Source: Brucella haematophila (GTDB lineage: Bacteria > Pseudomonadota > Alphaproteobacteria > Rhizobiales > Rhizobiaceae). Taken from it: a DNA stretch of 64,000 nt. How positions within the stretch are numbered: position 1 is the stretch's first letter; every line of letters begins with the position of its first letter. The stretch is from positions 164,600 to 228,599 of the forward strand of contig NZ_VCPE01000010.1 of the NCBI RefSeq assembly GCF_005938105.1, read 5' to 3'. The position numbers were made by a program, and so were the translations under genes. The notes below the pieces were generated by a model that searched no databases, had not been told where the DNA came from, and saw only the letters and a list, made by a program, of their open reading frames with translations. Shown here piece by piece: positions 1-64,000 of this stretch.

Positions 1-1
1 G

Positions 2-97
2 CTGAACCCGAAGCCTTTCCTGAACATCCTGAACCATATCGGCCTGCCATCCCGTATCAAGGATGAAAACGGCGACCGCGCGCTGGACTTCGCGTGA
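2..97 (+). CDS. C-terminal end of an unidentified protein (5' end outside window)
   Basis: An open frame enters from the left edge and gives 31 residues before TGA. The tail ends in the residues GDRALDFA. It is followed within 40 bases by a strong hairpin terminator, which supports this being a real gene end. I do not recognise the family from so short a piece. Confidence 0.5.
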   Translation: MNPKPFLNILNHIGLPSRIKDENGDRALDFA

Positions 98-132
98 GGT
101 TATACTCTTACCGTCGGTGAGATGTAGTTTTG

Positions 133-167
133 AAAAAGGGCATCCAGCGATGGATGCCCTTTTTTAT
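133..167. terminator. Rho-independent terminator, probably bidirectional
   Basis: An 8-bp perfect stem (GGGCATCC / GGATGCCC) with a 6-base loop is followed by six T on the plus strand and preceded by five A. It can therefore end the upstream plus-strand gene and also the minus-strand beta-helix gene that stops at 175. Confidence 0.85.
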
Positions 168-174
168 AAGTCGG

Positions 175-1431
175 TCAGATTGTCTCGAAGCCGCCGCTTG
201 CTGCGGTAAAGCCGCCCGCGATGCGCAAGGTTTCGATGGCTCCATGCTGCTCGATCGGGGTGACGCCCTTGCCATTCGTGCGAACTCCGCCTGCAATATC
301 GATCTCGCGCGCCGATCCGCCCGGCTTGATGCTGAGGCCAATGGCGGAAAGCTCCACCACGACGCCTTTCACCAGCGAAGGGCCGGTTCCGCCGAAAGTT
401 TCGATGCCGCGGCGAACCGTCAGTTTGCCGATAGGGCGGCTGATCTGAATTCCAACTGCACCGTCGGCATGGGTAACGACGCGGTCGAATTCTGCCAGAT
501 CGACAGTGCCGGTATAGACGTTGAAGCCGCGCGCACCCTGACCGAATGTTTCAATGGGTGCGTGGACCGTCAATTCGTTGATCGTGCCAAAATTGACAAA
601 GCCGATGCCGCTTGGTCCGTAGGACGTGATCTTCGCGTCGGCGGTCCAGCGATCCACGGCTCCCCAATTGTCGAGCACCATATCGTTGACGCCATATGTG
701 ACGACCGGGCCGCGATTGTGAACCGCATCGACATAGGCGCCGTAGACGGTGAACACGCCGCCGGTAATCTGATCCGGCGTTCCGGCCTTGATGCCGCCGT
801 CGCTATAAACGGCGTCGGTTTCGAGGTTGCGCACCGCCAGCCGCCCAGCCTTATCGCCGCCGCCGCTGACGAAAATTCCGCTGCCGCGCACCGGCGCACC
901 GTCGCGCCCGGCTGAAAGGCCAAGCAGATTGGCGCTGATAGTGACGCTTTCGTCGTCATGCATGTTCCACAGGGTGAAAGCGCCTTGCAGCACATAGACG
1001 CCGTAGCCCTTTGGACGGTCCGTTTCCCCGCGCGCATCAGCGGCGATAATGTCCAGCCCATCCACGTCCACATGCCCGGCGCGCAGCCTGTCGCGAAACA
1101 GAATCTGTACTCGCCCGATTGTCGTGACGCCCGCCAGTTCGGCGCGTCCGATCGTATCGACGGTGGTGTCATTGAAAATGGCGCGCTTTTCCGGCGATGT
1201 CTCCAGCCGGATATTGCTGATGCGATTGTTCGAAGAAAGCTCCACACCATCATTGTCAGCAAAACGGAGAAGCGCATCATTGCCGCTGCCTTGCAGGGTC
1301 TGGCCGGGCCTCAGTCTGATCACCGGCAGGTTGTCGATTGCACCGCTGATGACAATATGTCGGACAGTTTCGTTCCCTGTGGCCGCAACCAGTGCTTCGA
1401 CTGTTGAAATCGTCTTCTCGGAATTACTCAT
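175..1431 (-). CDS. Hypothetical protein, right-handed beta-helix-like
   Basis: This is a 418-residue protein of unknown function. Its sequence is a succession of short beta-strand-forming stretches broken by Gly, Asn and Asp turns (for example ISNIRLET, VTISANLLGL, GSGIFVSGGG, GIGFVNFG). That is the look of a parallel beta-helix or pectate-lyase-like solenoid. No clear Sec signal peptide is visible at the N-terminus (MSNSEKTIST), so its location is uncertain. The ATG at 1431 has a purine-rich AGAG stretch upstream. The gene is monocistronic, with a terminator directly after the stop. No catalytic motif of a named polysaccharide lyase could be identified, so only the fold class is suggested. 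Confidence 0.65.
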   Translation of the reverse strand: MSNSEKTISTVEALVAATGNETVRHIVISGAIDNLPVIRLRPGQTLQGSGNDALLRFADNDGVELSSNNRISNIRLETSPEKRAIFNDTTVDTIGRAELAGVTTIGRVQILFRDRLRAGHVDVDGLDIIAADARGETDRPKGYGVYVLQGAFTLWNMHDDESVTISANLLGLSAGRDGAPVRGSGIFVSGGGDKAGRLAVRNLETDAVYSDGGIKAGTPDQITGGVFTVYGAYVDAVHNRGPVVTYGVNDMVLDNWGAVDRWTADAKITSYGPSGIGFVNFGTINELTVHAPIETFGQGARGFNVYTGTVDLAEFDRVVTHADGAVGIQISRPIGKLTVRRGIETFGGTGPSLVKGVVVELSAIGLSIKPGGSAREIDIAGGVRTNGKGVTPIEQHGAIETLRIAGGFTAASGGFETI

Positions 1432-1671
1432 GGCTTAACTCTCTCAAACGGTTACGCTTGCTCCAAACTAACACAATGAGTTGGCAGCAAATAGTAACGG
1501 TAGGGATGGCCGCAGTAACATTCCCGTTTGTCGCCAGAATTGCTTCATTTTCTGGTGCTGTGGCGCGTATTCGCAAATGTAATTGTGGTGGGTGCTGTTC
1601 AAGAGCCGCGGTTTGAGAGAATTCGAGAAATATCTACTTCCGCGAAGATTTCCTTCTGCTGGTGTCGGGGT

Positions 1672-2700
1672 TCAATCGCCCCGGGGCCAGGTGTCAGACA
1701 GCCGATACCCGCCCGGAAACGGATCGCTTGGATCAAGCATCAGCTGCGAGGTGCCCGTGACCCATCCACGCCCGGAAATGATCGGGCTGATGGCGGGCTT
1801 GCCGCCAAGTTCGGTCAGCCTGTCCAGCCGGCAGTGAAACTCGGTGCCAAGCACAGATTTGCCAATGAAGCGCTCACCCACTTTCATCTGGCCCTTGGCG
1901 TGCAGCACGGCCATGCGGGCCGAGCAGCCGGTGCCCGTCGGGGAACGGTCGAGCTTGGCCGGACGGATCGCCACCGTGTTGACGCCCGTCAGAACATCGC
2001 CGTCGCGCGTCACTGGCTCGGTGATCTGGCAAAAGGAAATGTGGTTCCAGTCCTTTTCCGGGTGGCGGAAACCAAGCTGCTCATTGGCGGCCTTGGTGAT
2101 CTTCACGCCAATCTCGGCCAGTTCACGCGCCTGACCCGGCTCGATCTTCATGCCGATCTGCGCGGCCTCGATAATGACGAAACTGTCGCCGCCATAGGCC
2201 GTATCGACGGTGACGGTGCCAAGTCCTTCGACTTCAAGCGCGGCATCCAGCCGGTCGGCGAAAGACGGCACGTTGCGTACGCTGATGCGCTCGGCCCTGC
2301 CGTTGCGGCATTCAGCTTCCACCTCAATGAGGCCGCCGGGCGCTTCCAGCACCATGCGCGTCACCGGCTCCTGCATCGGGATGATGCCGCTATCGAGCAG
2401 CACAGTTGCAACGCAGATCGAGTTCGAACCCGACATTGGCGGCGTATCGGCTGGCTCCATGATGATGAAACCCATCTGCGCGCGCGGATCTTTTGGCGGC
2501 ACCAGCAGATTGATGTGACGGAACACGCCGCCGCGCGGCTCGTTCAGCACGAAGTTGCGCAAGGTCTCGTCGCTGGCAATGAAGCGCGACTGCTCCCACA
2601 CTGTGTCACCCGGAGGCGGCGCGACACCGCCGACGATGACATCGCCGACTTCGCCTTCCGCGTGACAGCCGACAATATGGATGACCTTGGTGCTGCGCAT
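1672..2700 (-). CDS. Proline racemase superfamily protein (hydroxyproline epimerase/dehydratase-like) with altered active-site residues
   Basis: This 342-residue enzyme belongs to the proline racemase / 4-hydroxyproline 2-epimerase / trans-3-hydroxyproline dehydratase superfamily. The N-terminal [15 protein letters not shown] segment, the MSGSN motif near residue 89, DTAYGGDSF near 166 and [14 protein letters not shown] near 251 mark the two-domain fold. Classical racemases and epimerases use two cysteines (MCGH and SPCGTG). Here they are Ser90 and Thr255, although Cys259 lies close by. The substrate is therefore uncertain, and a dehydratase or an atypical hydroxyproline epimerase are both possible. 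The start at 2700 is chosen over an upstream in-frame codon because GAGG lies about 7 bases before it and because the family begins at this point. It stands alone, without hydroxyproline catabolic neighbours. Confidence 0.85.
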
Positions 2701-3242
2701 GGGAACCTCGCAAAATACAACAAGTATATTTGTAGCCGGGTGTGGCGCCGGGTCAATCAATAATCGGGTGGTGAATGGCTCTTTCACGGCAGCAGTGAAA
2801 ACTGGTTTCCCGGCGTGTCGGCATGTTAGAATTTACGTCTCAAGATGTGTTGCTCTTTTAAGCAAGTCTGATATCCATGTGCTGCTAAATTGTGCATATC
2901 GATGCGCGGTGGGCGCCTTTGTCTTCAACAGTAAGGCTGCTCGCAGAGCCTGAATCGAAAAGCGGCATGTGTGTGCGAAAATGGTGATTTTCGAGTACCG
3001 GAGCGGAGCGTACTTAAAGGTACGTGAGCACCGGAACGCAGAAAATTGCCATTTGCAGCCACACAGGACGACTTTTGGAACAGGCTCTTAGCCGACATTG
3101 GGACGGTCGATGACCGGTAACGCGACGCCACTCTCCTCAGATTGACCCGGTCTCTGAGTCTTTGATGTCTCGGCGCGTGGTTTTCAGGTTTTGAATTTTC
3201 CGGCGGGGTGACGACTCTCTGGATGATTCTGGGGAGTGGAAT
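2701..3242. other. 542-bp intergenic region, no supported gene
   Basis: The spacer separates the divergent racemase-like gene and the MATE gene. Short frames here lack ribosome sites and recognisable content. About 85 bases in the middle are a dispersed palindromic repeat, listed separately. The remainder presumably holds the two divergent promoters, which I could not place. Confidence 0.6.
2975..3060 (+). repeat. Bru-RS-like palindromic intergenic repeat, copy 1
   Basis: The core CCGGAGCGGAGCGTAC, a short spacer and GTACGTGAGCACCGG form an imperfect palindrome. It is flanked by GAAAATGGTGATTTTCGAG on one side and CGCAGAAAATTGCCATTTGCA on the other. The same arrangement recurs, inverted, near 18.5 kb and 42.35 kb. 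Size, palindromy and intergenic position match the Bru-RS elements described in Brucella. Confidence 0.75.
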
Positions 3243-4655
3243 GTGAGCAGTACAACCAATGTGGGCTTTCATGAGCCCCACCAGAACAGCGTGCAACGTT
3301 TGCGCAGAGAACTTTCCGCAGCGCTGAAACTTGGCTGGCCGCTGATCCTGACCAATGTTTCGCAAGCCGCATTGACGGCAACCGACATTATCTTCATCGG
3401 ACGACTGGGCAAGGATACGCTGGCCTCGGCGCTTCTGGCCACGAGCTTCTACCACACGCTGGTCATCTTCTCGATGGGACTTGTTTCGGCTGTCATGCCG
3501 ATGATCGCCATCGCGCTCGGCAAGAACCGCCATTCGGTGCGCGATGTGCGCCGCACGGTCCGTCAGGGCTTCTGGACGGCGATCATCATCTCGATCCCGA
3601 TCTGGGTCGTGCTGTGGCATTGCGAGGAGATATTCCTGTTCCTCGGACAGCAGCCGGATATCGCCGCGCGCTCGACCGACTTCATGCACACGCTGCAATG
3701 GGCGCTGCTGCCCTATCTGTTCTACATCGTGTTGCGCTCGTTCTTCGCGGCGATGGAAAAGCCCATGTGGACATTGCTGATTGCAGGCGCAGCGATCGGC
3801 TTCAATGCGCTGGCCGGGTGGACGCTGATCTTCGGTCATTTCGGATTTCCGCGCATGGAACTGCATGGCGCTGGTATTGCGACCACGCTTTCCAGCACAA
3901 TGATGTTTCTCGGCATGGCGGCGATCACGCTGCGTCATCGCCGCTTCCGTCGCTATCACCTGTTCGGCCGTTTCTGGCGTCCCGACTGGCCGCGCCTGCG
4001 TGAGCTGTGGCGCATCGGTTTTCCGATGGCGCTGACTTTCGTGTTCGAAACCTCGATCTTCTATGCAGCTGTGGTCATGATGGGCCGGATCAGCGCGACC
4101 GCCATGGCGGCCCATGCGGTAGCGATCCAGATTGCATCGCTCAGCTTCATGGTGCCGCTCGGTTTCGGGCAGGTGGCGACCGTGCGCGTCGGACGCGCTT
4201 ATGGTGCGGGCAATCCCAGGGCGGTGGCTTATGCGGGCTGGAGCGCCTATGCGCTGGGCGTCGGCTTCATGATGATCATGGGTCTCCTGATGGTGCTGAT
4301 CCCGCGCCTGTTCATCGGCGTGTTTCTCGATCTGCACGATCCGGAAAATCTGGCCGTTATGGAGCTGGCCGTCAGCTTCCTTGCGCTGGCCGCTCTGTTC
4401 CAGACGGTCGATGGCGCGCAAGCGGTTGCTGCGGGCATGTTGCGCGGCATGCGTGACACCCGTGTTCCGATGTTTCTGGCGCTGCTTGGCTATTGGGGCG
4501 TGGGCCTGCCACTCGGTGCGCTGCTGGCTTTCAAGGTCGGTATGGGCGGGCAGGGCATCTGGCTCGGTCTTGCCGCTGGTCTCGGCATCGTTGCCGTGAT
4601 GATGACCTTGCGCTGGCGCAGGCATCTGGCCCATATTTCCAGAACGCTCGCATAA
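3243..4655 (+). CDS. norM: MATE family multidrug efflux transporter (NorM type)
   Basis: This 470-residue inner-membrane protein has about twelve hydrophobic segments arranged as two homologous halves. Its length is typical of MATE exporters that expel cationic drugs in exchange for Na+ or H+. Recognisable family stretches are TATDIIFIGRLG near residue 46, the AMEKPMW loop in the middle, and the second-half repeat that begins around RELWRIGFPMALTF. Translation appears to start at GTG 3243, with GGGGAG about 6 bases upstream and no nearby in-frame ATG. It has no operon partner. A dispersed repeat lies in its upstream region. The substrate cannot be deduced. Confidence 0.92.
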   Translation: MSSTTNVGFHEPHQNSVQRLRRELSAALKLGWPLILTNVSQAALTATDIIFIGRLGKDTLASALLATSFYHTLVIFSMGLVSAVMPMIAIALGKNRHSVRDVRRTVRQGFWTAIIISIPIWVVLWHCEEIFLFLGQQPDIAARSTDFMHTLQWALLPYLFYIVLRSFFAAMEKPMWTLLIAGAAIGFNALAGWTLIFGHFGFPRMELHGAGIATTLSSTMMFLGMAAITLRHRRFRRYHLFGRFWRPDWPRLRELWRIGFPMALTFVFETSIFYAAVVMMGRISATAMAAHAVAIQIASLSFMVPLGFGQVATVRVGRAYGAGNPRAVAYAGWSAYALGVGFMMIMGLLMVLIPRLFIGVFLDLHDPENLAVMELAVSFLALAALFQTVDGAQAVAAGMLRGMRDTRVPMFLALLGYWGVGLPLGALLAFKVGMGGQGIWLGLAAGLGIVAVMMTLRWRRHLAHISRTLA

Positions 4656-4662
4656 AACAAAA

Positions 4663-4692
4663 ATGCCGTACGGCCTGAAGGTCGTACGGCAT
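4663..4692 (-). terminator. Hairpin terminator for the minus-strand IalB-like gene
   Basis: A perfect 10-bp stem (ATGCCGTACG / CGTACGGCAT) is followed on the minus strand by TTTTGTTTT. It lies 50 bases past the stop of the minus-strand gene and 8 bases past the MATE stop, so it may also serve convergent transcription. Confidence 0.8.
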
Positions 4693-4741
4693 AGTTGCAT
4701 GCTGCGGATATCATACCGTATCCGCGATCTCGCTTCTGCGA

Positions 4742-5263
4742 TTACTTTGTCAGATTGCTGATACGATCAAGCGCGCTGCCGAAGCCCTTCAGGGAAATCT
4801 TAAAGGCAACCGGTTGGCTAGGGCTGAGCGCCGTTGCCGTCACGTTGATATTGGCGCCCGCCTTGATGGCTGCAACCTGCTTGGCATCGAAGCTGATCGG
4901 TGCGAGGCAACCCTGCGGAAGGCAGGTGGAAAATGCCAGGTTCGGGCCAGCCGCATCATCGACCTTGATGGTCGCACCCTTGGCCAGATCAAGACCGAAT
5001 GGCATCAGGATGACGCCGTCGACCTTTCCGCCGGCCACATTGCGCAGCTCGACGGTCAAGACGCGCTGGCCGGTCTGAGAGCTGTTCTGTTCCTGGCGGA
5101 TAGCACAGGCGGACGCGTCCTTCTGCGTCTGGCAGGAGACAGTCCAGTCCTGATAGGTTTCCTGCAAGGTGCTTGCGCCGCCCGGAAGGGGGGCTGCAAA
5201 AGCAGGCGTTGCCAGAAGTGCTGCCAGCGTGCAAGCAAGGCCGAGCGCGCGATGGTTTTTCAT
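4742..5263 (-). CDS. Invasion-associated locus B (IalB) family periplasmic protein
   Basis: This 173-residue secreted protein has a clear Sec signal peptide (hydrophobic core [12 protein letters not shown], cleavage after about residue 24, AFA|AP). The mature part has the IalB-family pattern: YQDWTVSCQ, a Cys pair in the first half (SCQ...ACAIRQE), and a second pair in [12 protein letters not shown]. IalB was named in Bartonella as an invasion-associated protein. Family members are widespread in Rhizobiales and their molecular role is unsettled. The gene is monocistronic with its own terminator. The 258 bases upstream contain no gene and presumably its promoter. Confidence 0.88.
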
Positions 5264-5521
5264 AAATATATTTCTCTCTAAAAAACAATCTTGTGAAGCC
5301 GGTTACCCAAAAGGGAGGGCTTTGAAAATTTATTGAGCACAATTCAGCTGTGCATTCAACTACATTCCCGTCAAATTATCTTGTTTCTGCGAATAATCGC
5401 AAAAGGTTATCGAAGTCTAATATAGTCTTCACTGCAACGTTTGCTTGAAAACAGCAGGGCGGCAGTTGTGACCGGCAGGTATCCGGCGCATTTTGGCCGG
5501 ATACCGTGCTGAAACGACAGT

Positions 5522-6343
5522 CTATCGCGTCAGTTTCATATGGCGGTTCACGTCCTTGTACAGCAGATAGCGGAACTTGCCCGGACCACCTGCATAGCAA
5601 GCCTGCGGGCAGAAAGCGCGCAGCCACATGAAATCACCGGCTTCCACTTCCACCCAATCCTGATTGAGCCGATAGACCGCCTTGCCTTCCAGCACATAGA
5701 GGCCGTGCTCCATGACATGGGTTTCGGCAAAGGGGATCACGCCGCCCGGTTCAAGGGTGACGATGGTGACATGCATGTCGTGGCGCAGATCGTTCGGATC
5801 GACAAAGCGCGTCGTCGCCCAAACGCCATTGGTGTCCGGCATGGGCGAGGGGGCGATGTCGTTTTCATTGAGGAATAGCGGCTCCGGCACATCGAGCCCG
5901 TCCACATATTCATAGGCCTTGCGGACCCAGTGGAAACGCGCGGTCTTGCTGGCGGTGTTGCGCAGGCTCCAGCCGCTCTTGGGCGGCAGATAGGCATAAC
6001 CGCCTTCGGTGAGCGTGTGGGTCTTGCCTGCGATGGTGACAGTCACTTCGCCTTCGACCACGAACAGAACGCCTTGCGCCGTGTCGTCAAGCTCGGCGCG
6101 GTCGCTGCCGCCGCCTGGCTGCACTTCCATGATATATTGCGAGAAAGTCTCGGCAAAACCGGACATCGGACGCGCAATCACCCACAGTCTGGTCTTTTCC
6201 CAGAAAGGCAGGAAGCTCGTCACGATATCGCTGAACGTGCCTTTCGGAATGACGGCATAGGCTTCCGTGAACATGGCGCGGTCGGTCAGAAGCTGCGTCT
6301 GGGGCGGCAATCCGCCGGTCGGTGCGAAATAGGTGCGGGTCAT
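5522..6343 (-). CDS. allE: (S)-ureidoglycine aminohydrolase, bicupin
   Basis: This 273-residue two-cupin protein is of the YlbA/AllE (UGHY) type. The enzyme releases ammonia from (S)-ureidoglycine to give (S)-ureidoglycolate. The first cupin covers roughly residues 45-130 (VQPGGGSDRAELD...VVEGEVTVTIAG), and the second covers 165-260 (VTLEPGGVIPFAETHVMEHGLYVLEGKAVYRLN) with metal-ligand-like His and Glu residues. The start at 6343 is chosen because AGGAACAGGAAA lies immediately upstream and the family begins MTRTYFAP. The longer frame would run back into the preceding gene. It follows the PuuE-UraD gene by 14 bases in the same direction, so the two form an operon for successive ureide steps. 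Confidence 0.9.
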   Translation of the reverse strand: MTRTYFAPTGGLPPQTQLLTDRAMFTEAYAVIPKGTFSDIVTSFLPFWEKTRLWVIARPMSGFAETFSQYIMEVQPGGGSDRAELDDTAQGVLFVVEGEVTVTIAGKTHTLTEGGYAYLPPKSGWSLRNTASKTARFHWVRKAYEYVDGLDVPEPLFLNENDIAPSPMPDTNGVWATTRFVDPNDLRHDMHVTIVTLEPGGVIPFAETHVMEHGLYVLEGKAVYRLNQDWVEVEAGDFMWLRAFCPQACYAGGPGKFRYLLYKDVNRHMKLTR

Positions 6344-6357
6344 TTTCCTGTTCCTGA

Positions 6358-7785
6358 TCAGTAAAGTGTCTCTGGAAGGATGTCCTTCAGTCGCAAAAGC
6401 GCGATGCGCTCGACTTGCGCGCAAGCGGTAGCGAATTCGGTCTCGCGGTCATTGGCGACGCGGCGCTGGAACGTGTCGAGGATTTCCTTTTTGTTGCGCC
6501 CCTTCACGGCGATGATGAAGGGAAAGCCGAATTTCTGCGTATAGGCATCGTTCAGTTGGGTGAATGTCTGCTTTTCCGCATCGGTCAGTGCGTCCAGACC
6601 GGCACCGGCCTGTTCGGCGGTGGATTCGGCGGTCAGGCGTTTGGCCTGCGCCAGCTTGCCGGCGAGATCCGGGTGGGCATTCAAAACGCCAAGCCGTTCT
6701 TCCGGCGAGGCAGTACGGAAGATTTTCGTCATCGCGCCGGCAAGACCGGAGGCCGTGTCCTCGGCGGCGGCGAAGCCTGCATCATAGGCGCGCTCGGCGA
6801 TCCACGGCGAATGCTCGAAAATGCTGCCATAGCGGGCCACGAAATCGGCCTTGCTGGCCTTCGATGGCACCACATCAGCCACTTTCGGCTTGTGATGTTC
6901 GTGCCAGTGATTGGCAATGTCGATGCGCTTGGCGACCCAGACCTTGTCATGGCTCTGGACATAATCGAGGAAACGTTCAAGTGCTGCCGCGCGACCCGGA
7001 CGTCCGACCAGACGGCAGTGCAGGCCGATGGACAGCATTTTTGGCGCGCCTTCCGCGCCTTCGCGGTAAAGCACGTCGAAGGCGTCTTTCAGATAGGTGT
7101 AGAACTGGTCGCCGGAATTGAAACCTTGCGGGGTTGCAAAACGCATATCGTTGGCGTCAAGCGTGTAGGGCACGATCAAATGCGGACCTTTGGGTCCCTT
7201 GACCCAATAGGGCAGCTCATCGGCATAGGAATCGGCGGAATAGACAAAGCCGCCTTCTTCCATCACCAGCTTCAGCGTGTTGTCGGACGGCTTGCCCTGA
7301 TAAATGCCCAGCGGGCGCGAGCCGGTGACTTCGGTGTGCAGGCGCACGGCTTCGCGAATATGCTCGCGTTCCACCTCTTCCGGCACGTCCTTATATTCCC
7401 ACCAGCGCAGGCCGTGGCTGGCGATTTCCCAATCGGCTTCCTTCATCGCGGCGACGGCTTCGGGATTGCGCGCCATGGCCAGCGTCACGCCATAGACGGT
7501 GACGGGCATGTTGCGTCGCGTGAAGGCGCGCCAGAGACGCCAGAAGCCGGAACGCGCACCATATTCGTAGATGGATTCCATGTTGAGGTTGCGCTGGCCG
7601 TTCCAGGCCTGCCCGCCGACAATTTCAGACAACAGGCATTCGGACGCGGCATCGCCGTCGAGAATGCAGTTCTCGGCGCCTTCTTCGTAATTGACCACGA
7701 ACTGGACGGCTATATTGGCCCCGCCGGGCCAGCGCGGATCAGGTGTGTTCCGGCCATAGCCGATCAGATTGCGTGGGTAACTCAT
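6358..7785 (-). CDS. puuE: Bifunctional PuuE allantoinase / UraD OHCU decarboxylase fusion
   Basis: This 475-residue fusion joins two urate-pathway enzymes. Residues 1 to about 300 are a PuuE-type polysaccharide-deacetylase-fold allantoinase (VNYEEGAE near 31, EIASHGLRWWEY near 120, GIYQGKPSDNT near 160, SIGLHCRLVGRPGR near 252). This class needs no metal and converts allantoin to allantoate. Residues about 310-475 are a UraD domain with HPDLAGKLA at 371, AEQAGAGLD near 390 and KFGFPFIIAVKGR near 418. UraD decarboxylates OHCU to S-allantoin, so the fusion covers two consecutive reactions. ATG 7785 has AAGGGG upstream, and the 21 extra codons of the longer frame lack support. It leads the operon with the ureidoglycine aminohydrolase. 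Confidence 0.92.
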   Translation of the reverse strand: MSYPRNLIGYGRNTPDPRWPGGANIAVQFVVNYEEGAENCILDGDAASECLLSEIVGGQAWNGQRNLNMESIYEYGARSGFWRLWRAFTRRNMPVTVYGVTLAMARNPEAVAAMKEADWEIASHGLRWWEYKDVPEEVEREHIREAVRLHTEVTGSRPLGIYQGKPSDNTLKLVMEEGGFVYSADSYADELPYWVKGPKGPHLIVPYTLDANDMRFATPQGFNSGDQFYTYLKDAFDVLYREGAEGAPKMLSIGLHCRLVGRPGRAAALERFLDYVQSHDKVWVAKRIDIANHWHEHHKPKVADVVPSKASKADFVARYGSIFEHSPWIAERAYDAGFAAAEDTASGLAGAMTKIFRTASPEERLGVLNAHPDLAGKLAQAKRLTAESTAEQAGAGLDALTDAEKQTFTQLNDAYTQKFGFPFIIAVKGRNKKEILDTFQRRVANDRETEFATACAQVERIALLRLKDILPETLY

Positions 7786-8123
7786 GCCATATCCCCTTGA
7801 TGTCAGCGCCAGCGCATTCCGAAAACCGTTTAACGGCATGCGGATCACGCTTTGGTTTTGCCCATGATAATAAAGATTTGCGGTGTGAATTCCCCTTCAA
7901 AATTTTGAAAGACATCCAATGAGAAAGCTCTTTCTTAATGCCGAATAAGGCGGAATACTTCACGATGGGAACAAAAGCGGGAACGCCGCCGGTCTGCCAT
8001 ATAAATGTGTTTTGATAGCAAAAACGATACTGGCAAACCGAGTGAAATCAGCGACTTGCAGCGGATCCGTTTCATGGACAAGGTTCATGGGCCGGAGAAT
8101 CGCGCAAGGGGTCAGGAGTGCAA
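7786..8123. other. Divergent promoter region between the PuuE operon and uraH
   Basis: This 338-bp stretch has no supported gene. It separates the minus-strand allantoinase operon from the plus-strand uraH-xdhABC operon and must hold both promoters. I see no convincing operator or riboswitch in it. Confidence 0.6.
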
Positions 8124-8501
8124 ATGGGTCAGGGACATCACGGCGACGAGGGCAAGACGGGTCGGTTGACGACCCATGTGCTCGATACGGTCAGCGGCAA
8201 ACCGGCTGCTGGATTGCGTATCGAACTGCGCCGGATCGAGAATCACACGCCGCACAGCATCAAGGAAATCCGCACCAATCAGGACGGGCGCAGCGGCGAG
8301 CCGCTACTTGCCAATGGCGACCTGCAACGTGGTTCCTATGAACTCCTGTTTCATGTCGGCGAATATTTCGGCAAAGACGAAGACGGCGTGCCGTTTCTCG
8401 ATGTGGTGCCGTTGCGCTTTGGTGTTTCTGATGAAAAGGCGCATTATCATGTGCCGCTTCTGGTTTCGCCTTTTTCCTATTCGACCTATCGCGGGAGCTG
8501 A
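8124..8501 (+). CDS. uraH: 5-hydroxyisourate hydrolase (transthyretin-like)
   Basis: This 125-residue enzyme hydrolyses 5-hydroxyisourate to OHCU, the step after urate hydroxylation. It has the N-terminal THVLDTVSGKPA motif, a central ELLFHVGEYF segment, and the diagnostic C-terminal tetrapeptide YRGS. It lacks the obvious periplasmic signal seen in some homologues, so it is probably cytoplasmic. ATG 8124 is preferred over GTG 8118 because AGGAG at 8114-8118 is correctly spaced for the ATG and overlaps the GTG. xdhA starts 5 bases after its stop, showing an operon. Confidence 0.93.
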   Translation: MGQGHHGDEGKTGRLTTHVLDTVSGKPAAGLRIELRRIENHTPHSIKEIRTNQDGRSGEPLLANGDLQRGSYELLFHVGEYFGKDEDGVPFLDVVPLRFGVSDEKAHYHVPLLVSPFSYSTYRGS

Positions 8502-8506
8502 GCAGG

Positions 8507-9985
8507 ATGGTTCAGTCTGTGAGAAACAGAATATGTTTTCTTCTCAATGGCGAGCGGGTTGAACTCGACCGGGTTTCGCCAACGGAAACGCTGCTCGATT
8601 ATCTGCGTCTGGCCTGCAAGCTGCGCGGCACCAAGGAAGGCTGCGCCGAAGGCGATTGCGGCGCTTGCACGGTGCTGGTCGGCAAGATCGTGGGCAGCGA
8701 GCTGGTTTATGAAAGCGTCAATGCCTGCATTCGCTTCGTCGGTTCGCTGGATGGTTGCCATGTGGTAACGGTCGAGCATCTGCGCGGGGCGGATGGCGGT
8801 CTGCATCCGGTGCAAAAGGCGATGATCGACTTTCACGGGTCACAGTGCGGCTTCTGTACGCCGGGCTTCGTCATGTCGCTTTACGGGCTGTGGATGCGCA
8901 ATCCCAAGCCCGCCGATCCGGCCATCGAAAAGGCGCTGCAAGGCAATCTCTGCCGCTGCACCGGCTATGAGGCGATCATTCGCGCCGCTCGCGCCATTTC
9001 CGATTACGGTAACACGACGGAAGATCCGCTGGCGGCAGAACGCGCCCATGTGCTCGAACAGTTGAAATCCATGCGCGACGGTTCGCGCGTCGAAGTGGGC
9101 GAGGGCAAGGACCGTCTGGTTGTGCCTGCCGATCTCGATGATTTCGCAGCACTGCTGGCCGATGAGCCGAAGGCGACCGTGGTGGCCGGTTCCACCGATG
9201 TGGGCCTCTGGGTCACGAAGATGATGCGCGATATTTCGCCGGTCGTCTTTATCGGCCATCTCACGGAATTGCGTTCTATTTCCGAGGACAACAACGTCGT
9301 CACCATTGGCGCGGGCGTAACCTATACGGAGGCCTTCTCCTTCCTCGCCAGGCGCATTCCGCAGCTCAGCGGTCTCATCAACCGCATCGGCGGGGAACAA
9401 GTGCGCAATATGGGCACCATCGGCGGCAATATCGCCAATGGTTCGCCGATTGGCGATACGCCACCACCGCTGATCGCACTCAATGCACGTCTGACGCTGC
9501 GCAAGGGCGATAGCCGCCGCACCATTCCGCTTGAAGATTTCTTCATCGCCTATGGCAAGCAGGACCGTCAGCCCGGCGAATTCGTCGAGGCGGTGCATGT
9601 GCCAATTCCGGCGGAAGGCAACCACTTTGCGATCTACAAGGTGTCCAAGCGTTTCGAGGAAGATATCACCGCAGCGCTGGGTGCATTCCATATGACGCTC
9701 GACGCGGCAGGCAAGGTCGCTTCCATCCGCATCGCCTATGGCGGCATGGCGGCGACGCCGAAACGCGCCTTTGCAGTTGAGGCTGCCCTGTTGGGTCAGT
9801 CATGGAGCGAAGAAACGGTGGAGGCCGCAATCGGTGCCTATGAGCAGGACTATCAGCCGCTCAGCGATATGCGCGCCACGGCGGATTATCGCCTGATGGT
9901 CTCGAAGAATTTGTTGCGCCGTTTCTATGACGAAACGCAAGGGCAAGCCGAACCCTTGCGCGCTCAGCATATCGAAGCGGTTTGA
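8507..9985 (+). CDS. xdhA: Xanthine dehydrogenase small subunit (2Fe-2S and FAD domains)
   Basis: This 492-residue XdhA subunit carries electrons from the molybdenum site to NAD+. The N-terminal plant-type ferredoxin cluster uses Cys46, Cys51, Cys54 and Cys74. The second 2Fe-2S domain has Cys114, Cys117, Cys149 and Cys151 (SQCGFCTPG...GNLCRCTGY). Residues about 190-480 form the FAD-binding domain, with VVAGSTDVGLWVTK and the MGTIGGNIANGSPIGD loop. It is one of three tightly packed xdh genes, and xdhB begins 11 bases downstream after a strong AAGGAGG site. Confidence 0.96.
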   Translation: MVQSVRNRICFLLNGERVELDRVSPTETLLDYLRLACKLRGTKEGCAEGDCGACTVLVGKIVGSELVYESVNACIRFVGSLDGCHVVTVEHLRGADGGLHPVQKAMIDFHGSQCGFCTPGFVMSLYGLWMRNPKPADPAIEKALQGNLCRCTGYEAIIRAARAISDYGNTTEDPLAAERAHVLEQLKSMRDGSRVEVGEGKDRLVVPADLDDFAALLADEPKATVVAGSTDVGLWVTKMMRDISPVVFIGHLTELRSISEDNNVVTIGAGVTYTEAFSFLARRIPQLSGLINRIGGEQVRNMGTIGGNIANGSPIGDTPPPLIALNARLTLRKGDSRRTIPLEDFFIAYGKQDRQPGEFVEAVHVPIPAEGNHFAIYKVSKRFEEDITAALGAFHMTLDAAGKVASIRIAYGGMAATPKRAFAVEAALLGQSWSEETVEAAIGAYEQDYQPLSDMRATADYRLMVSKNLLRRFYDETQGQAEPLRAQHIEAV

Positions 9986-9996
9986 AGGAGGCAGGC

Positions 9997-12354
9997 ATGA
10001 ACAAACATCCTGCAAGCACGATCAAAGCTGCCGCTATCAAAGGTGGTGTCGCCACCGATCAGAGGCATGATTCCGCGCATAAGCATGTGACGGGCGATGC
10101 GGTCTATATCGACGATATTCCGGAACCCGAAGGCACGCTGCATGTCGGTGTCGGCCTTGCGTCGGTCGCCCATGCCAGTATCAAGTCTGTCGACCTTTCC
10201 GCCGTGCGTGCAGCGCCCGGCGTTGTCGATGTGCTGACCTATAAGGACATTCCCGGCGAAAACGATGTCTCGCCGTCCGGCATGCATGACGATCCGATCT
10301 TCGCAGTGGACACGGTACAGTTCCACGGGCAGCCGATCTTTGCCGTCATTGCCCGCACCCGCGATCAGGCCCGCCGCGCCGCGCGTCTGGCCAAGGTTGA
10401 ATATGAGGAAATGCCGGGCCTGTTTTCCATTGCAGGCCTTGATGGCGCCAAGGACCGTCTCGTCTTCACGCCGCTCACGCTCAATCGCGGCGATGCCCGC
10501 AAGGCTATCGATGATGCGCCGCGCAAGGTGAAGGGCCGCATGATGGTTGGCGGTCAGGACCATTTCTATCTTGAAGGGCAGGCTTCGCTGGCTGTTCCCG
10601 GCGAGGATGAAGATGTCACCATCTATTGCTCCACACAGGGACCGAGCGAAACGCAGCATCTGGTTGCCCATGCGCTGGGCGTGCCGAGCCATTCGGTCAC
10701 GGTTGAAGTGCGCCGCATGGGCGGCGGCTTCGGCGGCAAGGAAACGCAGGCCAATCAATGGGCTGCCATTGCCGCTATCGCCGCCAAGAAGCACAAGCGC
10801 GCGGTGAAAATCCGTCTCGACCGCGACGAGGACATGACTGCCACCGGCAAGCGTCATGATTTCATGATTGATTACGAGGTCGGCTTCGACGACGAAGGCA
10901 ATATTCTGGGCGTCGACTATATGTTCGCGCTTAATGCCGGTTTCTCGGCGGATCTTTCGGGGCCGGTCGGCGATCGCGCGCTGTTCCATTGCGACAATGC
11001 CTATTTCTTCCCGGCAGTGCATGCGCAGTCCGCGCCGCTTTACACCAACACCGTGTCCAATACAGCGTTCCGCGGTTTTGGCGGTCCGCAGGGCATGGTC
11101 GGTGCGGAACGTGTCATCGAGGAAGTGGCCTTTGCGGTCGGCAAGGACCCGCTCGACATCCGCAAGCTCAATTTCTACGATGCGATGGGGACCGAAGGCG
11201 CAACGCGCAATATCACGCCCTATCACCAGAAGGTGGAAGACTGCATCATCCAGCGCATCGTCGCGGAACTGGAAGAGAGCGCCGATTACGCCGCGCGGCG
11301 TGAGGCAATCCGCGCATTCAACGCCAAAAGCCGCACTGTGAAGCGCGGCATGGCGTTGACGCCGGTGAAATTCGGCATTTCCTTCACCAAGACCGAGTCC
11401 AATCAGGCTGGTGCGCTGGTGCATGTCTATAATGACGGCTCGGTGCATATGAACCACGGCGGCACTGAAATGGGGCAGGGGCTCCATCTGAAAGTGGCGC
11501 AGGTCGTGGCGGAAGAATTCCAGATCGATCTCGACCGGGTGAAGATCACCGCGACCACCACTGCCAAGGTGCCGAACACTGCGCCAACGGCGGCATCGTC
11601 CGGCGCTGATCTCAACGGCATGGCGGCGCAGGATGCCGCGCGTCAGATCAAGAAGCGGCTGATCCGTTTTGCTGCCGAGCAGCATCAGGTGCCCGAAGAT
11701 CAGGTTGTCTTCCTGCCCAACCGCATCCGCGTCGGCAATCAGGAAATCAGCTTCAACGAACTGGTGAAACAGGCCTATATCGGCCGCGTACAGCTTTCCG
11801 CTGCCGGGCATTACAAGACGCCGAAAATCCACTGGGATCGTGCCAAGGGCAAAGGCCATGCCTTCTATTACTACGCTTATGGCGCGGCCTGTTCGGAAGT
11901 CTCGGTCGATACGCTGACCGGCGAATATGTGGTGGAACGCACCGATATCCTCCACGATACCGGACGGTCGCTCAACCGTGTCATCGATATCGGCCAGATC
12001 GAAGGCGGCTTTGTGCAGGGCATGGGCTGGCTCACCACAGAAGAACTGGTCTGGGACAATAAGGGGCGGCTGCGCACCCATGCGCCGTCCACCTACAAGA
12101 TCCCGCTGGCATCCGACCGGCCCAAGATTTTCAATGTGGCGCTGACCGACTGGTCGGAAGCCTATGAGCCGACCATTCATCGCTCAAAGGCGGTGGGCGA
12201 GCCGCCGCTGCCGCACGGCATGTCGGTGCTTTATGCACTGTCGGATGCGGTGGCGAGCGTTGCCGATCACAAGATCAGCCCGCGTCTCGATGCGCCAGCC
12301 ACACCTGAGCGTGTGCTGATGGCTATCGAGCGGCTGCGCGGGCAAAAGGGGTAG
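9997..12354 (+). CDS. xdhB: Xanthine dehydrogenase molybdopterin-binding subunit
   Basis: This 785-residue catalytic subunit oxidises hypoxanthine or xanthine to urate. Molybdopterin-binding and active-site motifs are visible: RRMGGGFGGKETQ near residue 240, FRGFGGPQG near 357, EMGQGLHLKVAQ near 490, and AVGEPPLPHG near 733, which carries the catalytic glutamate. ATG 9997 lies 6 bases after AAGGAGG, which fixes the start. Its stop is followed 4 bases later by the xdhC start. Confidence 0.96.
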   Translation: MNKHPASTIKAAAIKGGVATDQRHDSAHKHVTGDAVYIDDIPEPEGTLHVGVGLASVAHASIKSVDLSAVRAAPGVVDVLTYKDIPGENDVSPSGMHDDPIFAVDTVQFHGQPIFAVIARTRDQARRAARLAKVEYEEMPGLFSIAGLDGAKDRLVFTPLTLNRGDARKAIDDAPRKVKGRMMVGGQDHFYLEGQASLAVPGEDEDVTIYCSTQGPSETQHLVAHALGVPSHSVTVEVRRMGGGFGGKETQANQWAAIAAIAAKKHKRAVKIRLDRDEDMTATGKRHDFMIDYEVGFDDEGNILGVDYMFALNAGFSADLSGPVGDRALFHCDNAYFFPAVHAQSAPLYTNTVSNTAFRGFGGPQGMVGAERVIEEVAFAVGKDPLDIRKLNFYDAMGTEGATRNITPYHQKVEDCIIQRIVAELEESADYAARREAIRAFNAKSRTVKRGMALTPVKFGISFTKTESNQAGALVHVYNDGSVHMNHGGTEMGQGLHLKVAQVVAEEFQIDLDRVKITATTTAKVPNTAPTAASSGADLNGMAAQDAARQIKKRLIRFAAEQHQVPEDQVVFLPNRIRVGNQEISFNELVKQAYIGRVQLSAAGHYKTPKIHWDRAKGKGHAFYYYAYGAACSEVSVDTLTGEYVVERTDILHDTGRSLNRVIDIGQIEGGFVQGMGWLTTEELVWDNKGRLRTHAPSTYKIPLASDRPKIFNVALTDWSEAYEPTIHRSKAVGEPPLPHGMSVLYALSDAVASVADHKISPRLDAPATPERVLMAIERLRGQKG

Positions 12355-12358
12355 CACC

Positions 12359-13213
12359 ATGAGCAGCGGCACGCTGGGCAGGCGGGACGATATCCGGGCG
12401 TTCCTGAACCGTCGCCACGACAGCGTGCTGGTGGAGGTCACGGATGTGAAGGGCTCTGCGCCCCGCGATGCCGGGGCCTGGATGCTCGTCGCCCGCGACA
12501 TGATCTTCCGCACCATCGGTGGTGGACAGCTCGAATATATGGCCATCGACCATGCCCGGAAAATACTTGCTGGCGGTCGCGATTCACCGATGGACGTGCC
12601 TTTAGGGCCGGAGATCGGCCAATGCTGCGGTGGGCATGTGGCCTTGAATTTCAGACGCGTCAATCGCGGCCTTGCGGATGAACTGGTCAGCAAGGTCGAT
12701 GCGGAAATCGCCACCCGTCCACATGTCTATGTCTTTGGCGCAGGCCATGTCGGCGATGCGCTGGCCTATGCGCTGTCGCTGACGCCGGTACGGGTGGTGC
12801 TGGTGGATACGCGCGAGGCGGAGCTGATGGCTGTCGACGCGCCGGGTGTCGAAACCTGCCTCGCGGCGATGCCGGAACAGGTGGTGCGCTCCGCACCGCC
12901 GGGCAGTGCGTTCATCATCCTCACGCATGATCACGCGCTTGATTTTCTGATCGCCGCCGAGGCGCTGCAACGCCGCGATGCGATCTATGTCGGCATGATC
13001 GGCTCGAAGACCAAGAAGGCGACTTTCAAAAATTGGTTGAAACGCGAGTTCGGCAGCGATGATCTGTTTGAAGATCTGATCTGCCCGGTCGGCGGTGCTG
13101 TCGTGAAGGACAAACGCCCCGAAGTCATCGCAGCGCTTGCGGCGGCCGAAGTGCTGACCGCCGCATTATGCTCTGTTCGTGTTTTAGAATCTCAAGCATC
13201 AGATGCACGTTAG
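12359..13213 (+). CDS. xdhC: Xanthine dehydrogenase accessory protein XdhC
   Basis: This 284-residue cytoplasmic chaperone binds molybdenum cofactor and promotes its sulfuration and insertion into XdhB. The N-terminal XdhC/CoxI segment contains VEVTDVKGSAPRDAGAWM and the GGGQLEY loop, and GPEIGQCCGGHV lies near residue 83. The C-terminal Rossmann-like part begins with VYVFGAGHVGDALA near 123. It is the last gene of the uraH-xdhABC operon. The next gene is convergent and ends only 8 bases from the xdhC stop. Confidence 0.93.
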   Translation: MSSGTLGRRDDIRAFLNRRHDSVLVEVTDVKGSAPRDAGAWMLVARDMIFRTIGGGQLEYMAIDHARKILAGGRDSPMDVPLGPEIGQCCGGHVALNFRRVNRGLADELVSKVDAEIATRPHVYVFGAGHVGDALAYALSLTPVRVVLVDTREAELMAVDAPGVETCLAAMPEQVVRSAPPGSAFIILTHDHALDFLIAAEALQRRDAIYVGMIGSKTKKATFKNWLKREFGSDDLFEDLICPVGGAVVKDKRPEVIAALAAAEVLTAALCSVRVLESQASDAR

Positions 13214-13220
13214 CATTTGC

Positions 13221-14687
13221 TTAATGGCTCGTTGCAGTTGGTCGCACTTGTCGTAAGACACGCATCGAATACGGCCTGGAAAAATCTATGTTAATACCGT
13301 TATGGGCCTCTACCCGCTTTAGATCCCAATTTTGTACAAACCCTGAAAAATCAGCAATCCGATTATATGAGAGATTATCCCAATCCGATAGCCTCACCAT
13401 AGTTTCAGGCGCTGCCTGCACCTGTACTTCATGCCCATATATCCAAGACGGCAACGAGTAAGGATAGTCCTGTTCTATCGTTCGGCAATATTGCGCCGAG
13501 GATGTCAGGCTGATAATGCAGCTGACGGGAATTGTATTAGACAAAACTTGCATCGAATGCGGTCTCGAGAAATCGAGAACTTGGCCGTTATTTGCTTCTA
13601 CACTCTTAAGTTCATCGTTTAAGACAGTTCCGTGAAATTCCGCCAAACGGTTGTATGCGAGGTTCTCATAATCTGACAACATCACAGTAGTGTCCGGTCC
13701 GGCATCCACGTAAATCTCCTGTCCATAAAAATCCGGTGGTAATTCGCTTATCTTTTCTCCGATCGGCAAACAGTACTTCAAATCTGTATTCAAAGTTACG
13801 ATGCAGCCCTGTGGCTTCTCATTGGATAAAAAGCGAGCGTTCGGGTAAATTGACTTAATCCAATCCACGTATTTGGAAACACGCGCACCGGTAGAATTTT
13901 TTGATCCACCGCCGTTGGTGGTTGCAATGATGACCGGGTGGTTTCCACGAATTTGCCACCAAGCTGACCCACTATCTCCAGCTGCTACTCGTGCCCAAGA
14001 CGCTGAGGGCCCGTCTGGCTGGTATGATGCGCCAATCCCGTACTCTAGCTCAAAAATACTATCAATCCGACTGCGTGCATACAGTCGTCTTTCGCCTTTC
14101 TCCGGCCAGTAACCACTGCTTTGATTCAAGCCAACGCCCCATGTACCATAGCCAGCAAAGATGACATCGCGTCCTTCTTCGTCCAGCGCATCGTTCAAAA
14201 TTGGCCGTTCAATCGGCTGACCAGCGGCATCTACTATAGGATTTTTTGAAGGTAGCTTCAGGATAGCGATATCCGTTGATGCGCCACCCATGCCGGTTGG
14301 CACATTGACGCGTTGCGGCGGCACGTATGCTCGACCTTCGCCCGACGCAATAATGGTTCCATCCCACGCCCAAAAAAGACCTTCGTAGGGCGTGTCGGTT
14401 CCCTGATACCCGGAGCAATGGGCTGCAGTGAGGATATAACTCCAACCGGCCTCATCGCCCAACCAGGTTGCAGTGCATTCGCCAATGTTACCAACAGCAA
14501 GCCAAGGGGTTTCGTAACTAAACTCGCGTAGCTTATCATTGTGAGTTTTGAGACCGTCTTCTATATCGGCTGTATCTCCGCCATAGTATTTGAAAGTCGC
14601 TTCGTCAATAACCAAAGAATAAGCATTTGAGCATAAAAATAATAGAAGAGATGCAATCAAACCGGCGCATAATGAGCCTTTTTTCAT
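13221..14687 (-). CDS. Secreted trypsin-like serine protease with two C-terminal repeats
   Basis: This 488-residue exported S1-family protease has a signal peptide (LIASLLLFLCSNAYS, cleavage near residue 24). The triad is visible as His90 (LTAAHC), Asp139 (STDIAILKLP) and Ser239 (AAGDSGSAWW). Two homologous C-terminal modules, residues about 295-382 and 390-478, each start with a Cys-Ile segment. Each carries LSD(Y/W)(E/D)NL(A/S)YNR and ends DFSRP(H/Y)SM(Q/R)VL. Their spacing suggests beta-gamma-crystallin-like Greek keys, though this is inference. The gene is clearly AT-richer than the xdh and puuD genes around it, and it splits the purine cluster, which suggests acquisition by transfer. The target is unknown. 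Confidence 0.88.
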   Translation of the reverse strand: MKKGSLCAGLIASLLLFLCSNAYSLVIDEATFKYYGGDTADIEDGLKTHNDKLREFSYETPWLAVGNIGECTATWLGDEAGWSYILTAAHCSGYQGTDTPYEGLFWAWDGTIIASGEGRAYVPPQRVNVPTGMGGASTDIAILKLPSKNPIVDAAGQPIERPILNDALDEEGRDVIFAGYGTWGVGLNQSSGYWPEKGERRLYARSRIDSIFELEYGIGASYQPDGPSASWARVAAGDSGSAWWQIRGNHPVIIATTNGGGSKNSTGARVSKYVDWIKSIYPNARFLSNEKPQGCIVTLNTDLKYCLPIGEKISELPPDFYGQEIYVDAGPDTTVMLSDYENLAYNRLAEFHGTVLNDELKSVEANNGQVLDFSRPHSMQVLSNTIPVSCIISLTSSAQYCRTIEQDYPYSLPSWIYGHEVQVQAAPETMVRLSDWDNLSYNRIADFSGFVQNWDLKRVEAHNGINIDFSRPYSMRVLRQVRPTATSH

Positions 14688-14842
14688 TTTTTCCTCAAAA
14701 AAATATTTTAAATTTTTCTAGAATAGGTTACCGTTGATTTAATATTTAGAATTATCCTTTAAAAAAATTCAGAGTAGATATAGCGGTAATTTGTATTTAT
14801 TGGTAGCTGGAATGTTTACTCACTTGTAAGCCTGTTGATTAC

Positions 14843-15757
14843 TCAGGCCAGCGCTTCCCGTATCAGCCGCTGGCAGCGCTCCGTCATGAAATCGATGATC
14901 AGACGCACCTTCGGGTCCTGAAAACGCTTGTGCGGATAGATCGCCGCAAGCTGGATCGGTGCCGGCGGCGTGCTTTCGAGAAGCGGTATCAGCCGACCGT
15001 CGCGGAGATATTCCTTCACCTCGAACAGCGGCTTGTTGATGATGCCGCGCCCGCCCAGCGCCCATTGCGTCAATACGTCGCCATCATCGGAATCATAAGG
15101 CCCGGTTACTTCGAATTTGCGAAGACCTTCCGATGTTTGAAGCGACCAGTAATATTCCTTCGACCCCGGAAAACGCAGCAGCAAACAGTCATGCGTGTCG
15201 CCCAGAAGCTCTTCCGGCGATTGCGGAACTCCATGTTTTTCAAGATATTGCGGCGCAGCGCAGATTACGCGCTCACAATTCAGGATGCCGCGCATGCGCA
15301 AGTTGGAGTTTTCCAGAACCCCGAGTTTGAAGGCGACATCCACGCTTTCGCTCATAATGTCGATCTCGTGGTCAGATAGTCGCAGGCGCACTTCGATGTC
15401 CGGATATTTGTCGTGAAACTCCGGAATGCCCGATGCGATGAGCCTGCGGCCAAGCCCCAAAGGCGCGGTAATGCGAATCGATCCCTTGGGATTTTTCGCA
15501 AGTTCCGCGACGGCTGCTTCCGCCTCATCTACCGCTTCAAGGATTTTCAACGCGCCGTCATAGAATATGCGGCCATGCTCGGTCGGGGTCAGCTTGCGCG
15601 TGGTACGGTTGAAGAGCCGGACGCCAAGATGCTTCTCCAACTCCTTGATTCGATTGCTCGCAACCGCCGGAGAGGCGCGCTGGTCGCGCCCGGCGGCAGA
15701 AAGATTTCCCAATTCGACAACGCGCACGAAAACGCGCAGATTATCAAGATAAGACAT
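14843..15757 (-). CDS. LysR family transcriptional regulator
   Basis: This 304-residue regulator has an N-terminal winged helix-turn-helix (YLDNLRVFVRVVELGNLSAAGR...RLFNRTTRKLTPTEHG) and a LysR substrate-binding domain from about residue 90. ATG 15757 is chosen because GGAGGGG lies just upstream and because LysR proteins begin within a few residues of the HTH. The longer frame adds 62 residues of no family likeness. It is divergent from puuD across 124 bases, so control of puuD-guaD in response to a purine-derived ligand is likely but inferred. The close resemblance to the CrgA-like branch (RASPAVASNRIKELE) says little about ligand. Confidence 0.88.
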   Translation of the reverse strand: MSYLDNLRVFVRVVELGNLSAAGRDQRASPAVASNRIKELEKHLGVRLFNRTTRKLTPTEHGRIFYDGALKILEAVDEAEAAVAELAKNPKGSIRITAPLGLGRRLIASGIPEFHDKYPDIEVRLRLSDHEIDIMSESVDVAFKLGVLENSNLRMRGILNCERVICAAPQYLEKHGVPQSPEELLGDTHDCLLLRFPGSKEYYWSLQTSEGLRKFEVTGPYDSDDGDVLTQWALGGRGIINKPLFEVKEYLRDGRLIPLLESTPPAPIQLAAIYPHKRFQDPKVRLIIDFMTERCQRLIREALA

Positions 15758-15850
15758 GCGTCCCCTCCACGATTGTCTAGTTTTTTTTGAAAGTGATGGT
15801 CGTGTTGTGACGTTCCCTCGGACGCAAAGCTTTGGCACATAATAGGATAA

Positions 15851-15873
15851 CGAACAATGGGGCGAACAATGGG
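15851..15873 (+). promoter_or_regulatory. Direct repeat in the puuD leader
   Basis: Two perfect copies of CGAACAATGGG stand 12 bases apart, immediately before the puuD ribosome site (GGGAG at 15871). They could be a regulator contact or simply a local duplication. No LysR-type inverted T-N11-A site was securely placed in this spacer. Confidence 0.3.
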
Positions 15874-15881
15874 AGTGCCTG

Positions 15882-17117
15882 ATGTATGATTTTGCCGTAG
15901 CCTGGGACTGGCTGGGCTTCGCAGCGCGGTGGCTGCATGTCATTACCGCGATTGCGTGGATCGGCTCGTCTTTCTACTTCATCGCGCTTGATCTCGGTCT
16001 GCGCCAGCGTCCCGGCTTGCCGGTTGGCGCTCATGGCGAGGAATGGCAGGTCCATGGCGGCGGCTTCTATCACATCCAGAAATATCTGGTTGCGCCAGCC
16101 GAGATGCCGGAACATCTCACCTGGTTCAAATGGGAATCCTACGCCACCTGGCTGTCGGGCTTCACGCTGCTTTGCATCGTCTATTACACGGGCGCCGATC
16201 TTTACCTGATCGATCCGAATGTGCTCGATGTGTCTGTTCCGGTCGCCATTGCAATTTCCATCGGCTCGCTGGCGTTTGGCTGGGTCGCCTATAACACCAT
16301 CTGCAAGCTGATGCTGGGCAAGAGCGATACGCTTTTGATGGTCATGCTCTATGTCGTGCTGGTGTTCGTGGCCTGGGGCTATACGCATCTGTTCACGAGC
16401 CGCGCAGCCTTCCTGCATCTGGGCGCTTTCACGGCGACGATCATGTCGGCCAACGTGTTCATGATCATCATCCCGAACCAGAAAATCGTGGTGGCCGATC
16501 TCATCGCCGGCCGCAAGCCCGATCCGAAATACGGCAAGATCGCCAAGCAGCGCTCGACGCATAACAACTATCTGACGCTGCCGGTTCTGTTCCTGATGCT
16601 GTCGAACCACAATCCGCTGGCTTTCGGCACGCAGTATAACTGGATCATCGCATCGCTGGTGTTCCTGATGGGCGTGACCATCCGCCATTGGTTCAACACC
16701 CAGCATGCCCGCAAGGGCAAGTCGACCTGGACCTGGCTGGTGACGGTCATCCTGTTCATCATCATCATGTGGCTTTCCACGGCCCCGAAGATTCTGACCG
16801 GCCAACCGGAAGAACAGAAGGTTTCCGCTTTACAGCAAACTTTCATCTCGGACCCGCACTTTGGCAAAGTGCGGGATACCGTTTTGGGACGCTGCGCTAT
16901 GTGTCACGCGGCGCAGCCCGGCTGGGAAGGCATGATCACGCCGCCAAAAGGCGTGACGCTTGAAACGGACCGGGAAATCGCCGCCCATGCGCGCGAAATC
17001 TATTTGCAGGCCGGTCGCTCCCATGCCATGCCGCCCGCCAATGTCACCGGGGTAACGGATCAGGAGCGCCAGCTTCTCGCCTCCTGGTATGAATCCGCTA
17101 CTGCTGGAGCAAAGTAA
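15882..17117 (+). CDS. puuD: Membrane-bound urate hydroxylase PuuD with cytochrome c tail
   Basis: This 411-residue protein is the PuuD class of uricase. It oxidises urate to 5-hydroxyisourate and feeds electrons to the respiratory chain instead of making peroxide. Eight or so membrane segments fill residues 10-310. The TAIAWIGSSFYFIALD helix and the HGGGFYHIQKY loop are characteristic. A C-terminal cytochrome c domain has a heme-binding CAMCH near residue 338 and a later Met in SHAMPPANVT. It replaces a soluble uricase, none of which is seen in the window. guaD starts 2 bases after its stop, so the pair is co-transcribed. Confidence 0.93.
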   Translation: MYDFAVAWDWLGFAARWLHVITAIAWIGSSFYFIALDLGLRQRPGLPVGAHGEEWQVHGGGFYHIQKYLVAPAEMPEHLTWFKWESYATWLSGFTLLCIVYYTGADLYLIDPNVLDVSVPVAIAISIGSLAFGWVAYNTICKLMLGKSDTLLMVMLYVVLVFVAWGYTHLFTSRAAFLHLGAFTATIMSANVFMIIIPNQKIVVADLIAGRKPDPKYGKIAKQRSTHNNYLTLPVLFLMLSNHNPLAFGTQYNWIIASLVFLMGVTIRHWFNTQHARKGKSTWTWLVTVILFIIIMWLSTAPKILTGQPEEQKVSALQQTFISDPHFGKVRDTVLGRCAMCHAAQPGWEGMITPPKGVTLETDREIAAHAREIYLQAGRSHAMPPANVTGVTDQERQLLASWYESATAGAK

Positions 17118-17119
17118 CA

Positions 17120-18424
17120 ATGACCAGACTTCTCATCCGTGGCCGCGTGCTGACCTTTCGCGATGAGCCGCAAAGTCTCGATGACAGCGCTTCCTATCGC
17201 TATATCGAAGATGGCGCCATTTTGGTCGAAGACGGACGCATTGCGCGCCTTGGCGATTACGCCGAATTAAGCGCGGAAGCGGGCAGCGATGTGAAACTGG
17301 CCGATCATCGCCCGCATCTGATCCTGCCGGGCTTCATCGATACGCATATCCATTATCCGCAGACCCAGGTGGTCGCGTCCTATGCCGCCAATCTTCTGGA
17401 ATGGCTTAACACCTATACATTCGTGGCCGAACAGAAATTCGCCGATGAGCAGCACGCGGAATTCATCGCCGAGCGCTTTCTGGACGAACTGATCCGCCAC
17501 GGCACCACCACGGCTGTCGCTTACTGCTCGGTGCATCCGCAGAGCGTCGACGCCTATTTCCGCGCTTCGCAGCATCGCAACATGCGCATGCTGGGCGGCA
17601 AGGTGATGATGGACCGCAACGCGCCGCCCGCTTTGTGTGATACGGCGCAATCCGGTTACGACGACAGCAAGGAACTGATCGCGCGCTGGCACGGCAAGGA
17701 CCGCCTCGACTATGTGATCACGCCACGCTTCGCCATTACTTCGACCCCGGAACAGCTCGAAGCCAGTCAGGCGCTGGCCCGTGAACATCCCGAATGCTTC
17801 ATCCAGACGCATCTGTCGGAGAACCACGACGAAATCGCCTTCACCAAGTCGCTCTATCCGGATGCGCCGGATTATCTCGGCATTTACGAGCATTACGGGT
17901 TGCTGGGAAACAAGACGCTGCTTGGCCATTCCATCCATCTGGAAGAACGCGAAGTGGGCGTGATGTCGGAAACCGGCTCGGTGGCCGTGTTCTGCCCGAC
18001 CTCGAACCTGTTTCTCGGTTCCGGCCTGTTCGACCGTGATCGCCTGAAGGCGTCGGGCGTGCGCATGGCTGTGGCGACCGATGTCGGCGGCGGCACAAGC
18101 TTCTCCATGTTGCGTACCATGGACGAGGGTTACAAGATTTTGCAGTTGCGCGAACAGCGTCTGAACCCGTTCCAGTCCTTCTACATGATGACGCTTGGCA
18201 ATGCTCGGGCGCTGTCGATGGAAGACAAGATCGGCACGCTGGACGAAGGCACGGAAGCCGATATCGTGGTGCTGGACTCAGCCGCCACATCGCCGATGCG
18301 TCTGCGCATGGCAGCAGGGGCTACGCTGGAACAGGAGCTGTTCCTGCTGCAAACGGTCGGTGATGACCGCGCGATTGTTGAAACCTATGTGGCGGGTAGG
18401 CCGCTCAAGGCGGAACTTGCCTAG
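17120..18424 (+). CDS. guaD: Guanine deaminase
   Basis: This 434-residue zinc amidohydrolase converts guanine to xanthine and so supplies XdhAB. The metal-binding PGFIDTHIHYPQ motif (His76, His78), FIQTHLSENHDEI near residue 230, LLGHSIHL near 270, and the AVATDVGGGTSFSM motif near 315 are typical of GuaD. Length matches the bacterial family. It is in an operon with puuD. Downstream there is no hairpin, but an intergenic palindromic repeat and then the convergent IclR gene. Confidence 0.95.
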   Translation: MTRLLIRGRVLTFRDEPQSLDDSASYRYIEDGAILVEDGRIARLGDYAELSAEAGSDVKLADHRPHLILPGFIDTHIHYPQTQVVASYAANLLEWLNTYTFVAEQKFADEQHAEFIAERFLDELIRHGTTTAVAYCSVHPQSVDAYFRASQHRNMRMLGGKVMMDRNAPPALCDTAQSGYDDSKELIARWHGKDRLDYVITPRFAITSTPEQLEASQALAREHPECFIQTHLSENHDEIAFTKSLYPDAPDYLGIYEHYGLLGNKTLLGHSIHLEEREVGVMSETGSVAVFCPTSNLFLGSGLFDRDRLKASGVRMAVATDVGGGTSFSMLRTMDEGYKILQLREQRLNPFQSFYMMTLGNARALSMEDKIGTLDEGTEADIVVLDSAATSPMRLRMAAGATLEQELFLLQTVGDDRAIVETYVAGRPLKAELA

Positions 18425-18448
18425 GATTTGCTGATATTCCGGCTCTGA

Positions 18449-18545
18449 CGGCCTGCAAATGGCGCTTTTCTGCGCTTCCGGTGCTCATGTACCTTTAAGT
18501 ACACTCCGCTCCGGTTCTCGAAAAACACCATTTTCGGCTCGTCAT
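18449..18545 (-). repeat. Bru-RS-like palindromic intergenic repeat, copy 2
   Basis: Read on the minus strand, this copy matches copy 1 near 3.0 kb through the core GGAGCGGAGTGTACTTAAAG, the following GTACATGAGCACCGG and the GCGCAGAAAAGCGCCATTTG flank. It lies between the convergent guaD and iclR ends, where it could act as a shared transcription barrier. Confidence 0.75.
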
Positions 18546-18566
18546 AACCAGAATCTCAACAAATCC

Positions 18567-19385
18567 TCAGAGTTCTTCCGGCCGCTTGCCGCCAATGACG
18601 CGGGTCAGTTGATCGGCGGTCGCGCGGATGAGCGGCCCCAGCTCTTCAAGCTTCTTCTTTGGCAGGCGCACGGCGGGACCGGAAACGGAAATGCCCGCAA
18701 TGCCCTCGCCATATTCGTTGAAAATCGGCGCGGCGATACAGCACATGCCGAGCGTGTGTTCCTCGTCATCGATGGACCAGCCGCGCATACGCGTCGCCTG
18801 AATGTCTTTCAAAAGTGCGGGCAGGCCATCGAGCGTGCGCTGGGTGAAATGCTCCAGCACCTTTCCCGAAAGCGCGCGGGCAATTTCGCCATCCGACCAC
18901 GTTGACAGAATTGCCTTGCCGATGCCCGATGCGTGGATCGGTCCACGCCGCCCCGGACGAAAGAAGGCGCGCATCGGCGCGTGACTTTCGATCTGCGAGA
19001 TGAACACGACATCGCCATCATCCTCGACGCCGATATTCGCGGTCTCGCCGCTTGTTTCCATGAGCTGCTTTAAATAGGGGCGCGCCAGCGTGCCCAGCTT
19101 GCGGAAACGGCGAAAGGCATTGCCAATCTCGAAAGCCTTGACGCCGATGGTCCAGTCGCCGGTTTCCACATCGTGGGAAACCATGCCGTGATTGGCGAGC
19201 GAGGATAACAGACGGTGCACCGTGGAAGGGGCCATGCCGCTCGCGTCAGCAAGGTCTGTCAGGGTCGAACCGTCATTATCGGCGATCAGCGCCAGAAGCT
19301 TGAGGCTGCGGTCCAGAACCTGCACGGATGAGGGCGCGGCATTCTCCGCCGCCTTGCGGCCCCGCTTTGCTTTGGCCTGTTCCAT
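18567..19385 (-). CDS. IclR family transcriptional regulator, probable glyoxylate-operon repressor
   Basis: This 272-residue regulator has an N-terminal winged HTH (residues about 22-80: VQVLDRSLKLLALIADNDG, TLTDLADASGMAPSTVHRLLSSLANHGM) and a C-terminal IclR effector domain with GMCCIAAPIFNEYGEGIAGISVSG. It is divergent from gcl, which in enterobacteria is controlled by the IclR-type AllR in response to glyoxylate and allantoin. The same role is likely here but is inferred from position. ATG 19385 is chosen over the adjoining GTG. Short inverted repeats in the shared promoter are candidate operators. Confidence 0.9.
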   Translation of the reverse strand: MEQAKAKRGRKAAENAAPSSVQVLDRSLKLLALIADNDGSTLTDLADASGMAPSTVHRLLSSLANHGMVSHDVETGDWTIGVKAFEIGNAFRRFRKLGTLARPYLKQLMETSGETANIGVEDDGDVVFISQIESHAPMRAFFRPGRRGPIHASGIGKAILSTWSDGEIARALSGKVLEHFTQRTLDGLPALLKDIQATRMRGWSIDDEEHTLGMCCIAAPIFNEYGEGIAGISVSGPAVRLPKKKLEELGPLIRATADQLTRVIGGKRPEEL

Positions 19386-19500
19386 CACCCGTCTCCGAAT
19401 CCCGCCTGAACTTCAGAGTTACCACTATCGCATCCATTGTCAGTCGGAAAGGCGCAGAGGGTATCGCCGATTATCTCCATTCCGTTGAAAATCTTTATTT

Positions 19501-19563
19501 CCATATAATGGTATGCATTTCCATTTTTAAATTATAGCTTTTGTAAATGGAGAATGTTTCCAT
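19501..19563. promoter_or_regulatory. Candidate IclR-type operators in front of gcl
   Basis: In an AT-rich stretch there are two inverted repeats. One is CCATATAATGG at 19501-19511. The other is ATGGAGAATGTTTCCAT at 19547-19563, ending just before the gcl ribosome site. IclR proteins bind short palindromes of this size, and the TGGA/TCCA halves resemble AllR-type sites. The assignment is inference. Confidence 0.4.
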
Positions 19564-19576
19564 AGGAGGATTGGCC

Positions 19577-21361
19577 ATGGCCAGAATGCGTGCAGTCGAT
19601 GCAGCCGTGCTTGTGCTGGAGAGGGAAGGGATCAATTGCGCTTTCGGCGTGCCGGGCGCGGCTATCAATCCATTTTATTCAGCGATGAAAGCGCGCGGTT
19701 CGATCCGCCATGTCCTGGCGCGTCACGTTGAGGGCGCTTCGCATATGGCCGAAGGCTATACGCGGGCAAAGCATGGCAATATCGGCCTGTGCATCGGCAC
19801 CTCCGGCCCGGCGGGCACGGATATGATCACTGGCCTTTATTCGGCATCCGCTGATTCCATTCCGATCCTCTGCGTGACGGGTCAGGCGCCACGCGCGCGT
19901 CTCGACAAGGAAGATTTTCAGGCGGTCGATATCGCCAAGATCGCGGCGCCTGTCACCAAATGGGCGGTCACGGTCATGGAACCGGCGCTGGTGCCATTTG
20001 TCTTCCAAAAGGCGTTTCATATCATGAAGTCGGGCCGTCCCGGTCCGGTGCTGATCGATCTGCCAATCGACGTGCAGATGGCCGAAATCGAGTTCGACAT
20101 CGACACCTATCAGCCGATGGAAGCCTATAAGCCAGCCGCCACGCGGGCGCAGGCCGAAAAGGCGATTGCCATGCTGAATGCAGCGGAACGTCCGCTGATT
20201 GTCGCAGGCGGCGGCATCATCAATGCCGATGCGTCGGATCTTCTGGTCGAATTCGCCGAGATCACCGGCATTCCGGTCATCCCGACCCTGATGGGCTGGG
20301 GCGTCATCCCGGACGATCACCGTCTGATGGCGGGCATGTGCGGTCTTCAGACCTCGCACCGTTATGGCAATGCCAACCTGCTGGCTTCCGATGCGGTCAT
20401 CGGCATCGGCAATCGCTGGGCCAACCGGCATACCGGCAATGTCGATACCTATCGCAAGGATCGCACCTTCATCCATGTCGATATCGAACCGACGCAGATC
20501 GGGCGCGTCTTTGCGCCGGATTTCGGCATCGTGTCCGATGCGGGCAAGGCGCTGAAGCAGTTGCTCGACGTCGCAACCGAATGGAAGGCGGCAGGCAAGC
20601 TGCGCGACTGGTCCGGCTGGGCGAAGGAATGCGAAGGCCGCAAGCGCACCATGCTGCGCAAGACGCATTTCGACCAGACGCCGCTGAAACCCCAGCGGGT
20701 TTACGAGGAGATGAACAAGGCTTTCGGTCGCGACACCTGCTATGTCACCACCATCGGCCTCAGCCAGATTGCGGGTGCGCAGTTTCTGCATGTCTATCGC
20801 CCGCGCAACTGGATCAATTGCGGACAGGCTGGCCCGCTCGGCTGGACCCTGCCTGCGGCTCTGGGTGTCCGCGCTGCTGATCCGGAGCGGCCCATCGTGG
20901 CGCTGTCGGGCGACTATGACTTCCAGTTCATGATCGAGGAACTGGCGGTCGGCGCGCAGCACAAACTGCCTTACATCCATGTCGTCGTGAACAATTCCTA
21001 TCTCGGCCTGATCCGTCAGGCGCAACGCGGCTTCAATATGGATTTCGAGGTCAGCCTTGCCTTCGACAACATCAATGCGTCCGGCGATGCAGAGAAGGGG
21101 TACGGCGTCGACCATGTGGCAGTTGCGGAAGGCCTCGGCTGCAAGGCAATCCGGGTGCGCAGCCCCAACCAGTTTGCAGAAAGTTTCGAGCAGGCCAAGG
21201 CGTTGATGCAGGAGCATCAGGTGCCGGTCGTGATGGAATTCATTCTGGAACGCGTCACCAATATTTCCATGGGAGCCGACATCGATCAGGTGGTCGAGTT
21301 CGAGGAACTGGCCGAACGCGGCGAGGATGCGCCGACTGCGATTGCGGCTTTGCTGGATTAG
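19577..21361 (+). CDS. gcl: Glyoxylate carboligase (tartronate-semialdehyde synthase)
   Basis: This 594-residue thiamine-diphosphate enzyme condenses two glyoxylates to tartronate semialdehyde and CO2. Val51 ([14 protein letters not shown]) stands where other family members have the catalytic glutamate, a hallmark of true Gcl. The ThDP-binding motif starts at [12 protein letters not shown] and ends at NNSYLG. ATG 19577 follows TAGGAGG by 7 bases. The longer reading from 19547 is not needed. It heads a gcl-hyi-glxR-glycerate kinase gene set that uses glyoxylate from the ureide pathway. Confidence 0.96.
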
Positions 21362-21378
21362 AATTGGAGAAGTTTAAC

Positions 21379-22191
21379 ATGCCAAGATTTGCAGCCAATC
21401 TCACCATGCTTTTCACCGAAGCGCCGTTCATGGATCGCTTCGCGCTCGCCGCCAAGGCGGGTTTCACCGGGGTGGAATATCTGTTCCCCTACGAGTTCAA
21501 CCGGCATGAGCTGAAAGCAGCATTGACCCGTCACAATCTGGCGCAGGTGCTGCACAATCTGCCTGCGGGCAATTGGGCGGGCGGCGAGCGCGGCATTGCG
21601 GTGCTGCCGGATCGTGTAGACGAATTCCGTCGTGGGGTGGCCGACGCCATCGATTATGCCACGACGCTCAACTGTTCGCAGGTCAACTGCCTTGCCGGTA
21701 TCGCACCGCAGGGCATCGACCCGGATGTGATGCGGGCGACTTTCGTCAGCAATCTGCGGCTGGCGGCGAAGGAACTGGGAAAGCACGGCATCCGCCTGCT
21801 GATCGAGCCGATCAACCATTACGACATTCCCGGCTTCTATCTGAACACGGTGGAGCAGGCGGTTTCGATCATCGATGAGGTGGGCAGCAACAACCTGTTC
21901 ATCCAGTATGACCTTTATCACCAGCAGCGCACGCGCGGCGAACTCGTCGCCACCTATGAGCGCTACAAGCCGCTGATTGCGCATGTGCAGCTTGCCGACA
22001 ATCCGGGGCGCAACGAGCCCGGCACCGGCGAGATCCATTATCCGAACGTCTTCGAAGCGCTGAAGGCAGCGGGCTACAAGGGCTGGATTGGCTGTGAGTA
22101 TAAGCCGAAGACAACGACCGAGGAAGGTCTGGGCTGGTTCAGAGCATTTCCAGCAAAAGTGCGAAGCGGTTTTGCGTTGGATAATGCGTGA
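21379..22191 (+). CDS. hyi: Hydroxypyruvate isomerase with repeat-encoded C-terminus
   Basis: This 270-residue TIM-barrel isomerase interconverts hydroxypyruvate and tartronate semialdehyde. Family motifs are NLTMLFTEAPF near residue 8, HNLPAGNWAGGERGIA near 58, LIEPINHYDIPGFYLN near 138, IQYDLYHQQR near 176, and GCEYKPKTTTEEGL near 242. The E. coli enzyme is 258 residues and ends shortly after the equivalent of TTTEEGLGW. Here the last 15 or so residues are encoded by a dispersed 48-bp repeat and are not family sequence. Start at ATG 21379 with GGAGAAG upstream. It lies 17 bases after gcl. Confidence 0.92.
   Translation: MPRFAANLTMLFTEAPFMDRFALAAKAGFTGVEYLFPYEFNRHELKAALTRHNLAQVLHNLPAGNWAGGERGIAVLPDRVDEFRRGVADAIDYATTLNCSQVNCLAGIAPQGIDPDVMRATFVSNLRLAAKELGKHGIRLLIEPINHYDIPGFYLNTVEQAVSIIDEVGSNNLFIQYDLYHQQRTRGELVATYERYKPLIAHVQLADNPGRNEPGTGEIHYPNVFEALKAAGYKGWIGCEYKPKTTTEEGLGWFRAFPAKVRSGFALDNA
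22143..22190 (+). repeat. Dispersed repeat (GCATTTCCAGCAAAAGTGCG type), copy inside hyi
   Basis: The element GCATTTCCAGCAAAAGTGCG followed by AAGCGGTTTTGCG and ending in TAATGCG recurs at about 50.06 kb (inverted) and twice near 57.85 kb. Here it supplies the 3' end and the stop codon region of hyi. Confidence 0.8.
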
Positions 22192-22251
22192 AAACAAAGA
22201 CTTATATGAAGCCGAGCGTCTCAGCGCTTAATAAAATAGGGAGTAAGCGAA

Positions 22252-23136
22252 ATGGCCAAGATCGGCTTTATCGGACTGGGTATCATGGGCAAACCGATGG
22301 CGCAGCATTTGCAGAATGCAGGCCACCAGCTTTTCACCTCGAAACATAGCCAGCCGCCACACAAGGACCTGCTGGATGCGGGGCTGACGGTTCTCGATAC
22401 GCCCAAGGCGGTGGCCGCGGAATGTGAAACGACCATCCTCATGCTGCCGGATACGCCGCAGGTGGCCGAAGTCCTTTTCGGCGAAAATGGCGCGGTTGAA
22501 GGTCTGGGCAAGGGCAAGACGCTCATCGACATGAGTTCGATTTCGCCCATCGAGACAAAGGAATTTGCGAAAAAAGTCCGCGCTGCCGGGGCTGAATATA
22601 TCGACGCGCCGGTATCGGGCGGCGAGGTCGGCGCGAAAAATGCCAGCCTCTCCATCATGGCTGGCGGCGCGCAGGCAAGCTTTGATGCGGCGTTGCCGCT
22701 TCTCAAGCTGATGGGCAAGAATATCACGCTGGTCGGTGATTGCGGCGATGGCCAGACCACCAAGGTCGCCAATCAGATTATCGTGGCGCTCAACATCGAA
22801 GCGGTTGCCGAAGCGCTGGTTTTTGCCTCAAAAGCGGGTGCAGATCCGACCAGGGTGCGCGAAGCGCTGATGGGCGGCTTTGCCTCCTCGCGCATTCTCG
22901 AAGTGCATGGAGAGCGCATGATCAAGCGGACCTTCGATCCGGGTTTCCGCATCTCCCTGCACCAGAAAGACCTCAATCTGGCGCTTCAGGGCGCGAAGGC
23001 TCTGGGTGTCTCGCTGCCCAACACGGCCACGGCGCAGGAACTGTTCAATTCCTGTGCGGCGCATGGCGATGACGGTCTCGACCATTCCGGTCTGGTGCGC
23101 GCGCTGGAGCGTATGGCCAATCACGATGTTGCCTGA
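22252..23136 (+). CDS. glxR: 2-hydroxy-3-oxopropionate (tartronate semialdehyde) reductase
   Basis: This 294-residue beta-hydroxyacid dehydrogenase reduces tartronate semialdehyde to D-glycerate with NAD(P)H. The N-terminal dinucleotide fold begins IGFIGLGIMGKPMA. The substrate motif DAPVSGGEVGA is at about residue 118, and the catalytic lysine is Lys171 (GQTTKVANQI). The GGGAGTAAGCGAA stretch before the ATG provides a ribosome site. It follows hyi by 60 bases, part of which is the dispersed repeat, and comes before the glycerate kinase gene. Confidence 0.94.
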   Translation: MAKIGFIGLGIMGKPMAQHLQNAGHQLFTSKHSQPPHKDLLDAGLTVLDTPKAVAAECETTILMLPDTPQVAEVLFGENGAVEGLGKGKTLIDMSSISPIETKEFAKKVRAAGAEYIDAPVSGGEVGAKNASLSIMAGGAQASFDAALPLLKLMGKNITLVGDCGDGQTTKVANQIIVALNIEAVAEALVFASKAGADPTRVREALMGGFASSRILEVHGERMIKRTFDPGFRISLHQKDLNLALQGAKALGVSLPNTATAQELFNSCAAHGDDGLDHSGLVRALERMANHDVA

Positions 23137-23268
23137 GCCTCGGGCCTGATCGGTTCTCTGGAGGGGAGAGCGTGGAGCTGGCTATCTGGAGGGAGATGGC
23201 CGGCTCCATTGATTTTATATGCCGCGCGGGGAATAGTGCCGCCGTTGATTTGTGAAGCCGGGATTCTC

Positions 23269-24552
23269 ATGACTGCCACGAGCGCCATCGCCGATCCGAA
23301 GAAATTTCTGACCAGCCTTTTCGATGCCGCCGTGGCGGCTGCCGATCCCGAACTGGTCATCCGCGCCAATTTGCCCGCCAAGCCAAAGGGGCGCACGATC
23401 GTCATCGGCGCAGGCAAAGGCTCCGCACAGATGGCGGCGGCTTTTGAAAGGGCGTGGGATGGCCCGATTGAGGGCATCGTGGTGACACGCTATGGCTATG
23501 GCACGCCTTGCGAACGCATCGAGATTATCGAGGCGGCGCATCCGGTTCCGGATGAAGCGGGACTTGTGGCATCCAGACGCCTGTTCGAAGCCGTATCGGG
23601 TCTCACGGAAGACGATCTCGTGGTGGCGCTGATATCCGGCGGCGGCTCGGCGCTGCTGCCGTCGCCCCCGGAAGGGCTGACGCTGCAAGACGAAATTGCC
23701 GTCAACAAGGCCTTGCTGGCGTCGGGCGCGCCGATCTCGGCCATGAATGCCGTGCGCAAGCATCTTTCGACCATCAAGGGCGGACGCCTTGCCGCTGCCG
23801 CCCATCCGGCCAAGGTGTTCTCACTGGTCGTCTCGGATATTCCGGGCGACAATCCGGCATTTGTGGCCTCCGGCCCGACGGTGCCTGACCAAACCAGCCG
23901 CGATGACGCGCTCAAGATCATCGAACGCTACCGGCTGGAATTGCCGGAGGCTGCACTTGCCCATATTCGCGGCGAAGGAGCGCATGCGCCAAAGCCGGAT
24001 GACGCGGTTTTCGCGCAAAACGAAGTGCGGGTGATTGCATCTGCCGCCGTATCGCTGGAAGCGGCAGCGAAAGAGGCTGCCCGGCACGGCGTTGAAGCAG
24101 TGATCCTGTCGGACGCTATGGAAGGGGAATCGCGCGAAGTGGCGCATGTCCATGCTGCAATTGCGCGTGAAGTGGTCGAACGCGACCGTCCGTTTAAAAA
24201 GCCGGTGGTCATCCTGTCCGGCGGCGAAACCACTGTCACCATTCGCGGCAAAGGTGGTAAAGGCGGGCGCAATAGCGAATTCCTGCTGTCCTTTGCGCTT
24301 GATATTGATGGCTATGCCAATATTCATGCGCTCGCCGCCGATACGGACGGGATTGACGGTTCGGAAGACAACGCCGGTGCCTTTGCCGATGGCAGCACGG
24401 TTTCACGTCTGCAAAAGGCGGGCGAGGATGGTGCGGCGCGCCTCAACAACAACGATGCATGGACAGCCTTTGACGCCATCGGCGATCTGTTCATACCGGG
24501 TCCGACCGGCACCAATGTCAACGATCTGCGCGCGATTCTTGTAACGGGGTAA
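23269..24552 (+). CDS. ttuD: Glycerate kinase, MOFRL/GckA-TtuD family
   Basis: This 427-residue kinase belongs to the DUF4147-MOFRL family, whose members phosphorylate glycerate (usually at C2). It completes the route from glyoxylate to glycolysis. Motifs include IVIGAGKGSAQMAAAFE near residue 46, ISGGGSALLPSPPEGLTL near 125, SDIPGDNPAFVASGPTVPD near 190, and the C-terminal MOFRL part with LSGGETTVTIRGKGGKGGRNSEFLL. ATG 23269 is taken as start because the additional 20 codons upstream have no family likeness, though the ribosome site before it is weak. It is the last gene of the gcl group and is convergent with ccoS. Confidence 0.9.
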   Translation: MTATSAIADPKKFLTSLFDAAVAAADPELVIRANLPAKPKGRTIVIGAGKGSAQMAAAFERAWDGPIEGIVVTRYGYGTPCERIEIIEAAHPVPDEAGLVASRRLFEAVSGLTEDDLVVALISGGGSALLPSPPEGLTLQDEIAVNKALLASGAPISAMNAVRKHLSTIKGGRLAAAAHPAKVFSLVVSDIPGDNPAFVASGPTVPDQTSRDDALKIIERYRLELPEAALAHIRGEGAHAPKPDDAVFAQNEVRVIASAAVSLEAAAKEAARHGVEAVILSDAMEGESREVAHVHAAIAREVVERDRPFKKPVVILSGGETTVTIRGKGGKGGRNSEFLLSFALDIDGYANIHALAADTDGIDGSEDNAGAFADGSTVSRLQKAGEDGAARLNNNDAWTAFDAIGDLFIPGPTGTNVNDLRAILVTG

Positions 24553-24572
24553 AGGCCGTCAGAGCCAGAAGA

Positions 24573-24725
24573 TCAATCAGGCCGTGCGTCGTCGTCGAGC
24601 AGGATCCGGTTCGCCGCGCCGTCGAGGTCTTCATACTGGCCGTTTTTCAGCGACCAGAGAAAGGCGGCAAGCCCCACCGCGCCCATCAGCAGGGCGACGG
24701 GGATGAGAAAGAGAAGCCCGCTCAT
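24573..24725 (-). CDS. ccoS: cbb3 oxidase maturation protein CcoS
   Basis: This 50-residue membrane protein has one N-terminal helix (LLFLIPVALLMGAVGLAAFLWSL) followed by KNGQYEDLDG, the CcoS/FixS signature. CcoS is needed for heme and copper maturation of CcoN. Its ATG overlaps the ccoI stop by four bases (ATGA), so it is translationally coupled as the last gene of the ccoGHIS operon. Confidence 0.93.
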   Translation of the reverse strand: MSGLLFLIPVALLMGAVGLAAFLWSLKNGQYEDLDGAANRILLDDDARPD

Positions 24726-26983
24726 TTGTGCGCTTCCTTGATGACGGTAACCGGGGCGGCACGCTGCTGTTGCGCCTGCGGCTTCTGCTTCCCGGCCTTC
24801 AGCCGCAGTGCATTGCTGACAACCACGATGGACGACAGCGACATGGACAGTGCTGCCACCAGCGGCGTGACATAGCCGAAGATCGCAATTGGCACGGCGA
24901 TGATATTATAGCCGATGGACAGCGCGAAATTCTGGCTGATCAGCCGACCTGCCTCCTTCGAGACCGCAAAGGCCAGCGGCACGGCGGCGAGGCTCTCACG
25001 CAGAAACACGAAGTCGGCGGCATTGCGCCCGATATCGGCGGCGGTTGCCGGAGCCATGGAAACATGGGCTGCGACGAGGGCAGGCGCATCGTTGAGACCG
25101 TCGCCAACCATCAGCACCTTGCGGCCTTCGCCGGAAAGCTCCTGCACGAGCTGCGACTTGTCGGCAGGCAGAACCGCGCCGCGATAGTCATCGACACCCA
25201 GATAATCCGCGAGCTTCCTAACGGCTGGCAATCGGTCGCCGGAGATGATGCCAAGCTTCAGCCCATCCGTTTTCAGGGCGGCGATGGCGGCGGCTGCGTC
25301 TTCGCGCGGGCTGTCCTCGAAATGGAAGGTTTCGACCAGCATGCCGTCGATGGAAAGGCAGGTTTCCGGCCCGTTTGCGGCAGTAGCATCGGCCATGCCG
25401 CCAGCCCATTCGGATTTGCCGAGACGATAAAGCTTGCCGTCGATTTCCGCCTCGATACCCGATCCCGGAACTTCCTCGATCCGGGTGAAGGCGCTCATCG
25501 GCCCCTGACCGGAAAACTGCGCCAGCGCCCGCGACAGCGGATGGCGGGAATAGAGCGACAGTTCGGCGGCGATTTCGAGATTGTGCGTATTGACGCTTTC
25601 AAGGCCGATCAGGCGCGGCTGGCCGAGCGTCAATGTGCCGGTCTTGTCGAAGATCGCGGTGTCAATCTCGGCCATGCGTTCCATGGCGGAGCCGTCCTTG
25701 ATCATGATGCCGTTTTCGAACAGGCGGCGCGCTGCAACCACCTGCACAATCGGCACGGCCAGCGCCAATGCGCAGGGGCAGGTGATGATCAGCGTGCAGA
25801 TGGCGATATAGATCGAGCGATACCAGTCGCCGCCGGTGTAGACCATCCAGCCCGTGAATGCGAGGAAGGCAATCGTGTGCACCATCGGCACATAGAGTTC
25901 GGAAGCGCGGTCGGCGAGGCGGCGATAATAGGCGCGGCCACCTTCAGCCACATCCATCAGGCGCACCATTTCGGCAAGGAAGGAATCCTTGGCTTCCGCC
26001 GTTGCCCGAATGACGAGTGGCGTGGAGAGGTTCAGCGTACCGGCGCGAATATCAGAACCGGGGCCAACCGGCACCGCATCGCTTTCGCCGGATGCAATGG
26101 CGCAATCGAGTTCGGAGCAGCCTTCCTCAATTCTGGCATCCACCGGCACGCGCTCGCCTGCTGCCAGAATGATGCGCATACCGGGGCGGATTTCATTGAC
26201 CGGCAGATAGTTCCGCTCACCATTGTCGGCGATCACCACCGCGCCACGACTGCCAAGCTGCGCCAGACCGCGCACGGCGGAACGGGCACGGGCGCGCATC
26301 ATATAGTCCAGCGTGCGACCGATCAGCAGGAAGAACAGAAGTGTCACCGAGGCATCGAAATAGGCATGATGACCATGGTTCATGGTCTCATAAATGCTCA
26401 TCGCAAAGGCGAGCGAGATGGCCAGCGCAATCGGCACATCCATGTTCACACGCCTTGCGCGCAGTGCATTCCATGCGGAAACATAGAAGATGCGGCCCGA
26501 GAAGATCAGCGTCGGCAGGGCGATCAGGCCGGAGACCCAGTGAAACAGGTCGCGGGTTGCTGCATCCGCACCCGACCAGACAGCCACGGAAAGCAGCATG
26601 ACATTGCTGGAGGCGAAAGCCGCGACACCAAGGGCGATCAGCAGGCGCGTGAAGGCTGGGTCCTTCTCCTGCGCCATGTCGAAAATATGCGCTTCATAGC
26701 CGAGGCGACGCAGCGGATCGACGACATTGGGCGGCGTTTCGCCGTCCTTCCAGCGGATCGCGACCCGTCGTGCAGTCAGGTTGACGCGCACATAGGCAAC
26801 GCCTGCGATCTGCGCCAGCGCTTCTTCAATCGTCTTGATGCACAATCCGCAGTGAACGCCCGGCACCGACAGGTCGAGCTGGCGCAGCCCGTCGCCCAGC
26901 GTGCGGCTGGCGAGCTGCATTTCATCCGGGGAAACGGTCTGGATGACCGTCGCAATCTGTGCATTCTCGACGCAGCAGCTCAT
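24722..26983 (-). CDS. ccoI: Copper-translocating P-type ATPase CcoI/FixI
   Basis: This 753-residue P1B-type ATPase supplies copper for CcoN assembly. It has extra N-terminal cysteines (Cys3, Cys4), a heavy-metal-associated domain with CGLC (Cys45, Cys48), the transmembrane TCPCALALAVP motif, the phosphorylation motif DKTGTLT, and the GDGLNDAPAL hinge motif. The start at 26983 overlaps the ccoH stop (ATGA), and the longer frame is the tail of ccoH read out of frame. It lies third in ccoGHIS, the usual rhizobial fixGHIS order. Confidence 0.95.
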   Translation of the reverse strand: MSCCVENAQIATVIQTVSPDEMQLASRTLGDGLRQLDLSVPGVHCGLCIKTIEEALAQIAGVAYVRVNLTARRVAIRWKDGETPPNVVDPLRRLGYEAHIFDMAQEKDPAFTRLLIALGVAAFASSNVMLLSVAVWSGADAATRDLFHWVSGLIALPTLIFSGRIFYVSAWNALRARRVNMDVPIALAISLAFAMSIYETMNHGHHAYFDASVTLLFFLLIGRTLDYMMRARARSAVRGLAQLGSRGAVVIADNGERNYLPVNEIRPGMRIILAAGERVPVDARIEEGCSELDCAIASGESDAVPVGPGSDIRAGTLNLSTPLVIRATAEAKDSFLAEMVRLMDVAEGGRAYYRRLADRASELYVPMVHTIAFLAFTGWMVYTGGDWYRSIYIAICTLIITCPCALALAVPIVQVVAARRLFENGIMIKDGSAMERMAEIDTAIFDKTGTLTLGQPRLIGLESVNTHNLEIAAELSLYSRHPLSRALAQFSGQGPMSAFTRIEEVPGSGIEAEIDGKLYRLGKSEWAGGMADATAANGPETCLSIDGMLVETFHFEDSPREDAAAAIAALKTDGLKLGIISGDRLPAVRKLADYLGVDDYRGAVLPADKSQLVQELSGEGRKVLMVGDGLNDAPALVAAHVSMAPATAADIGRNAADFVFLRESLAAVPLAFAVSKEAGRLISQNFALSIGYNIIAVPIAIFGYVTPLVAALSMSLSSIVVVSNALRLKAGKQKPQAQQQRAAPVTVIKEAHK

Positions 26984-27492
26984 AACAGCTTCCCGTTCTT
27001 GATCAGAATGCGGACGATATGGCGATAGGGGTCTTCCAGACCCGCATCGGCGTTGATTTCCATGACCCACGCGCCATCGGCGAGGTCAATGTTTGCGCCG
27101 AGCACGCCCGCTTCCCGGGTGGCAAGTGCTGCCCTGGTATCGTTCACATCGCCAACGGGACGCTTGAACTCCACCGTTCCGCCCGTCACTGCAACCGGCT
27201 TGCCGTCGCGGTCGGCGAGCCGCCAGGTGAAGACACCCCCGGCATAGGCAGGCGTCGACTGCCAGTTGAGGGCTGCCTGCTCCTTGCCGGTCTGGGCCTT
27301 TTCGTTGAATTCCTGGCTTGCGACATAGGAATTGGCGACGACCAGCCCGCTCCAGCTGTGAATGGCGAGATAGGCCATGGTCACATTAACGGCGATGATC
27401 ACCCCGAAAAACGCCACCATGATGCCCAGCATATGCCAGCCGGTGAATGTGCCCGACGAATTTGCGGATGCAGTCTTGGTTTCTGCCGACAT
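26980..27492 (-). CDS. ccoH: cbb3 oxidase assembly protein CcoH/FixH
   Basis: This 170-residue single-span protein has one helix at residues about 20-45 (GWHMLGIMVAFFGVIIAVNVTMAYLA). A periplasmic FixH domain follows, with NSYVASQEFNEK, WRLADRDG and a C-terminal HIVRILI strand. CcoH is needed for stable assembly of the oxidase. Its start shares one base with the ccoG stop, and its end overlaps ccoI by four bases. Confidence 0.92.
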   Translation of the reverse strand: MSAETKTASANSSGTFTGWHMLGIMVAFFGVIIAVNVTMAYLAIHSWSGLVVANSYVASQEFNEKAQTGKEQAALNWQSTPAYAGGVFTWRLADRDGKPVAVTGGTVEFKRPVGDVNDTRAALATREAGVLGANIDLADGAWVMEINADAGLEDPYRHIVRILIKNGKLL

Positions 27493-29042
27493 TATCGTCC
27501 CTCCGGAGCCATGAAGGTTGCCTTGTAGCGGGCGTGTTCAGCGCCGTCCGCGTCGCGCACTTCGATTTCGTAATCCTTGCGGTGGTCCGAGATGGCGCTG
27601 TGCGGCAAGGTCACAAAGACACGCAATGTCTTCAGCCGGTCAGGTTCCACGGGCACGGCATAATTGCCGTCTGCGTCTGCCGTCTCGTCCTGCACGGTCA
27701 GGGTCGCGCCGGGCAGTCCTTCGATGGAAAGCCGGAAGGTGCGCGGTGTCGGGATCATGTTGAGAAGCTTGACCGTATAGCCGTTGCGGATCGAACCGTC
27801 CGACAGAAGCACATATTGCGGGTTACGGTCGTGCAGGACATTGATGCCGATGCGCTGGCGCATCGACAGCGAAATGACCAGCGTGAGGCCGATCAGCGCC
27901 CAGACGATGAAATAGAACAGGCTGCGCGGACGCAGCACTTTGCCCCATGACAGGTTCTGCACCTTGTCGGAAAGCACATTGGGCGTAGCGTAGACCCGGG
28001 CAGGGGTGATGGGCATCGTCCCGTTGTTGGTGGCAAGCGCCATATTGGCGTCGTAGTCGGCCAGCGTCGCATAGGAGATGAGGCCGCGCGCCTTGCCGAT
28101 CTTGTCCATCACCGAATTGCAGGCATCGATGCACAGCGCACAGGTGATGCATTCCAGCTGCTGGCCGTCGCGAATGTCGATACCCATCGGGCAGGCGGCC
28201 ACACAGGCATTGCAATCCACGCAATCACCGACGGATTCCCCGGTGGCGATTGCCTTCTTGGCATGGCGCGAACGCGGTTCGCCGCGCCAGTCATTATAGG
28301 TCACGGTCAGCGAATTCTCGTCGAGCATCGCGGCCTGAATGCGCGGCCACGGGCACATATAGGTGCAGACCTGTTCGCGCATCAGCCCGCCCAGCGTATA
28401 GGTGGTGGCGGTGAGAATGGCGACGGTGAAATAGGCGACGGGCGCTGCCTGTCCGGTCAGGAAATCGAGCAGCAGGCTTGGCGCATCGGCGAAGTAGAAA
28501 ATCCACGCGCCGCCGGTCAGAACGCCGATCAGGAGCCAGACCGAATGTTTCGTCACCCGTTTCCAGATCTTGTCGAAGGTCCACGGCCCCTTGTCGAGTT
28601 TCATGCGGGCGTTGCGGTCACCTTCGATGGCGCGTTCCACCACGAGATAGAGATCGACCCAGACCGTCTGCGGGCAGGTATAGCCGCACCAAGCGCGGCC
28701 CGCGACGGAGGTGACCAGAAACAGGCCGAGGCCCGCCATGATGAGCAGGCCCGCGACGTAATAAAATTCCTGCGGCCAGATTTCGATGAAGAAGAAATAG
28801 AAGCGGCGGTTGGCGAGATCGATCAGCACGGCCTGATCCGGCGCATAAGGCCCGCGATCCCAGCGCAGCCATGGCGTCAGATAGTAGATGCCCAGCGTGA
28901 TGAGCATGACGAGCCATTTGAAGCGCCGGAACTCACCCTGAACGCGCTTCGGAAAAATCTTGACCCGCGCCGCATAAAGCGACTGCCGCGTCTTGGGGGA
29001 ATTCACTGCCTGAACGTCGATACGTTCGACTTGCTCTGACAT
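27492..29042 (-). CDS. ccoG: cbb3 oxidase accessory Fe-S protein CcoG/FixG
   Basis: This 516-residue polytopic membrane protein carries ferredoxin-type 4Fe-4S motifs: CVDCNACVAACPMGID and CITCALCIDACNSVMDKIG. There is also an AWCGYTCPQTVW motif near residue 110, which is linked to copper reduction in CcoG proteins. The last 150 residues form the periplasmic FixG immunoglobulin-like domain. It is the first gene of ccoGHIS, and its upstream spacer contains an octamer inverted repeat separating it from ccoP. Confidence 0.95.
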   Translation of the reverse strand: MSEQVERIDVQAVNSPKTRQSLYAARVKIFPKRVQGEFRRFKWLVMLITLGIYYLTPWLRWDRGPYAPDQAVLIDLANRRFYFFFIEIWPQEFYYVAGLLIMAGLGLFLVTSVAGRAWCGYTCPQTVWVDLYLVVERAIEGDRNARMKLDKGPWTFDKIWKRVTKHSVWLLIGVLTGGAWIFYFADAPSLLLDFLTGQAAPVAYFTVAILTATTYTLGGLMREQVCTYMCPWPRIQAAMLDENSLTVTYNDWRGEPRSRHAKKAIATGESVGDCVDCNACVAACPMGIDIRDGQQLECITCALCIDACNSVMDKIGKARGLISYATLADYDANMALATNNGTMPITPARVYATPNVLSDKVQNLSWGKVLRPRSLFYFIVWALIGLTLVISLSMRQRIGINVLHDRNPQYVLLSDGSIRNGYTVKLLNMIPTPRTFRLSIEGLPGATLTVQDETADADGNYAVPVEPDRLKTLRVFVTLPHSAISDHRKDYEIEVRDADGAEHARYKATFMAPEGR

Positions 29043-29059
29043 TTTATGCTCCTAGGGAG

Positions 29060-29172
29060 GAGAAGGGAGTAGGGGAATAGGGGAGTAAGGGAGTATGAAG
29101 AACGGGGGGCGACGTTGCGGGCCTTCACAACCAAAACATAATCCCCTATTCCCCTACTGCCTTACTCCCCTC
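29060..29172. repeat. Octamer-type purine/pyrimidine inverted repeat between ccoP and ccoG
   Basis: A GGGAGTA/GGGGAATA-type octamer run at 29064-29096 is mirrored by TATTCCCC/TACTGCC/TTACTCCCC at 29147-29172. Together they make a long imperfect inverted repeat with a spacer of about 50 bases. The same octamer family forms the minisatellite at 42.0-42.2 kb. It could fold in the transcript between ccoNOQP and ccoGHIS. Confidence 0.75.
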
Positions 29173-29175
29173 TCT

Positions 29176-30039
29176 TCATTCTCCCCCGCCCAGCGAATGG
29201 ACGAATATCGCCAGCTGCTTGACGGTTGTGTCGCCGAGGCGCGGTTCCCATGCAGGCATCACGCCGTGCTTGGGATGCGACACCTGACGGATGATTGCGT
29301 CTTCGCCGGAACCATAGAACCAGATCGCATCGGTCAGGTTCGGCGCGCCGAATTCGCGGCTGCCCCTGGCGTCGGCGCCATGGCAGACAGCGCAGTTTTC
29401 CGAGAAGACCTTCTGGCCTGCGGGAACCATCGACGGGTCATGTGGTGTGCCGGTCAGGCTGACCACATAGGCTGCCACATCGCGGATCTGCTGCGGTTCC
29501 AGAATGTCGGCGTAAGCGGGCATTTCGGACGTGCGGGTATCCGCGTCATCCTTGGAACGAACGCCGTGACGGATGGTCGTCAGGATTTCGTCGATGGAAC
29601 CGCCCCACAGCCAGTCATCGTCGTTGAGGTTCGGATAGCCGGGTGCGCCCTGCGCGCCGGAGCCATGGCACTGCACGCAGTTGACGCGGAAGGCAGCCGC
29701 GCCGCCCGCAATGGCGAACTGGCGCAGGTTTTCATCGGCCAGAATTTCATGCACATCCTTGGCCTTGATCTGGTCGAGAATGCCCTGCTTTTCCGCCGCC
29801 ACCTGGCGCATGTCTTCCTGCAACGCGCCGCGGCTCGACCATTGGGTCAGCCCCGCAGTCGAGCTGGAAATCAGTGGCCATGCCGGATAGGCGATGGTGT
29901 AGCCGATGGCGAACAGGATGGTGGCGTAGAAGGTCCACAGCCACCAGCGCGGCATCGGATTGTCGAGTTCGCGGATGCCGTCCCATTCATGGCCGGTGGT
30001 CGAAACACCGCTGACGTCGTCGATATGCTTATCAGTCAT
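29176..30039 (-). CDS. ccoP: cbb3 oxidase diheme cytochrome c subunit CcoP
   Basis: This 287-residue subunit has one N-terminal helix (WWLWTFYATILFAIGYTIAYPAWP) and two periplasmic cytochrome c domains with heme motifs CVQCH (Cys121-His125) and CAVCH (Cys216-His220). ATG 30039 is preferred because AAGGA lies 8 bases upstream. ATG 30048 in the same frame would add three residues. Both overlap the end of ccoQ, implying coupled translation. It receives electrons from cytochrome c and passes them to CcoO. Confidence 0.94.
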   Translation of the reverse strand: MTDKHIDDVSGVSTTGHEWDGIRELDNPMPRWWLWTFYATILFAIGYTIAYPAWPLISSSTAGLTQWSSRGALQEDMRQVAAEKQGILDQIKAKDVHEILADENLRQFAIAGGAAAFRVNCVQCHGSGAQGAPGYPNLNDDDWLWGGSIDEILTTIRHGVRSKDDADTRTSEMPAYADILEPQQIRDVAAYVVSLTGTPHDPSMVPAGQKVFSENCAVCHGADARGSREFGAPNLTDAIWFYGSGEDAIIRQVSHPKHGVMPAWEPRLGDTTVKQLAIFVHSLGGGE

Positions 30040-30190
30040 TTGCGTCATCCTTGAACGGAATGGCTTTCACCTCGTCGGCGATCTTCTTGCTGCCGGGACG
30101 GAAGACATAGAAGACGGTGATAACGAAGAAGACCGTCATGCCGAGCAGGCCCCAGCTGTCGGCGAAGTGGCGCATGGCGTTGTAATCCAT
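30032..30190 (-). CDS. ccoQ: cbb3 oxidase small subunit CcoQ
   Basis: This 52-residue protein has a single helix (SWGLLGMTVFFVITVFYVF) followed by RPGSKK, as in CcoQ/FixQ, which stabilises the CcoP interaction. It sits between ccoO (9-base gap) and ccoP (overlap), the usual operon order. Confidence 0.93.
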   Translation of the reverse strand: MDYNAMRHFADSWGLLGMTVFFVITVFYVFRPGSKKIADEVKAIPFKDDAND

Positions 30191-30199
30191 GGGAAGCTC

Positions 30200-30931
30200 C
30201 TATCGCGCTTTGGGGGATTGATCGTAGGTCGAGAAATCGACCAGCGTGCCGAGCATCTGGAGATAGGCGATAAGCGCATCCATCTCCGTTACCGCAGCCG
30301 GATTGCCGTCGAAATCGCCGAGCTTGGCCTTGGGATAACGCCCCTCGACGCCGGATGTGTCGGCTTCGGGATCGGCCTGCGCCTTCAGGTCGTCCAGCGC
30401 ATTGTCGATCATATCCTGCGTATAGGGCACGCCCACTGCGACATTGGCCTTGAGATCGGCAGCAATGTTACTGGCGCTCAGCGGCGTATCCTTCAGGAAG
30501 CCGTAGCTCGGCATGACCGATTCCGGCACCACGTCGCGCGGGCGGATCAGGTGCTGGACGTGCCATTCGTTGGAATAGCGGCCCCCGACGCGGGCGAGGT
30601 CCGGCCCCGTGCGCTTGGAGCCCCACTGGAACGAATGGTCATACATGGATTCCGCCGCAAGGCTGTAATGCCCGTAGCGTTCCACCTCGTCACGGAAAGG
30701 GCGGATCATCTGGCTGTGGCACAGATAGCAGCCCTCGCGCACATAGATATTGCGTCCCGCAAGCTCGAGCGGTGAATAGGGACGCATCCCTTCCACCTTT
30801 TCGATGGTGTTTTCGAGATAGAAAAGCGGCGCGATTTCCACGATGCCGCCAATCAGCACCACGGTCAGCGATCCAACCAGCAGCAGCGTTGCGTTCTTTT
30901 CGATTACGGCGTGTTTTTTCAGAAAGGACAT
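30200..30931 (-). CDS. ccoO: cbb3 oxidase monoheme cytochrome c subunit CcoO
   Basis: This 243-residue subunit is anchored by an N-terminal helix ([20 protein letters not shown]). It has the heme motif CYLCH at Cys68-His72 ([15 protein letters not shown]) and later Met residues ([11 protein letters not shown]) suited to axial ligation. The start at 30931 is chosen because the longer frame overlaps ccoN and is not family sequence. It lies 13 bases after ccoN. Confidence 0.95.
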
Positions 30932-30944
30932 GTGTGTTCGATCC

Positions 30945-32573
30945 TTATTCCGCAGGCTGCATCGCTGATGCCGGCTTGGCCGGGGTTGCGCCGGCGATCG
31001 GCGCCTCATCGCGCAGGTTTCCGCGAATGGTCTGATAGACGTTCCAGGCCATGACGAGACCGCCCGTGAGGTAGAGCAGGCCGCCGGTCACGCGGATGAC
31101 GTAGTAAGGGAACATCGCGGCGACCGTTTCTGCGAAGGAATAGACGAGGAAACCCTGATCGTCGTATTCGCGCCACATCAGGCCCTGCTGGATACCCGCA
31201 ACCCACATGGCGGCGGCGTAGAGCACGATGCCGAGAATGGCGAGCCAGAAGTGCCAGTTGACCATGCGCACCGAGTAGAGGCGCTCACGGTTCCACAGTT
31301 TAGGAGCCAGATAATAGATCGCGCCGAAGGTGATCATGCCGTTCCAGCCAAGCGCGCCGGAATGAACGTGACCGATGGTCCAGTCGGTATAGTGCGACAG
31401 AGAATTGACCGCCTTGATCGACATCAGCGGGCCTTCGAAGGTCGCCATGCCGTAGAAGGCGATGGCAGCCACCATCATGCGGATGATCGGATCGGTGCGG
31501 ATCTTGTCCCATGCGCCCGACAGCGTCATCAGGCCGTTGATCATGCCGCCCCAGGACGGCATCCACAGCATGATCGAGAACACCATGCCCAGAGTCTGCG
31601 CCCAGTCGGGCAGTGCGGTATAGTGCAGATGGTGCGGACCGGCCCAGATATAGAGGAAGATCAGCGACCAGAAGTGGATGATCGACAGGCGGTAGGAATA
31701 GACCGGACGGTTCGCCTGCTTCGGCACGAAGTAATACATCATGCCGAGGAATGAGGTGGTCAGGAAGAAGCCGACGGCATTGTGGCCGTACCACCATTGC
31801 GTCAGCGCATCCTGAACGCCCGAGAAGGCGGAATAGCTCTTGGTGCCAAGGAAGGAGACCGGCACGGCAAGGTTATTCACGATATGCAGCATGGCGATGG
31901 TGATGATGAAGCCGAGGAAGAACCAGTTGGCCACATAGATATGCGGCTCCTTGCGCTTCAGCACGGTGCCAAGGAACACGACCAGATAGGCGACCCAGAC
32001 GATGGTCAGCCAGATGTCGACATACCATTCCGGCTCGGCATATTCGCGGCTCTGCGTGATGCCGAGCAGATAGCCGGTGGCGGCCATGACGATGAAAAGC
32101 TGGTAGCCCCAGAACACGAACCAGGCCAGATCGCCGCCGAACAGGCGGGCGCGGCAGGTGCGCTGCACCACATAGAAGGATGTGGTGATGAGCGCGGTGC
32201 CGCAGAAGGCGAAGATGACGGCGGAAGTGTGCAGCGGGCGCACGCGGCCGAAGTTCAGCCATGGTTCCAGATTGAGATCCGGAAAAGCGAGCTGCGCGGC
32301 GATAACAACGCCGACGAGGAAGCCGACAACGCCCCAGAACACTGTCGCAATCAGGCCGTAGCGGATCGGACCATCCATATAGACGGACTGATCCGTCTTT
32401 TTCGGCGTCAGACCGTAATCGGCGTTGCGCAACAGAAGAATGGTGAAAATGGCGAGCACGACGAACAGAATCCACATATGGGTTCTGAACAGCTCGTCAT
32501 GGGAAAATCCGGCCAGGAGAACGGCAAAAAGCGCTCCCAGACCGGATAGGACTGTTCCAGCGGCGTAGTTCAT
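30945..32573 (-). CDS. ccoN: cbb3 oxidase catalytic subunit CcoN
   Basis: This 542-residue heme-copper oxidase subunit I has about twelve helices. Histidine-bearing motifs visible are [27 protein letters not shown] (copper ligand region), [15 protein letters not shown], and the late [17 protein letters not shown] segment. It reduces oxygen at low tension. ATG 32573 follows GAGGGG, and the longer frame is rejected. A perfect FixK/Fnr box lies 90-103 bases upstream, so microaerobic induction is expected for ccoNOQP. Confidence 0.96.
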
Positions 32574-32662
32574 GAAATCCCCTCGCAGCGCGTAACGAAG
32601 ACCGCCCGTCAGGGGCAGTTGTAGCGACAGGATTTCTATCGGCGCTCCGTGGCGTGCTGTCA

Positions 32663-32676
32663 TTGATCCTAATCAA
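32663..32676 (-). promoter_or_regulatory. FixK/Fnr-type anaerobox upstream of ccoN
   Basis: TTGATCCTAATCAA is a perfect TTGAT-N4-ATCAA palindrome, the consensus for FixK/FnrN/Fnr regulators. It lies about 90 bases before the ccoN start codon, a position compatible with activation. Confidence 0.88.
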
Positions 32677-32711
32677 CGACGATTTTCTAGGGAGAGAAGT
32701 GACCCCGGAGC

Positions 32712-34064
32712 TTATGTCACCGGGATGGTCATCGAGGCGCGAAGACCGCCATCGGGACGGTTCACCAGATCGAATGTGCCTTCCATCCGCGTGACCGCCA
32801 TTTGCACGATGGCAAGGCCGAGGCCACTGCCATTATCCTGCCGGTGCTTGCCGCGGAAAAAGCGCTCGGTGACATGCGGCATTTCGATGTCGGGAATACC
32901 GGGGCCGCTGTCTTCGACGGTGAGGGTGAGGCGGTTGTCCGCGACGGTAAAACCGCAGCGCACACAGCCACCCGGCGGGGAATGCAGCACTGCGTTTTCG
33001 ATCAGGTTGCGCGCCGCCAGCGTGAAGAGATGCGGGAACGGCATCTGCACGAGCGGCATGCCCTCCAGCAGTTCGATGGCGACGCCGCGCTGGGCGCCGA
33101 GCATGCGCATATCGGTGGCGATAGTGTGCACGAGCCTGCAGGCCGGTTCCGGCGTCGGTGTTTCGGTTTCATCGGAAGTTTCAAGCGCTGCAAGATCGAG
33201 CAGCTGACCGACCAGCCTGCTGGTGCGGTCCACACCGGCTGCAATCTGGCGCACCGCGTTGGCGCGGACAGCTTCGTCCTTTGCGCCTTCGGCGATCTGC
33301 GCCTGCGTCTTCAGACCGGCGAGCGGCGTCTTCAGCTCATGGGCGGCGAAGATCGCGAAGTTGCGCTCGCGCTCGCGCGCTTCCTCGACACGGTGGAACA
33401 GCCCGTTCAGCGCGGTCACGACAGGGGCGATTTCCTTTGGCAGATTGTCTTCCGGCAGCGGGCGTAAATCCTGTGCCTGTCGCTTCGACAGCACGGCGGC
33501 AAGGTTGCTCAACGGGTTGAGCCCGCGCCGCACGCAAAGCCAGATCATGCCTGCCAGCAGTGGCAGCACCAGAAGGGCAGGTATGACCAGCCCCGTCACC
33601 ACATTGCGGACCAGTCTTTCACGAACATAGAGACTATCACCGACCATCACGCGCAGACCAAGCTGCGTGTTTTCAACGGCAAATACCCGCCAGCGCTCGC
33701 CAGCGACAACCGTGTTGGAAAAGCCGTTCGCCACGCTCGTCAGCCGTGTGACAGGCGCGCTTTCCGAACGCCCGACCAGCTTGCCGTCCAGCGCCCAGAT
33801 CTGGCAGAAAAGCTGCCGGTCATAGTCGGAAAATTCCGGCATGGGCTTGAGTGAGAGCTGCCCCCCATCGCCATTGGGGCCGACTTCCACGCGGTGATCG
33901 CTCAAAAGCGAATTGACCATGCGCGCGGCTTCCATGAGGCGCGCATCCAGAACCTTTTCCAGCTGGGCCTGAGTGGTCGTGTGAATCCAGACCACGGCAA
34001 TCAGCCAGACGATGCAGGTTACACCAATCAGAATGCCGGTCAGACGGCCACGGATCGAACTCAT
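32712..34064 (-). CDS. Sensor histidine kinase, QseC/PmrB-like
   Basis: This 450-residue membrane kinase has two helices (residues 10-27 and 157-178) bracketing a periplasmic sensor of about 130 residues. A HAMP-like linker, the H-box FAAHELKTPLAGL with His242, N-box RNLIENAVLHSPPGG, and G-boxes DSGPGIP and GSGLGLAI follow. The H-box style is that of QseC/PmrB/TctE kinases. It overlaps its regulator gene by four bases. The signal is unknown. A divergent dsbD and adjacent cbb3 genes hint at a thiol, metal or envelope stress signal, which is inference. Confidence 0.9.
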   Translation of the reverse strand: MSSIRGRLTGILIGVTCIVWLIAVVWIHTTTQAQLEKVLDARLMEAARMVNSLLSDHRVEVGPNGDGGQLSLKPMPEFSDYDRQLFCQIWALDGKLVGRSESAPVTRLTSVANGFSNTVVAGERWRVFAVENTQLGLRVMVGDSLYVRERLVRNVVTGLVIPALLVLPLLAGMIWLCVRRGLNPLSNLAAVLSKRQAQDLRPLPEDNLPKEIAPVVTALNGLFHRVEEARERERNFAIFAAHELKTPLAGLKTQAQIAEGAKDEAVRANAVRQIAAGVDRTSRLVGQLLDLAALETSDETETPTPEPACRLVHTIATDMRMLGAQRGVAIELLEGMPLVQMPFPHLFTLAARNLIENAVLHSPPGGCVRCGFTVADNRLTLTVEDSGPGIPDIEMPHVTERFFRGKHRQDNGSGLGLAIVQMAVTRMEGTFDLVNRPDGGLRASMTIPVT

Positions 34065-34726
34065 GCGCAGGCCCCCGCCAGACGATAGCCGACACCGCGC
34101 ACCGTCTCGATGAAATCGGAGCCGAGCTTGGAGCGCAGGTGATGGACATGCACCTCCACTGCATTGCTCTCCACTTCTTCCTGCCAGCCATAAAGCGCTT
34201 CTTCCAGCGATGATTTGGAAAGCGTTGCATTGGGGCGCTCCATCAGCGCGCGCAGGATCGAGAATTCACGCCGCGTCAGCCGCAGCGGTTCGCCCTTGAA
34301 GCGCGCCGACATTTCCGCCGGATCAAGCTCGACGCCGCGCCATTCCAGCATGGCATTGGCGCGACCAGCCCCGCGCCGCGCAATGGCGCGCACCCGGGCG
34401 GCCAGCTCATGCAGGTCGAACGGTTTGCCGACATAGTCGTCGGCGCCGGCGTCCAGCCCTGCAATGCGTTCCGGCACCTGATCGCGAGCGGTCAGAAGCA
34501 GTACCGGCGTGTCGTCGCGACCGCGCCGCATGGTCTTCAGAATGTCGAGGCCGGAGCCGTCTGGCAGCATAAGATCGAGCACGACGGCGTTGTAATTCTG
34601 CGCTGCTAGGGCTGCTTCGGCATCGCCGCAGGTCGAGACCGCATCCACGGTGAAACCGGCAATGCCCAAACCAACGGACAGCCCGTCGAGCAGGATTGCA
34701 TCGTCTTCAACCACCAGAATGCGCAT
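34061..34726 (-). CDS. OmpR/PhoB-family response regulator, QseB/PmrA-like
   Basis: This 221-residue regulator has a receiver domain with the acidic pocket near residues 7-9, the phospho-acceptor Asp51 (VLDLMLPDG), and Lys101 in GKPFDL. A C-terminal winged helix follows (LTRREFSILRALMERPNATLSKSSLEEALY...VHHLRSKLG). It is first in the operon with the kinase. A tandem CTTAAG-N5-CTTAAG site lies in the divergent promoter shared with dsbD, matching the site type of the PmrA/QseB subfamily, so both autoregulation and control of dsbD are likely. Confidence 0.92.
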   Translation of the reverse strand: MRILVVEDDAILLDGLSVGLGIAGFTVDAVSTCGDAEAALAAQNYNAVVLDLMLPDGSGLDILKTMRRGRDDTPVLLLTARDQVPERIAGLDAGADDYVGKPFDLHELAARVRAIARRGAGRANAMLEWRGVELDPAEMSARFKGEPLRLTRREFSILRALMERPNATLSKSSLEEALYGWQEEVESNAVEVHVHHLRSKLGSDFIETVRGVGYRLAGACA

Positions 34727-34786
34727 TGGTCTTCCTGTTTTCGCCTTGTTGTCGTTTTAAATCAGCCCGGCTTCTGGCCATCCCAG

Positions 34787-34803
34787 CTTAAGGCTGTCTT
34801 AAG
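34787..34803. promoter_or_regulatory. Tandem PmrA/QseB-type box between the regulator gene and dsbD
   Basis: CTTAAGGCTGTCTTAAG is a direct repeat of CTTAAG with an 11-bp period. This is the arrangement bound by PmrA/QseB-class OmpR-family dimers. It is 60 bases from the regulator start and 64 from the dsbD start. The repeat itself is plain in the sequence. Its recognition by this particular regulator is inferred. Confidence 0.65.
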
Positions 34804-34867
34804 GTGGCGGCGGCATTCGCCTTTTGCAACATAATCAATTTTCTACGAATCAGTTCGGAAAACCGGA

Positions 34868-36688
34868 ATGCGTCTTTCTGCGAGCCTTGTGAGTTTCGCC
34901 CTCCTGATCTTCACGGCGTTCTCGTCAGCCCTGGCCGCTGGCCCTTTGCCGGTGAACGATGCTTTTCGTCTTGGCGTGACGAAGGATGCCGATGGACGTC
35001 TCGTGCTCGGCTGGACCATTGCCGAAGGCTATTATCTCTATCGCGATCATATTGCCGCAAAAGACGACAAGGGCAATGCGCTCAATGTCGATACGCAGCC
35101 CGGCATTGCCAAGGACGACCCGAATTTCGGCAGGCTCGAAGTCTATTATCGCTATGCCAGTGCCAGCCTTAACGCGGAAACCGCACCGGTGGAAATCACC
35201 TATCAGGGTTGTCAGGAAGACGGCATCTGCTACCGGCCCGAAACGCTGACAGTCGACCCGGTGACGCTGGCCGTTTCAAGCCAGATGGGCACCCTGGCCA
35301 AGGCCCAATCCCAGTCTTTTGCGCAAGGCACTGCTTTCACCACCGCTGCGCCGCAGATGGCTGCAAGCACGGCCACTGAAAGCAAGGCTTTTGCGCTCGC
35401 GCCTGAAAAGGGCATGGTCGAAAACCTGCTGGCCGAGGGCGGCACGGGCTTTGTCATTGCGGCCTTTCTTGCCTTCGGGGTGCTGCTGGCCTTCACGCCG
35501 TGTGTCTTCCCGATCTATCCCATCGTCGCCGGAACGCTGGCGCGCGAAGGTGAAAAACTGACGGCAAAACGCGGCTTCGTCCTCTCCTCCATCTATGTGG
35601 TCAGTCTGGCTTTGGGCTTTGCGCTGGTGGGGGCGATCGCTGGCTGGTCGGGGCAGAACCTGCAAATGGTCCTGCAATCGAAATGGACGGCACTCGCTCT
35701 GGCGGCGCTGTTCACCTTGCTGGCCGTATCCATGTTCGGCCTGTTCCAGATCCAGCTTCCAAGCCGGTGGGTCAGCGCGGTTTCCGCGCAGACCGGCCAG
35801 CGCACAGGCTCCAAGCGCTCTGCCGCCGTGCTCGGCTTCTCGTCGGTGCTGATTGTCGGCCCTTGCGTGACCGCACCGCTGGCGGGCGCGCTTCTCTATA
35901 TTGCACAGACGGCCAATGTCGCGCTGGGTGCCGGGGCACTCTTCGCGCTTGGCATCGGCAAGGGCTTGCCGCTGATCGCTTTCGCGACCCTTGGCGCGGG
36001 CACGCTGCCGCGCGCAGGCGCATGGATGGAAACCGTGAAGCAGATTTTCGGCTTCGGTTTTCTGGCAACCGCCATCTTCATGGCTGCACCGCTTTTGCCT
36101 TCGGGCGTGGATATGGCGCTCTGGGCCATTCTGCTGTTCGGCGTGGCAAGTTTTGCCTTCCTCAAAGTGCCGGGGCATGGCGTTGTGGCCCGCACGATTG
36201 GCGCGGCGGCCTTCGTTTACGCAACCATTCTGATGCTCGGCCTTGCGTCTGGCGGCAGAGATCCGTTGCAACCGCTGGCCGTATTCGCTAACCGTGGCGA
36301 CAACCAGAATATGGCCGAGCTGCGATTCGCGCCGGTCGATACGGTTTCTTCCCTTCAGGAGAAGCTTGCGACAGTGGAAGGCTCGCGCCCGACACTGATC
36401 TATTTCACGGCGGATTGGTGCGTGAGTTGCTCCACCGTGGAAAAGCGCGTGTTGCCGGATGCCGATGTGAAGAAAAGCCTGAACGGCTATCAGCTCATCA
36501 AGGCTGATATTTCCGATCTGACCAATGGCAATGCAGACCTGATGGCGAAGCTGAAAGTGGCTGGCCCGCCGACGATGATTTTCTTCGACAAGGCAAGCCG
36601 CGAGCGGGAGGGGACGAGACTGGTGGGCGATGTCACGTCTGCCACCATTGCCCGGTCGGCTGGTCTCACCACCGATGGCCGGATGTAA
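34868..36688 (+). CDS. dsbD: Thiol:disulfide interchange protein DsbD
   Basis: This 606-residue transmembrane reductase carries electrons from cytoplasmic thioredoxin to periplasmic partners. A signal peptide (to about residue 23) precedes the N-terminal immunoglobulin-like domain with Cys115 and Cys121 (YQGCQEDGICY). Eight membrane helices follow with Cys212 (FTPCVFP) and Cys333 (VGPCVTAPLAGA). The C-terminal thioredoxin domain has CVSC at 518-521. All three redox pairs are intact. Downstream are an L,D-transpeptidase and a DsbA-like gene on the same strand, so a periplasmic thiol and cell-wall group is likely. The neighbouring cco genes may benefit through cytochrome c maturation. Confidence 0.95.
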   Translation: MRLSASLVSFALLIFTAFSSALAAGPLPVNDAFRLGVTKDADGRLVLGWTIAEGYYLYRDHIAAKDDKGNALNVDTQPGIAKDDPNFGRLEVYYRYASASLNAETAPVEITYQGCQEDGICYRPETLTVDPVTLAVSSQMGTLAKAQSQSFAQGTAFTTAAPQMAASTATESKAFALAPEKGMVENLLAEGGTGFVIAAFLAFGVLLAFTPCVFPIYPIVAGTLAREGEKLTAKRGFVLSSIYVVSLALGFALVGAIAGWSGQNLQMVLQSKWTALALAALFTLLAVSMFGLFQIQLPSRWVSAVSAQTGQRTGSKRSAAVLGFSSVLIVGPCVTAPLAGALLYIAQTANVALGAGALFALGIGKGLPLIAFATLGAGTLPRAGAWMETVKQIFGFGFLATAIFMAAPLLPSGVDMALWAILLFGVASFAFLKVPGHGVVARTIGAAAFVYATILMLGLASGGRDPLQPLAVFANRGDNQNMAELRFAPVDTVSSLQEKLATVEGSRPTLIYFTADWCVSCSTVEKRVLPDADVKKSLNGYQLIKADISDLTNGNADLMAKLKVAGPPTMIFFDKASREREGTRLVGDVTSATIARSAGLTTDGRM

Positions 36689-36709
36689 TCGCAGAAACAA
36701 GGATTGAAG

Positions 36710-37525
36710 ATGATGCCGGGGGCTTGGACTATTATGAAGCGCGGGGACGACAGATACCGTATTGCAGCGCGACTGTTGCGCATTGCCACCATCGCTTTGC
36801 TGCCGCTGGCAGCCGCCGCCTGCACGACGACTTCCGCCGAGCAGCCGGTCGCGGTCATCATGCCTCAGCCTGTTGTTCAGCCGGTTGTGGCGGAACCGCA
36901 GCCGGTGCAAGTCGCAGCCGTGGCAGAACCGGAAGTGCAGACGGCGCGCAGCGAATATGAAGTGATGTATGGCGCTGTCACCGACGGCAAGAACTTCATT
37001 CCCGCGCTTGATGTGAACAAGATTGCCGAGCGCAACCTGCGCAAGCAGGTGGATTATGCGACCGATCATCCGGTTGGCACCATCATTGTCGATCCCTATG
37101 CGCGCTATCTTTATCTCGTGCAGCCGGGCGGCAAGGCCATGCGCTATTCGGTCGGTGTCGGCCGCGCCGGGCTGACCTTCAAGGGCGAAGCCAAGGTTGC
37201 CTATAAATCGCAATGGCCGCGCTGGACCCCGACCGCCAACATGATCAAGCGCAATCCCGACCACTACGCGAAATATGCCAATGGTCTGGAGGGCGGCATC
37301 CGCAATCCGCTTGGCGCCCGCGCACTCTATCTTTATCGCGACGGCAAGGACACGCTCTATCGTATCCATGGCACCAATGAGCCGTGGTCGGTCGGCAAGG
37401 CGGCGTCCTCGGGCTGTATCCGTCTTTTCAATCAGGACATTCTCGATCTCTACAAGCGCGCCCCGACGGGTGCCCGCGTTGTGGTGCTCGACAAGTCCCA
37501 ATCTGGCATGGGAGCTAGTTCATGA
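36710..37525 (+). CDS. L,D-transpeptidase (YkuD family), membrane-anchored or secreted
   Basis: This 271-residue protein has an N-terminal hydrophobic segment ending in LLPLAAAACTTT, a possible but not ideal lipobox. A Pro/Val/Gln-rich linker follows (residues about 45-80), then a YkuD catalytic domain from about 120 (GTIIVDPYARYLYLVQPGG). The active-site motif is HGTNEPWSVG...SSGCIRLFN with the nucleophilic Cys. Such enzymes make 3-3 crosslinks or attach outer-membrane proteins to peptidoglycan. ATG 36710 has AAGG 7 bases upstream. It overlaps the next gene by four bases, linking it to DsbA-like thiol chemistry, plausibly because the active Cys must stay reduced. Confidence 0.9.
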   Translation: MMPGAWTIMKRGDDRYRIAARLLRIATIALLPLAAAACTTTSAEQPVAVIMPQPVVQPVVAEPQPVQVAAVAEPEVQTARSEYEVMYGAVTDGKNFIPALDVNKIAERNLRKQVDYATDHPVGTIIVDPYARYLYLVQPGGKAMRYSVGVGRAGLTFKGEAKVAYKSQWPRWTPTANMIKRNPDHYAKYANGLEGGIRNPLGARALYLYRDGKDTLYRIHGTNEPWSVGKAASSGCIRLFNQDILDLYKRAPTGARVVVLDKSQSGMGASS

Positions 37526-38136
37526 TAAACCGCCGTCAGATGCTGGCTGTTTCAGCCGGGACCATTGCGACACTCGGATTCTCGGGTGCGCAGGGTCTGG
37601 CACAGGCCGTTCCGACCGTGGCCGAGGTTCTCTACGACAAGGAAATCCCGGTTCTCGGTAATCCGCATGGCAATGTCACCATCGTCGAATATTTCGACTA
37701 TCAATGCCCCTATTGTAAAAAGGGCCATGGTGAACTGATGCGTGTCGTCAAGGATGACGGCAATGTGCGGCTGGTTCTGAAGGACTGGATCATTTTCGGC
37801 GATATGTCGGCCTATGCGGCGCGGCTTGTTCTGGCTGCGGAAAAGTCCGGCAATTACGCCAAGGCCATGGAAGCGCTGATGGCCACGCCGGGCCGTCTGA
37901 CCAAGGAGCAGGTTGATGCGGCCATGAAGAAGGGCGGTCTCGACGCCGCCAAGCTTGAAGCAGCCTATAAGGCTGATTCCAGGCGGATCAATGGCATTCT
38001 CGAGCGCAACATGAATCAGGGTGAAGCGTTCAATTTCAGCGGCACTCCGTCTTTCGTCATCGGCACCAAGCTTTATGGCGGCGTGATGAAGCAGCAGGAA
38101 TTGATCGCGGCCATTGCGGATGCGCGTAAATCCTGA
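37522..38136 (+). CDS. DsbA/Com1-family periplasmic thiol oxidoreductase
   Basis: This 204-residue thioredoxin-fold protein has the active site CPYC (Cys62, Cys65; YFDYQCPYCKKG) and a cis-proline loop (SGTPSFVIG). The N-terminus NRRQMLAVSAGTIATLG looks like a twin-arginine signal, so export by Tat is possible. Its start overlaps the transpeptidase stop (ATGA). It may act as a disulfide oxidase or isomerase partner for DsbD. The direction cannot be told from sequence. Confidence 0.92.
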   Translation: MINRRQMLAVSAGTIATLGFSGAQGLAQAVPTVAEVLYDKEIPVLGNPHGNVTIVEYFDYQCPYCKKGHGELMRVVKDDGNVRLVLKDWIIFGDMSAYAARLVLAAEKSGNYAKAMEALMATPGRLTKEQVDAAMKKGGLDAAKLEAAYKADSRRINGILERNMNQGEAFNFSGTPSFVIGTKLYGGVMKQQELIAAIADARKS

Positions 38137-38164
38137 TCGCTGGTATCGATCGATATTTCGATGA

Positions 38165-38192
38165 AGGCGGGTCTGCAAAGGCCCGCTTTTCT
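38165..38192 (+). terminator. Terminator after the dsbD-ldt-dsbA group
   Basis: A GCGGG / CCCGC hairpin with a loop of about ten bases is followed by TTTTCTC. It lies 30 bases after the DsbA-like stop. Confidence 0.7.
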
Positions 38193-38276
38193 CATTTCGA
38201 ATTTGAAAGCAAGCAGCGGAGTGTGAGCGCCCTTGTAAGGTCCTATGTCTGGTTCATATAAAGAAGGAACACGGAC

Positions 38277-39362
38277 ATGAACCTTATGACCCTCAAAACG
38301 CATGATCCCGATGAAAGCCGCTGGCAGAAGGTGCTCGGACGCGACAAGGCGTCGGATGGTGCCTTCGTTTATGCCGTGCGCACCACTGGCGTTTATTGCC
38401 GCCCATCCTGCCCGTCGCGGCGGGGAAAGCGCGACAATGTGCAGTTTTTCGATCGTTGTGAAGATGCGGAGCAGGCAGGTTTTCGCCCCTGCATGCGCTG
38501 CAAGCCGCATCTGACCGAAACGCTCGCAACACAGAACAATGCGCGCCATGCCGAAATCGTGGCCGCTGCCTGCCGGTATATCGAAGCAGCAGAAGAAGTG
38601 CCGTCTCTGGAAGAAATCGCGGATGCAGTGAAGACCAGCCCGGCGCATTTCCATCGCATTTTCAAAGCCTTCACCGGGCTGACGCCCAAGGCTTATGCCG
38701 ACGCACATCGCGCCCGGAAAATGCGTGTGGCGCTCGACGCGCCGGAAATCCGCGTGACCGATGCGATCTATGACGCCGGTTACAATTCCAGCAGCCGCTT
38801 CTATGAAGCCTCAGACCGGATTCTTGGAATGACACCAAAGGCTTACCGGCAGGGCGGCAAGGATGCCGACATTCGTTTCGCCATCGGGCAATCGGCGCTT
38901 GGCGCAGTCCTTGTGGCGGCGAGCGAGAAGGGCGTCTGCGCCATCTTGATGGGCGACGACCCGGAAGCACTGATCCGCGATCTGGAAAAGCGCTTTCCCA
39001 AAGCCAATCTCATCGGCGCTGATCGCGATTTTGAAGACATGATCGCGCAGGTGGTCGGCTTTGTCGAAGCGCCGGGCATCGGTCTCGATCTGCCGCTCGA
39101 CCTGCGCGGCACGGCGTTCCAGCAGCGCGTCTGGCAGGCCTTGCGTGAAATTCCCGCAGGAAAAACAGCGAGCTATACGGATATTGCCGAACGGATCGGC
39201 GCGCCGAAAGCCGTTCGCGCCGTTGCGCAGGCCTGCGCCGCCAATAAGATCGCCGTCGCGGTGCCATGCCATCGTGTGGTGCGCAATGATGGCGGGCTGT
39301 CTGGCTATCGCTGGGGTGTCGAGCGCAAGCGCGACCTCCTGAAGCGGGAGCGTGAAGCATGA
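38277..39362 (+). CDS. ada: Bifunctional Ada: methyl-sensing activator and O6-methylguanine-DNA methyltransferase
   Basis: This 361-residue protein has the full Ada layout. A zinc-thiolate methylphosphotriester domain (Cys41, Cys45, Cys72, Cys75) comes first, then an AraC-type helix-turn-helix (residues about 90-180, PAHFHRIFKAFTGLTPKAY), and a C-terminal methyltransferase with AVPCHRVV, whose Cys331 accepts the alkyl group. Methylated Ada normally activates its own operon, which here appears to include the next gene (four-base ATGA overlap). Confidence 0.94.
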   Translation: MNLMTLKTHDPDESRWQKVLGRDKASDGAFVYAVRTTGVYCRPSCPSRRGKRDNVQFFDRCEDAEQAGFRPCMRCKPHLTETLATQNNARHAEIVAAACRYIEAAEEVPSLEEIADAVKTSPAHFHRIFKAFTGLTPKAYADAHRARKMRVALDAPEIRVTDAIYDAGYNSSSRFYEASDRILGMTPKAYRQGGKDADIRFAIGQSALGAVLVAASEKGVCAILMGDDPEALIRDLEKRFPKANLIGADRDFEDMIAQVVGFVEAPGIGLDLPLDLRGTAFQQRVWQALREIPAGKTASYTDIAERIGAPKAVRAVAQACAANKIAVAVPCHRVVRNDGGLSGYRWGVERKRDLLKREREA

Positions 39363-40081
39363 GCGGCGACGTGGAAAAGGCGGCGGCAAAAGTCGCCGCC
39401 TATGACTGGGAGAAGATTGGCGTCGAACTCGACACATTCGGTACGGCCATTCTCCCGAAACTTCTCTCCGAAAACGAGTGCCACAATTTCGCCACGAGAT
39501 GGCATGATTCCGCCGCATTTCGCACCACCATTTCCATGGCGCGGCACGGTTTTGGACGCGGCGAATACAAATATTACGCCAATCCGCTGCCTGCCTTAAT
39601 TGGGAGCCTGCGCGCCAGCCTCTATCCGCAGCTCGCGCCCATCGCCAATGGGTGGAGCCGGAGAATGGGCAGCGACACCCGCTATCCGCCGACCCATGAC
39701 GCATTTCTGGAACGCTGCCATGCAGCCGGGCAGTCGCGCCCGACACCGCTTCTCCTGCAATATGTGGAGGGGGATTATAATTGTCTGCATCAGGACCTTT
39801 ATGGTGACATCGCCTTCCCGTTACAGGTGGCCATTCTCCTGTCGAAACCGGGCGAGGATTTCATGGGTGGCGAATTCGTGCTCACCGAGCAACGCCCGCG
39901 TATGCAGAGCAGGGCGGAGGTGGTGCCGCTTCAACAGGGCGATGCGGTGATCTTCGCCGTCAACGACCGACCGGTACAAGGCACGCGCGGCGACTACCGG
40001 GTCAAGATGCGGCACGGCGTCAGCCGTATCCGCTCCGGCATGCGACATACGCTGGGCATAATCTTTCACGATGCGCGATAG
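39359..40081 (+). CDS. 2OG-Fe(II) oxygenase family protein coupled to ada
   Basis: This 240-residue protein has a double-stranded beta-helix dioxygenase pattern. Iron ligands appear as His144-x-Asp146 (NCLHQDLYGD) and His219 (MRHGVSRI), and the basic residue expected for 2-oxoglutarate is Arg229 (SGMRHTLGI). It is not a typical AlkB, since it lacks the AlkB nucleotide-recognition lid and the RxxxxxR end. Translational coupling to ada suggests a role in alkylation damage repair or response. The substrate is unknown. Confidence 0.85.
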   Translation: MSGDVEKAAAKVAAYDWEKIGVELDTFGTAILPKLLSENECHNFATRWHDSAAFRTTISMARHGFGRGEYKYYANPLPALIGSLRASLYPQLAPIANGWSRRMGSDTRYPPTHDAFLERCHAAGQSRPTPLLLQYVEGDYNCLHQDLYGDIAFPLQVAILLSKPGEDFMGGEFVLTEQRPRMQSRAEVVPLQQGDAVIFAVNDRPVQGTRGDYRVKMRHGVSRIRSGMRHTLGIIFHDAR

Positions 40082-40150
40082 GCCGACATAAAGGGTTGAA
40101 CCGAAATGCGTATTAGCCTTTGATCGCGCAAAGGATTGAAGGAGTCGACC

Positions 40151-40501
40151 ATGAGCGTAACCATCTACGGTATCAAAAACTGCGACACCATGAAGAAGGC
40201 GCGCACATGGCTTGAGGACCATGGCATCGACTATGGTTTTCACGATTACAAGAAGGAAGGGCTCGATGCGGCAACACTCGACCGCTTCCTGAAAACCGTC
40301 GCCTGGGAACAGCTTTTGAACCGCGCTGGCACGACTTTTCGCAAATTGCCGGAAGAAGCGCGCCAGAATGTCGATGCCGCCAAGGCGCGGGCGCTGATGC
40401 TGGAACAGCCATCCATGGTCAAGCGTCCGGTGCTCGACAAGGACGGCGTGCTGACGGTCGGTTTCAAGCCGGATCAGTATGAGGCCTTCTTCAAGTCTTG
40501 A
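40151..40501 (+). CDS. ArsC/YffB (Spx-like) family thioredoxin-fold protein
   Basis: This 116-residue protein begins with the ArsC-family redox motif YGIKNCDTMKKA (Cys11) and has the conserved KRPVLDKDG loop near residue 95. True arsenate reductases have further arginines and an ars context, both absent here. The YffB-type branch, of unknown substrate and possibly glutathione-linked, fits better. ATG 40151 follows GGAG by about 7 bases. It stands alone on the plus strand between the oxygenase and FUSC genes. Confidence 0.85.
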   Translation: MSVTIYGIKNCDTMKKARTWLEDHGIDYGFHDYKKEGLDAATLDRFLKTVAWEQLLNRAGTTFRKLPEEARQNVDAAKARALMLEQPSMVKRPVLDKDGVLTVGFKPDQYEAFFKS

Positions 40502-40558
40502 GCTGCCGGGCTTCTGCCATAGATATCTGCGGATAGGTCTGTCGAAGCGGAGAAAGCC

Positions 40559-41590
40559 ATGCATCAACGCTTGAACAAGATCGTTCAGCAATGGTCGGTG
40601 AGCTGGCGCGATGCGCTGGTTGCGTCCATTGCGGGCGCTGTGGCGTGGCTGATCTGTCAGTGGCTTCTCGGCCAGCCGCGGCCGGTCTTTGCCATGGTCA
40701 CGGCGGTGATCTGCCTTGCGCCTAACCTGCCAAACCACGGCAAGCAGGCTATCGGCGTCATGGTCGGCGTAACGACAGGTGTGGTGATCGGAGAACTGTC
40801 GCTTCTGTTGCCCGAAACCATTCCCGTCATGCATATGGCGGTGGTGACCTTCATCGCCATGGTGCTGGCGACATCGTTCGGCATGGCGCCAGCGATTGCC
40901 ATCCAGTCCGGTGTTTCGGCCATTCTGGTGCTGGCCATGGGGCCGCAAGTGGCGGGTGTGACCCGCCTGATCGACGTTCTGGTGGGGGCAGGTGTCGGGC
41001 TTTTGTTCAGCCAGATCTTGCTGACGCCTGACCCGGTGCGCCTGATCGACAGGGCGGCGCGTGGCCTGCTGGACCGGCTGGCAAATGGCCTGAAACAGGC
41101 GGCCATGGCGCTTGATAAACAGGACCCGGTGCGTGCGCAAAATGCGGTCAATCAGTTCACTTCCGCCCATCGGGCGGTCATCGCGCTGGGCGACGGCATT
41201 GCGCTTGCCCGCAGCAATGCGCGCTGGTCATTGCGCGGGCGGTTGGCGGCGCGCGAAGTGACCGAAATGGCCGGACGCTATGATCGTCGCGGCATTCGTC
41301 TTTATGCCTCGGCGCTGCTGTTCGGCGAAGCGCTTGGCAATGCGCTGCGCAAGAAAGAAGCTCCCCCGCCACCATGGGTCGGTGAGGCGTTGCAGATCAT
41401 CATCGCCAATTGTTCGCTGGATGAAGGCGTGGTGCCGCAGCGCATTCCGCCCGTGCCGAAGGAAATACCCTTCGGCTGGCGCGACTGCGTGCATCGGCTG
41501 GAGTCTGTGCAGGATACGCTGCTGCACTTCCTGCATTCGGGAATTCCCGACAGCGTGCCGGTCCAGACAACGAAGACGGCACATTCTTGA
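40559..41590 (+). CDS. FUSC/aromatic acid exporter family membrane protein
   Basis: This 343-residue inner-membrane protein has about six hydrophobic segments in the first 160 residues (from DALVASIAGAVAWLICQWLLGQ to VLVGAGVGLLFSQILL). A cytoplasmic helical part without further spans follows. This is the half-size FUSC arrangement seen in efflux proteins such as AaeB relatives. No membrane-fusion partner gene is adjacent, so the substrate is unknown. Confidence 0.82.
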   Translation: MHQRLNKIVQQWSVSWRDALVASIAGAVAWLICQWLLGQPRPVFAMVTAVICLAPNLPNHGKQAIGVMVGVTTGVVIGELSLLLPETIPVMHMAVVTFIAMVLATSFGMAPAIAIQSGVSAILVLAMGPQVAGVTRLIDVLVGAGVGLLFSQILLTPDPVRLIDRAARGLLDRLANGLKQAAMALDKQDPVRAQNAVNQFTSAHRAVIALGDGIALARSNARWSLRGRLAAREVTEMAGRYDRRGIRLYASALLFGEALGNALRKKEAPPPPWVGEALQIIIANCSLDEGVVPQRIPPVPKEIPFGWRDCVHRLESVQDTLLHFLHSGIPDSVPVQTTKTAHS

Positions 41591-41610
41591 GCAATTTCAG
41601 TTGAAATTGC
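41591..41610 (+). terminator. Hairpin directly after the FUSC gene
   Basis: GCAATTTCA and TGAAATTGC form a perfect 9-bp stem with a two-base loop, starting at the stop codon. There is only a short T-run after it, so it may be a weak terminator or a transcript-stabilising stem. Confidence 0.5.
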
Positions 41611-41657
41611 TTGCCGGACCTTGGGAAGCGTTGCGCACCTTTTCGGCTGTTACGTTA

Positions 41658-41870
41658 CTACCATGGATGCGTCCGCACCGGACTTGCCAGAACACTGGAT
41701 TCTATCGAACCCCGATCGGCGGATATTTGCCGTTCCCGTTGAATGGCGTCGGCTTCAATAGCGGAAACGCGACTGTTTCCAGAAGAAGGAGATACAAAAG
41801 TGCGAGATGATTGCCCCGCACAGCCTGCAAGAACGATCATGGATAAAACAACACAGGAACTGAAATTCAT
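41658..41870 (-). CDS. Small putative lipoprotein
   Basis: This 70-residue protein has a short hydrophobic N-terminus and a clear lipobox VLAGC (SMIVLAGCAGQ), so the mature protein would be about 52 residues, lipidated and polar. ATG 41870 is taken. An upstream in-frame GTG at 41879 is possible. The ribosome site is weak and no family is recognised. The lipobox is the main reason to keep it. Confidence 0.5.
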   Translation of the reverse strand: MNFSSCVVLSMIVLAGCAGQSSRTFVSPSSGNSRVSAIEADAIQRERQISADRGSIESSVLASPVRTHPW

Positions 41871-42036
41871 TATGTCCACTTATTGATAGGGTTCAAAATA
41901 TTGGGATGTAAAATTACTACATAGAATCAATCGGTTAGTTGCCAATTGATGATAACACGCTGTGAGATAGTTCACATATGTCCGGGTTGCAAGACCCGGG
42001 CCATGTATCGTCCGTCATCAGCCGGATTGAAATGGC

Positions 42037-42068
42037 GAATAGGGGAATAGGGGAATAGGGGAATAGGG
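42037..42068 (+). repeat. Octamer tandem repeat GAATAGGG, four copies
   Basis: There are four perfect 8-bp units. The same octamer family occurs as TTACTCCC units 60 bases downstream on the opposite strand sense, giving an overall inverted layout. Confidence 0.9.
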
Positions 42069-42122
42069 TGGGAACTCGGAGCCTCTAAAAAAATTGCTTG
42101 CGCTGAACGAGCGCCCGCGATC

Positions 42123-42202
42123 CTCTTCCCTTACTCCCTTACTCCCTTACTCCCTTACTCCCTTACTCCCTTACTCCCTTACTCCCTTACTCCCTTACTC
42201 CC
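42123..42202 (+). repeat. Octamer minisatellite TTACTCCC, nine perfect copies plus one degenerate
   Basis: Nine exact head-to-tail 8-bp units run from 42131 to 42202, preceded by the variant CTCTTCCC. Octamer tandem repeats are known to vary in copy number in Brucella and are used for strain typing. This locus is a good candidate for such variation. Confidence 0.93.
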
Positions 42203-42312
42203 CTTGATCGCTGCCATCAGAAAAATTCAATTGTACGCCCGCGCTTGAGGGGTATTTTGCGGCGCAAGATGCAGTTCTCTCCCAGCACCACAGTTGCATT
42301 CTTCGTGATGCC

Positions 42313-42395
42313 GGGCTGCAACGAGCAATTTCCTGTGCTCCGGTGCTCACGTACGTTGAAGTACGCTCCGCTCCGGTGCGCGAAAATCACTCGTT
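42313..42395 (-). repeat. Bru-RS-like palindromic intergenic repeat, copy 3
   Basis: On the minus strand this copy shows GATTTTCGCGCACCGGAGCG, then GAGCGTACTTC, ACGTACGTGAGCACCGG and AGGAAATTGC. It matches copies 1 and 2 with a few substitutions in the loop and flanks. Confidence 0.72.
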
Positions 42396-42475
42396 TCGCC
42401 ACGGCCTGACGAATTTGCAACTGCAGTGCTAAGTCGAACTTTCTCAAGTCAGCTTTTTCCCGTTCGGATATTTCA

Positions 42476-43651
42476 ATGTCATCCTCCCCCAACTCCGCTC
42501 AACACCAGACGGCGATCCGTTATGCGCTGGGCGGTTTTCTCGCCATGGCGTCTGCAATGGGCATTGGCCGTTTCATCTATACGCCGATCCTCCCGGGCAT
42601 GATGGCCGATCTTGGCTTCAACGCCGCTGATGCAGGCTTCATCGCTTCCGCCAATTATATCGGCTATCTGCTTGGCGCTGTGGCGGCGGGCTATGGCTGG
42701 TCGGCAGGCATTGAACGGGCCAGCGTCATCACCGGTCTCATCATCAGCGCGGTGCTTTGCGCGGCGATGGCGCTGTTCGACGGCGTCTGGATGTTTGCAG
42801 CCATCCGCTTTGCTGCCGGTTTCATCAGCGCGGTGACCATGATCCTCTGCACGGCTATCGTGCTCAGCCATGTGACCGCCGCAGAGCGCAGCGGGCTTGG
42901 TGCGGTGCATTTCGGCGGTGTGGGCAGCGGTATCGCCATTTCGGCGGTGCTGGTTGCCGCCATCCGCTTTTCCGGCCTTGGCTGGCGTGCGGATTGGGTC
43001 GGTGCGGCTTTACTCACGCTGGTCATGCTGGTGGGCGTGATCTTTCTGGTGCGCGAAGGGCCGCGCGGCAATGGCGGCAACACCCGTGAACCGGCTTTGC
43101 CGAAAAGCTTTGCCTTCAACGCATTGGCGCTTGCCTATGGCATTTTCGGCTTCGGCTATGTCATCACGGCCACGTTTCTGATCGCCATCGTGCGCGCCAA
43201 TGAAGGCGGACCGCTGATGGAAGCAGCCGTGTGGATCGTCACCGGCCTGACCGCCGCGCCATCCATCTGGCTTTGGTCTCCGGCGGCGAAAAAGTTCGGC
43301 CTGTTCAACGCTTTCGCGCTGACGGCGCTACTGGAAGCCATAGGCGTTGCTGCCAGCGTCGTTATTGCGCCGCCCGTTGGCCCGCTGGTTGGCGGTGCGC
43401 TTCTGGGCATGACCTTCATGGCGCTGACGGCTTTCGGTCTCCAGATTGCGCGGGTACTGGCTCCGGCATCGCCAAAGCGGGCGCTGGCGCGCATGACCGT
43501 GTCGTTCAGTGTCGGGCAGATTGTCGGGCCGCTGGTCGCCGGTTACATGGCGCAGCGTTCCGGCTCGTTCACCTCGGCCAGTCTCGCTGCAGCGCTTTCG
43601 CTGGTGGCTGTTGCCGTCATTGGCGTGCTCGCCGGTCAAAAGGCCAAGTAG
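42476..43651 (+). CDS. MFS transporter, YbfB/YjiJ family
   Basis: This 391-residue protein has twelve predicted helices. The N-terminal [24 protein letters not shown] matches the YbfB/YjiJ family, whose substrates are mostly undefined. ATG 42476 is the first in-frame start, with little ribosome-site signal (GTTCGGATATTTCA). No operon partner is seen. The upstream region is occupied by repeats, and bacA follows 120 bases later with its own leader hairpin. Confidence 0.88.
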
Positions 43652-43729
43652 AGCGCTAAAAGCAGGAAACTAATAAGATTTCTGGCAAAATCTTACAAAT
43701 ATTTAACTGGTAAAGGCACGGTAACAGGC

Positions 43730-43758
43730 ATTCTATGGGGCCGATAACCCCATAGAAT
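43730..43758 (+). terminator. Strong hairpin in the short leader of bacA
   Basis: ATTCTATGGGG and CCCCATAGAAT form a perfect 11-bp stem with a 7-base loop. It is followed by CGGGACCTTTTTC, and the bacA GTG is only 13 bases after the stem. It could terminate the upstream MFS transcript. Because it abuts the start codon, it could instead be an attenuator or a structure controlling translation. Confidence 0.6.
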
Positions 43759-43771
43759 CGGGACCTTTTTC

Positions 43772-45022
43772 GTGTTCGTATCTTTCTTCCCCCGCCCCAA
43801 ATTGTTCTTTCCGTCTGTCGTGCTCTGGAGCCTGCTGGCTGTCCTTAGCTGGTATATGGGGGGAGAAAATCTCGGGCGTCTTTTCGGCCTGCCGCCCGCA
43901 GCGCCGGATGCCGCGCCGATCATCGGCGCAAGCATTTTCTGGTCCGCGCCGTTCCTCTGGTTCTATATCTATTTCGCTGTGGTGACTTTTGCGTTCTACG
44001 CGTTCTGGGCAGTGTTCTCGCCGCATCCATGGCAGCGTTGGTCGATTCTCGGTTCAGCGCTGATCCTGTTCACGACCTATTTTTCGGTGCAGGCCAGCGT
44101 GGCGGTGAATGCCTGGTATGGGCCGTTCTATGATATGGTGCAGAAGGCGCTGTCGACGCCGGGTTCGGTCACGGCCAGCGATTTCTATTGGGGCACGGTC
44201 GACTTTCTCGGTATCGCCTTCATCGCGGTCACGATCGGCGTGCTGAGCCTGTTCTTCGTCAGCCATTACATCTTCCGCTGGCGCACGGCGATGAATGATT
44301 ATTACATGAGCCACTGGCCGCAACTGCGCCACATCGAAGGTGCCGCGCAGCGCGTGCAGGAAGACACGATGCGCTTTTCCTCAACACTGGAACAGTTGGG
44401 CGTCAGTCTGGTGAAGGCCGTCATGACATTGATCGCCTTCTTGCCCGTCTTGTTCAGTTTTTCCGAGAAGATCAATGAACTGCCGATCATCGGCGTCATC
44501 CCGCATGCGCTTGTCTGGGCGGCGGTTTTCTGGGCGGTATTCGGTACAGGCCTGCTGGCGCTGGTCGGCATCAAGCTGCCGGGGCTGGAATTCAACAATC
44601 AGCGCGTGGAAGCGGCCTATCGTAAGGAACTGGTCTATGGCGAGGATCATGATGATCGCGCTGGACCGGTTACGATGCGCGAATTGTTCCGCAATGTCCG
44701 GCACAATTACTTCCGGCTCTATTTCCACTATGTCTATTTCAACGTGGCCCGCATTCTCTATATCCAGGCGGACAATGTGTTTCCGACGGTCATCCTCATT
44801 CCGTCCATCGTGGCAGGCAAGCTGACATTGGGCCTGATGAACCAGATCAGCAACGTGTTCTCGCAGGTGCAGGGCTCGTTCCAGTATCTTGTCAATTCAT
44901 GGACGACGATCATCGAGCTTCTGTCGATCTACAAACGTCTGCGGGCTTTCGAGGCGACCATCCATGGCGAGCCGCTGCCGTCGCTGGATCGTGAAAATCT
45001 GGAAACACCGCAGGGCGTTTAA
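43772..45022 (+). CDS. bacA: BacA/SbmA family inner-membrane peptide transporter
   Basis: This 416-residue protein has seven or eight membrane segments and the SbmA/BacA signature stretches: [17 protein letters not shown] near residue 110, [15 protein letters not shown] near 167, and [14 protein letters not shown] near 189. Members import proline-rich and nodule peptides and affect very-long-chain lipid A. In Rhizobiales bacA is needed for chronic intracellular life. The start is GTG 43772 with GGGA about 8 bases before it, since no in-frame ATG is near the conserved N-terminus. The leader hairpin next to the start codon is unusual. Confidence 0.92.
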
Positions 45023-45096
45023 GGATGGGCACCAGCACCCTCGTGCTTCGAGACGGCGCTTACGTGCCTCCTCAGCATGAGGATTTGGAAAACCGG

Positions 45097-46128
45097 CTAC
45101 GACCTGTTCTGCGCAGCGTGGCCGGTGTTTTTGTCGAGGCTGTTCAGATAATCGCCATAGGTGGTGCATTTGACATCGGGCTTGGTGCAGACTTCCGAAA
45201 CAAGCCGCTCCATGGCGCGCCAGTAAGCGCCGTCATTCATCAGCACGAAATGGAAGCCAAGCTGCAAGGGAATGCGCTCGCCATCATATTGCTTGTCGAA
45301 GGCGGCACGAAACGCCTTATAGGCGCGGTCTTCAAAGGCTGCCGACTGTTCCGGCGCTTCCTTAGCCTTGGAATGGCGGACATAGAGATTGTAATCCATG
45401 CCGACGATGGGGCGCTGCGACGGGCCTTCCGGGATCAGCGGCAGGCCAAAGGATGCGAACTGGCCTGTGATCTGGGGCAGTTCCGGCCCGCGTGTGACGG
45501 ATGAGGCCTGATAGCGGAAGCCATTGGCCTTCAGCGCGTCCTGCACCGGCTTCGAAGCGGCGAGATAGGGCGCGCGAAAGCCGTTGATGCCGCTGAGCGC
45601 GAGATCGCGCCAGCCATCCGGCTCGCCGTCGATACCGTTGTTCTTGTAGGCGTCGGCGACGATGCGTCGAAACTCGCCGACTTCCTTGTTCCAGTCGGCG
45701 GTGGACCAGCTCGTGCCGTCGAAATGGCCGCAGCCGTGGCTGGCAATCTCGTTGCCCTCCAGATGCGCCTGCCAGATATTGCCAAGCCGGGTCACGACTT
45801 CATCCCGGGTCTGGGCAAAGCCGACATTGGACGCACCCGCCTTTTTGTGCGGCGGCTGATAGCTGGCGCGGTCCTTTCGGGTCATCAGAAAGACGCAGGA
45901 CAGGAAATAGGTGAAATGGGCGTTGTTCTTCTTCGCGAGTTCGCGTGAGCGCGTCCACAAGGTATTGTCATGCGCGCCGTCGAAGGAAATCAGCACATAT
46001 TGCGTTTTGGCGGCAGTAGCGTCGGCTCCGGCACTCAGGTCCGGCGATGTCGCCCCGGCAGGCGCACAAAAAGCCGTCGACAGGGAAAGAGCGAGAAGGG
46101 TTTTGGGGGAGAAAACGCGCATTGCCAT
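45097..46128 (-). CDS. Secreted polysaccharide deacetylase-family protein
   Basis: This 343-residue exported protein has a signal peptide (LLALSLSTAFCAPAGA, cleavage near residue 26). The NodB-like fold is marked by the opening ISFDGAHDN (metal-binding Asp), EIASHGCGHFDG (His ligands) and NGFRAPY. The sugar substrate is unknown, with cell-wall or capsular glycans most likely. Start MAMRV at 46128 or the second Met at 46122. It is convergent with bacA and alone on its strand. Confidence 0.87.
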   Translation of the reverse strand: MAMRVFSPKTLLALSLSTAFCAPAGATSPDLSAGADATAAKTQYVLISFDGAHDNTLWTRSRELAKKNNAHFTYFLSCVFLMTRKDRASYQPPHKKAGASNVGFAQTRDEVVTRLGNIWQAHLEGNEIASHGCGHFDGTSWSTADWNKEVGEFRRIVADAYKNNGIDGEPDGWRDLALSGINGFRAPYLAASKPVQDALKANGFRYQASSVTRGPELPQITGQFASFGLPLIPEGPSQRPIVGMDYNLYVRHSKAKEAPEQSAAFEDRAYKAFRAAFDKQYDGERIPLQLGFHFVLMNDGAYWRAMERLVSEVCTKPDVKCTTYGDYLNSLDKNTGHAAQNRS

Positions 46129-46330
46129 CAGATACCGGGAAAATCGGAGGCCGGGAAGGGGGATAAGACCTCGCTATCCCTTGAATATGGCGAAGGTCGG
46201 ACCGAAATTCACTTTTACGCGGGGCTTGATCTGCTTATTTCGCAGACGGGTCTTACATATGGCGACAATTCCGACTAAAAGCGCCAGAACATCTATTTCG
46301 TAAACCAGATTCAAGAACAATGGCAGGTCC

Positions 46331-47002
46331 ATGGCAGACGACAGTTTCATTCGCGAGGTAAACGAAGAACTCCGTTCGGAACGGGCGAAGCAGGTCTGGA
46401 AGAATTTCGGCCCGATCGTGATCGGTGCTGCCGTTGCTATCGTTTTGGGCACTGCGGGCTGGGTCGGCTATCAGCATTGGACCGACAGCAAGGCGTCTGC
46501 ATCCGGCGACAAGTTCCTCGCGGCGATTGACCTCGCATCGGCAGGCAAGAACGACGAAGCGCTTGCCGCGCTCGACGATCTGGAAAAGACCGGCTACGGT
46601 TCTTATCCGGTTCTGGCGCGCCTGCGTGCGGCTTCGGTTCTTGCCGACAAGGGCGATGCGGCTGGCGCTGTGAAGGCGTTCGATGATATCGCTGTCGACA
46701 ATGCCGTGCCGGGGCCTCTGCGTGATGTGGCGCGCCTGCGTGCGGGCTATCTGCTGGTTGATAGCGGTTCTTATGACGATGTTGCCAAGCGCGTCGAAAC
46801 CCTGTCTGCCGATGGCAATGCGATGCGCTCCAGCGCGCGCGAAGCCCTTGGTCTTGCGGCCTGGAAGGCCGAGCGTTACGACGATGCGGCTAAATTGTTC
46901 AAGCAGATCGCCGATGACGGCCTGGCTCAGGCCAATATCCGCCAGCGCGCCAACACCATGCTGGATCTGATGCGCAGCGCAGGCGTTGCGGCACAAAGTT
47001 AA
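46331..47002 (+). CDS. YfgM-like TPR membrane protein
   Basis: This 223-residue protein has a cytoplasmic N-terminus (SFIREVNEELRSERAKQVWKN), one helix (PIVIGAAVAIVLGTAGWVGYQ) and a periplasmic TPR-like helical domain. It corresponds to the TPR_21/YfgM family, a SecYEG-linked chaperone in E. coli. The conserved position directly upstream of der (as yfgM-bamB-der in enterobacteria) supports this. A hairpin lies between it and der. Confidence 0.85.
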   Translation: MADDSFIREVNEELRSERAKQVWKNFGPIVIGAAVAIVLGTAGWVGYQHWTDSKASASGDKFLAAIDLASAGKNDEALAALDDLEKTGYGSYPVLARLRAASVLADKGDAAGAVKAFDDIAVDNAVPGPLRDVARLRAGYLLVDSGSYDDVAKRVETLSADGNAMRSSAREALGLAAWKAERYDDAAKLFKQIADDGLAQANIRQRANTMLDLMRSAGVAAQS

Positions 47003-47018
47003 ACAAAGGCTACCTTCG

Positions 47019-47050
47019 GGGCTGGTCTTGAACCGGCCCTGTTTCTTTCT
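47019..47050 (+). terminator. Possible terminator between the YfgM-like gene and der
   Basis: GGGCTGGT / ACCGGCCC pair over 8 bases (one G-U) with a 5-base loop, followed by TGTTTCTTTC. This would limit read-through into der, which starts 17 bases later, so some of der expression may depend on it. Confidence 0.5.
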
Positions 47051-47066
47051 GGAGTAATTTTCGTTC

Positions 47067-48518
47067 ATGGGTTTCACTCTCGCTATCGTCGGGCGTCCCA
47101 ATGTCGGCAAGTCCACGCTGTTCAATCGTCTCGTCGGCCGCAAGCTGGCGCTGGTGGACGACCTGCCGGGTGTCACGCGCGACAGGCGCATCCATGACGC
47201 CAAGCTCTACGACCTCAAGTTTCAGGTGATCGACACGGCTGGTCTCGAAGAGGCTGCTAACGACTCGCTGGAAGCGCGCATGCGCGCCCAGACAGAAGCC
47301 GCCATCAGCGAAGCTGATGCGGTTCTGTTCGTGGTCGATGCCAAGAACGGGCTGACGCCTGCCGACAACACCTTTGCCGAACTGGTGCGCCGTTCCGGCA
47401 AGCCGGTGGTGCTGGTGGCCAACAAGGCTGAAGCGCGCGGCGCGCAGTCGGGCCTTTACGACGCCTTCCAGCTCGGTCTTGGCGAACCGTGCCCGATTTC
47501 AGCGGAACATGGTCAGGGCATGCCCGACCTGCGCGACGCCATTGTTGAGCTTCTGGGCGAAGAGCGCGTCTTTGCCGACGAGAAGGAAGCGGAAACCGCA
47601 GACGAGGTCTTCACGCCGAAGGCTGTCGGCGAGCTGATCGGTGATGACATCGAAGATCCGGATGAAGAAGTCATCCCGGCCTATGATGCCACCAAGCCGC
47701 TGCGCATTGCCATTGTCGGACGCCCGAATGCGGGCAAGTCCACGATGATCAACACGATGCTCGGTGAAGATCGCCTGCTGACCGGCCCGGAAGCGGGCAT
47801 TACACGTGACTCGATTTCGGTTGACTGGGAATGGCATGGTCGCAAGATCAAGCTGTTCGACACTGCCGGTCTGCGCCGCAAGTCGCGCGTGCAGGAAAAG
47901 CTGGAAAAGCTGTCGGTTGCCGACGGCCTTCGCGCCATCCGCTTTGCAGAAGTGGTGATCATCGTGCTCGACGCGACGATCCCTTTCGAAAAGCAGGATT
48001 TGCAGATCGCCGATCTGATCATCCGTGAAGGTCGTGCGCCGGTCATCGCCTTCAACAAGTGGGACCTGATCGAAGACCGCCAGATGGTTCTGGCCGATCT
48101 TTACGAAAAGACCGCCCGCCTTCTGCCGCAGGTGCGCGGACTTCGCGCCGTGCCGATTTCGGGCGAACGCGGACAGGGTCTCGACAAGCTCATGGAAAAT
48201 GTCGTGAAGACCCATGAGATATGGAACCGCCGTATTTCTACCGGTCGCCTCAATCGCTGGCTGGAAGGCGTGATTGCCCATCAGCCGCCGCCGGCCGTTT
48301 CCGGTCGCCGCCTGAAGGTGAAATATATGACGCAGGTGAAGACCCGCCCGCCGGGCTTCGTCGTGTCCTGCTCGCGCCCCGATGCGATGCCGCAATCTTA
48401 TGTGCGCTATCTGATCAACGGCCTGCGCGAAACCTTCGATATGCCGGGCGTGCCGATCCGCCTTGCGCTGCGCACCTCGGACAATCCGTTCGCCGGTCGC
48501 GCCAAGAAGAAGCGATAA
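47067..48518 (+). CDS. der: Ribosome-associated GTPase Der (EngA)
   Basis: This 483-residue essential GTPase has two tandem G domains. The first P-loop is GRPNVGKST at residues 9-17, and the second is GRPNAGKST near 217, with DTAGL and NKxE/NKWD motifs in each. A C-terminal KH-like domain ([28 protein letters not shown]) follows. Der assists 50S subunit assembly. A good terminator follows the stop. Confidence 0.97.
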
Positions 48519-48526
48519 GCATGATG

Positions 48527-48560
48527 CAAAAAAGCCCGGAGCGATCCGGGCTTTTTCTTT
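48527..48560. terminator. Terminator after der, bidirectional
   Basis: AGCCCGGA / TCCGGGCT forms an 8-bp stem with a four-base loop, followed by TTTTCTTTT and preceded by six A. It serves der and, on the other strand, the OmpA-domain gene ending at 48583. Confidence 0.88.
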
Positions 48561-48582
48561 TGACGCTATTGAACAGACGGCA

Positions 48583-49197
48583 TCATGCCTTTGGCAGCAC
48601 GAATTCGACGCGCCTGTTCTGGGCGCGTCCATCGGGGTTGTCCTTGCCCTCCATGTCGTTGGGCGCGACAGGTTCGCTTTCGCCACGCCCTTCCGGCTTC
48701 AGGCGCGCCGACGGCACGCCATTGCCGACAAGAAATTCGACGACCGCCCCGGCACGCGCTTTGGAGAGCTTGAGGTTGTAGCTGTCGGAACCCTTGGAAT
48801 CCGTATGGCCGACAACCTGCACGGTGGAATCCGGTGTGCTGTCCAATATCTTGACGACATCACCCAGTGTGGACTTGGCCTTAGCCGTCAGCTTGGCGCT
48901 GTCGAAGCCGAACAGGATATCGCTCGTGACAGACAGGACGATGCTGTTGTCTGTCTCGCGCATGGTGATGTTGCCGCTCTTCTCGACAATCTGTTGCGCT
49001 GCGCCCGAAAGGCCGCGCGCGTTGCCATCCGTGCCGCCCGATGCTGAAACCAGATCGCGGATTTCCGGCACAAGATCACGAATATAGGCGCTCTTATCCG
49101 TATTCAGCCCTGCATCCTGCGCTGTTCCGACCGATGGCAGGCACAGCGCAGCAAGGCCGATGAGACCGAAACGGGTCAATCGATGGATCGTAGCCAT
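48583..49197 (-). CDS. Periplasmic/outer-membrane protein with OmpA-like peptidoglycan-binding domain
   Basis: This 204-residue exported protein has a Sec signal ending in SVGTAQ|DAG. The C-terminal OmpA-like domain (residues about 85-200) shows VLSVTSDILFGFDSAKL, VQVVGHTDSKGSDSYN, LSKARAGAV and NRRVEFVL. The domain binds diaminopimelate of peptidoglycan. It starts 12 bases after the stop of the upstream secreted gene, so the two are an operon. No beta-barrel is present, so it is a periplasmic linker or peripheral protein. Confidence 0.87.
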   Translation of the reverse strand: MATIHRLTRFGLIGLAALCLPSVGTAQDAGLNTDKSAYIRDLVPEIRDLVSASGGTDGNARGLSGAAQQIVEKSGNITMRETDNSIVLSVTSDILFGFDSAKLTAKAKSTLGDVVKILDSTPDSTVQVVGHTDSKGSDSYNLKLSKARAGAVVEFLVGNGVPSARLKPEGRGESEPVAPNDMEGKDNPDGRAQNRRVEFVLPKA

Positions 49198-49209
49198 TGG
49201 CTGTTCCCC

Positions 49210-49695
49210 CTATTCAGCGGGAACGGCGAATGGTCCGAGCGGCTCGACCCCCTTGATATAGAGTGTCACCTTCTGGTCTTTCGGTGGTGCCGGAAAGACG
49301 CCATGCCAGACGCCGACCACAGGCCCTTTGCCGAACAGCGAAACGGAGGTGGGCGTGAGCGGCTTGCCCTCAGAGTCCTTCAACAGCAGATACTTCTTGT
49401 CGCCGGCGAGAAGGTAATAATCGTTCTCGTACTCCTTGTCCGACATGGAGCTATAAAGCGTCGAGGAAACGTTGTCGCCTTCCGTGGCATTCTTGAAACG
49501 AACCTTGACGGTCAGCTTGTCGCCGTCGCGTATGGCGCCGCTGACCTCGGCGGTAACCTGACCGCTGCTGTGATAGCCGGTTGCGAGCGGCTGGCCTGCT
49601 GCATCTTCGGCCTGCGCTGCAAAGGGCAGGGCGCTTGCAGACAGCAAGACGGTGGCGAGAAGTGTACGTGAGAGAAACGCCATGAGTATCGCTTT
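49210..49695 (-). CDS. Secreted hypothetical protein paired with the OmpA-domain protein
   Basis: This 161-residue protein has a strong signal peptide (TLLATVLLSASALPFAAQA|ED). The mature part is rich in beta-strand (TVKVRFKN, YYLLAGDKKYLLLKD, VTLYIKG), like a small immunoglobulin-type domain. Met at 49695 or 49683 could be the start. The longer frame is rejected because the signal peptide begins here. The function is unknown. The operon with the OmpA-like gene suggests a shared envelope role. Confidence 0.72.
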   Translation of the reverse strand, partial: KAILMAFLSRTLLATVLLSASALPFAAQAEDAAGQPLATGYHSSGQVTAEVSGAIRDGDKLTVKVRFKNATEGDNVSSTLYSSMSDKEYENDYYLLAGDKKYLLLKDSEGKPLTPTSVSLFGKGPVVGVWHGVFPAPPKDQKVTLYIKGVEPLGPFAVPAE

Positions 49696-49986
49696 CATTT
49701 GTTGGACAGCCTGGAGCATCATGCAGTCGGACGAAATCACCCGGCGTTGCATTCATGCGGTGAGAACAAATAAGGGAGCAGTTCTGGCGGTATCATGAGA
49801 GCAGGTTTGATCGGATTATGCTCTAAAAGGTGAACCACTCCGGATGCGGGGCTGAAACCTAACAGTCTGAAAACAAAAATTCTATAAAGTTTCAAAAAAC
49901 CTACAATCTTTTACTTCAAACTTCTTTTCCGTTCGTTACATGACGGATTGGGCCGGTGTTTCAGGTATTTATTTTCGCGCCGATCT

Positions 49987-50025
49987 AGAGCGGTTCCGGT
50001 TAAAACGGAATCGTGGAACCGCTCT
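49987..50025. repeat. Inverted repeat AGAGCGGTTCC / GGAACCGCTCT
   Basis: The 11-bp arms are perfect and separated by 17 bases. Elements of this look are scattered in Rhizobiales intergenic DNA. No second copy was noticed in this window. Confidence 0.7.
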
Positions 50026-50040
50026 ATCTATTTGTTTCTA

Positions 50041-50089
50041 CGCATTATCCTACGGCAAACCGCTACGCACTTTTGCTGGAAATGCTCTC
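50041..50089 (-). repeat. Dispersed repeat (GCATTTCCAGCAAAAGTGCG type), inverted copy
   Basis: On the minus strand it reads AGCATTTCCAGCAAAAGTGCG-like sequence, then TAGCGGTTTGCCG and GGATAATGCG. It is the same element found inside hyi and after the SleB gene. Confidence 0.8.
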
Positions 50090-50184
50090 ATCCATTGGCA
50101 TCAAAACACACATTAACGGGTTGAGCTTGGTCGTCGCGGCTGCTAATCCGCCCGCTCCCCGATTTTCTCCCAAAAGGTGCAGTG

Positions 50185-51501
50185 ATGACGAAGGCTGTTG
50201 AGAGCCCATTTGATGGCGTGACATTAGGCATCGATTTCGGCACCACCAACACGGTTCTGTCCGTTGCCAGCCCCGATGGTTCGGCGGCGGTGCTGAGCGT
50301 CGTCAAGGATGGCGCTGACGTGACCGGCTATCGCTCGATCCTCTGTTTCTGGCAGGATCGCGAAACCGGCGAACGCACGGTGGAAAGCGGCCCATGGGCG
50401 ATGGATGCTTTTGTCAACGCACCGCATTCGACGCGCATGCTGCAATCCTTCAAGACCTTCGCGGCGTCCAAATCCTTCACCGACACGCCGGTCTTCGGCA
50501 AGCGCTTCAAGTTCGAGGATATTCTGACGACCTTTCTCGAAACGGTTGCGGCGCGCCTCGGTGACCGGCTGCCGCCCAAGGGCAATCGCGTGGTGATCGG
50601 GCGTCCGGTTATTTTCGCAGGCGCTTCGCCGGACGAGGAGCTGGCGATGCAGCGCTATGAAAAGGCGTTTCGCGCCTTTGGCTTCACCGACATTCACTAT
50701 GTCTATGAACCGGTGGCGGCGGCCTATTTCTATGCGCAGGAATTGAAGGCGGATTCAACCGTTCTGGTGGCCGACTTTGGCGGCGGCACGAGCGACTTTT
50801 CCATCGTGCGTTTCGAAGTGGGTAAGGGTGGTCTTTCCTTCACGCCGATGAGCCAGACAGGTCTTGGCATTGCAGGCGATACATTCGACTATCGCATCAT
50901 CGACAATGCGGTTTCACCACTGCTCGGCAAGGGCACGGAATACAAATCCTTCGGCAAGCGCCTGACCATGCCGAACCATTATTACGCAAATTTCGCGCGC
51001 TGGAACACGCTGTTCCTGATGAACTCGCCCGCGACGATCCGCGACCTGACCGAACTTGCCAAGCAGGCGGTCGAGCCGGAAGCGCTGGAGCATTTCATCA
51101 ATCTCATCGAGAATGATTACGGCTACGAAATCTACCGCGCCGTTTCGAACCTCAAGGTCCGGCTGTCATCCGAACGCATGGCGGAGCTGCATTTCAAGGC
51201 GGATGATTTCGAAATCCGCTCGGATATCACCCGCAACGATTTCGAAAACTGGATCGCCGAGGATGTGCGCCAGATCGAGCAGTCGGTGGAAGAAGCGGTC
51301 GAAAAGGCCGGCATTCAATCCGGCAATATCGACCGTGTGTTTCTGACCGGCGGCACGTCCTTCGTGCCGGTGATCCGCACTGTGTTCGAAAGCCGCTTCC
51401 CCGATGCGGCAGTGACCAGCTCCAACCAGTTCGATTCCATTGCCACCGGTCTGGCGCTGATCGGTCAGGATGCGGATATCGACCGCTGGTCCGTGAAGTG
51501 A
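50185..51501 (+). CDS. yegD: Hsp70-family protein, YegD-like
   Basis: This 438-residue protein has the Hsp70/actin ATPase domain: phosphate-1 LGIDFGTTNTVLSV, phosphate-2 VLVADFGGGTSDFSIV, adenosine motif FLTGGTSFVPVIR. It lacks the beta-sandwich and lid of DnaK. Single-domain YegD proteins are of unsettled function and lack obvious DnaJ or GrpE partners here. ATG 50185 is chosen, with AAGGTG about 6 bases before it, rather than the overlapping GTG. Confidence 0.9.
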   Translation: MTKAVESPFDGVTLGIDFGTTNTVLSVASPDGSAAVLSVVKDGADVTGYRSILCFWQDRETGERTVESGPWAMDAFVNAPHSTRMLQSFKTFAASKSFTDTPVFGKRFKFEDILTTFLETVAARLGDRLPPKGNRVVIGRPVIFAGASPDEELAMQRYEKAFRAFGFTDIHYVYEPVAAAYFYAQELKADSTVLVADFGGGTSDFSIVRFEVGKGGLSFTPMSQTGLGIAGDTFDYRIIDNAVSPLLGKGTEYKSFGKRLTMPNHYYANFARWNTLFLMNSPATIRDLTELAKQAVEPEALEHFINLIENDYGYEIYRAVSNLKVRLSSERMAELHFKADDFEIRSDITRNDFENWIAEDVRQIEQSVEEAVEKAGIQSGNIDRVFLTGGTSFVPVIRTVFESRFPDAAVTSSNQFDSIATGLALIGQDADIDRWSVK

Positions 51502-51533
51502 TTGCTGAAGGTGCGTTGTCCTGACGGGTATCG

Positions 51534-51959
51534 TCAGGACGCTGTCGCCGTATCGGCAAAGCAACTGGCAACCTTGTCATTCGCACCAAGCTTCTTCGCC
51601 CATTTGACCAGCTCCGGCACCTCACTTCTGTCAGCCATGCCGCCCCAAACGTCTTTGAGTTTCGGCGTCTTGCCTGAAAGTTTGAAGAAGAAATAGCCGG
51701 GGTCCGCGACTGGAACATCGGCATAAACGACGGCCCAGTCGCCGCTCTTCATGAATGTCTCGATGGTGATGGCGGTTGGTTTCACTTTCTTGCGAAAGCT
51801 CTTGGCAATCAGGGCTGTGTAATCGGCCCGCTGTTGCTTGGTCAAACTGGCGGTAACCCCGTCGCAAGGCGACTTGGCGTCGGCGCTTCCCGCGGATGCC
51901 AGAACCGCCATTGCAATGAAACCACCTATACAGGCCGACTTGAAAACCGCTGTCATCAT
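51534..51959 (-). CDS. Small secreted hypothetical protein
   Basis: This 141-residue exported protein has a signal peptide (ACIGGFIAMAVLASAGSADA|KS) and two cysteines in the mature part (SPCDG and ASCFAD), likely disulfide-bonded. Segments such as GDWAVVYADVPVADPGYFFFK recall a single-domain periplasmic fold. I do not recognise the family. The L,D-transpeptidase gene lies upstream on the same strand with a 65-base gap. Confidence 0.72.
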   Translation of the reverse strand: MMTAVFKSACIGGFIAMAVLASAGSADAKSPCDGVTASLTKQQRADYTALIAKSFRKKVKPTAITIETFMKSGDWAVVYADVPVADPGYFFFKLSGKTPKLKDVWGGMADRSEVPELVKWAKKLGANDKVASCFADTATAS

Positions 51960-52024
51960 TCCCCTCCAAACGTGTGTGATCCCGTTGGGTGAGCATAGTC
52001 GGATTATGTGGAAGCGATAGAGCG

Positions 52025-52567
52025 TTACGGCAGGATTTCGATCGGCGTGCCGTTTGGCACTTTTGCCCAGATGTCGCGCATTTCCGTGTCAGTGACGGCA
52101 ATGCAGCCATCGGTCCAGTCCCACAAATGGTGCATGGATGCCAGCCAGCCCCAGCCGTTCGGCAGGCCATGGATCATGATATTGCCGCCCGGCGCATAAC
52201 CGCCCGCCGCGGCTGCCCGCTGATCCTCTTCGTTCGGATAGGAAATATGCAGGCTCAGATGCGCCATCGAACGCGGATTGCGCCAGTCGATGACATATTG
52301 CCCTTCCGGTGTCTTCTCGTCACCCTCGCGCTGCTTGTGGCCGCCATCGCCATTGCTGCCAAGCGATATGCGATAGGTGCCAATCGTCTGCCCCTGGCGC
52401 AGCAAGGTCATCTGGCGGCTGGCCTTTTCAACCCGGATCGCGTCGGCCTGCTGTTCTGCGGGCGCGGCGACGGGAGGCTCGACCAGACTGACCCGCGCCA
52501 TGACCTTGGTATAGCCAAACAACGCGACAGCAATGAGCACGACGGCAGCGAGAGTTTTCTTGATCAT
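52025..52567 (-). CDS. L,D-transpeptidase family protein, intact copy
   Basis: This 180-residue protein has an N-terminal membrane or signal segment (TLAAVVLIAVALFGYTKV) and a short YkuD domain. The catalytic motif is HGLPNG (His133) with DWTDGCIAVTD (Cys155). The N-terminal part of the domain contains EKASRQMTLLRQG and GDEKTPEGQYVIDWRNP. It probably crosslinks or tailors peptidoglycan. ATG 52567 fits the signal peptide, and the longer frame is rejected. The 5' 356 bases plus 75 upstream are duplicated at 54613-55043 across an AT-rich insertion. Confidence 0.9.
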   Translation of the reverse strand: MIKKTLAAVVLIAVALFGYTKVMARVSLVEPPVAAPAEQQADAIRVEKASRQMTLLRQGQTIGTYRISLGSNGDGGHKQREGDEKTPEGQYVIDWRNPRSMAHLSLHISYPNEEDQRAAAAGGYAPGGNIMIHGLPNGWGWLASMHHLWDWTDGCIAVTDTEMRDIWAKVPNGTPIEILP

Positions 52568-52642
52568 GATGTCCACTCTGACCCGAATATGCGCAAATGA
52601 AGAGATGAAGTGCTTTTCACAGATGATTGGGGCTTTCACAAG
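52212..52642. repeat. Left arm of a 431-bp direct repeat flanking an AT-rich island
   Basis: The arm runs from GCTGCCCGCTGATCC inside the L,D-transpeptidase gene to GGGGCTTTCACAAG upstream of it. Its partner at 54613-55043 has the same length and orientation, with only scattered differences. Confidence 0.93.
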
Positions 52643-52809
52643 GTCGGCATCGGAACCCATCTTCGAAAGCCTTGGGACTGTTGTCACACCAATTTGATTT
52701 TAGAAAGGACGAACTGATCCAAAAGTAACAGGATCAGAAACTGCGCAGGCGGTGCTACAAATGTAGTTGCGGGGGACGATGTACATGAAGTGACTGGAGG
52801 GCCGGCGAA

Positions 52810-53556
52810 ATGGAGATAGGTGACGTTATCCGTGTAGTACGAAGTATACTTGCAGCGCCGGTAGCGCGAGCCATGGGGCAGCATTCGCGAGAGCCAACTC
52901 TTCTTGGCGCGACGAACCGAGGGCGCATTGGGTATAGTCGTCTGGACGACAGCTTTGAAGAAATAGCGGGCGATACGATAAGAGAAAATTGTCATCCTGC
53001 GGATATGGCACCCAGCCATCCTGGTGCCATCCATCCGTCGGCATCAAAAATAATCCGCCTTGGAGGTGGGGTAAAAGGAAAACATACGGTATTAATTTTA
53101 AAAGAATTCATGGAAACAGGTGAGGATTTTGTCGTAATACACAGTAATAAAATTGGATACGTAAAGTATGATAATAAAAAAATGAGTTTAACAAGCCTGT
53201 TTGATAATCTTTATAAAGATGGATATTTAAAAGCGGATACGAATGAGAGGCTAAATATTGTTGCAAATAATATAAACCGCATACTCGTTAAAGGTCGTAA
53301 ATCAGATGTGCCGGGAGCAATGTATCCTCTTGGCGAGGCGGTGTCGGGGCATTTAAATGTTCCTGTGTCTACATACGAGCCTATTGGTGGAGTTTTGTAT
53401 GATACCGCCAGTATAGTGAGGGGTAAATCCAGTCTTGTTGTTGCTGGCGTCGCGCGTGCTACTGGTCAGAAGACGTCCTCGTTATATCCGGCGACTGTTC
53501 ATTCATACGATGCCGCTGGGTATTCCGGCTTGTTTGGGGCGCCTTGGGAAATGTGA
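52810..53556 (+). CDS. Unrecognised island protein A
   Basis: This 248-residue protein has no family I can name. ATG 52810 has a strong GGAGGG 8 bases upstream. The first 80 residues are GC-normal and polar. From codon 85 the DNA becomes strikingly AT-rich (many AAA, AAT, ATA codons), unlike any neighbour. No signal peptide or membrane helix is evident. Residues 107-206 share a motif series with island protein B: FVVIHSN, then LNIVANN at 148, STYEPIGGVLYDT at 187, VRGK at 203. The layout (strand-His, strand-x-A-N, then a Gly-rich strand) resembles a degenerate caspase-like fold of the C80/Stv type. That is a guess. Foreign origin is likely. Confidence 0.7.
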   Translation: MEIGDVIRVVRSILAAPVARAMGQHSREPTLLGATNRGRIGYSRLDDSFEEIAGDTIRENCHPADMAPSHPGAIHPSASKIIRLGGGVKGKHTVLILKEFMETGEDFVVIHSNKIGYVKYDNKKMSLTSLFDNLYKDGYLKADTNERLNIVANNINRILVKGRKSDVPGAMYPLGEAVSGHLNVPVSTYEPIGGVLYDTASIVRGKSSLVVAGVARATGQKTSSLYPATVHSYDAAGYSGLFGAPWEM

Positions 53557-53590
53557 GTTCCTTAAAGACCATTAAAAAAGGATCGTCGAG

Positions 53591-53713
53591 ATGATGAAAG
53601 ATGAAACTCATTTATTGGGCCATGAATTCACAGTGCGGGCCACTATGGTTGGTCCGTCGAGCCCGAGGCGAAATTATAGTAATGGAAACTGGAGTATTGA
53701 GCCGTGCCATTAA
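53591..53713 (+). CDS. Small ORF of 40 residues coupled to island gene B
   Basis: The frame starts ATGATG with AAGGATCG a little upstream and ends in TAA. It overlaps the GTG start of the next gene by 10 bases. The peptide contains HLLGHEFTVRATMVG and is unrecognised. It sits 34 bases after gene A, so A, this ORF and B read as one operon. Tight overlap favours it being translated, but it could be a remnant. Confidence 0.4.
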   Translation: MMKDETHLLGHEFTVRATMVGPSSPRRNYSNGNWSIEPCH

Positions 53714-54432
53714 GAGGGTCCCTTCCTGGGCTGGGTAGTGAATTTGAGTCAATTGCAACCGTAGTGGCTAATACTGTTAGTAATGATTCCGCAAGTCTTA
53801 ACCTTGTTCGTGCTGCAATGGCTCCAGAGTCCATGAGTACTAACCTGGATGCTAACGAGGAACCGTTTACGGGCTTTCTACAACTCGGCCCTCGTCGTAC
53901 AAATGCTGGAAGAACGAAAGTTACAGGCTTTCCTATGCGTCAGTCTCGATTCGCTGCCAGTCCTCTAACAGACGAAGCGCGATTAAACGTTACTGGCGGT
54001 ATCACGAATAATTTTGGCGGAAAAAAAGAGCAGGCCATTGTCTTTCCAGGTTTGGAGCATCTTCCCGGAGGGCGAGTTTCGAAGGAAAAATATATAAATA
54101 AAGTACTGGGACAAGAGCTCAGAGGAAATATAATAGAAAAAAATGGACCGGGTCCTCTTCATATCGTTGCCAATGGCTTCGAAAAAATGAAAGTAAGAGG
54201 AATTCCAGCTGGCCAATATTATTCAAATAGATTTGGCAGGCGAGTAATAACCTATGGTGATGGAGGTGAGCTAATTTACAATACGCATGATGTATTGATG
54301 GGTAGGAATGTTCAATTTATGGAAAGAGATATTATGAAGTATAGTACTGGAGAACGGACTTTTAACCATGCTCCCGCTTCCCATCATATATATGAAGTAC
54401 CAGACCCTCCAGGGCGCTGCAGGATAATATGA
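53704..54432 (+). CDS. Unrecognised island protein B, paralogue of A
   Basis: This 242-residue protein of unknown function starts at GTG, overlapping the preceding small ORF. The N-terminal half is Ser/Asn-rich and low in hydrophobic stretches. The C-terminal half has strands AIVFPGLEH near 111, LHIVANG at 152, ITYGDGGELIYNT at 182 and LMGR at 198, in the same order as in protein A. There is no signal peptide or membrane helix. Codon use is AT-rich like A and unlike the flanks. The frame ends abruptly at TGA 54430-54432, while a good coding frame continues in the +1 register to 54583, so B may be frameshifted. Confidence 0.68.
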   Translation: MPLRGSLPGLGSEFESIATVVANTVSNDSASLNLVRAAMAPESMSTNLDANEEPFTGFLQLGPRRTNAGRTKVTGFPMRQSRFAASPLTDEARLNVTGGITNNFGGKKEQAIVFPGLEHLPGGRVSKEKYINKVLGQELRGNIIEKNGPGPLHIVANGFEKMKVRGIPAGQYYSNRFGRRVITYGDGGELIYNTHDVLMGRNVQFMERDIMKYSTGERTFNHAPASHHIYEVPDPPGRCRII

Positions 54433-54583
54433 TCTTGCTATTCCGTGTATTGATGGCTTGCCGAGCCGTGTTTCGGAGTCAGTTCAGGCTGAATATTTTG
54501 CTGAGAGCGCCGGTGGGAAGTCAATAGTCTTTCAATTATATGAATCCCATGGAATTTTTCGAGAATTGCTGTGCGATTTCTAA
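54428..54583 (+). pseudogene. Possible frameshifted C-terminal continuation of island gene B
   Basis: In the +1 register directly at the end of B an open frame of 51 codons runs DLAIPCIDGLPSRVSES and on to YESHGIFRELLCDF before TAA. It has no convincing start of its own. Removing one base near 54430 would join it to B, giving a protein of about 292 residues. It could also be an untranslated remnant. Confidence 0.45.
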
Positions 54584-54602
54584 AAGTCACTTTCAAGGAA
54601 GC

Positions 54603-54968
54603 CTAGTTGATCGCTGCCCGCTGATCCTTTTCGTTCGGATAGGAAATATGCAGGCTCAGATGCGCCATCGAACGCGGATTGCGCCAGTCGATGACATATT
54701 GCCCTTCCGGTGTCTTCTCGTCTCCCTCGCGCTGCTTGTGGCCGCCATCGCCATTGCTGCCAAGCGATATGCGATAGGTGCCAATCGTCTGGCCCTGGCG
54801 CAGCAGGGTCATCTGGCGACTGGCCTTTTCAACCCGGATCGCGTCGGCCTGTTGTTCTGCGGGCGCGGCGACGGGAGGCTCGACCAGGCTGACCCGCGCC
54901 ATGACCTTGGTATAGCCAAACAAAGCAATAGCAATGAGCACGATGGCAGCGAGAGTTTTCTTGATCAT
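54603..54968 (-). pseudogene. Truncated duplicate of the L,D-transpeptidase
   Basis: The first 119 or so residues match the intact protein encoded at 52025-52567 with a few substitutions (Ile for Val in the membrane segment, Lys for Glu near 113). The copy then ends in a foreign Ile-Asn-stop at the island junction. Both His133 and Cys155 of the active site are lost, so any product would be inactive. Confidence 0.9.
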
Positions 54969-55043
54969 GATGTCCGCTCTGATCGGAATATACGCAAATG
55001 AAGAGATGAAGTGCTTTTCACAGATGATTGGGGCTTTCACAAG
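54613..55043. repeat. Right arm of the 431-bp direct repeat
   Basis: This is the same 431-bp segment as 52212-52642, in the same orientation. Its left end abuts the AT-rich island. Its right end runs into the tenA promoter region, which is probably the ancestral neighbour. Confidence 0.93.
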
Positions 55044-55116
55044 TTCATTGTGAACTGTGGTTGACGCCGATAAGGTCCGGCTTCCGATATACGCGCCATG
55101 GAGCAACGTCTTGTCT

Positions 55117-55785
55117 ATGCTGAACAATGTCGAAGCCGCGTCCGAACGATTTACCGATCATTTGCGGCAGAGCACGGAACCTTTCTGGACACAGGCAGTG
55201 ACGCATCGTCTGGTCCGGGAAATCTATGCTGGAACGGCATCGAAAGACGTGATGACACGCTATCTGGTTCAGGATCATCGTTTTATCGATTGTTTCCTGT
55301 CTTTGCTGGGCGGTGCGCTCGTCAATTGCGACAGGATGGACGCGAAGCTGACCTTGGGTCGCTTCATCGGCATGATCAGCAATGACGAGAACTCCTATTT
55401 CGAGCGCGCTTTCGAAACACTGAATGTTGATGATGCGACACGCTTCGATATGCCCGATGCGACAGCGACGACCGGGTTCAAGGCGCTGATGCTGGAAGCG
55501 GCAAAGTCCGGTTCCTATGCGGCTTGCCTGTCTGTGCTGGCCGTTGCCGAGTGGCTTTATCTCGACTGGGCAGAGAAGGCGCCGAAACCTCTGCCGAAGG
55601 ATTTCGTTTTCGCCGAATGGATTATCCTGCACGACAATCCGTATTTTGTGGAATTCGTCGGCTTTCTGCGTTCAGAACTCGACCGTGTCGGCCCGGCCGC
55701 TGCATCAAAGTGCGGGGATTTCTTCCGACGGGCAGTGGAACTGGAGAAAGCCTTTTTCGACGCGGCCTATGAAGCTGAAACCTAA
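55117..55785 (+). CDS. tenA: TenA/THI-4 family protein (thiaminase II / aminopyrimidine aminohydrolase-like)
   Basis: This 222-residue all-helical protein has the TenA pattern: FTDHLRQSTEPFWTQAVTHRLVREIYAGT at the start, YLVQDHRFIDCFLSLLGGAL, Cys-containing YAACLSVLAVAEWLYLDWA, and the late EWIILHDNPYFVEFVGFLRSELDR. TenA enzymes salvage the thiamine pyrimidine. Some related proteins have other roles. ATG 55117 is preferred on family length. GTG 55057 would add 20 residues. No TPP riboswitch was recognised upstream. Its stop overlaps the convergent next gene. Confidence 0.87.
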   Translation: MLNNVEAASERFTDHLRQSTEPFWTQAVTHRLVREIYAGTASKDVMTRYLVQDHRFIDCFLSLLGGALVNCDRMDAKLTLGRFIGMISNDENSYFERAFETLNVDDATRFDMPDATATTGFKALMLEAAKSGSYAACLSVLAVAEWLYLDWAEKAPKPLPKDFVFAEWIILHDNPYFVEFVGFLRSELDRVGPAAASKCGDFFRRAVELEKAFFDAAYEAET

Positions 55786-56216
55786 TCAGCTGCCGCAGCC
55801 TTCAGGCATTCTTCGATTGTCGTCTTACAGATCGGGGTTTGCGCCTGTTCCTGTCTGTTGGCGAGCCAATGCTCGTAGACGATGCGAAACTCGACATCCT
55901 TGTAAGCATAGGTTCTGGTGCGTGACGCGATGCTGCTTTTCTCAAGTGCTTCGCCGGTTATCACCATATGCAGTGACAGCCGCTCGAAGACCCATGGCTT
56001 CGCGCCCTTCGGGTGTTCGAAAACCTCGACATGATAATAGGGGTCGCCAACCGCTTCATCCGGCGTGACGTGTACTGCCGCCCAGCGTGTGATTTTCGGC
56101 GTATCCGCGAGAATGACCACGCTTTCGCGTTGAAGCTCTGCCTTGGCCGGGACCGGCAATAGCGTGAGCATGGGGAGGAGGGTCGCAAATATCTGTCCGG
56201 GCTTCCAGTTTCGCAT
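55782..56216 (-). CDS. Secreted hypothetical protein
   Basis: This 144-residue exported protein has a signal peptide ending LPVPAKA|EL. The mature part has alternating strands (VVILADTPKITRWAAVHV, YYHVEVFEHP, LSLHMVITGEAL, VEFRIVYEHWL) and a C-terminal Cys pair (PICKTTIEECLKAA). It may belong to a Rhizobiales domain of unknown function, but I cannot name it with certainty. It is convergent with tenA. The 288-base region upstream shared with the SleB gene holds no gene. Confidence 0.7.
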   Translation of the reverse strand: MRNWKPGQIFATLLPMLTLLPVPAKAELQRESVVILADTPKITRWAAVHVTPDEAVGDPYYHVEVFEHPKGAKPWVFERLSLHMVITGEALEKSSIASRTRTYAYKDVEFRIVYEHWLANRQEQAQTPICKTTIEECLKAAAAD

Positions 56217-56516
56217 CGCGGCTCCTTATCGGTATTCTGCGTGTAGAATTTTGACGAAGTAAGTTTCGTCCCGTCAGGTCGGCTTTTGCCCTTTTGGCCC
56301 GCTCGCTCCAAAAACGCAATGAAAACAAAAGCCGGGCTGATAGCGTTAATTCTAAATTAATCAATCTTTTCAAATAGTAAACGCAAGGCCGTTAACGATA
56401 CAGCAAGGTTAATACTCCATTATCAGCGTTGTTAAGCATATCCCGAAATGCGCGGAAACGCGCCTCGGACACGATGTGCGCGAGAACAACAGAAGTCTGT
56501 GTGAGTGGAGTGTGCG

Positions 56517-57806
56517 GTGCGTCTTGTGTCGATACGAGCGCTGTTTGGTCGTCGGAAGGCCGTCGCTGAGCCGGTATGGCATTATCCTGTCACGGGCTAT
56601 TGCCCGGAAGAGGGTCGCTATTATGCCGTGCGCGCGAAACCGCGTCATATCGCCCGCAAGCCGCAGCGCCTGATCCCGCTGGCTCTCACCGCCATCGTCT
56701 ATCTCTTCAATTCCAATGCGATTGCCTTTCAGGATATGGCGAGCCTCGTGCCGTCCGCCGATCTTGGCACACATCGCTGGACGGCGTTCGTCGCCAAGGC
56801 GCCGGTCGGCTCCGTGCATCAGGCGGAAATGCCGTTTGTTGATGCAACGACGGTCACCGGCAGCATTGCGACCAACGGTATTGAAGTGCCGGGCATCGGC
56901 CGCGTGGCGCTTTCGGGCGGCAAGAAGACTGCGAAGCTCGGCCCGGATGATCCCAATCCGGATGAAAACCGCATCAACCGCGCTGACAAGACGGGCCGTC
57001 TTGTCTCGGTCAAGCCAAAGGCGCCCGCCAAGGCGTTCACGGCGGGCAGCATGTTCGACAAGATCAGCATGATCACCCGCCCGCCGGAAAAGACCGACGC
57101 GAAGATGGCTTTCTCCAACAAGCTCGAGGGCAAGGAAATCGGCATCACCATGGCCTTCCATGCCGTGAAGCCGCCAAAGCCGAGAGCAGAAATGCCGGTG
57201 CAACTGGCCAAGCTGATCACCAACGACCAGCCGGATGTGCTGGCGCTGGGTTATGCGCCTTCTACCCCCGATTATGGAAAGACCTCTCCCTTTGAGAGTA
57301 TCCTGAAACCGGACCCGAGCGCGGGGCGGTTTGTCCCGCCAATTGGCGAAGAAGATCATGGATGGGCGGCAACTCCGTTGCCGCCTTCGGCATTTAGTAC
57401 AAGCGAACAGAAGTGCCTTGCCGAGGCGATCTATTTCGAAGCGCGCGGCGAGACGGTCAAGGGGCAGGTGGCTGTGGCGCAAGTGGTGCTCAACCGCGTG
57501 CGCAACCCGGCCTATCCGAACACGATCTGCGGTGCGGTCTATCAGAATCGCGACTGGCTCAATGCCTGCCAGTTTTCCTTTGCATGCGACGGTCAGAAGC
57601 ACCGTGTGACCGAGATGCCGCAATGGCGCATGGCGCAGCAGGTGGCAAAGACGGTATCGTCCGGCCAGATCTGGCTGCCGGAAGTGGGTTCAGCCACACA
57701 TTATCATGCGACCTATGTGAAGCCCTTCTGGGCGCCGACGATGAAGAAGCTGACCACGATCGGCCTTCATGTGTTCTACCGCACCTATGGCGGCGGCTGG
57801 AGCTGA
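56517..57806 (+). CDS. SleB-type cell wall hydrolase (Hydrolase_2 domain)
   Basis: This 429-residue protein has an N-terminal cytoplasmic stretch, a membrane or signal segment (RLIPLALTAIVYLFNSNAIA near residue 52), a long low-complexity linker, and a C-terminal SleB domain from about residue 300. The domain has CLAEAIYFEARGE (catalytic Glu), VAQVVLNRVRNP, CGAVYQN, CQFSFACDG and ATHYHATYVKPFW. This is a lytic transglycosylase-like peptidoglycan hydrolase known in alphaproteobacteria. GTG 56517 is preferred because GGAG lies 6 bases before it. GTG 56505 is the alternative. Confidence 0.85.
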   Translation: MRLVSIRALFGRRKAVAEPVWHYPVTGYCPEEGRYYAVRAKPRHIARKPQRLIPLALTAIVYLFNSNAIAFQDMASLVPSADLGTHRWTAFVAKAPVGSVHQAEMPFVDATTVTGSIATNGIEVPGIGRVALSGGKKTAKLGPDDPNPDENRINRADKTGRLVSVKPKAPAKAFTAGSMFDKISMITRPPEKTDAKMAFSNKLEGKEIGITMAFHAVKPPKPRAEMPVQLAKLITNDQPDVLALGYAPSTPDYGKTSPFESILKPDPSAGRFVPPIGEEDHGWAATPLPPSAFSTSEQKCLAEAIYFEARGETVKGQVAVAQVVLNRVRNPAYPNTICGAVYQNRDWLNACQFSFACDGQKHRVTEMPQWRMAQQVAKTVSSGQIWLPEVGSATHYHATYVKPFWAPTMKKLTTIGLHVFYRTYGGGWS

Positions 57807-57811
57807 TCAAG

Positions 57812-57900
57812 CATTTCCAGCAAAAGTGCGAAGCGGTTTTGCGTAGGACAATGCGTAGGAAAAAAGCATTTTCAGCAAAAGTGCGAAGCGTCTACGCGGG
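57812..57900 (+). repeat. Two tandem copies of the dispersed GCATTTCCAGCAAAAGTGCG repeat
   Basis: The first copy (57812-57855) is near-identical to those in hyi and at 50.06 kb. The second (57864-57900) is shorter and diverged (TCTACGCG end). A further degenerate relative may lie at 57968-58000. The array begins 5 bases after the SleB stop. Confidence 0.8.
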
Positions 57901-58223
57901 GAAATCAGTCCATTGGACTGATTCCTGATCCCGCTGCGATGCGCAGGATAATGTGTAGGAAACAGCATTTCCCGAGTAAAGCGCGTAGCGCATCCGCGAA
58001 GGCCAGCCTGTCGGGCTGTCGGCTGATCCCGCTGCGCTGACCCTTGCGCAATAATAATAACCCTCATCATCAAGATAATTATGGATCGCAAGTTTAAGCT
58101 CATACTTTCTGCATTAAATATTAGTAAATTTAAAATTAAAATTGTGATATAGACATAGTTTTTTAAATAAATATATGATCGGAATCAGATGATGGAGAGT
58201 TTTATTTTATAATGTGAGGGATT
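57901..58223. other. Intergenic region upstream of the autotransporter
   Basis: No gene is supported. The left half continues degenerate repeat material (GCGGGG, CTGATCCCGCTGCG twice). The right half from 58080 is very AT-rich and must carry the autotransporter promoter. The ribosome site is likely TGAGGG before the ATG at 58224. Confidence 0.6.
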
Positions 58224-60509
58224 ATGAATATAATTAATAAGCAATTGGCTTATTTGCTTATTGGTTCATCTGCTTTATTAGGCTGCGCACATGTTGCAAT
58301 GGCCCAGCAGCTGGAACTGGGGTCGGCGCCAACTTTGGTTGAAGGTGCGGATTGGCATAGCTCTGCCACCTATGGCATTTCTGCTGATGGCAACGTGATT
58401 GTCGGCGAGGTAAACGGGGGGGTCTATGATGTCCCTGCGGTCTGGAGCAGCACAACAGGCGCGCTGACCGTCCTGAAGACTTTATCTGGAGGTGAGACCA
58501 AAAACTCTCACGCCATGTATGTCTCTGCTGATGGTGGTGTTATTGTTGGTGTTTCGAGCGGGGCTGATGGGAACGGCCACGCTGTGGCTTGGCTGAATGG
58601 ATCGTCGATAGCGACTGACCTCGGTGCTATTGATGCCATTAGTAGTGCCTATCCCAATGCGGTTTCCGCTGACGGAAAGGTGATTGTCGGATATTCGGCC
58701 ATAAATGGTGCTCAAAACAGCAATCATGCGGTTGTTTGGTCGCTTGCTAACGGTGCCGCGACGATTCACAATCTTGGGACTTTGGGGGGAAATGGCTCCG
58801 CTGCTGCTGCGGTTTCCGCTGACGGAAAGGTGATTGTCGGTTCGGCAGACCTGACACCCACTGAGCGCCATGCAGCGGCATGGTATAATAAAGGAAGTTC
58901 TGCGGTCGATCTTGGGACTTTGGGCGGCAGTAACTCCAGCGCGTCTGGTCTGTCTGCAGATGGAACGATAATCGTCGGGCAGGCAGACCTGGTCGGCGGA
59001 GATAAACACGCTGTAGCATGGTACGGCCAAGGCGCGAATCCGACGGATCTCGGCGTTTTGAATGGCGATACGACTTCGTTAGCGCATACCGTGTCCACTG
59101 ATGGCTCTGTCATCATCGGAAATTCGATGAGTACGGTAGCCGATAGGCACGCCGTAGCATGGTATAATCAAGGGACAACACCGACCGATCTTGGCACTTT
59201 GGGTGGTGCGACTTCCGACACAGTTGCCGTGTCAGCAAATGGCTCTGTTATTGTGGGGACGGCGGCGAATGCGGACAGTAAAAACCATGCTGTGGTTTGG
59301 ATTGGTTCGGGAGCATCGCCGACGGATCTCGGAACATTGGGCGGTGTGAGTTCCTTGACCACTGGTGTTTCTGCTGATGGGACTGTGATTGTTGGTCGTT
59401 CGACGGGAGCAGATAATAAGTTGCATGCCGCGCTCTGGAAACTCGTGACGGTAACGCCACCCGATCCTGAGCCAGAGCTGACACCAGCGCTAAATCCTGA
59501 GCCGAATGTAAACCCAACGCCGACCCCCGAGCCGACGCCAACGCCAACGCCTGTGGGCATTGATGTGACCAATACGGTTGATACGGTGGCCGCACTTGCG
59601 CACGACACCTTCGCCGTCATGGGATCGCAAGGCGCTATCGTCGGTCGCCTGATGGGCGGCAGCAGCAGCGGTCAGGGCTTCAATGATTTCTCCGGTGCTG
59701 GCCTCGGAATGGCGAAGGCGGGCGAAAGCTGGTACGGCATCTATTCCGATGTCGGTCGCGCTGGCGACAGCAAGGATGTGCTGGGCTGGATGACGCTGGG
59801 CCATGCCTTCACCGATAATTTTTCGGCCGGCGCAACCATCGCGCACACGTTCTGGCAGGACATGCCGGACAATTACGATCACACCAACAACAATCTTGGC
59901 GGTGGCATCTACGCGCAATGGAAAGACACCACCCAGAGCGGAACCTGGTATATGCGCGGTTCTGCTGCAATCAATCGCTATGATGTTGAGCGGACACGAC
60001 AGGTTCTGGGCTATACCGAACCCGGCACCGGCGACAGCACCATTAATGGCTGGGGCGTTCAGCTGGAAGCAGGCCAGTCCTTCGATCTCGGCAACAAATC
60101 GTCCTTCGGCTATTATGGCGGCTTGAGCTATACCGATCTGAAAATGGACGGCTATACGGAAACCAATGCCTATTTCCCGTTCACCTATTCGGATGTGAAG
60201 TCGCAGCGCACGACGGCCTATTTCGGCCTCAACTATGGTATGGCGCTGACCGATAAGGTCAATTGGTCCGTGAATGCGGAAATCGAGCAAGATCTTTCGC
60301 ACAAGGACCCGAGCGTGATCGCAAGCGCTGATTATATCGGCGCATATGAGTTCGGCTCGGATACGGCACATACCCGCGGCAGTCTGTCGACCACGGTTTC
60401 CTATGCGTTGAGCGATGCCGTCAGCATCGGTGTAACGCCTTATGTGAATCGCACGCTGGACAAGGATACCGCTTTCGGGGCCATTATTGGTCTTTCCGGC
60501 AAGTTCTAA
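58224..60509 (+). CDS. Autotransporter with HAF-type repeats and C-terminal beta-barrel
   Basis: This 761-residue type V secreted protein has a signal peptide (LLIGSSALLGCAHVAMA|QQ). A passenger of about eight repeats of roughly 45 residues carries the (V/L)SADG.VIVG and HAVAWY...DLGTLGG motifs of the HAF family, consistent with a beta-propeller or solenoid. A Pro-rich linker near residue 415-445 (PEPTPTPTP) is followed by an autotransporter beta-barrel of about 280 residues ending in the outer-membrane signature GLSGKF. It is likely surface-exposed and adhesin-like, though no ligand can be inferred. Repeat units are partly identical at the DNA level, so copy number could vary. Confidence 0.9.
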   Translation: MNIINKQLAYLLIGSSALLGCAHVAMAQQLELGSAPTLVEGADWHSSATYGISADGNVIVGEVNGGVYDVPAVWSSTTGALTVLKTLSGGETKNSHAMYVSADGGVIVGVSSGADGNGHAVAWLNGSSIATDLGAIDAISSAYPNAVSADGKVIVGYSAINGAQNSNHAVVWSLANGAATIHNLGTLGGNGSAAAAVSADGKVIVGSADLTPTERHAAAWYNKGSSAVDLGTLGGSNSSASGLSADGTIIVGQADLVGGDKHAVAWYGQGANPTDLGVLNGDTTSLAHTVSTDGSVIIGNSMSTVADRHAVAWYNQGTTPTDLGTLGGATSDTVAVSANGSVIVGTAANADSKNHAVVWIGSGASPTDLGTLGGVSSLTTGVSADGTVIVGRSTGADNKLHAALWKLVTVTPPDPEPELTPALNPEPNVNPTPTPEPTPTPTPVGIDVTNTVDTVAALAHDTFAVMGSQGAIVGRLMGGSSSGQGFNDFSGAGLGMAKAGESWYGIYSDVGRAGDSKDVLGWMTLGHAFTDNFSAGATIAHTFWQDMPDNYDHTNNNLGGGIYAQWKDTTQSGTWYMRGSAAINRYDVERTRQVLGYTEPGTGDSTINGWGVQLEAGQSFDLGNKSSFGYYGGLSYTDLKMDGYTETNAYFPFTYSDVKSQRTTAYFGLNYGMALTDKVNWSVNAEIEQDLSHKDPSVIASADYIGAYEFGSDTAHTRGSLSTTVSYALSDAVSIGVTPYVNRTLDKDTAFGAIIGLSGKF

Positions 60510-60568
60510 AACTTTACCGACGTCGCGGGCGTCTCGCTTTAACGAGCGTGGCTCCAGCGAGAACAAAC

Positions 60569-60600
60569 AGGCGGGAGAGGGCGACCTTTCCCGCCTTTGT
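60569..60600 (+). terminator. Terminator after the autotransporter
   Basis: AGGCGGGA / TCCCGCCT forms an 8-bp stem with a 12-base loop, followed by TTTGT. It lies 60 bases after the stop. Confidence 0.65.
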
Positions 60601-60972
60601 CATTTGAATACACGCCATTCTCATCCGCTTTGCAGGCTGCCGTTGACCGCGCGGCTTCGGTGCTTTTCCGGAACCCGTTGCCAGCAAGAACGCGAGCTGG
60701 GGCCTGCTCGCCGTGAAATGCGCTCACTGGTGCAGTGCTCGTCGCGATCTGCTGGGGATAGCGGCAACGAAAAAGTGAAGGATTCGCGCCACATTCTTCG
60801 TCTTTGGGCGGAAAATGAGTCGCACCATTAGCTATCCAATTGTTTTTTATGGATAAAAAACCTTCTGGAGCAGTGGCTTCACCGCCTTGACTAGCGGGCG
60901 GCGTGTCAATATGTTGCGCGCAACTTGGAAATGGGTTTTTGAACCTGCCTTTCTTGAAAAAAGGAGCTGCCA
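60601..60972. other. Intergenic region before the atp operon
   Basis: No gene is supported in these 372 bases. The right part holds the probable atp promoter. Confidence 0.55.
60886..60914 (+). promoter_or_regulatory. Probable sigma-70-type promoter of the atp operon
   Basis: CTTGAC, a 17-base spacer and ATATGT match the alphaproteobacterial -35 and loosely the -10 pattern. They lie about 60-85 bases before the atpI ATG, which has AAAGGAG upstream. Confidence 0.45.
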
Positions 60973-61371
60973 ATGGCACGGGGAATAGAGCCCGAAAAGC
61001 CATCCGGTGCTGTCAAGGATGGGCAAGGGCAACCTGCTTCCGGGGAGCTGGATCAGCGTTTGAACCGTCTTGAGGCCGAATTGGTCAAGAAGGGCATGTT
61101 CAAAAAGCCAGCTTCCGAGGAGGAGCGGTCGGAAACGGCAAGTTCGGTCGCGCAGGCCATGAAGCTTTCCAGCGAGTTTATCGCGGGAATCGTGGTGGGT
61201 GCGGTGCTTGGCTGGTTTATCGATCGTGTCGCCGACACGTCGCCTTGGGGATTGATCGTATTTCTCCTACTGGGCTTCGCAGCGGGTGTCCTCAATGTGC
61301 TTCGTTCCGTAGGTTATGTCGCCGATCAAGGCGGCATTAAGACTAACGCGGAAAAGAGTGACAGGAAATAA
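60973..61371 (+). CDS. atpI: ATP synthase protein I
   Basis: This 132-residue protein has a charged N-terminal coiled part (LDQRLNRLEAELVKKGMF) and two membrane helices (EFIAGIVVGAVLGWFIDRV, GLIVFLLLGFAAGVLNVLRSVGY). AtpI helps assemble the c-ring and maybe handles Mg2+. It is the first gene of the F0 operon, as usual in Rhizobiales where F1 genes are elsewhere. Confidence 0.9.
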   Translation: MARGIEPEKPSGAVKDGQGQPASGELDQRLNRLEAELVKKGMFKKPASEEERSETASSVAQAMKLSSEFIAGIVVGAVLGWFIDRVADTSPWGLIVFLLLGFAAGVLNVLRSVGYVADQGGIKTNAEKSDRK

Positions 61372-61460
61372 GTCTTGTCGGACTTTACGGTAAAGTTCGT
61401 TCAAGTGTAAGTGATAGGCGGACCGGATGCATATCGGGCCGCGAGACTGAAACGCCCTCG

Positions 61461-61520
61461 GGTAGACCAAGTCGCCTTCGGGCGGACCAAATCGCCTTAG
61501 GGCAGGCCAAATCGCCTTCG
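61461..61520 (+). repeat. Three tandem copies of a 20-bp unit between atpI and atpB
   Basis: The unit GGCAGGCCAAATCGCCTTCG is present as three consecutive 20-base copies with 2-4 differences each, plus partial units at both ends (AACGCCCTCG before, GGCAGGGAAG after). It lies in the transcript leader of atpB. Confidence 0.85.
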
Positions 61521-61545
61521 GGCAGGGAAGACAGACGAGGTTAAG

Positions 61546-62295
61546 GTGGCGAACGATCCGATCCATCAGTTCCAGATTTCTCGGTGGATTCCCATCGATG
61601 TAGGCGGCGTTGACCTGTCGTTCACGAATGTTTCGGCTTTCATGGTCGCAACTGTCGTGGTCGCTTCGGGCTTCCTTTATCTGACGTCGTCGGGCCGCGG
61701 TCTGATCCCGACCCGTCTGCAGTCGGTCTCGGAAATGGCCTATGAATTCGTGGCGACAAGCCTCAGGGATTCGGCCGGGTCGAAGGGCATGAAGTTCTTC
61801 CCCTTCGTTTTCTCGCTGTTCATGTTCGTGCTGGTCGCGAACTTCATCGGTCTCTTCCCGTATTTCTACACTGTAACCAGCCAGATCATCGTGACGTTCG
61901 CTCTCGCATGTCTGGTCATCGGTACGGTCATCGTCTACGGTTTCTTCAAGCACGGTTTCGGCTTCCTCAAGCTGTTCGTGCCGAGCGGTGTTCCCGGCAT
62001 TATCGTGCCGCTGGTTGTCGCCATTGAAATCATCTCGTTCCTGTCGCGTCCGATCAGCCTCTCAGTTCGTCTTTTTGCGAACATGCTTGCAGGCCACATC
62101 ACGCTCAAGGTTTTCGCCGGTTTCGTTGTTTCGCTGGCCGCTCTCGGCCCGATCGGCGTCGGCGGCGCGGTCCTGCCGCTCATCATGACGGTTGCGATCA
62201 CCGCACTCGAATTCCTCGTAGCCTTCCTCCAGGCCTACGTGTTTACCGTTCTCACCTGCATGTACATCAACGACGCAGTACATCCGGGACACTGA
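61546..62295 (+). CDS. atpB: F0F1 ATP synthase subunit a
   Basis: This 249-residue membrane subunit forms the proton half-channels. The essential arginine is in [13 protein letters not shown] near residue 173. The C-terminal helix carries the conserved [18 protein letters not shown] 61546 is the start, with GAGG about 6 bases upstream. It follows atpI after a repeat-containing spacer and comes before atpE. Confidence 0.96.
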
Positions 62296-62363
62296 GTTCA
62301 AACCGGCGGGCGACCGCCAGAACTGAAATCCGCGCTTATATTTCAATCCAGAAGGAGCTTAAC

Positions 62364-62591
62364 ATGGAAGCGGAAGCAGCAAAGTACATCGGCGCCGGTC
62401 TCGCCTGTTTCGGTATGGCCGGTACGGCTCTCGGCCTCGGCAACATTTTCGGCCAATACCTCTCCGGCGCTCTGCGCAACCCGTCCGCTGCTGACAGCCA
62501 GTTCGGCCGTCTGGTGTTCGGTTTCGCCGTTACGGAAGCTCTGGGCATCTTCTCGCTGCTCATCGCGCTTCTGCTCCTCTTCGCCGTCTAA
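62364..62591 (+). CDS. atpE: F0F1 ATP synthase subunit c
   Basis: This 75-residue hairpin protein makes the rotor ring. Two helices flank the polar loop ([10 protein letters not shown]). The proton-binding carboxylate is Glu58 ([13 protein letters not shown]), and the first helix has small-residue packing ([10 protein letters not shown]). AGAAGGAG before the ATG gives strong translation, expected for the multi-copy subunit. Confidence 0.97.
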
Positions 62592-62673
62592 TAAACGGTT
62601 TAAGAGTTTGGCCTGCCGCGATCTGTATCTTGAAATGCAGCGCGGCTGGCCTTTGCATATGACGTTCGAGTAG

Positions 62674-62720
62674 GCATGATCCCGGAAGACGGGAACCGGT
62701 TTTCGGATCAGATCATGCTC
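62674..62720. repeat. Dispersed Rhizobiales-type palindromic element in the atpE-atpF' spacer
   Basis: GCATGATCCCGG at the left and GGATCAGATCATGC at the right pair as an imperfect hairpin around GGGAACCGGTTTTC. Elements of this look are abundant in Rhizobiales intergenic DNA. Here it lies inside an operon, 20 bases before the next gene. Confidence 0.7.
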
Positions 62721-62739
62721 GATTTAAGGGGAAATCTGG

Positions 62740-63357
62740 ATGTTCGTGTCCACGGCGTTTGCCCAAACCGCCACCGAATCGCAACCGGCACCAGCTGCTG
62801 GTGAGCACGGCGCAGCTGATGCTGTGCACACCGAAACCGGGGTCGCGCAGGATGCCGGACACGGCAGCGGCGTATTCCCTCCGTTCGATTCCACCCATTA
62901 CGCCTCACAGCTTCTGTGGCTGGCGATTACGTTCGGTCTTTTCTATCTGTTCATGTCCCGCGTGGTTCTGCCGCGTATCGGCGGCGTGATCGAAACCCGT
63001 CGTGACCGTATTGCGCAGGATCTGGAGCAGGCTGCCCGTCTCAAGCAGGATGCCGACAACGCCATCGTTGCTTATGAGCAGGAATTGGCCCAGGCCCGCA
63101 CCAAGGCTGCTTCGATTGCTGAAGCTGCTCGCGAAAAGGGCAAGGGCGAAGCAGACGCCGAGCGCGCTGCTGCTGAAGCCACTCTGGAAAGCAAGCTCAA
63201 GGACGCCGAAGACCGCATCGCTGCGATCAAGGCCAAGGCCATGAGCGACGTCGGCACCATCGCCGAGGAAACCACGGCTGAAATCGTCGAACAGCTTCTG
63301 GGCACCAAGGCCGACAAGGCTTCGGTAACCGCCGCTGTCAAGGCCGCGAACGCCTGA
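62740..63357 (+). CDS. atpF': F0F1 ATP synthase subunit b' (diverged b)
   Basis: This 205-residue peripheral stalk subunit has an N-terminal extension of about 65 residues rich in His, Gly and Ala, a membrane helix ([21 protein letters not shown]) and a long charged coiled coil to about residue 190. Alphaproteobacteria make a b/b' heterodimer, and the paired gene follows 10 bases later. The N-terminal [14 protein letters not shown] start may act as a cleavable signal. Confidence 0.93.
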
Positions 63358-63367
63358 GGAGAGGACA

Positions 63368-63847
63368 ATGGACGCTACATTTTGGGCACTTGTTGGCCTC
63401 ATCATCTTCCTGGCGATCCTCGCCTATCTGAAAGTTCCGGCTATGGTTGGCCGTTCGCTCGATGAGCGCGCCGAACATATCAAGAAGGAACTGGAAGAAG
63501 CCCGTACGCTGCGCGAAGAAGCACAGCAGCTTCTGGCCGAATATCATCGCAAGCGTAAGGAAGCCGAAAAGGAAGCTGGCGATATCGTCGCCGCTGCCGA
63601 GCGCGAAGCCAAGGCCCTTCTCGAAGATGCCAAGCGTGCGACTGAAGAATATGTGGCCCGCCGTAACAAGCTGGCTGAACAGAAGATCGCAACCGCTGAA
63701 GTCGACGCTATCAATGCCGTCCGCGCTTCGGCAGTGGATCTTGCCGTTGCTGCCGCTGGCAAGCTTGTCGCAGACAAGGTTGACACGAAGGTCTCCGGCG
63801 GTCTGTTCAAGGACGCACTGGTTCAGGTCAAGTCGAACATGAACTAA
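63368..63847 (+). CDS. atpF: F0F1 ATP synthase subunit b
   Basis: This 159-residue stalk subunit has one N-terminal helix (TFWALVGLIIFLAILAYLKVP) followed by a coiled coil (RAEHIKKELEEARTLREEAQQLLAEYHRKRKEAE region) and a C-terminal part that binds delta. GGAGAGG before the ATG is a good site. It is the last gene of the operon, with a terminator 27 bases after its stop. Confidence 0.95.
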   Translation: MDATFWALVGLIIFLAILAYLKVPAMVGRSLDERAEHIKKELEEARTLREEAQQLLAEYHRKRKEAEKEAGDIVAAAEREAKALLEDAKRATEEYVARRNKLAEQKIATAEVDAINAVRASAVDLAVAAAGKLVADKVDTKVSGGLFKDALVQVKSNMN

Positions 63848-63873
63848 GGTTCTCACGAGTTTGAGAGTTTTGA

Positions 63874-63904
63874 AATGCCGCCTGAAAGGGCGGCATTTTT
63901 GTTT
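63874..63904 (+). terminator. Terminator of the atp F0 operon
   Basis: ATGCCGCC / GGCGGCAT form a perfect 8-bp stem with a 6-base loop, followed by TTTTGTTT. Confidence 0.9.
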
Positions 63905-63957
63905 CACGAGAAGAAAACCTTCGCCTCTGGCGGAGGATTGGAAGAGTTTTACGCTGT

Positions 63958-64000
63958 ATGAAAGAAACCTCCGGCTTGGATCACGAAGTGATCGAAACCG
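63958..64000 (+). CDS. Possible start of the next gene (cut by window edge)
   Basis: ATG 63958 opens a frame reading KETSGLDHEVIET up to the window end. The ribosome site is not convincing (GGAGG lies more than 20 bases away), and the fragment is too short to identify. Confidence 0.3.
   Translation, partial: MKETSGLDHEVIET

What the first reader, a model, noticed from the sequence alone, without database searches (positions are those of the whole stretch)
52643..54612. AT-rich island with two paralogous, unrecognised genes, a coupled small ORF and foreign codon use
Between two copies of a chromosomal segment lies about 1.97 kb whose A+T content rises sharply from 53050. It encodes protein A (52810-53556), a 40-residue ORF (53591-53713) and protein B (53704-54432), all on one strand with short gaps or overlaps. 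I recognise none of them. A and B appear to be diverged copies: LNIVANN/LHIVANG, STYEPIGGVLYDT/ITYGDGGELIYNT and VRGK/LMGR occur in the same order, though the gap from LxIVAN to the TY pair is 40 residues in A and 31 in B. Two cytoplasmic-looking paralogues in an acquired cassette could be an effector/immunity or toxin pair. The residue pattern faintly recalls a caspase-like C80/Stv fold with its Cys lost. Basis: gene layout and motifs are seen; function is inference.
Basis: partly seen in the sequence, partly recalled or inferred. Interest (0 to 1): 0.78.

Follow-up and report, generated by a model that had tools for sequence, protein, structure and literature searches.

The report
Degenerate caspase-like gene pair in cassette
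A bacterium of the rhizobium family carries an acquired DNA cassette with two related genes of an undescribed protein family that may be a dead version of a caspase-type protein-cutting enzyme, while a sister species has at the same spot a relative that keeps the cutting residues.

Summary
The observation mostly holds. An A+T-rich island (52643-54612, 45% GC) lies between a full and a truncated L,D-transpeptidase copy. It encodes A and B, paralogous in their C-terminal cores with unrelated N-termini; the 40-codon ORF is not supported as a gene. New evidence: a third member, G (261 aa), in one other species of the genus (isolate AFS001111), at the same left junction base. G keeps His138-Gly and its only Cys (180) where clan CD (caspase-like) peptidases have their dyad. 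A keeps the His but has Asn for the Cys; B also has Asn and probably lacks the His. A model of A's core (pLDDT 61) puts these positions at the ends of two strands. Fold searches return caspases only as weak, non-significant hits beside unrelated folds. Sequence scores alone would not prove G (chance hits picked from 99 genomes score as high); its position does. I read A and B as probably dead caspase-like proteins of a fast-diverging cassette family; action by binding is inference. G stands alone, so an obligate effector/immunity pair is not supported. Host and G030 lack T3SS (HrcV above cut-off) and T6SS (TssC) markers. New variant of a known kind; moderate interest.

The parts
52643..54612 (.). 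A+T-rich acquired island between two copies of an L,D-transpeptidase segment
   Evidence: Absent in G016 (LDT-TenA-DUF); junctions from BLASTN (which runs 3 bases further by chance identity) and sequence; GC 44.9% over 52688-54602
52810..53556 (+). Protein A, 248 aa; core of about residues 84-248 possibly caspase-like; His111 kept, Asn153 in the Cys column
   Evidence: ORF; similarity to B and G; AF2 model of residues 84-248
53591..53713 (+). ORF of 40 codons between A and B; not supported as a gene
   Evidence: ORF; no similarity to A, B or G; length within chance
53704..54432 (+). Protein B, 242 aa, GTG start; core paralogous to A; Asn157 in the Cys column, Pro121 in the His column (gapped stretch; His119 is two residues away)
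   Evidence: ORF; BLASTP with A E=5e-6; core shuffles
54574..54617 (.). Right end of island, 44 bp with 31 identical to G030 L039:7200-7243, which runs from the end of gene G into the end of the DUF gene
   Evidence: Local alignment score 18, maximum 15 in 2000 mononucleotide shuffles
52025..52603 (-). Full-length L,D-transpeptidase-like gene (LDT), left flank
   Evidence: NCBIfam NF040599 E=9.4e-10, 38 bits, cut-off 365, so below the family cut-off; a relative in 17 of 35 genus genomes
54613..55043 (-). Truncated second copy of the LDT 5' part and its upstream region
52629..52642 (.). Left junction: sequence conserved in G000, G030 and G016 ends here; in G016 and in the window's right-hand copy it continues into TTCATTGTGAA, the second arm of a TTCACAA/TTGTGAA inverted repeat
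55057..55785 (+). TenA-like gene, right flank in the window; no match in the G030 locus
   Evidence: NCBIfam TIGR04306 E=1.6e-11, 44 bits, cut-off 130; tblastn
55782..56216 (-). 144-aa protein of unknown function ('DUF'); right neighbour of the cassette in G030
   Evidence: no NCBIfam match

Best explanation
The island is an acquired cassette at a variable locus (LDT to SleB) in a Rhizobiaceae genus. A and B are diverged members of an undescribed protein family: a variable N-terminal stretch of about 90 residues followed by a core of about 150 residues that is probably caspase-like (clan CD). The member G in a sister species keeps a His-Gly...Cys dyad and is probably a cysteine peptidase. In both A and B the nucleophile column is Asn, so they are probably dead peptidases that would act, if at all, by binding a peptide or protein (decoy, inhibitor or adaptor in a conflict or effector cassette). 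Shown: the gene pair, A-B paralogy, a related gene in the same site with the identical left junction in a second species, the residue pattern, the LDT duplication. Supported, not proven: the caspase-like fold. Inferred: activity of G, a binding role of A and B, and the history (homologous pairing in LDT on one side and short-homology joining on the other, from a donor arranged LDT-cassette-DUF like G030).
For: Cores: A-B z 10.3, A-G z 11.6, B-G z 8.0, each 0 of 3000 shuffles. G was reached by A and by B separately in one frame, and its cassette starts from the same left junction base as the window island, with right ends alike over 44 bp; this position, not the score, is what a chance hit would not have. 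G has one Cys in 261 residues, C180, in the column of A Asn153 and B Asn157; H138 is followed by Gly. A-core model: strand 22-28 ends in H28 (A His111), short strands 34-37 and 40-43, helix 44-53, strand 65-69 ending just before N70 (A Asn153); block pLDDT 62-82 over residues 21-110. G model, poor: strands 132-138 and 175-179 end at H138 and just before C180. [quoted passage not shown] Weak fold hits: caspase-1 at ranks 2, 4, 16 (E 0.086, 0.22, 0.95) and MALT1 at rank 37 of 50 PDB rows shown; pithovirus caspase rank 1 (E 0.031) and ascovirus caspase rank 5 (E 0.94) in BFVD.
Confidence: 0.45

Rival explanations
1. A and B are decaying leftovers: an ancestral active gene duplicated, lost its catalytic residues and now drifts without function in a variable locus.
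For: Both lack the Cys; the locus turns over often (15 of 17 LDT-bearing genus genomes show no such gene by tblastn).
Against: Two ORFs of 248 and 242 codons stay open, which shuffles almost never give; A and B carry the same Asn in the same column and have diverged greatly without stops.
Confidence: 0.22
2. They are effectors or toxins delivered into host or competitor cells, with the variable N-terminus as the delivery part.
For: Variable N-terminus on a shared core, foreign composition, hotspot location. Caspase-like domains occur as toxins and as processing domains in polymorphic toxins, and some caspase repeats lack catalytic residues (PMC3482391, section 11).
Against: No HrcV above cut-off and no TssC in the host or in G030; no secretion or immunity gene recognised next door. 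T4SS and other routes were not tested.
Confidence: 0.2
3. Effector/immunity or toxin/antitoxin pair.
For: Two adjacent genes on one strand.
Against: One family, both lacking the nucleophile; the sister-species cassette has one gene only.
Confidence: 0.06
4. The core has another alpha/beta fold (deaminase-like, PIWI-like or other), and the His and Cys of G are coincidence.
Against: A deaminase needs a CxxC (recalled) and G has a single Cys; A and B have no HxE. The single Cys of G falls just after the strand where clan CD needs it.
Confidence: 0.33

Closest known systems
Clan CD / caspase-like peptidases in general (caspases C14, MARTX-CPD C80)
   Same: Order His-Gly then Cys at the ends of two successive core strands with a short hairpin between (G 138/139 and 180; A-core model)
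   Different: No sequence-level match; A and B lack the nucleophile; no significant fold match
Tox-Caspase domains of polymorphic toxins (PMC3482391, section 11 and passages seen)
   Same: Caspase-like domain in changing cassettes; copies without catalytic residues are described there
   Different: Here stand-alone proteins of 242-261 aa, no recognised trafficking domain or immunity gene
Stv (PF21527) and Peptidase_C80 (PF11713)
   Same: Recalled as caspase-like bacterial domains
   Different: No Pfam match for A, B or G; hhalign against two Stv-model matches gives probability 0.2%

Membership tests
Clan CD (caspase-like) peptidase | Catalytic His at the end of strand 3 followed by Gly | tested here: inconclusive
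   Residues met in G only (H138-G139); A has His111-Ser112; B has Pro121-Gly122 in a gapped alignment. Strand position rests on models of pLDDT 42 and 61
Clan CD (caspase-like) peptidase | Catalytic Cys at the end of strand 4 | tested here: not met
   Not met in the window's own proteins: Asn153 in A, Asn157 in B. Residue present in G (C180, its only Cys)
Clan CD (caspase-like) peptidase | Six-stranded sheet, strand order 2-1-3-4-5-6 | not testable with these tools
   Coordinates of the models are not given out; only the order of elements along the chain is known
Clan CD (caspase-like) peptidase | Significant structural similarity to a solved clan CD member | tested here: inconclusive
Clan CD (caspase-like) peptidase | Peptidase activity | not testable with these tools
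   needs an assay
Peptidase_C80 (PF11713) | HMM match above the curated cut-off | tested here: not met
   A, B and G: no match. 0 of 249 order genomes rang, but the control was silent too, so that part is uninformative
Stv (PF21527) | HMM match, or profile similarity to members | tested here: not met
   No Pfam match of A, B, G; no match in the own genome; hhalign against two Stv-model matches probability 0.2%
Effector/immunity pair | Two different partners that always occur together | tested here: not met
   A and B are one family; the G030 cassette has one member
T3SS effector | Non-flagellar T3SS in the same genome | tested here: not met
   HrcV model: own and G030 best hits about 575 bits, cut-off 692; 6 of 35 genus genomes exceed it
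T6SS effector | T6SS sheath gene in the same genome | tested here: not met
   TssC model (TIGR03355): no match in own or G030; 3 of 35 genus genomes match
T4SS effector | T4SS in the same genome and a delivery signal | not tested

The most novel reading that the evidence does not exclude
A and B are dead caspase homologues that work as inhibitors or decoys against the active caspase-like enzyme of sister strains (type G): a bacterial parallel of dominant-negative pseudo-caspases, with a live and a dead form alternating in the same chromosomal cassette.
Probability: 0.1. Interest if true: 0.75.

Novelty: new variant of a known kind. Interest (0 to 1): 0.45.

Why it matters
If right, one cassette site holds either a catalytically intact or a catalytically dead caspase-like protein, with the same left junction base in two species. 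That is a natural comparison for asking whether dead peptidases in bacteria work as decoys or inhibitors. It would also show that caspase-like domains can escape current family models: A, B and G match nothing significantly in four libraries.

Tried and rejected
Wider homologues. A and B were each run against the own genome and 99 relatives (34 of the same genus) at E<=0.1: seven relatives hit by each. Only G030 was hit by both in one frame. Better-scoring hits were A to G047 (E 0.0027, a long frame that I take for an exopolyphosphatase, name recalled) and B to one aminotransferase-like protein (name recalled) in G047, G051, G008, G096 (E 0.0025-0.05); A does not resemble the latter, nor B the former. 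One search read some minus-strand hits on the wrong strand; re-read both strands of 17 loci and gave no frame for L009 and L052, so those two stay unread. Profile searches of 394 family genomes (besides the window, three N-terminal hits at E 0.002-0.006, judged noise) and 397 order genomes (window only), own genome included in both; neither lists G030 as a match, so it was evidently not drawn. Plasmids by DNA and protein; phages by protein; viral contigs with A2, G and A (B was not scanned alone); genome contigs with B and G (only G itself). Sensitivity is limited, since G itself came up at E about 0.08.

PDB sequence searches: nothing credible (gp120 E 0.058 and a phosphorylase E 0.013 taken as chance).

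The 51-residue stretch after B (54428-54580) looked like a remnant of a third member; shuffles do not support it (1354 of 3000 reach the score against G). ORF40: no relation. N-termini of A and G are marginally alike (30 of 3000 shuffles); B's is unlike both.

C80 in 249 order genomes: nothing, control silent. Stv: own genome none, 2 of 385 class genomes. Rfam: none in 49500-58500. Promoter and terminator counts do not exceed shuffles. No tRNA gene in the window. Host genus: named by no call; Phyllobacterium is my guess, with 5 of 234 plasmid records matching window 1-24000 bearing that name.

Papers: listings and starts of abstracts only for (1 of 1; 10 of 1,783; 12 of 52; 10 of 25; 8 of 68); AFS001111 gave 0 papers. 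No title in those capped lists was about such a family in this genus; that is not proof that none is in print. Passages of PMC4357240; passages and section 11 of PMC3482391.

Full report
What is there. Between a full L,D-transpeptidase-like gene (LDT, 52025-52603, minus strand) and a truncated second copy of its 5' part (54613-55043) lies an A+T-rich island, 52643-54612. A (52810-53556, 248 aa) and B (53704-54432, 242 aa) are open on the plus strand. GC over 52688-54602 is 44.9%; GC3 is 0.38 and 0.32 against 0.63-0.74 in six genes of the window; in 1000 dinucleotide shuffles one gives a longest ORF of 242 aa or more, and the longest second ORF is 141 aa. The 40-codon ORF has no support beyond position and a plausible ribosome site seen by eye.

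Paralogy. A and B are related in the core only. Core A (91-248) against core B (93-242) scores z 10.3 with 0 of 3000 shuffles as high; the N-terminal stretches score at the shuffle mean. BLASTP gives E=5e-6 over 89 columns.

A third member. Searching the own genome and 99 relatives with A and with B gave seven relatives each with weak hits. One, G030 of the same genus, was hit by both queries in one frame, at E 0.084 and 0.074. That gene (G, L054:10001-10783, 261 aa) lies at the same chromosomal place. G030 is the public record UEGR01000020.1, Rhizobiales bacterium isolate AFS001111. Cores: A-G z 11.6, B-G z 8.0, each 0 of 3000; identity over the alignments is 20-27%. A control matters here: other hits picked from the same relatives, very probably chance, reach z 6.2-11.4 with 0 of 1500 shuffles (L004, L006, L008 for A; L011-L014 for B), while L005 and L015 score z 0.3 and 3.8. 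Scores alone therefore do not prove G. What sets G apart is that it is hit by both A and B and sits in the cassette site with the same junction; a gene picked by position alone needs no correction for the size of the search.

The locus. Gene order is Hsp70-like, p141, LDT, [cassette], (TenA), DUF, SleB. LDT is found in 17 of 35 genus genomes. I read the LDT locus in all 17: the window and ten fetched loci, six (an eleventh locus, L041 of G014, has no LDT). By tblastn (E<=1e-3, E<=1e-2) an A/B/G-type gene is in 2 of 17 and TenA in 6 of 17. Sequence shared by the window, G030 and G016 ends at window base 52642, directly after TTTCACAAG; in G016 and in the window's right-hand copy it runs on into TTCATTGTGAA, the other arm of an inverted repeat. 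The right ends of both islands share 31 of 44 bp (score 18; maximum 15 in 2000 mononucleotide shuffles); in G030 this stretch runs from the end of G into the end of the DUF gene. The simplest history (inference) is a donor arranged LDT-cassette-DUF, recombining by homology in LDT and joining by a short match on the right, which leaves the truncated LDT copy.

Function. On that reading G is probably an active cysteine peptidase and A and B are not. Caspase repeats that lack catalytic residues and may bind peptides are described in polymorphic toxins (PMC3482391, section 11). A delivered-effector role is open, but the host and G030 have no HrcV above cut-off and no TssC; T4SS was not tested. An effector/immunity pair is unlikely because the G030 cassette has one gene and A and B are one family.

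Membership. A, B and G match no Pfam, NCBIfam, PHROG or PADLOC family significantly (the best is A against a PADLOC model at E 0.014, 12.5 bits, over 47 residues). They are not C80 or Stv by model. No relative turned up in plasmids, phages or viral contigs, nor credibly in the drawn 394 family and 397 order genomes. Sensitivity is limited: G itself was found only at E about 0.08.

Verdict. A real acquired cassette with two diverged paralogues of an orphan, possibly caspase-like family whose apparently intact relative sits at the same site in a sister species. Interesting as a natural live/dead pair, but fold and function rest on three sequences and middling models.

Noticed in passing
50031-50086 and 57810-57890: Short repeated element in inverted orientation (56 bp, 89%) on both sides of the variable locus, with a second tandem copy at 57864-57890; one related genome (L043, 2878-2970) has copies too.
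   Followed up: partly
52629-52642 and 55030-55055: TTCACAA/TTGTGAA inverted repeat upstream of LDT at the exact cassette junction; intact in the right-hand copy, cut by the island in the left-hand one.
   Followed up: partly
58224-60509: 761-aa protein that looks like an autotransporter with repeated SADGxVIVG-type units (HAF-like, recalled); low GC just upstream (0.44 at 58001-58500).
   Followed up: no
13001-15000: Another stretch of low GC (0.42-0.54) in the window; only the part from about 14840 on matched rhizobial plasmids in the rows shown.
   Followed up: no
L067-L072, LDT-SleB interval: Gene content between LDT and SleB changes from species to species (TenA present or absent, p141 on the other side of LDT in four of six, other small ORFs), so the interval is a general turnover site.
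   Followed up: partly
genus-wide, loci L059-L062: HrcV above cut-off in 6 of 35 genus genomes, so a non-flagellar T3SS is patchy in this genus.
   Followed up: no
window 54148-54330 (B 149-209) and L011-L014: B's stretch around the Asn column resembles one conserved stretch of an aminotransferase-like protein in four relatives (z 6.2-8.2); taken as chance, since neither A nor G resembles L011.
   Followed up: partly
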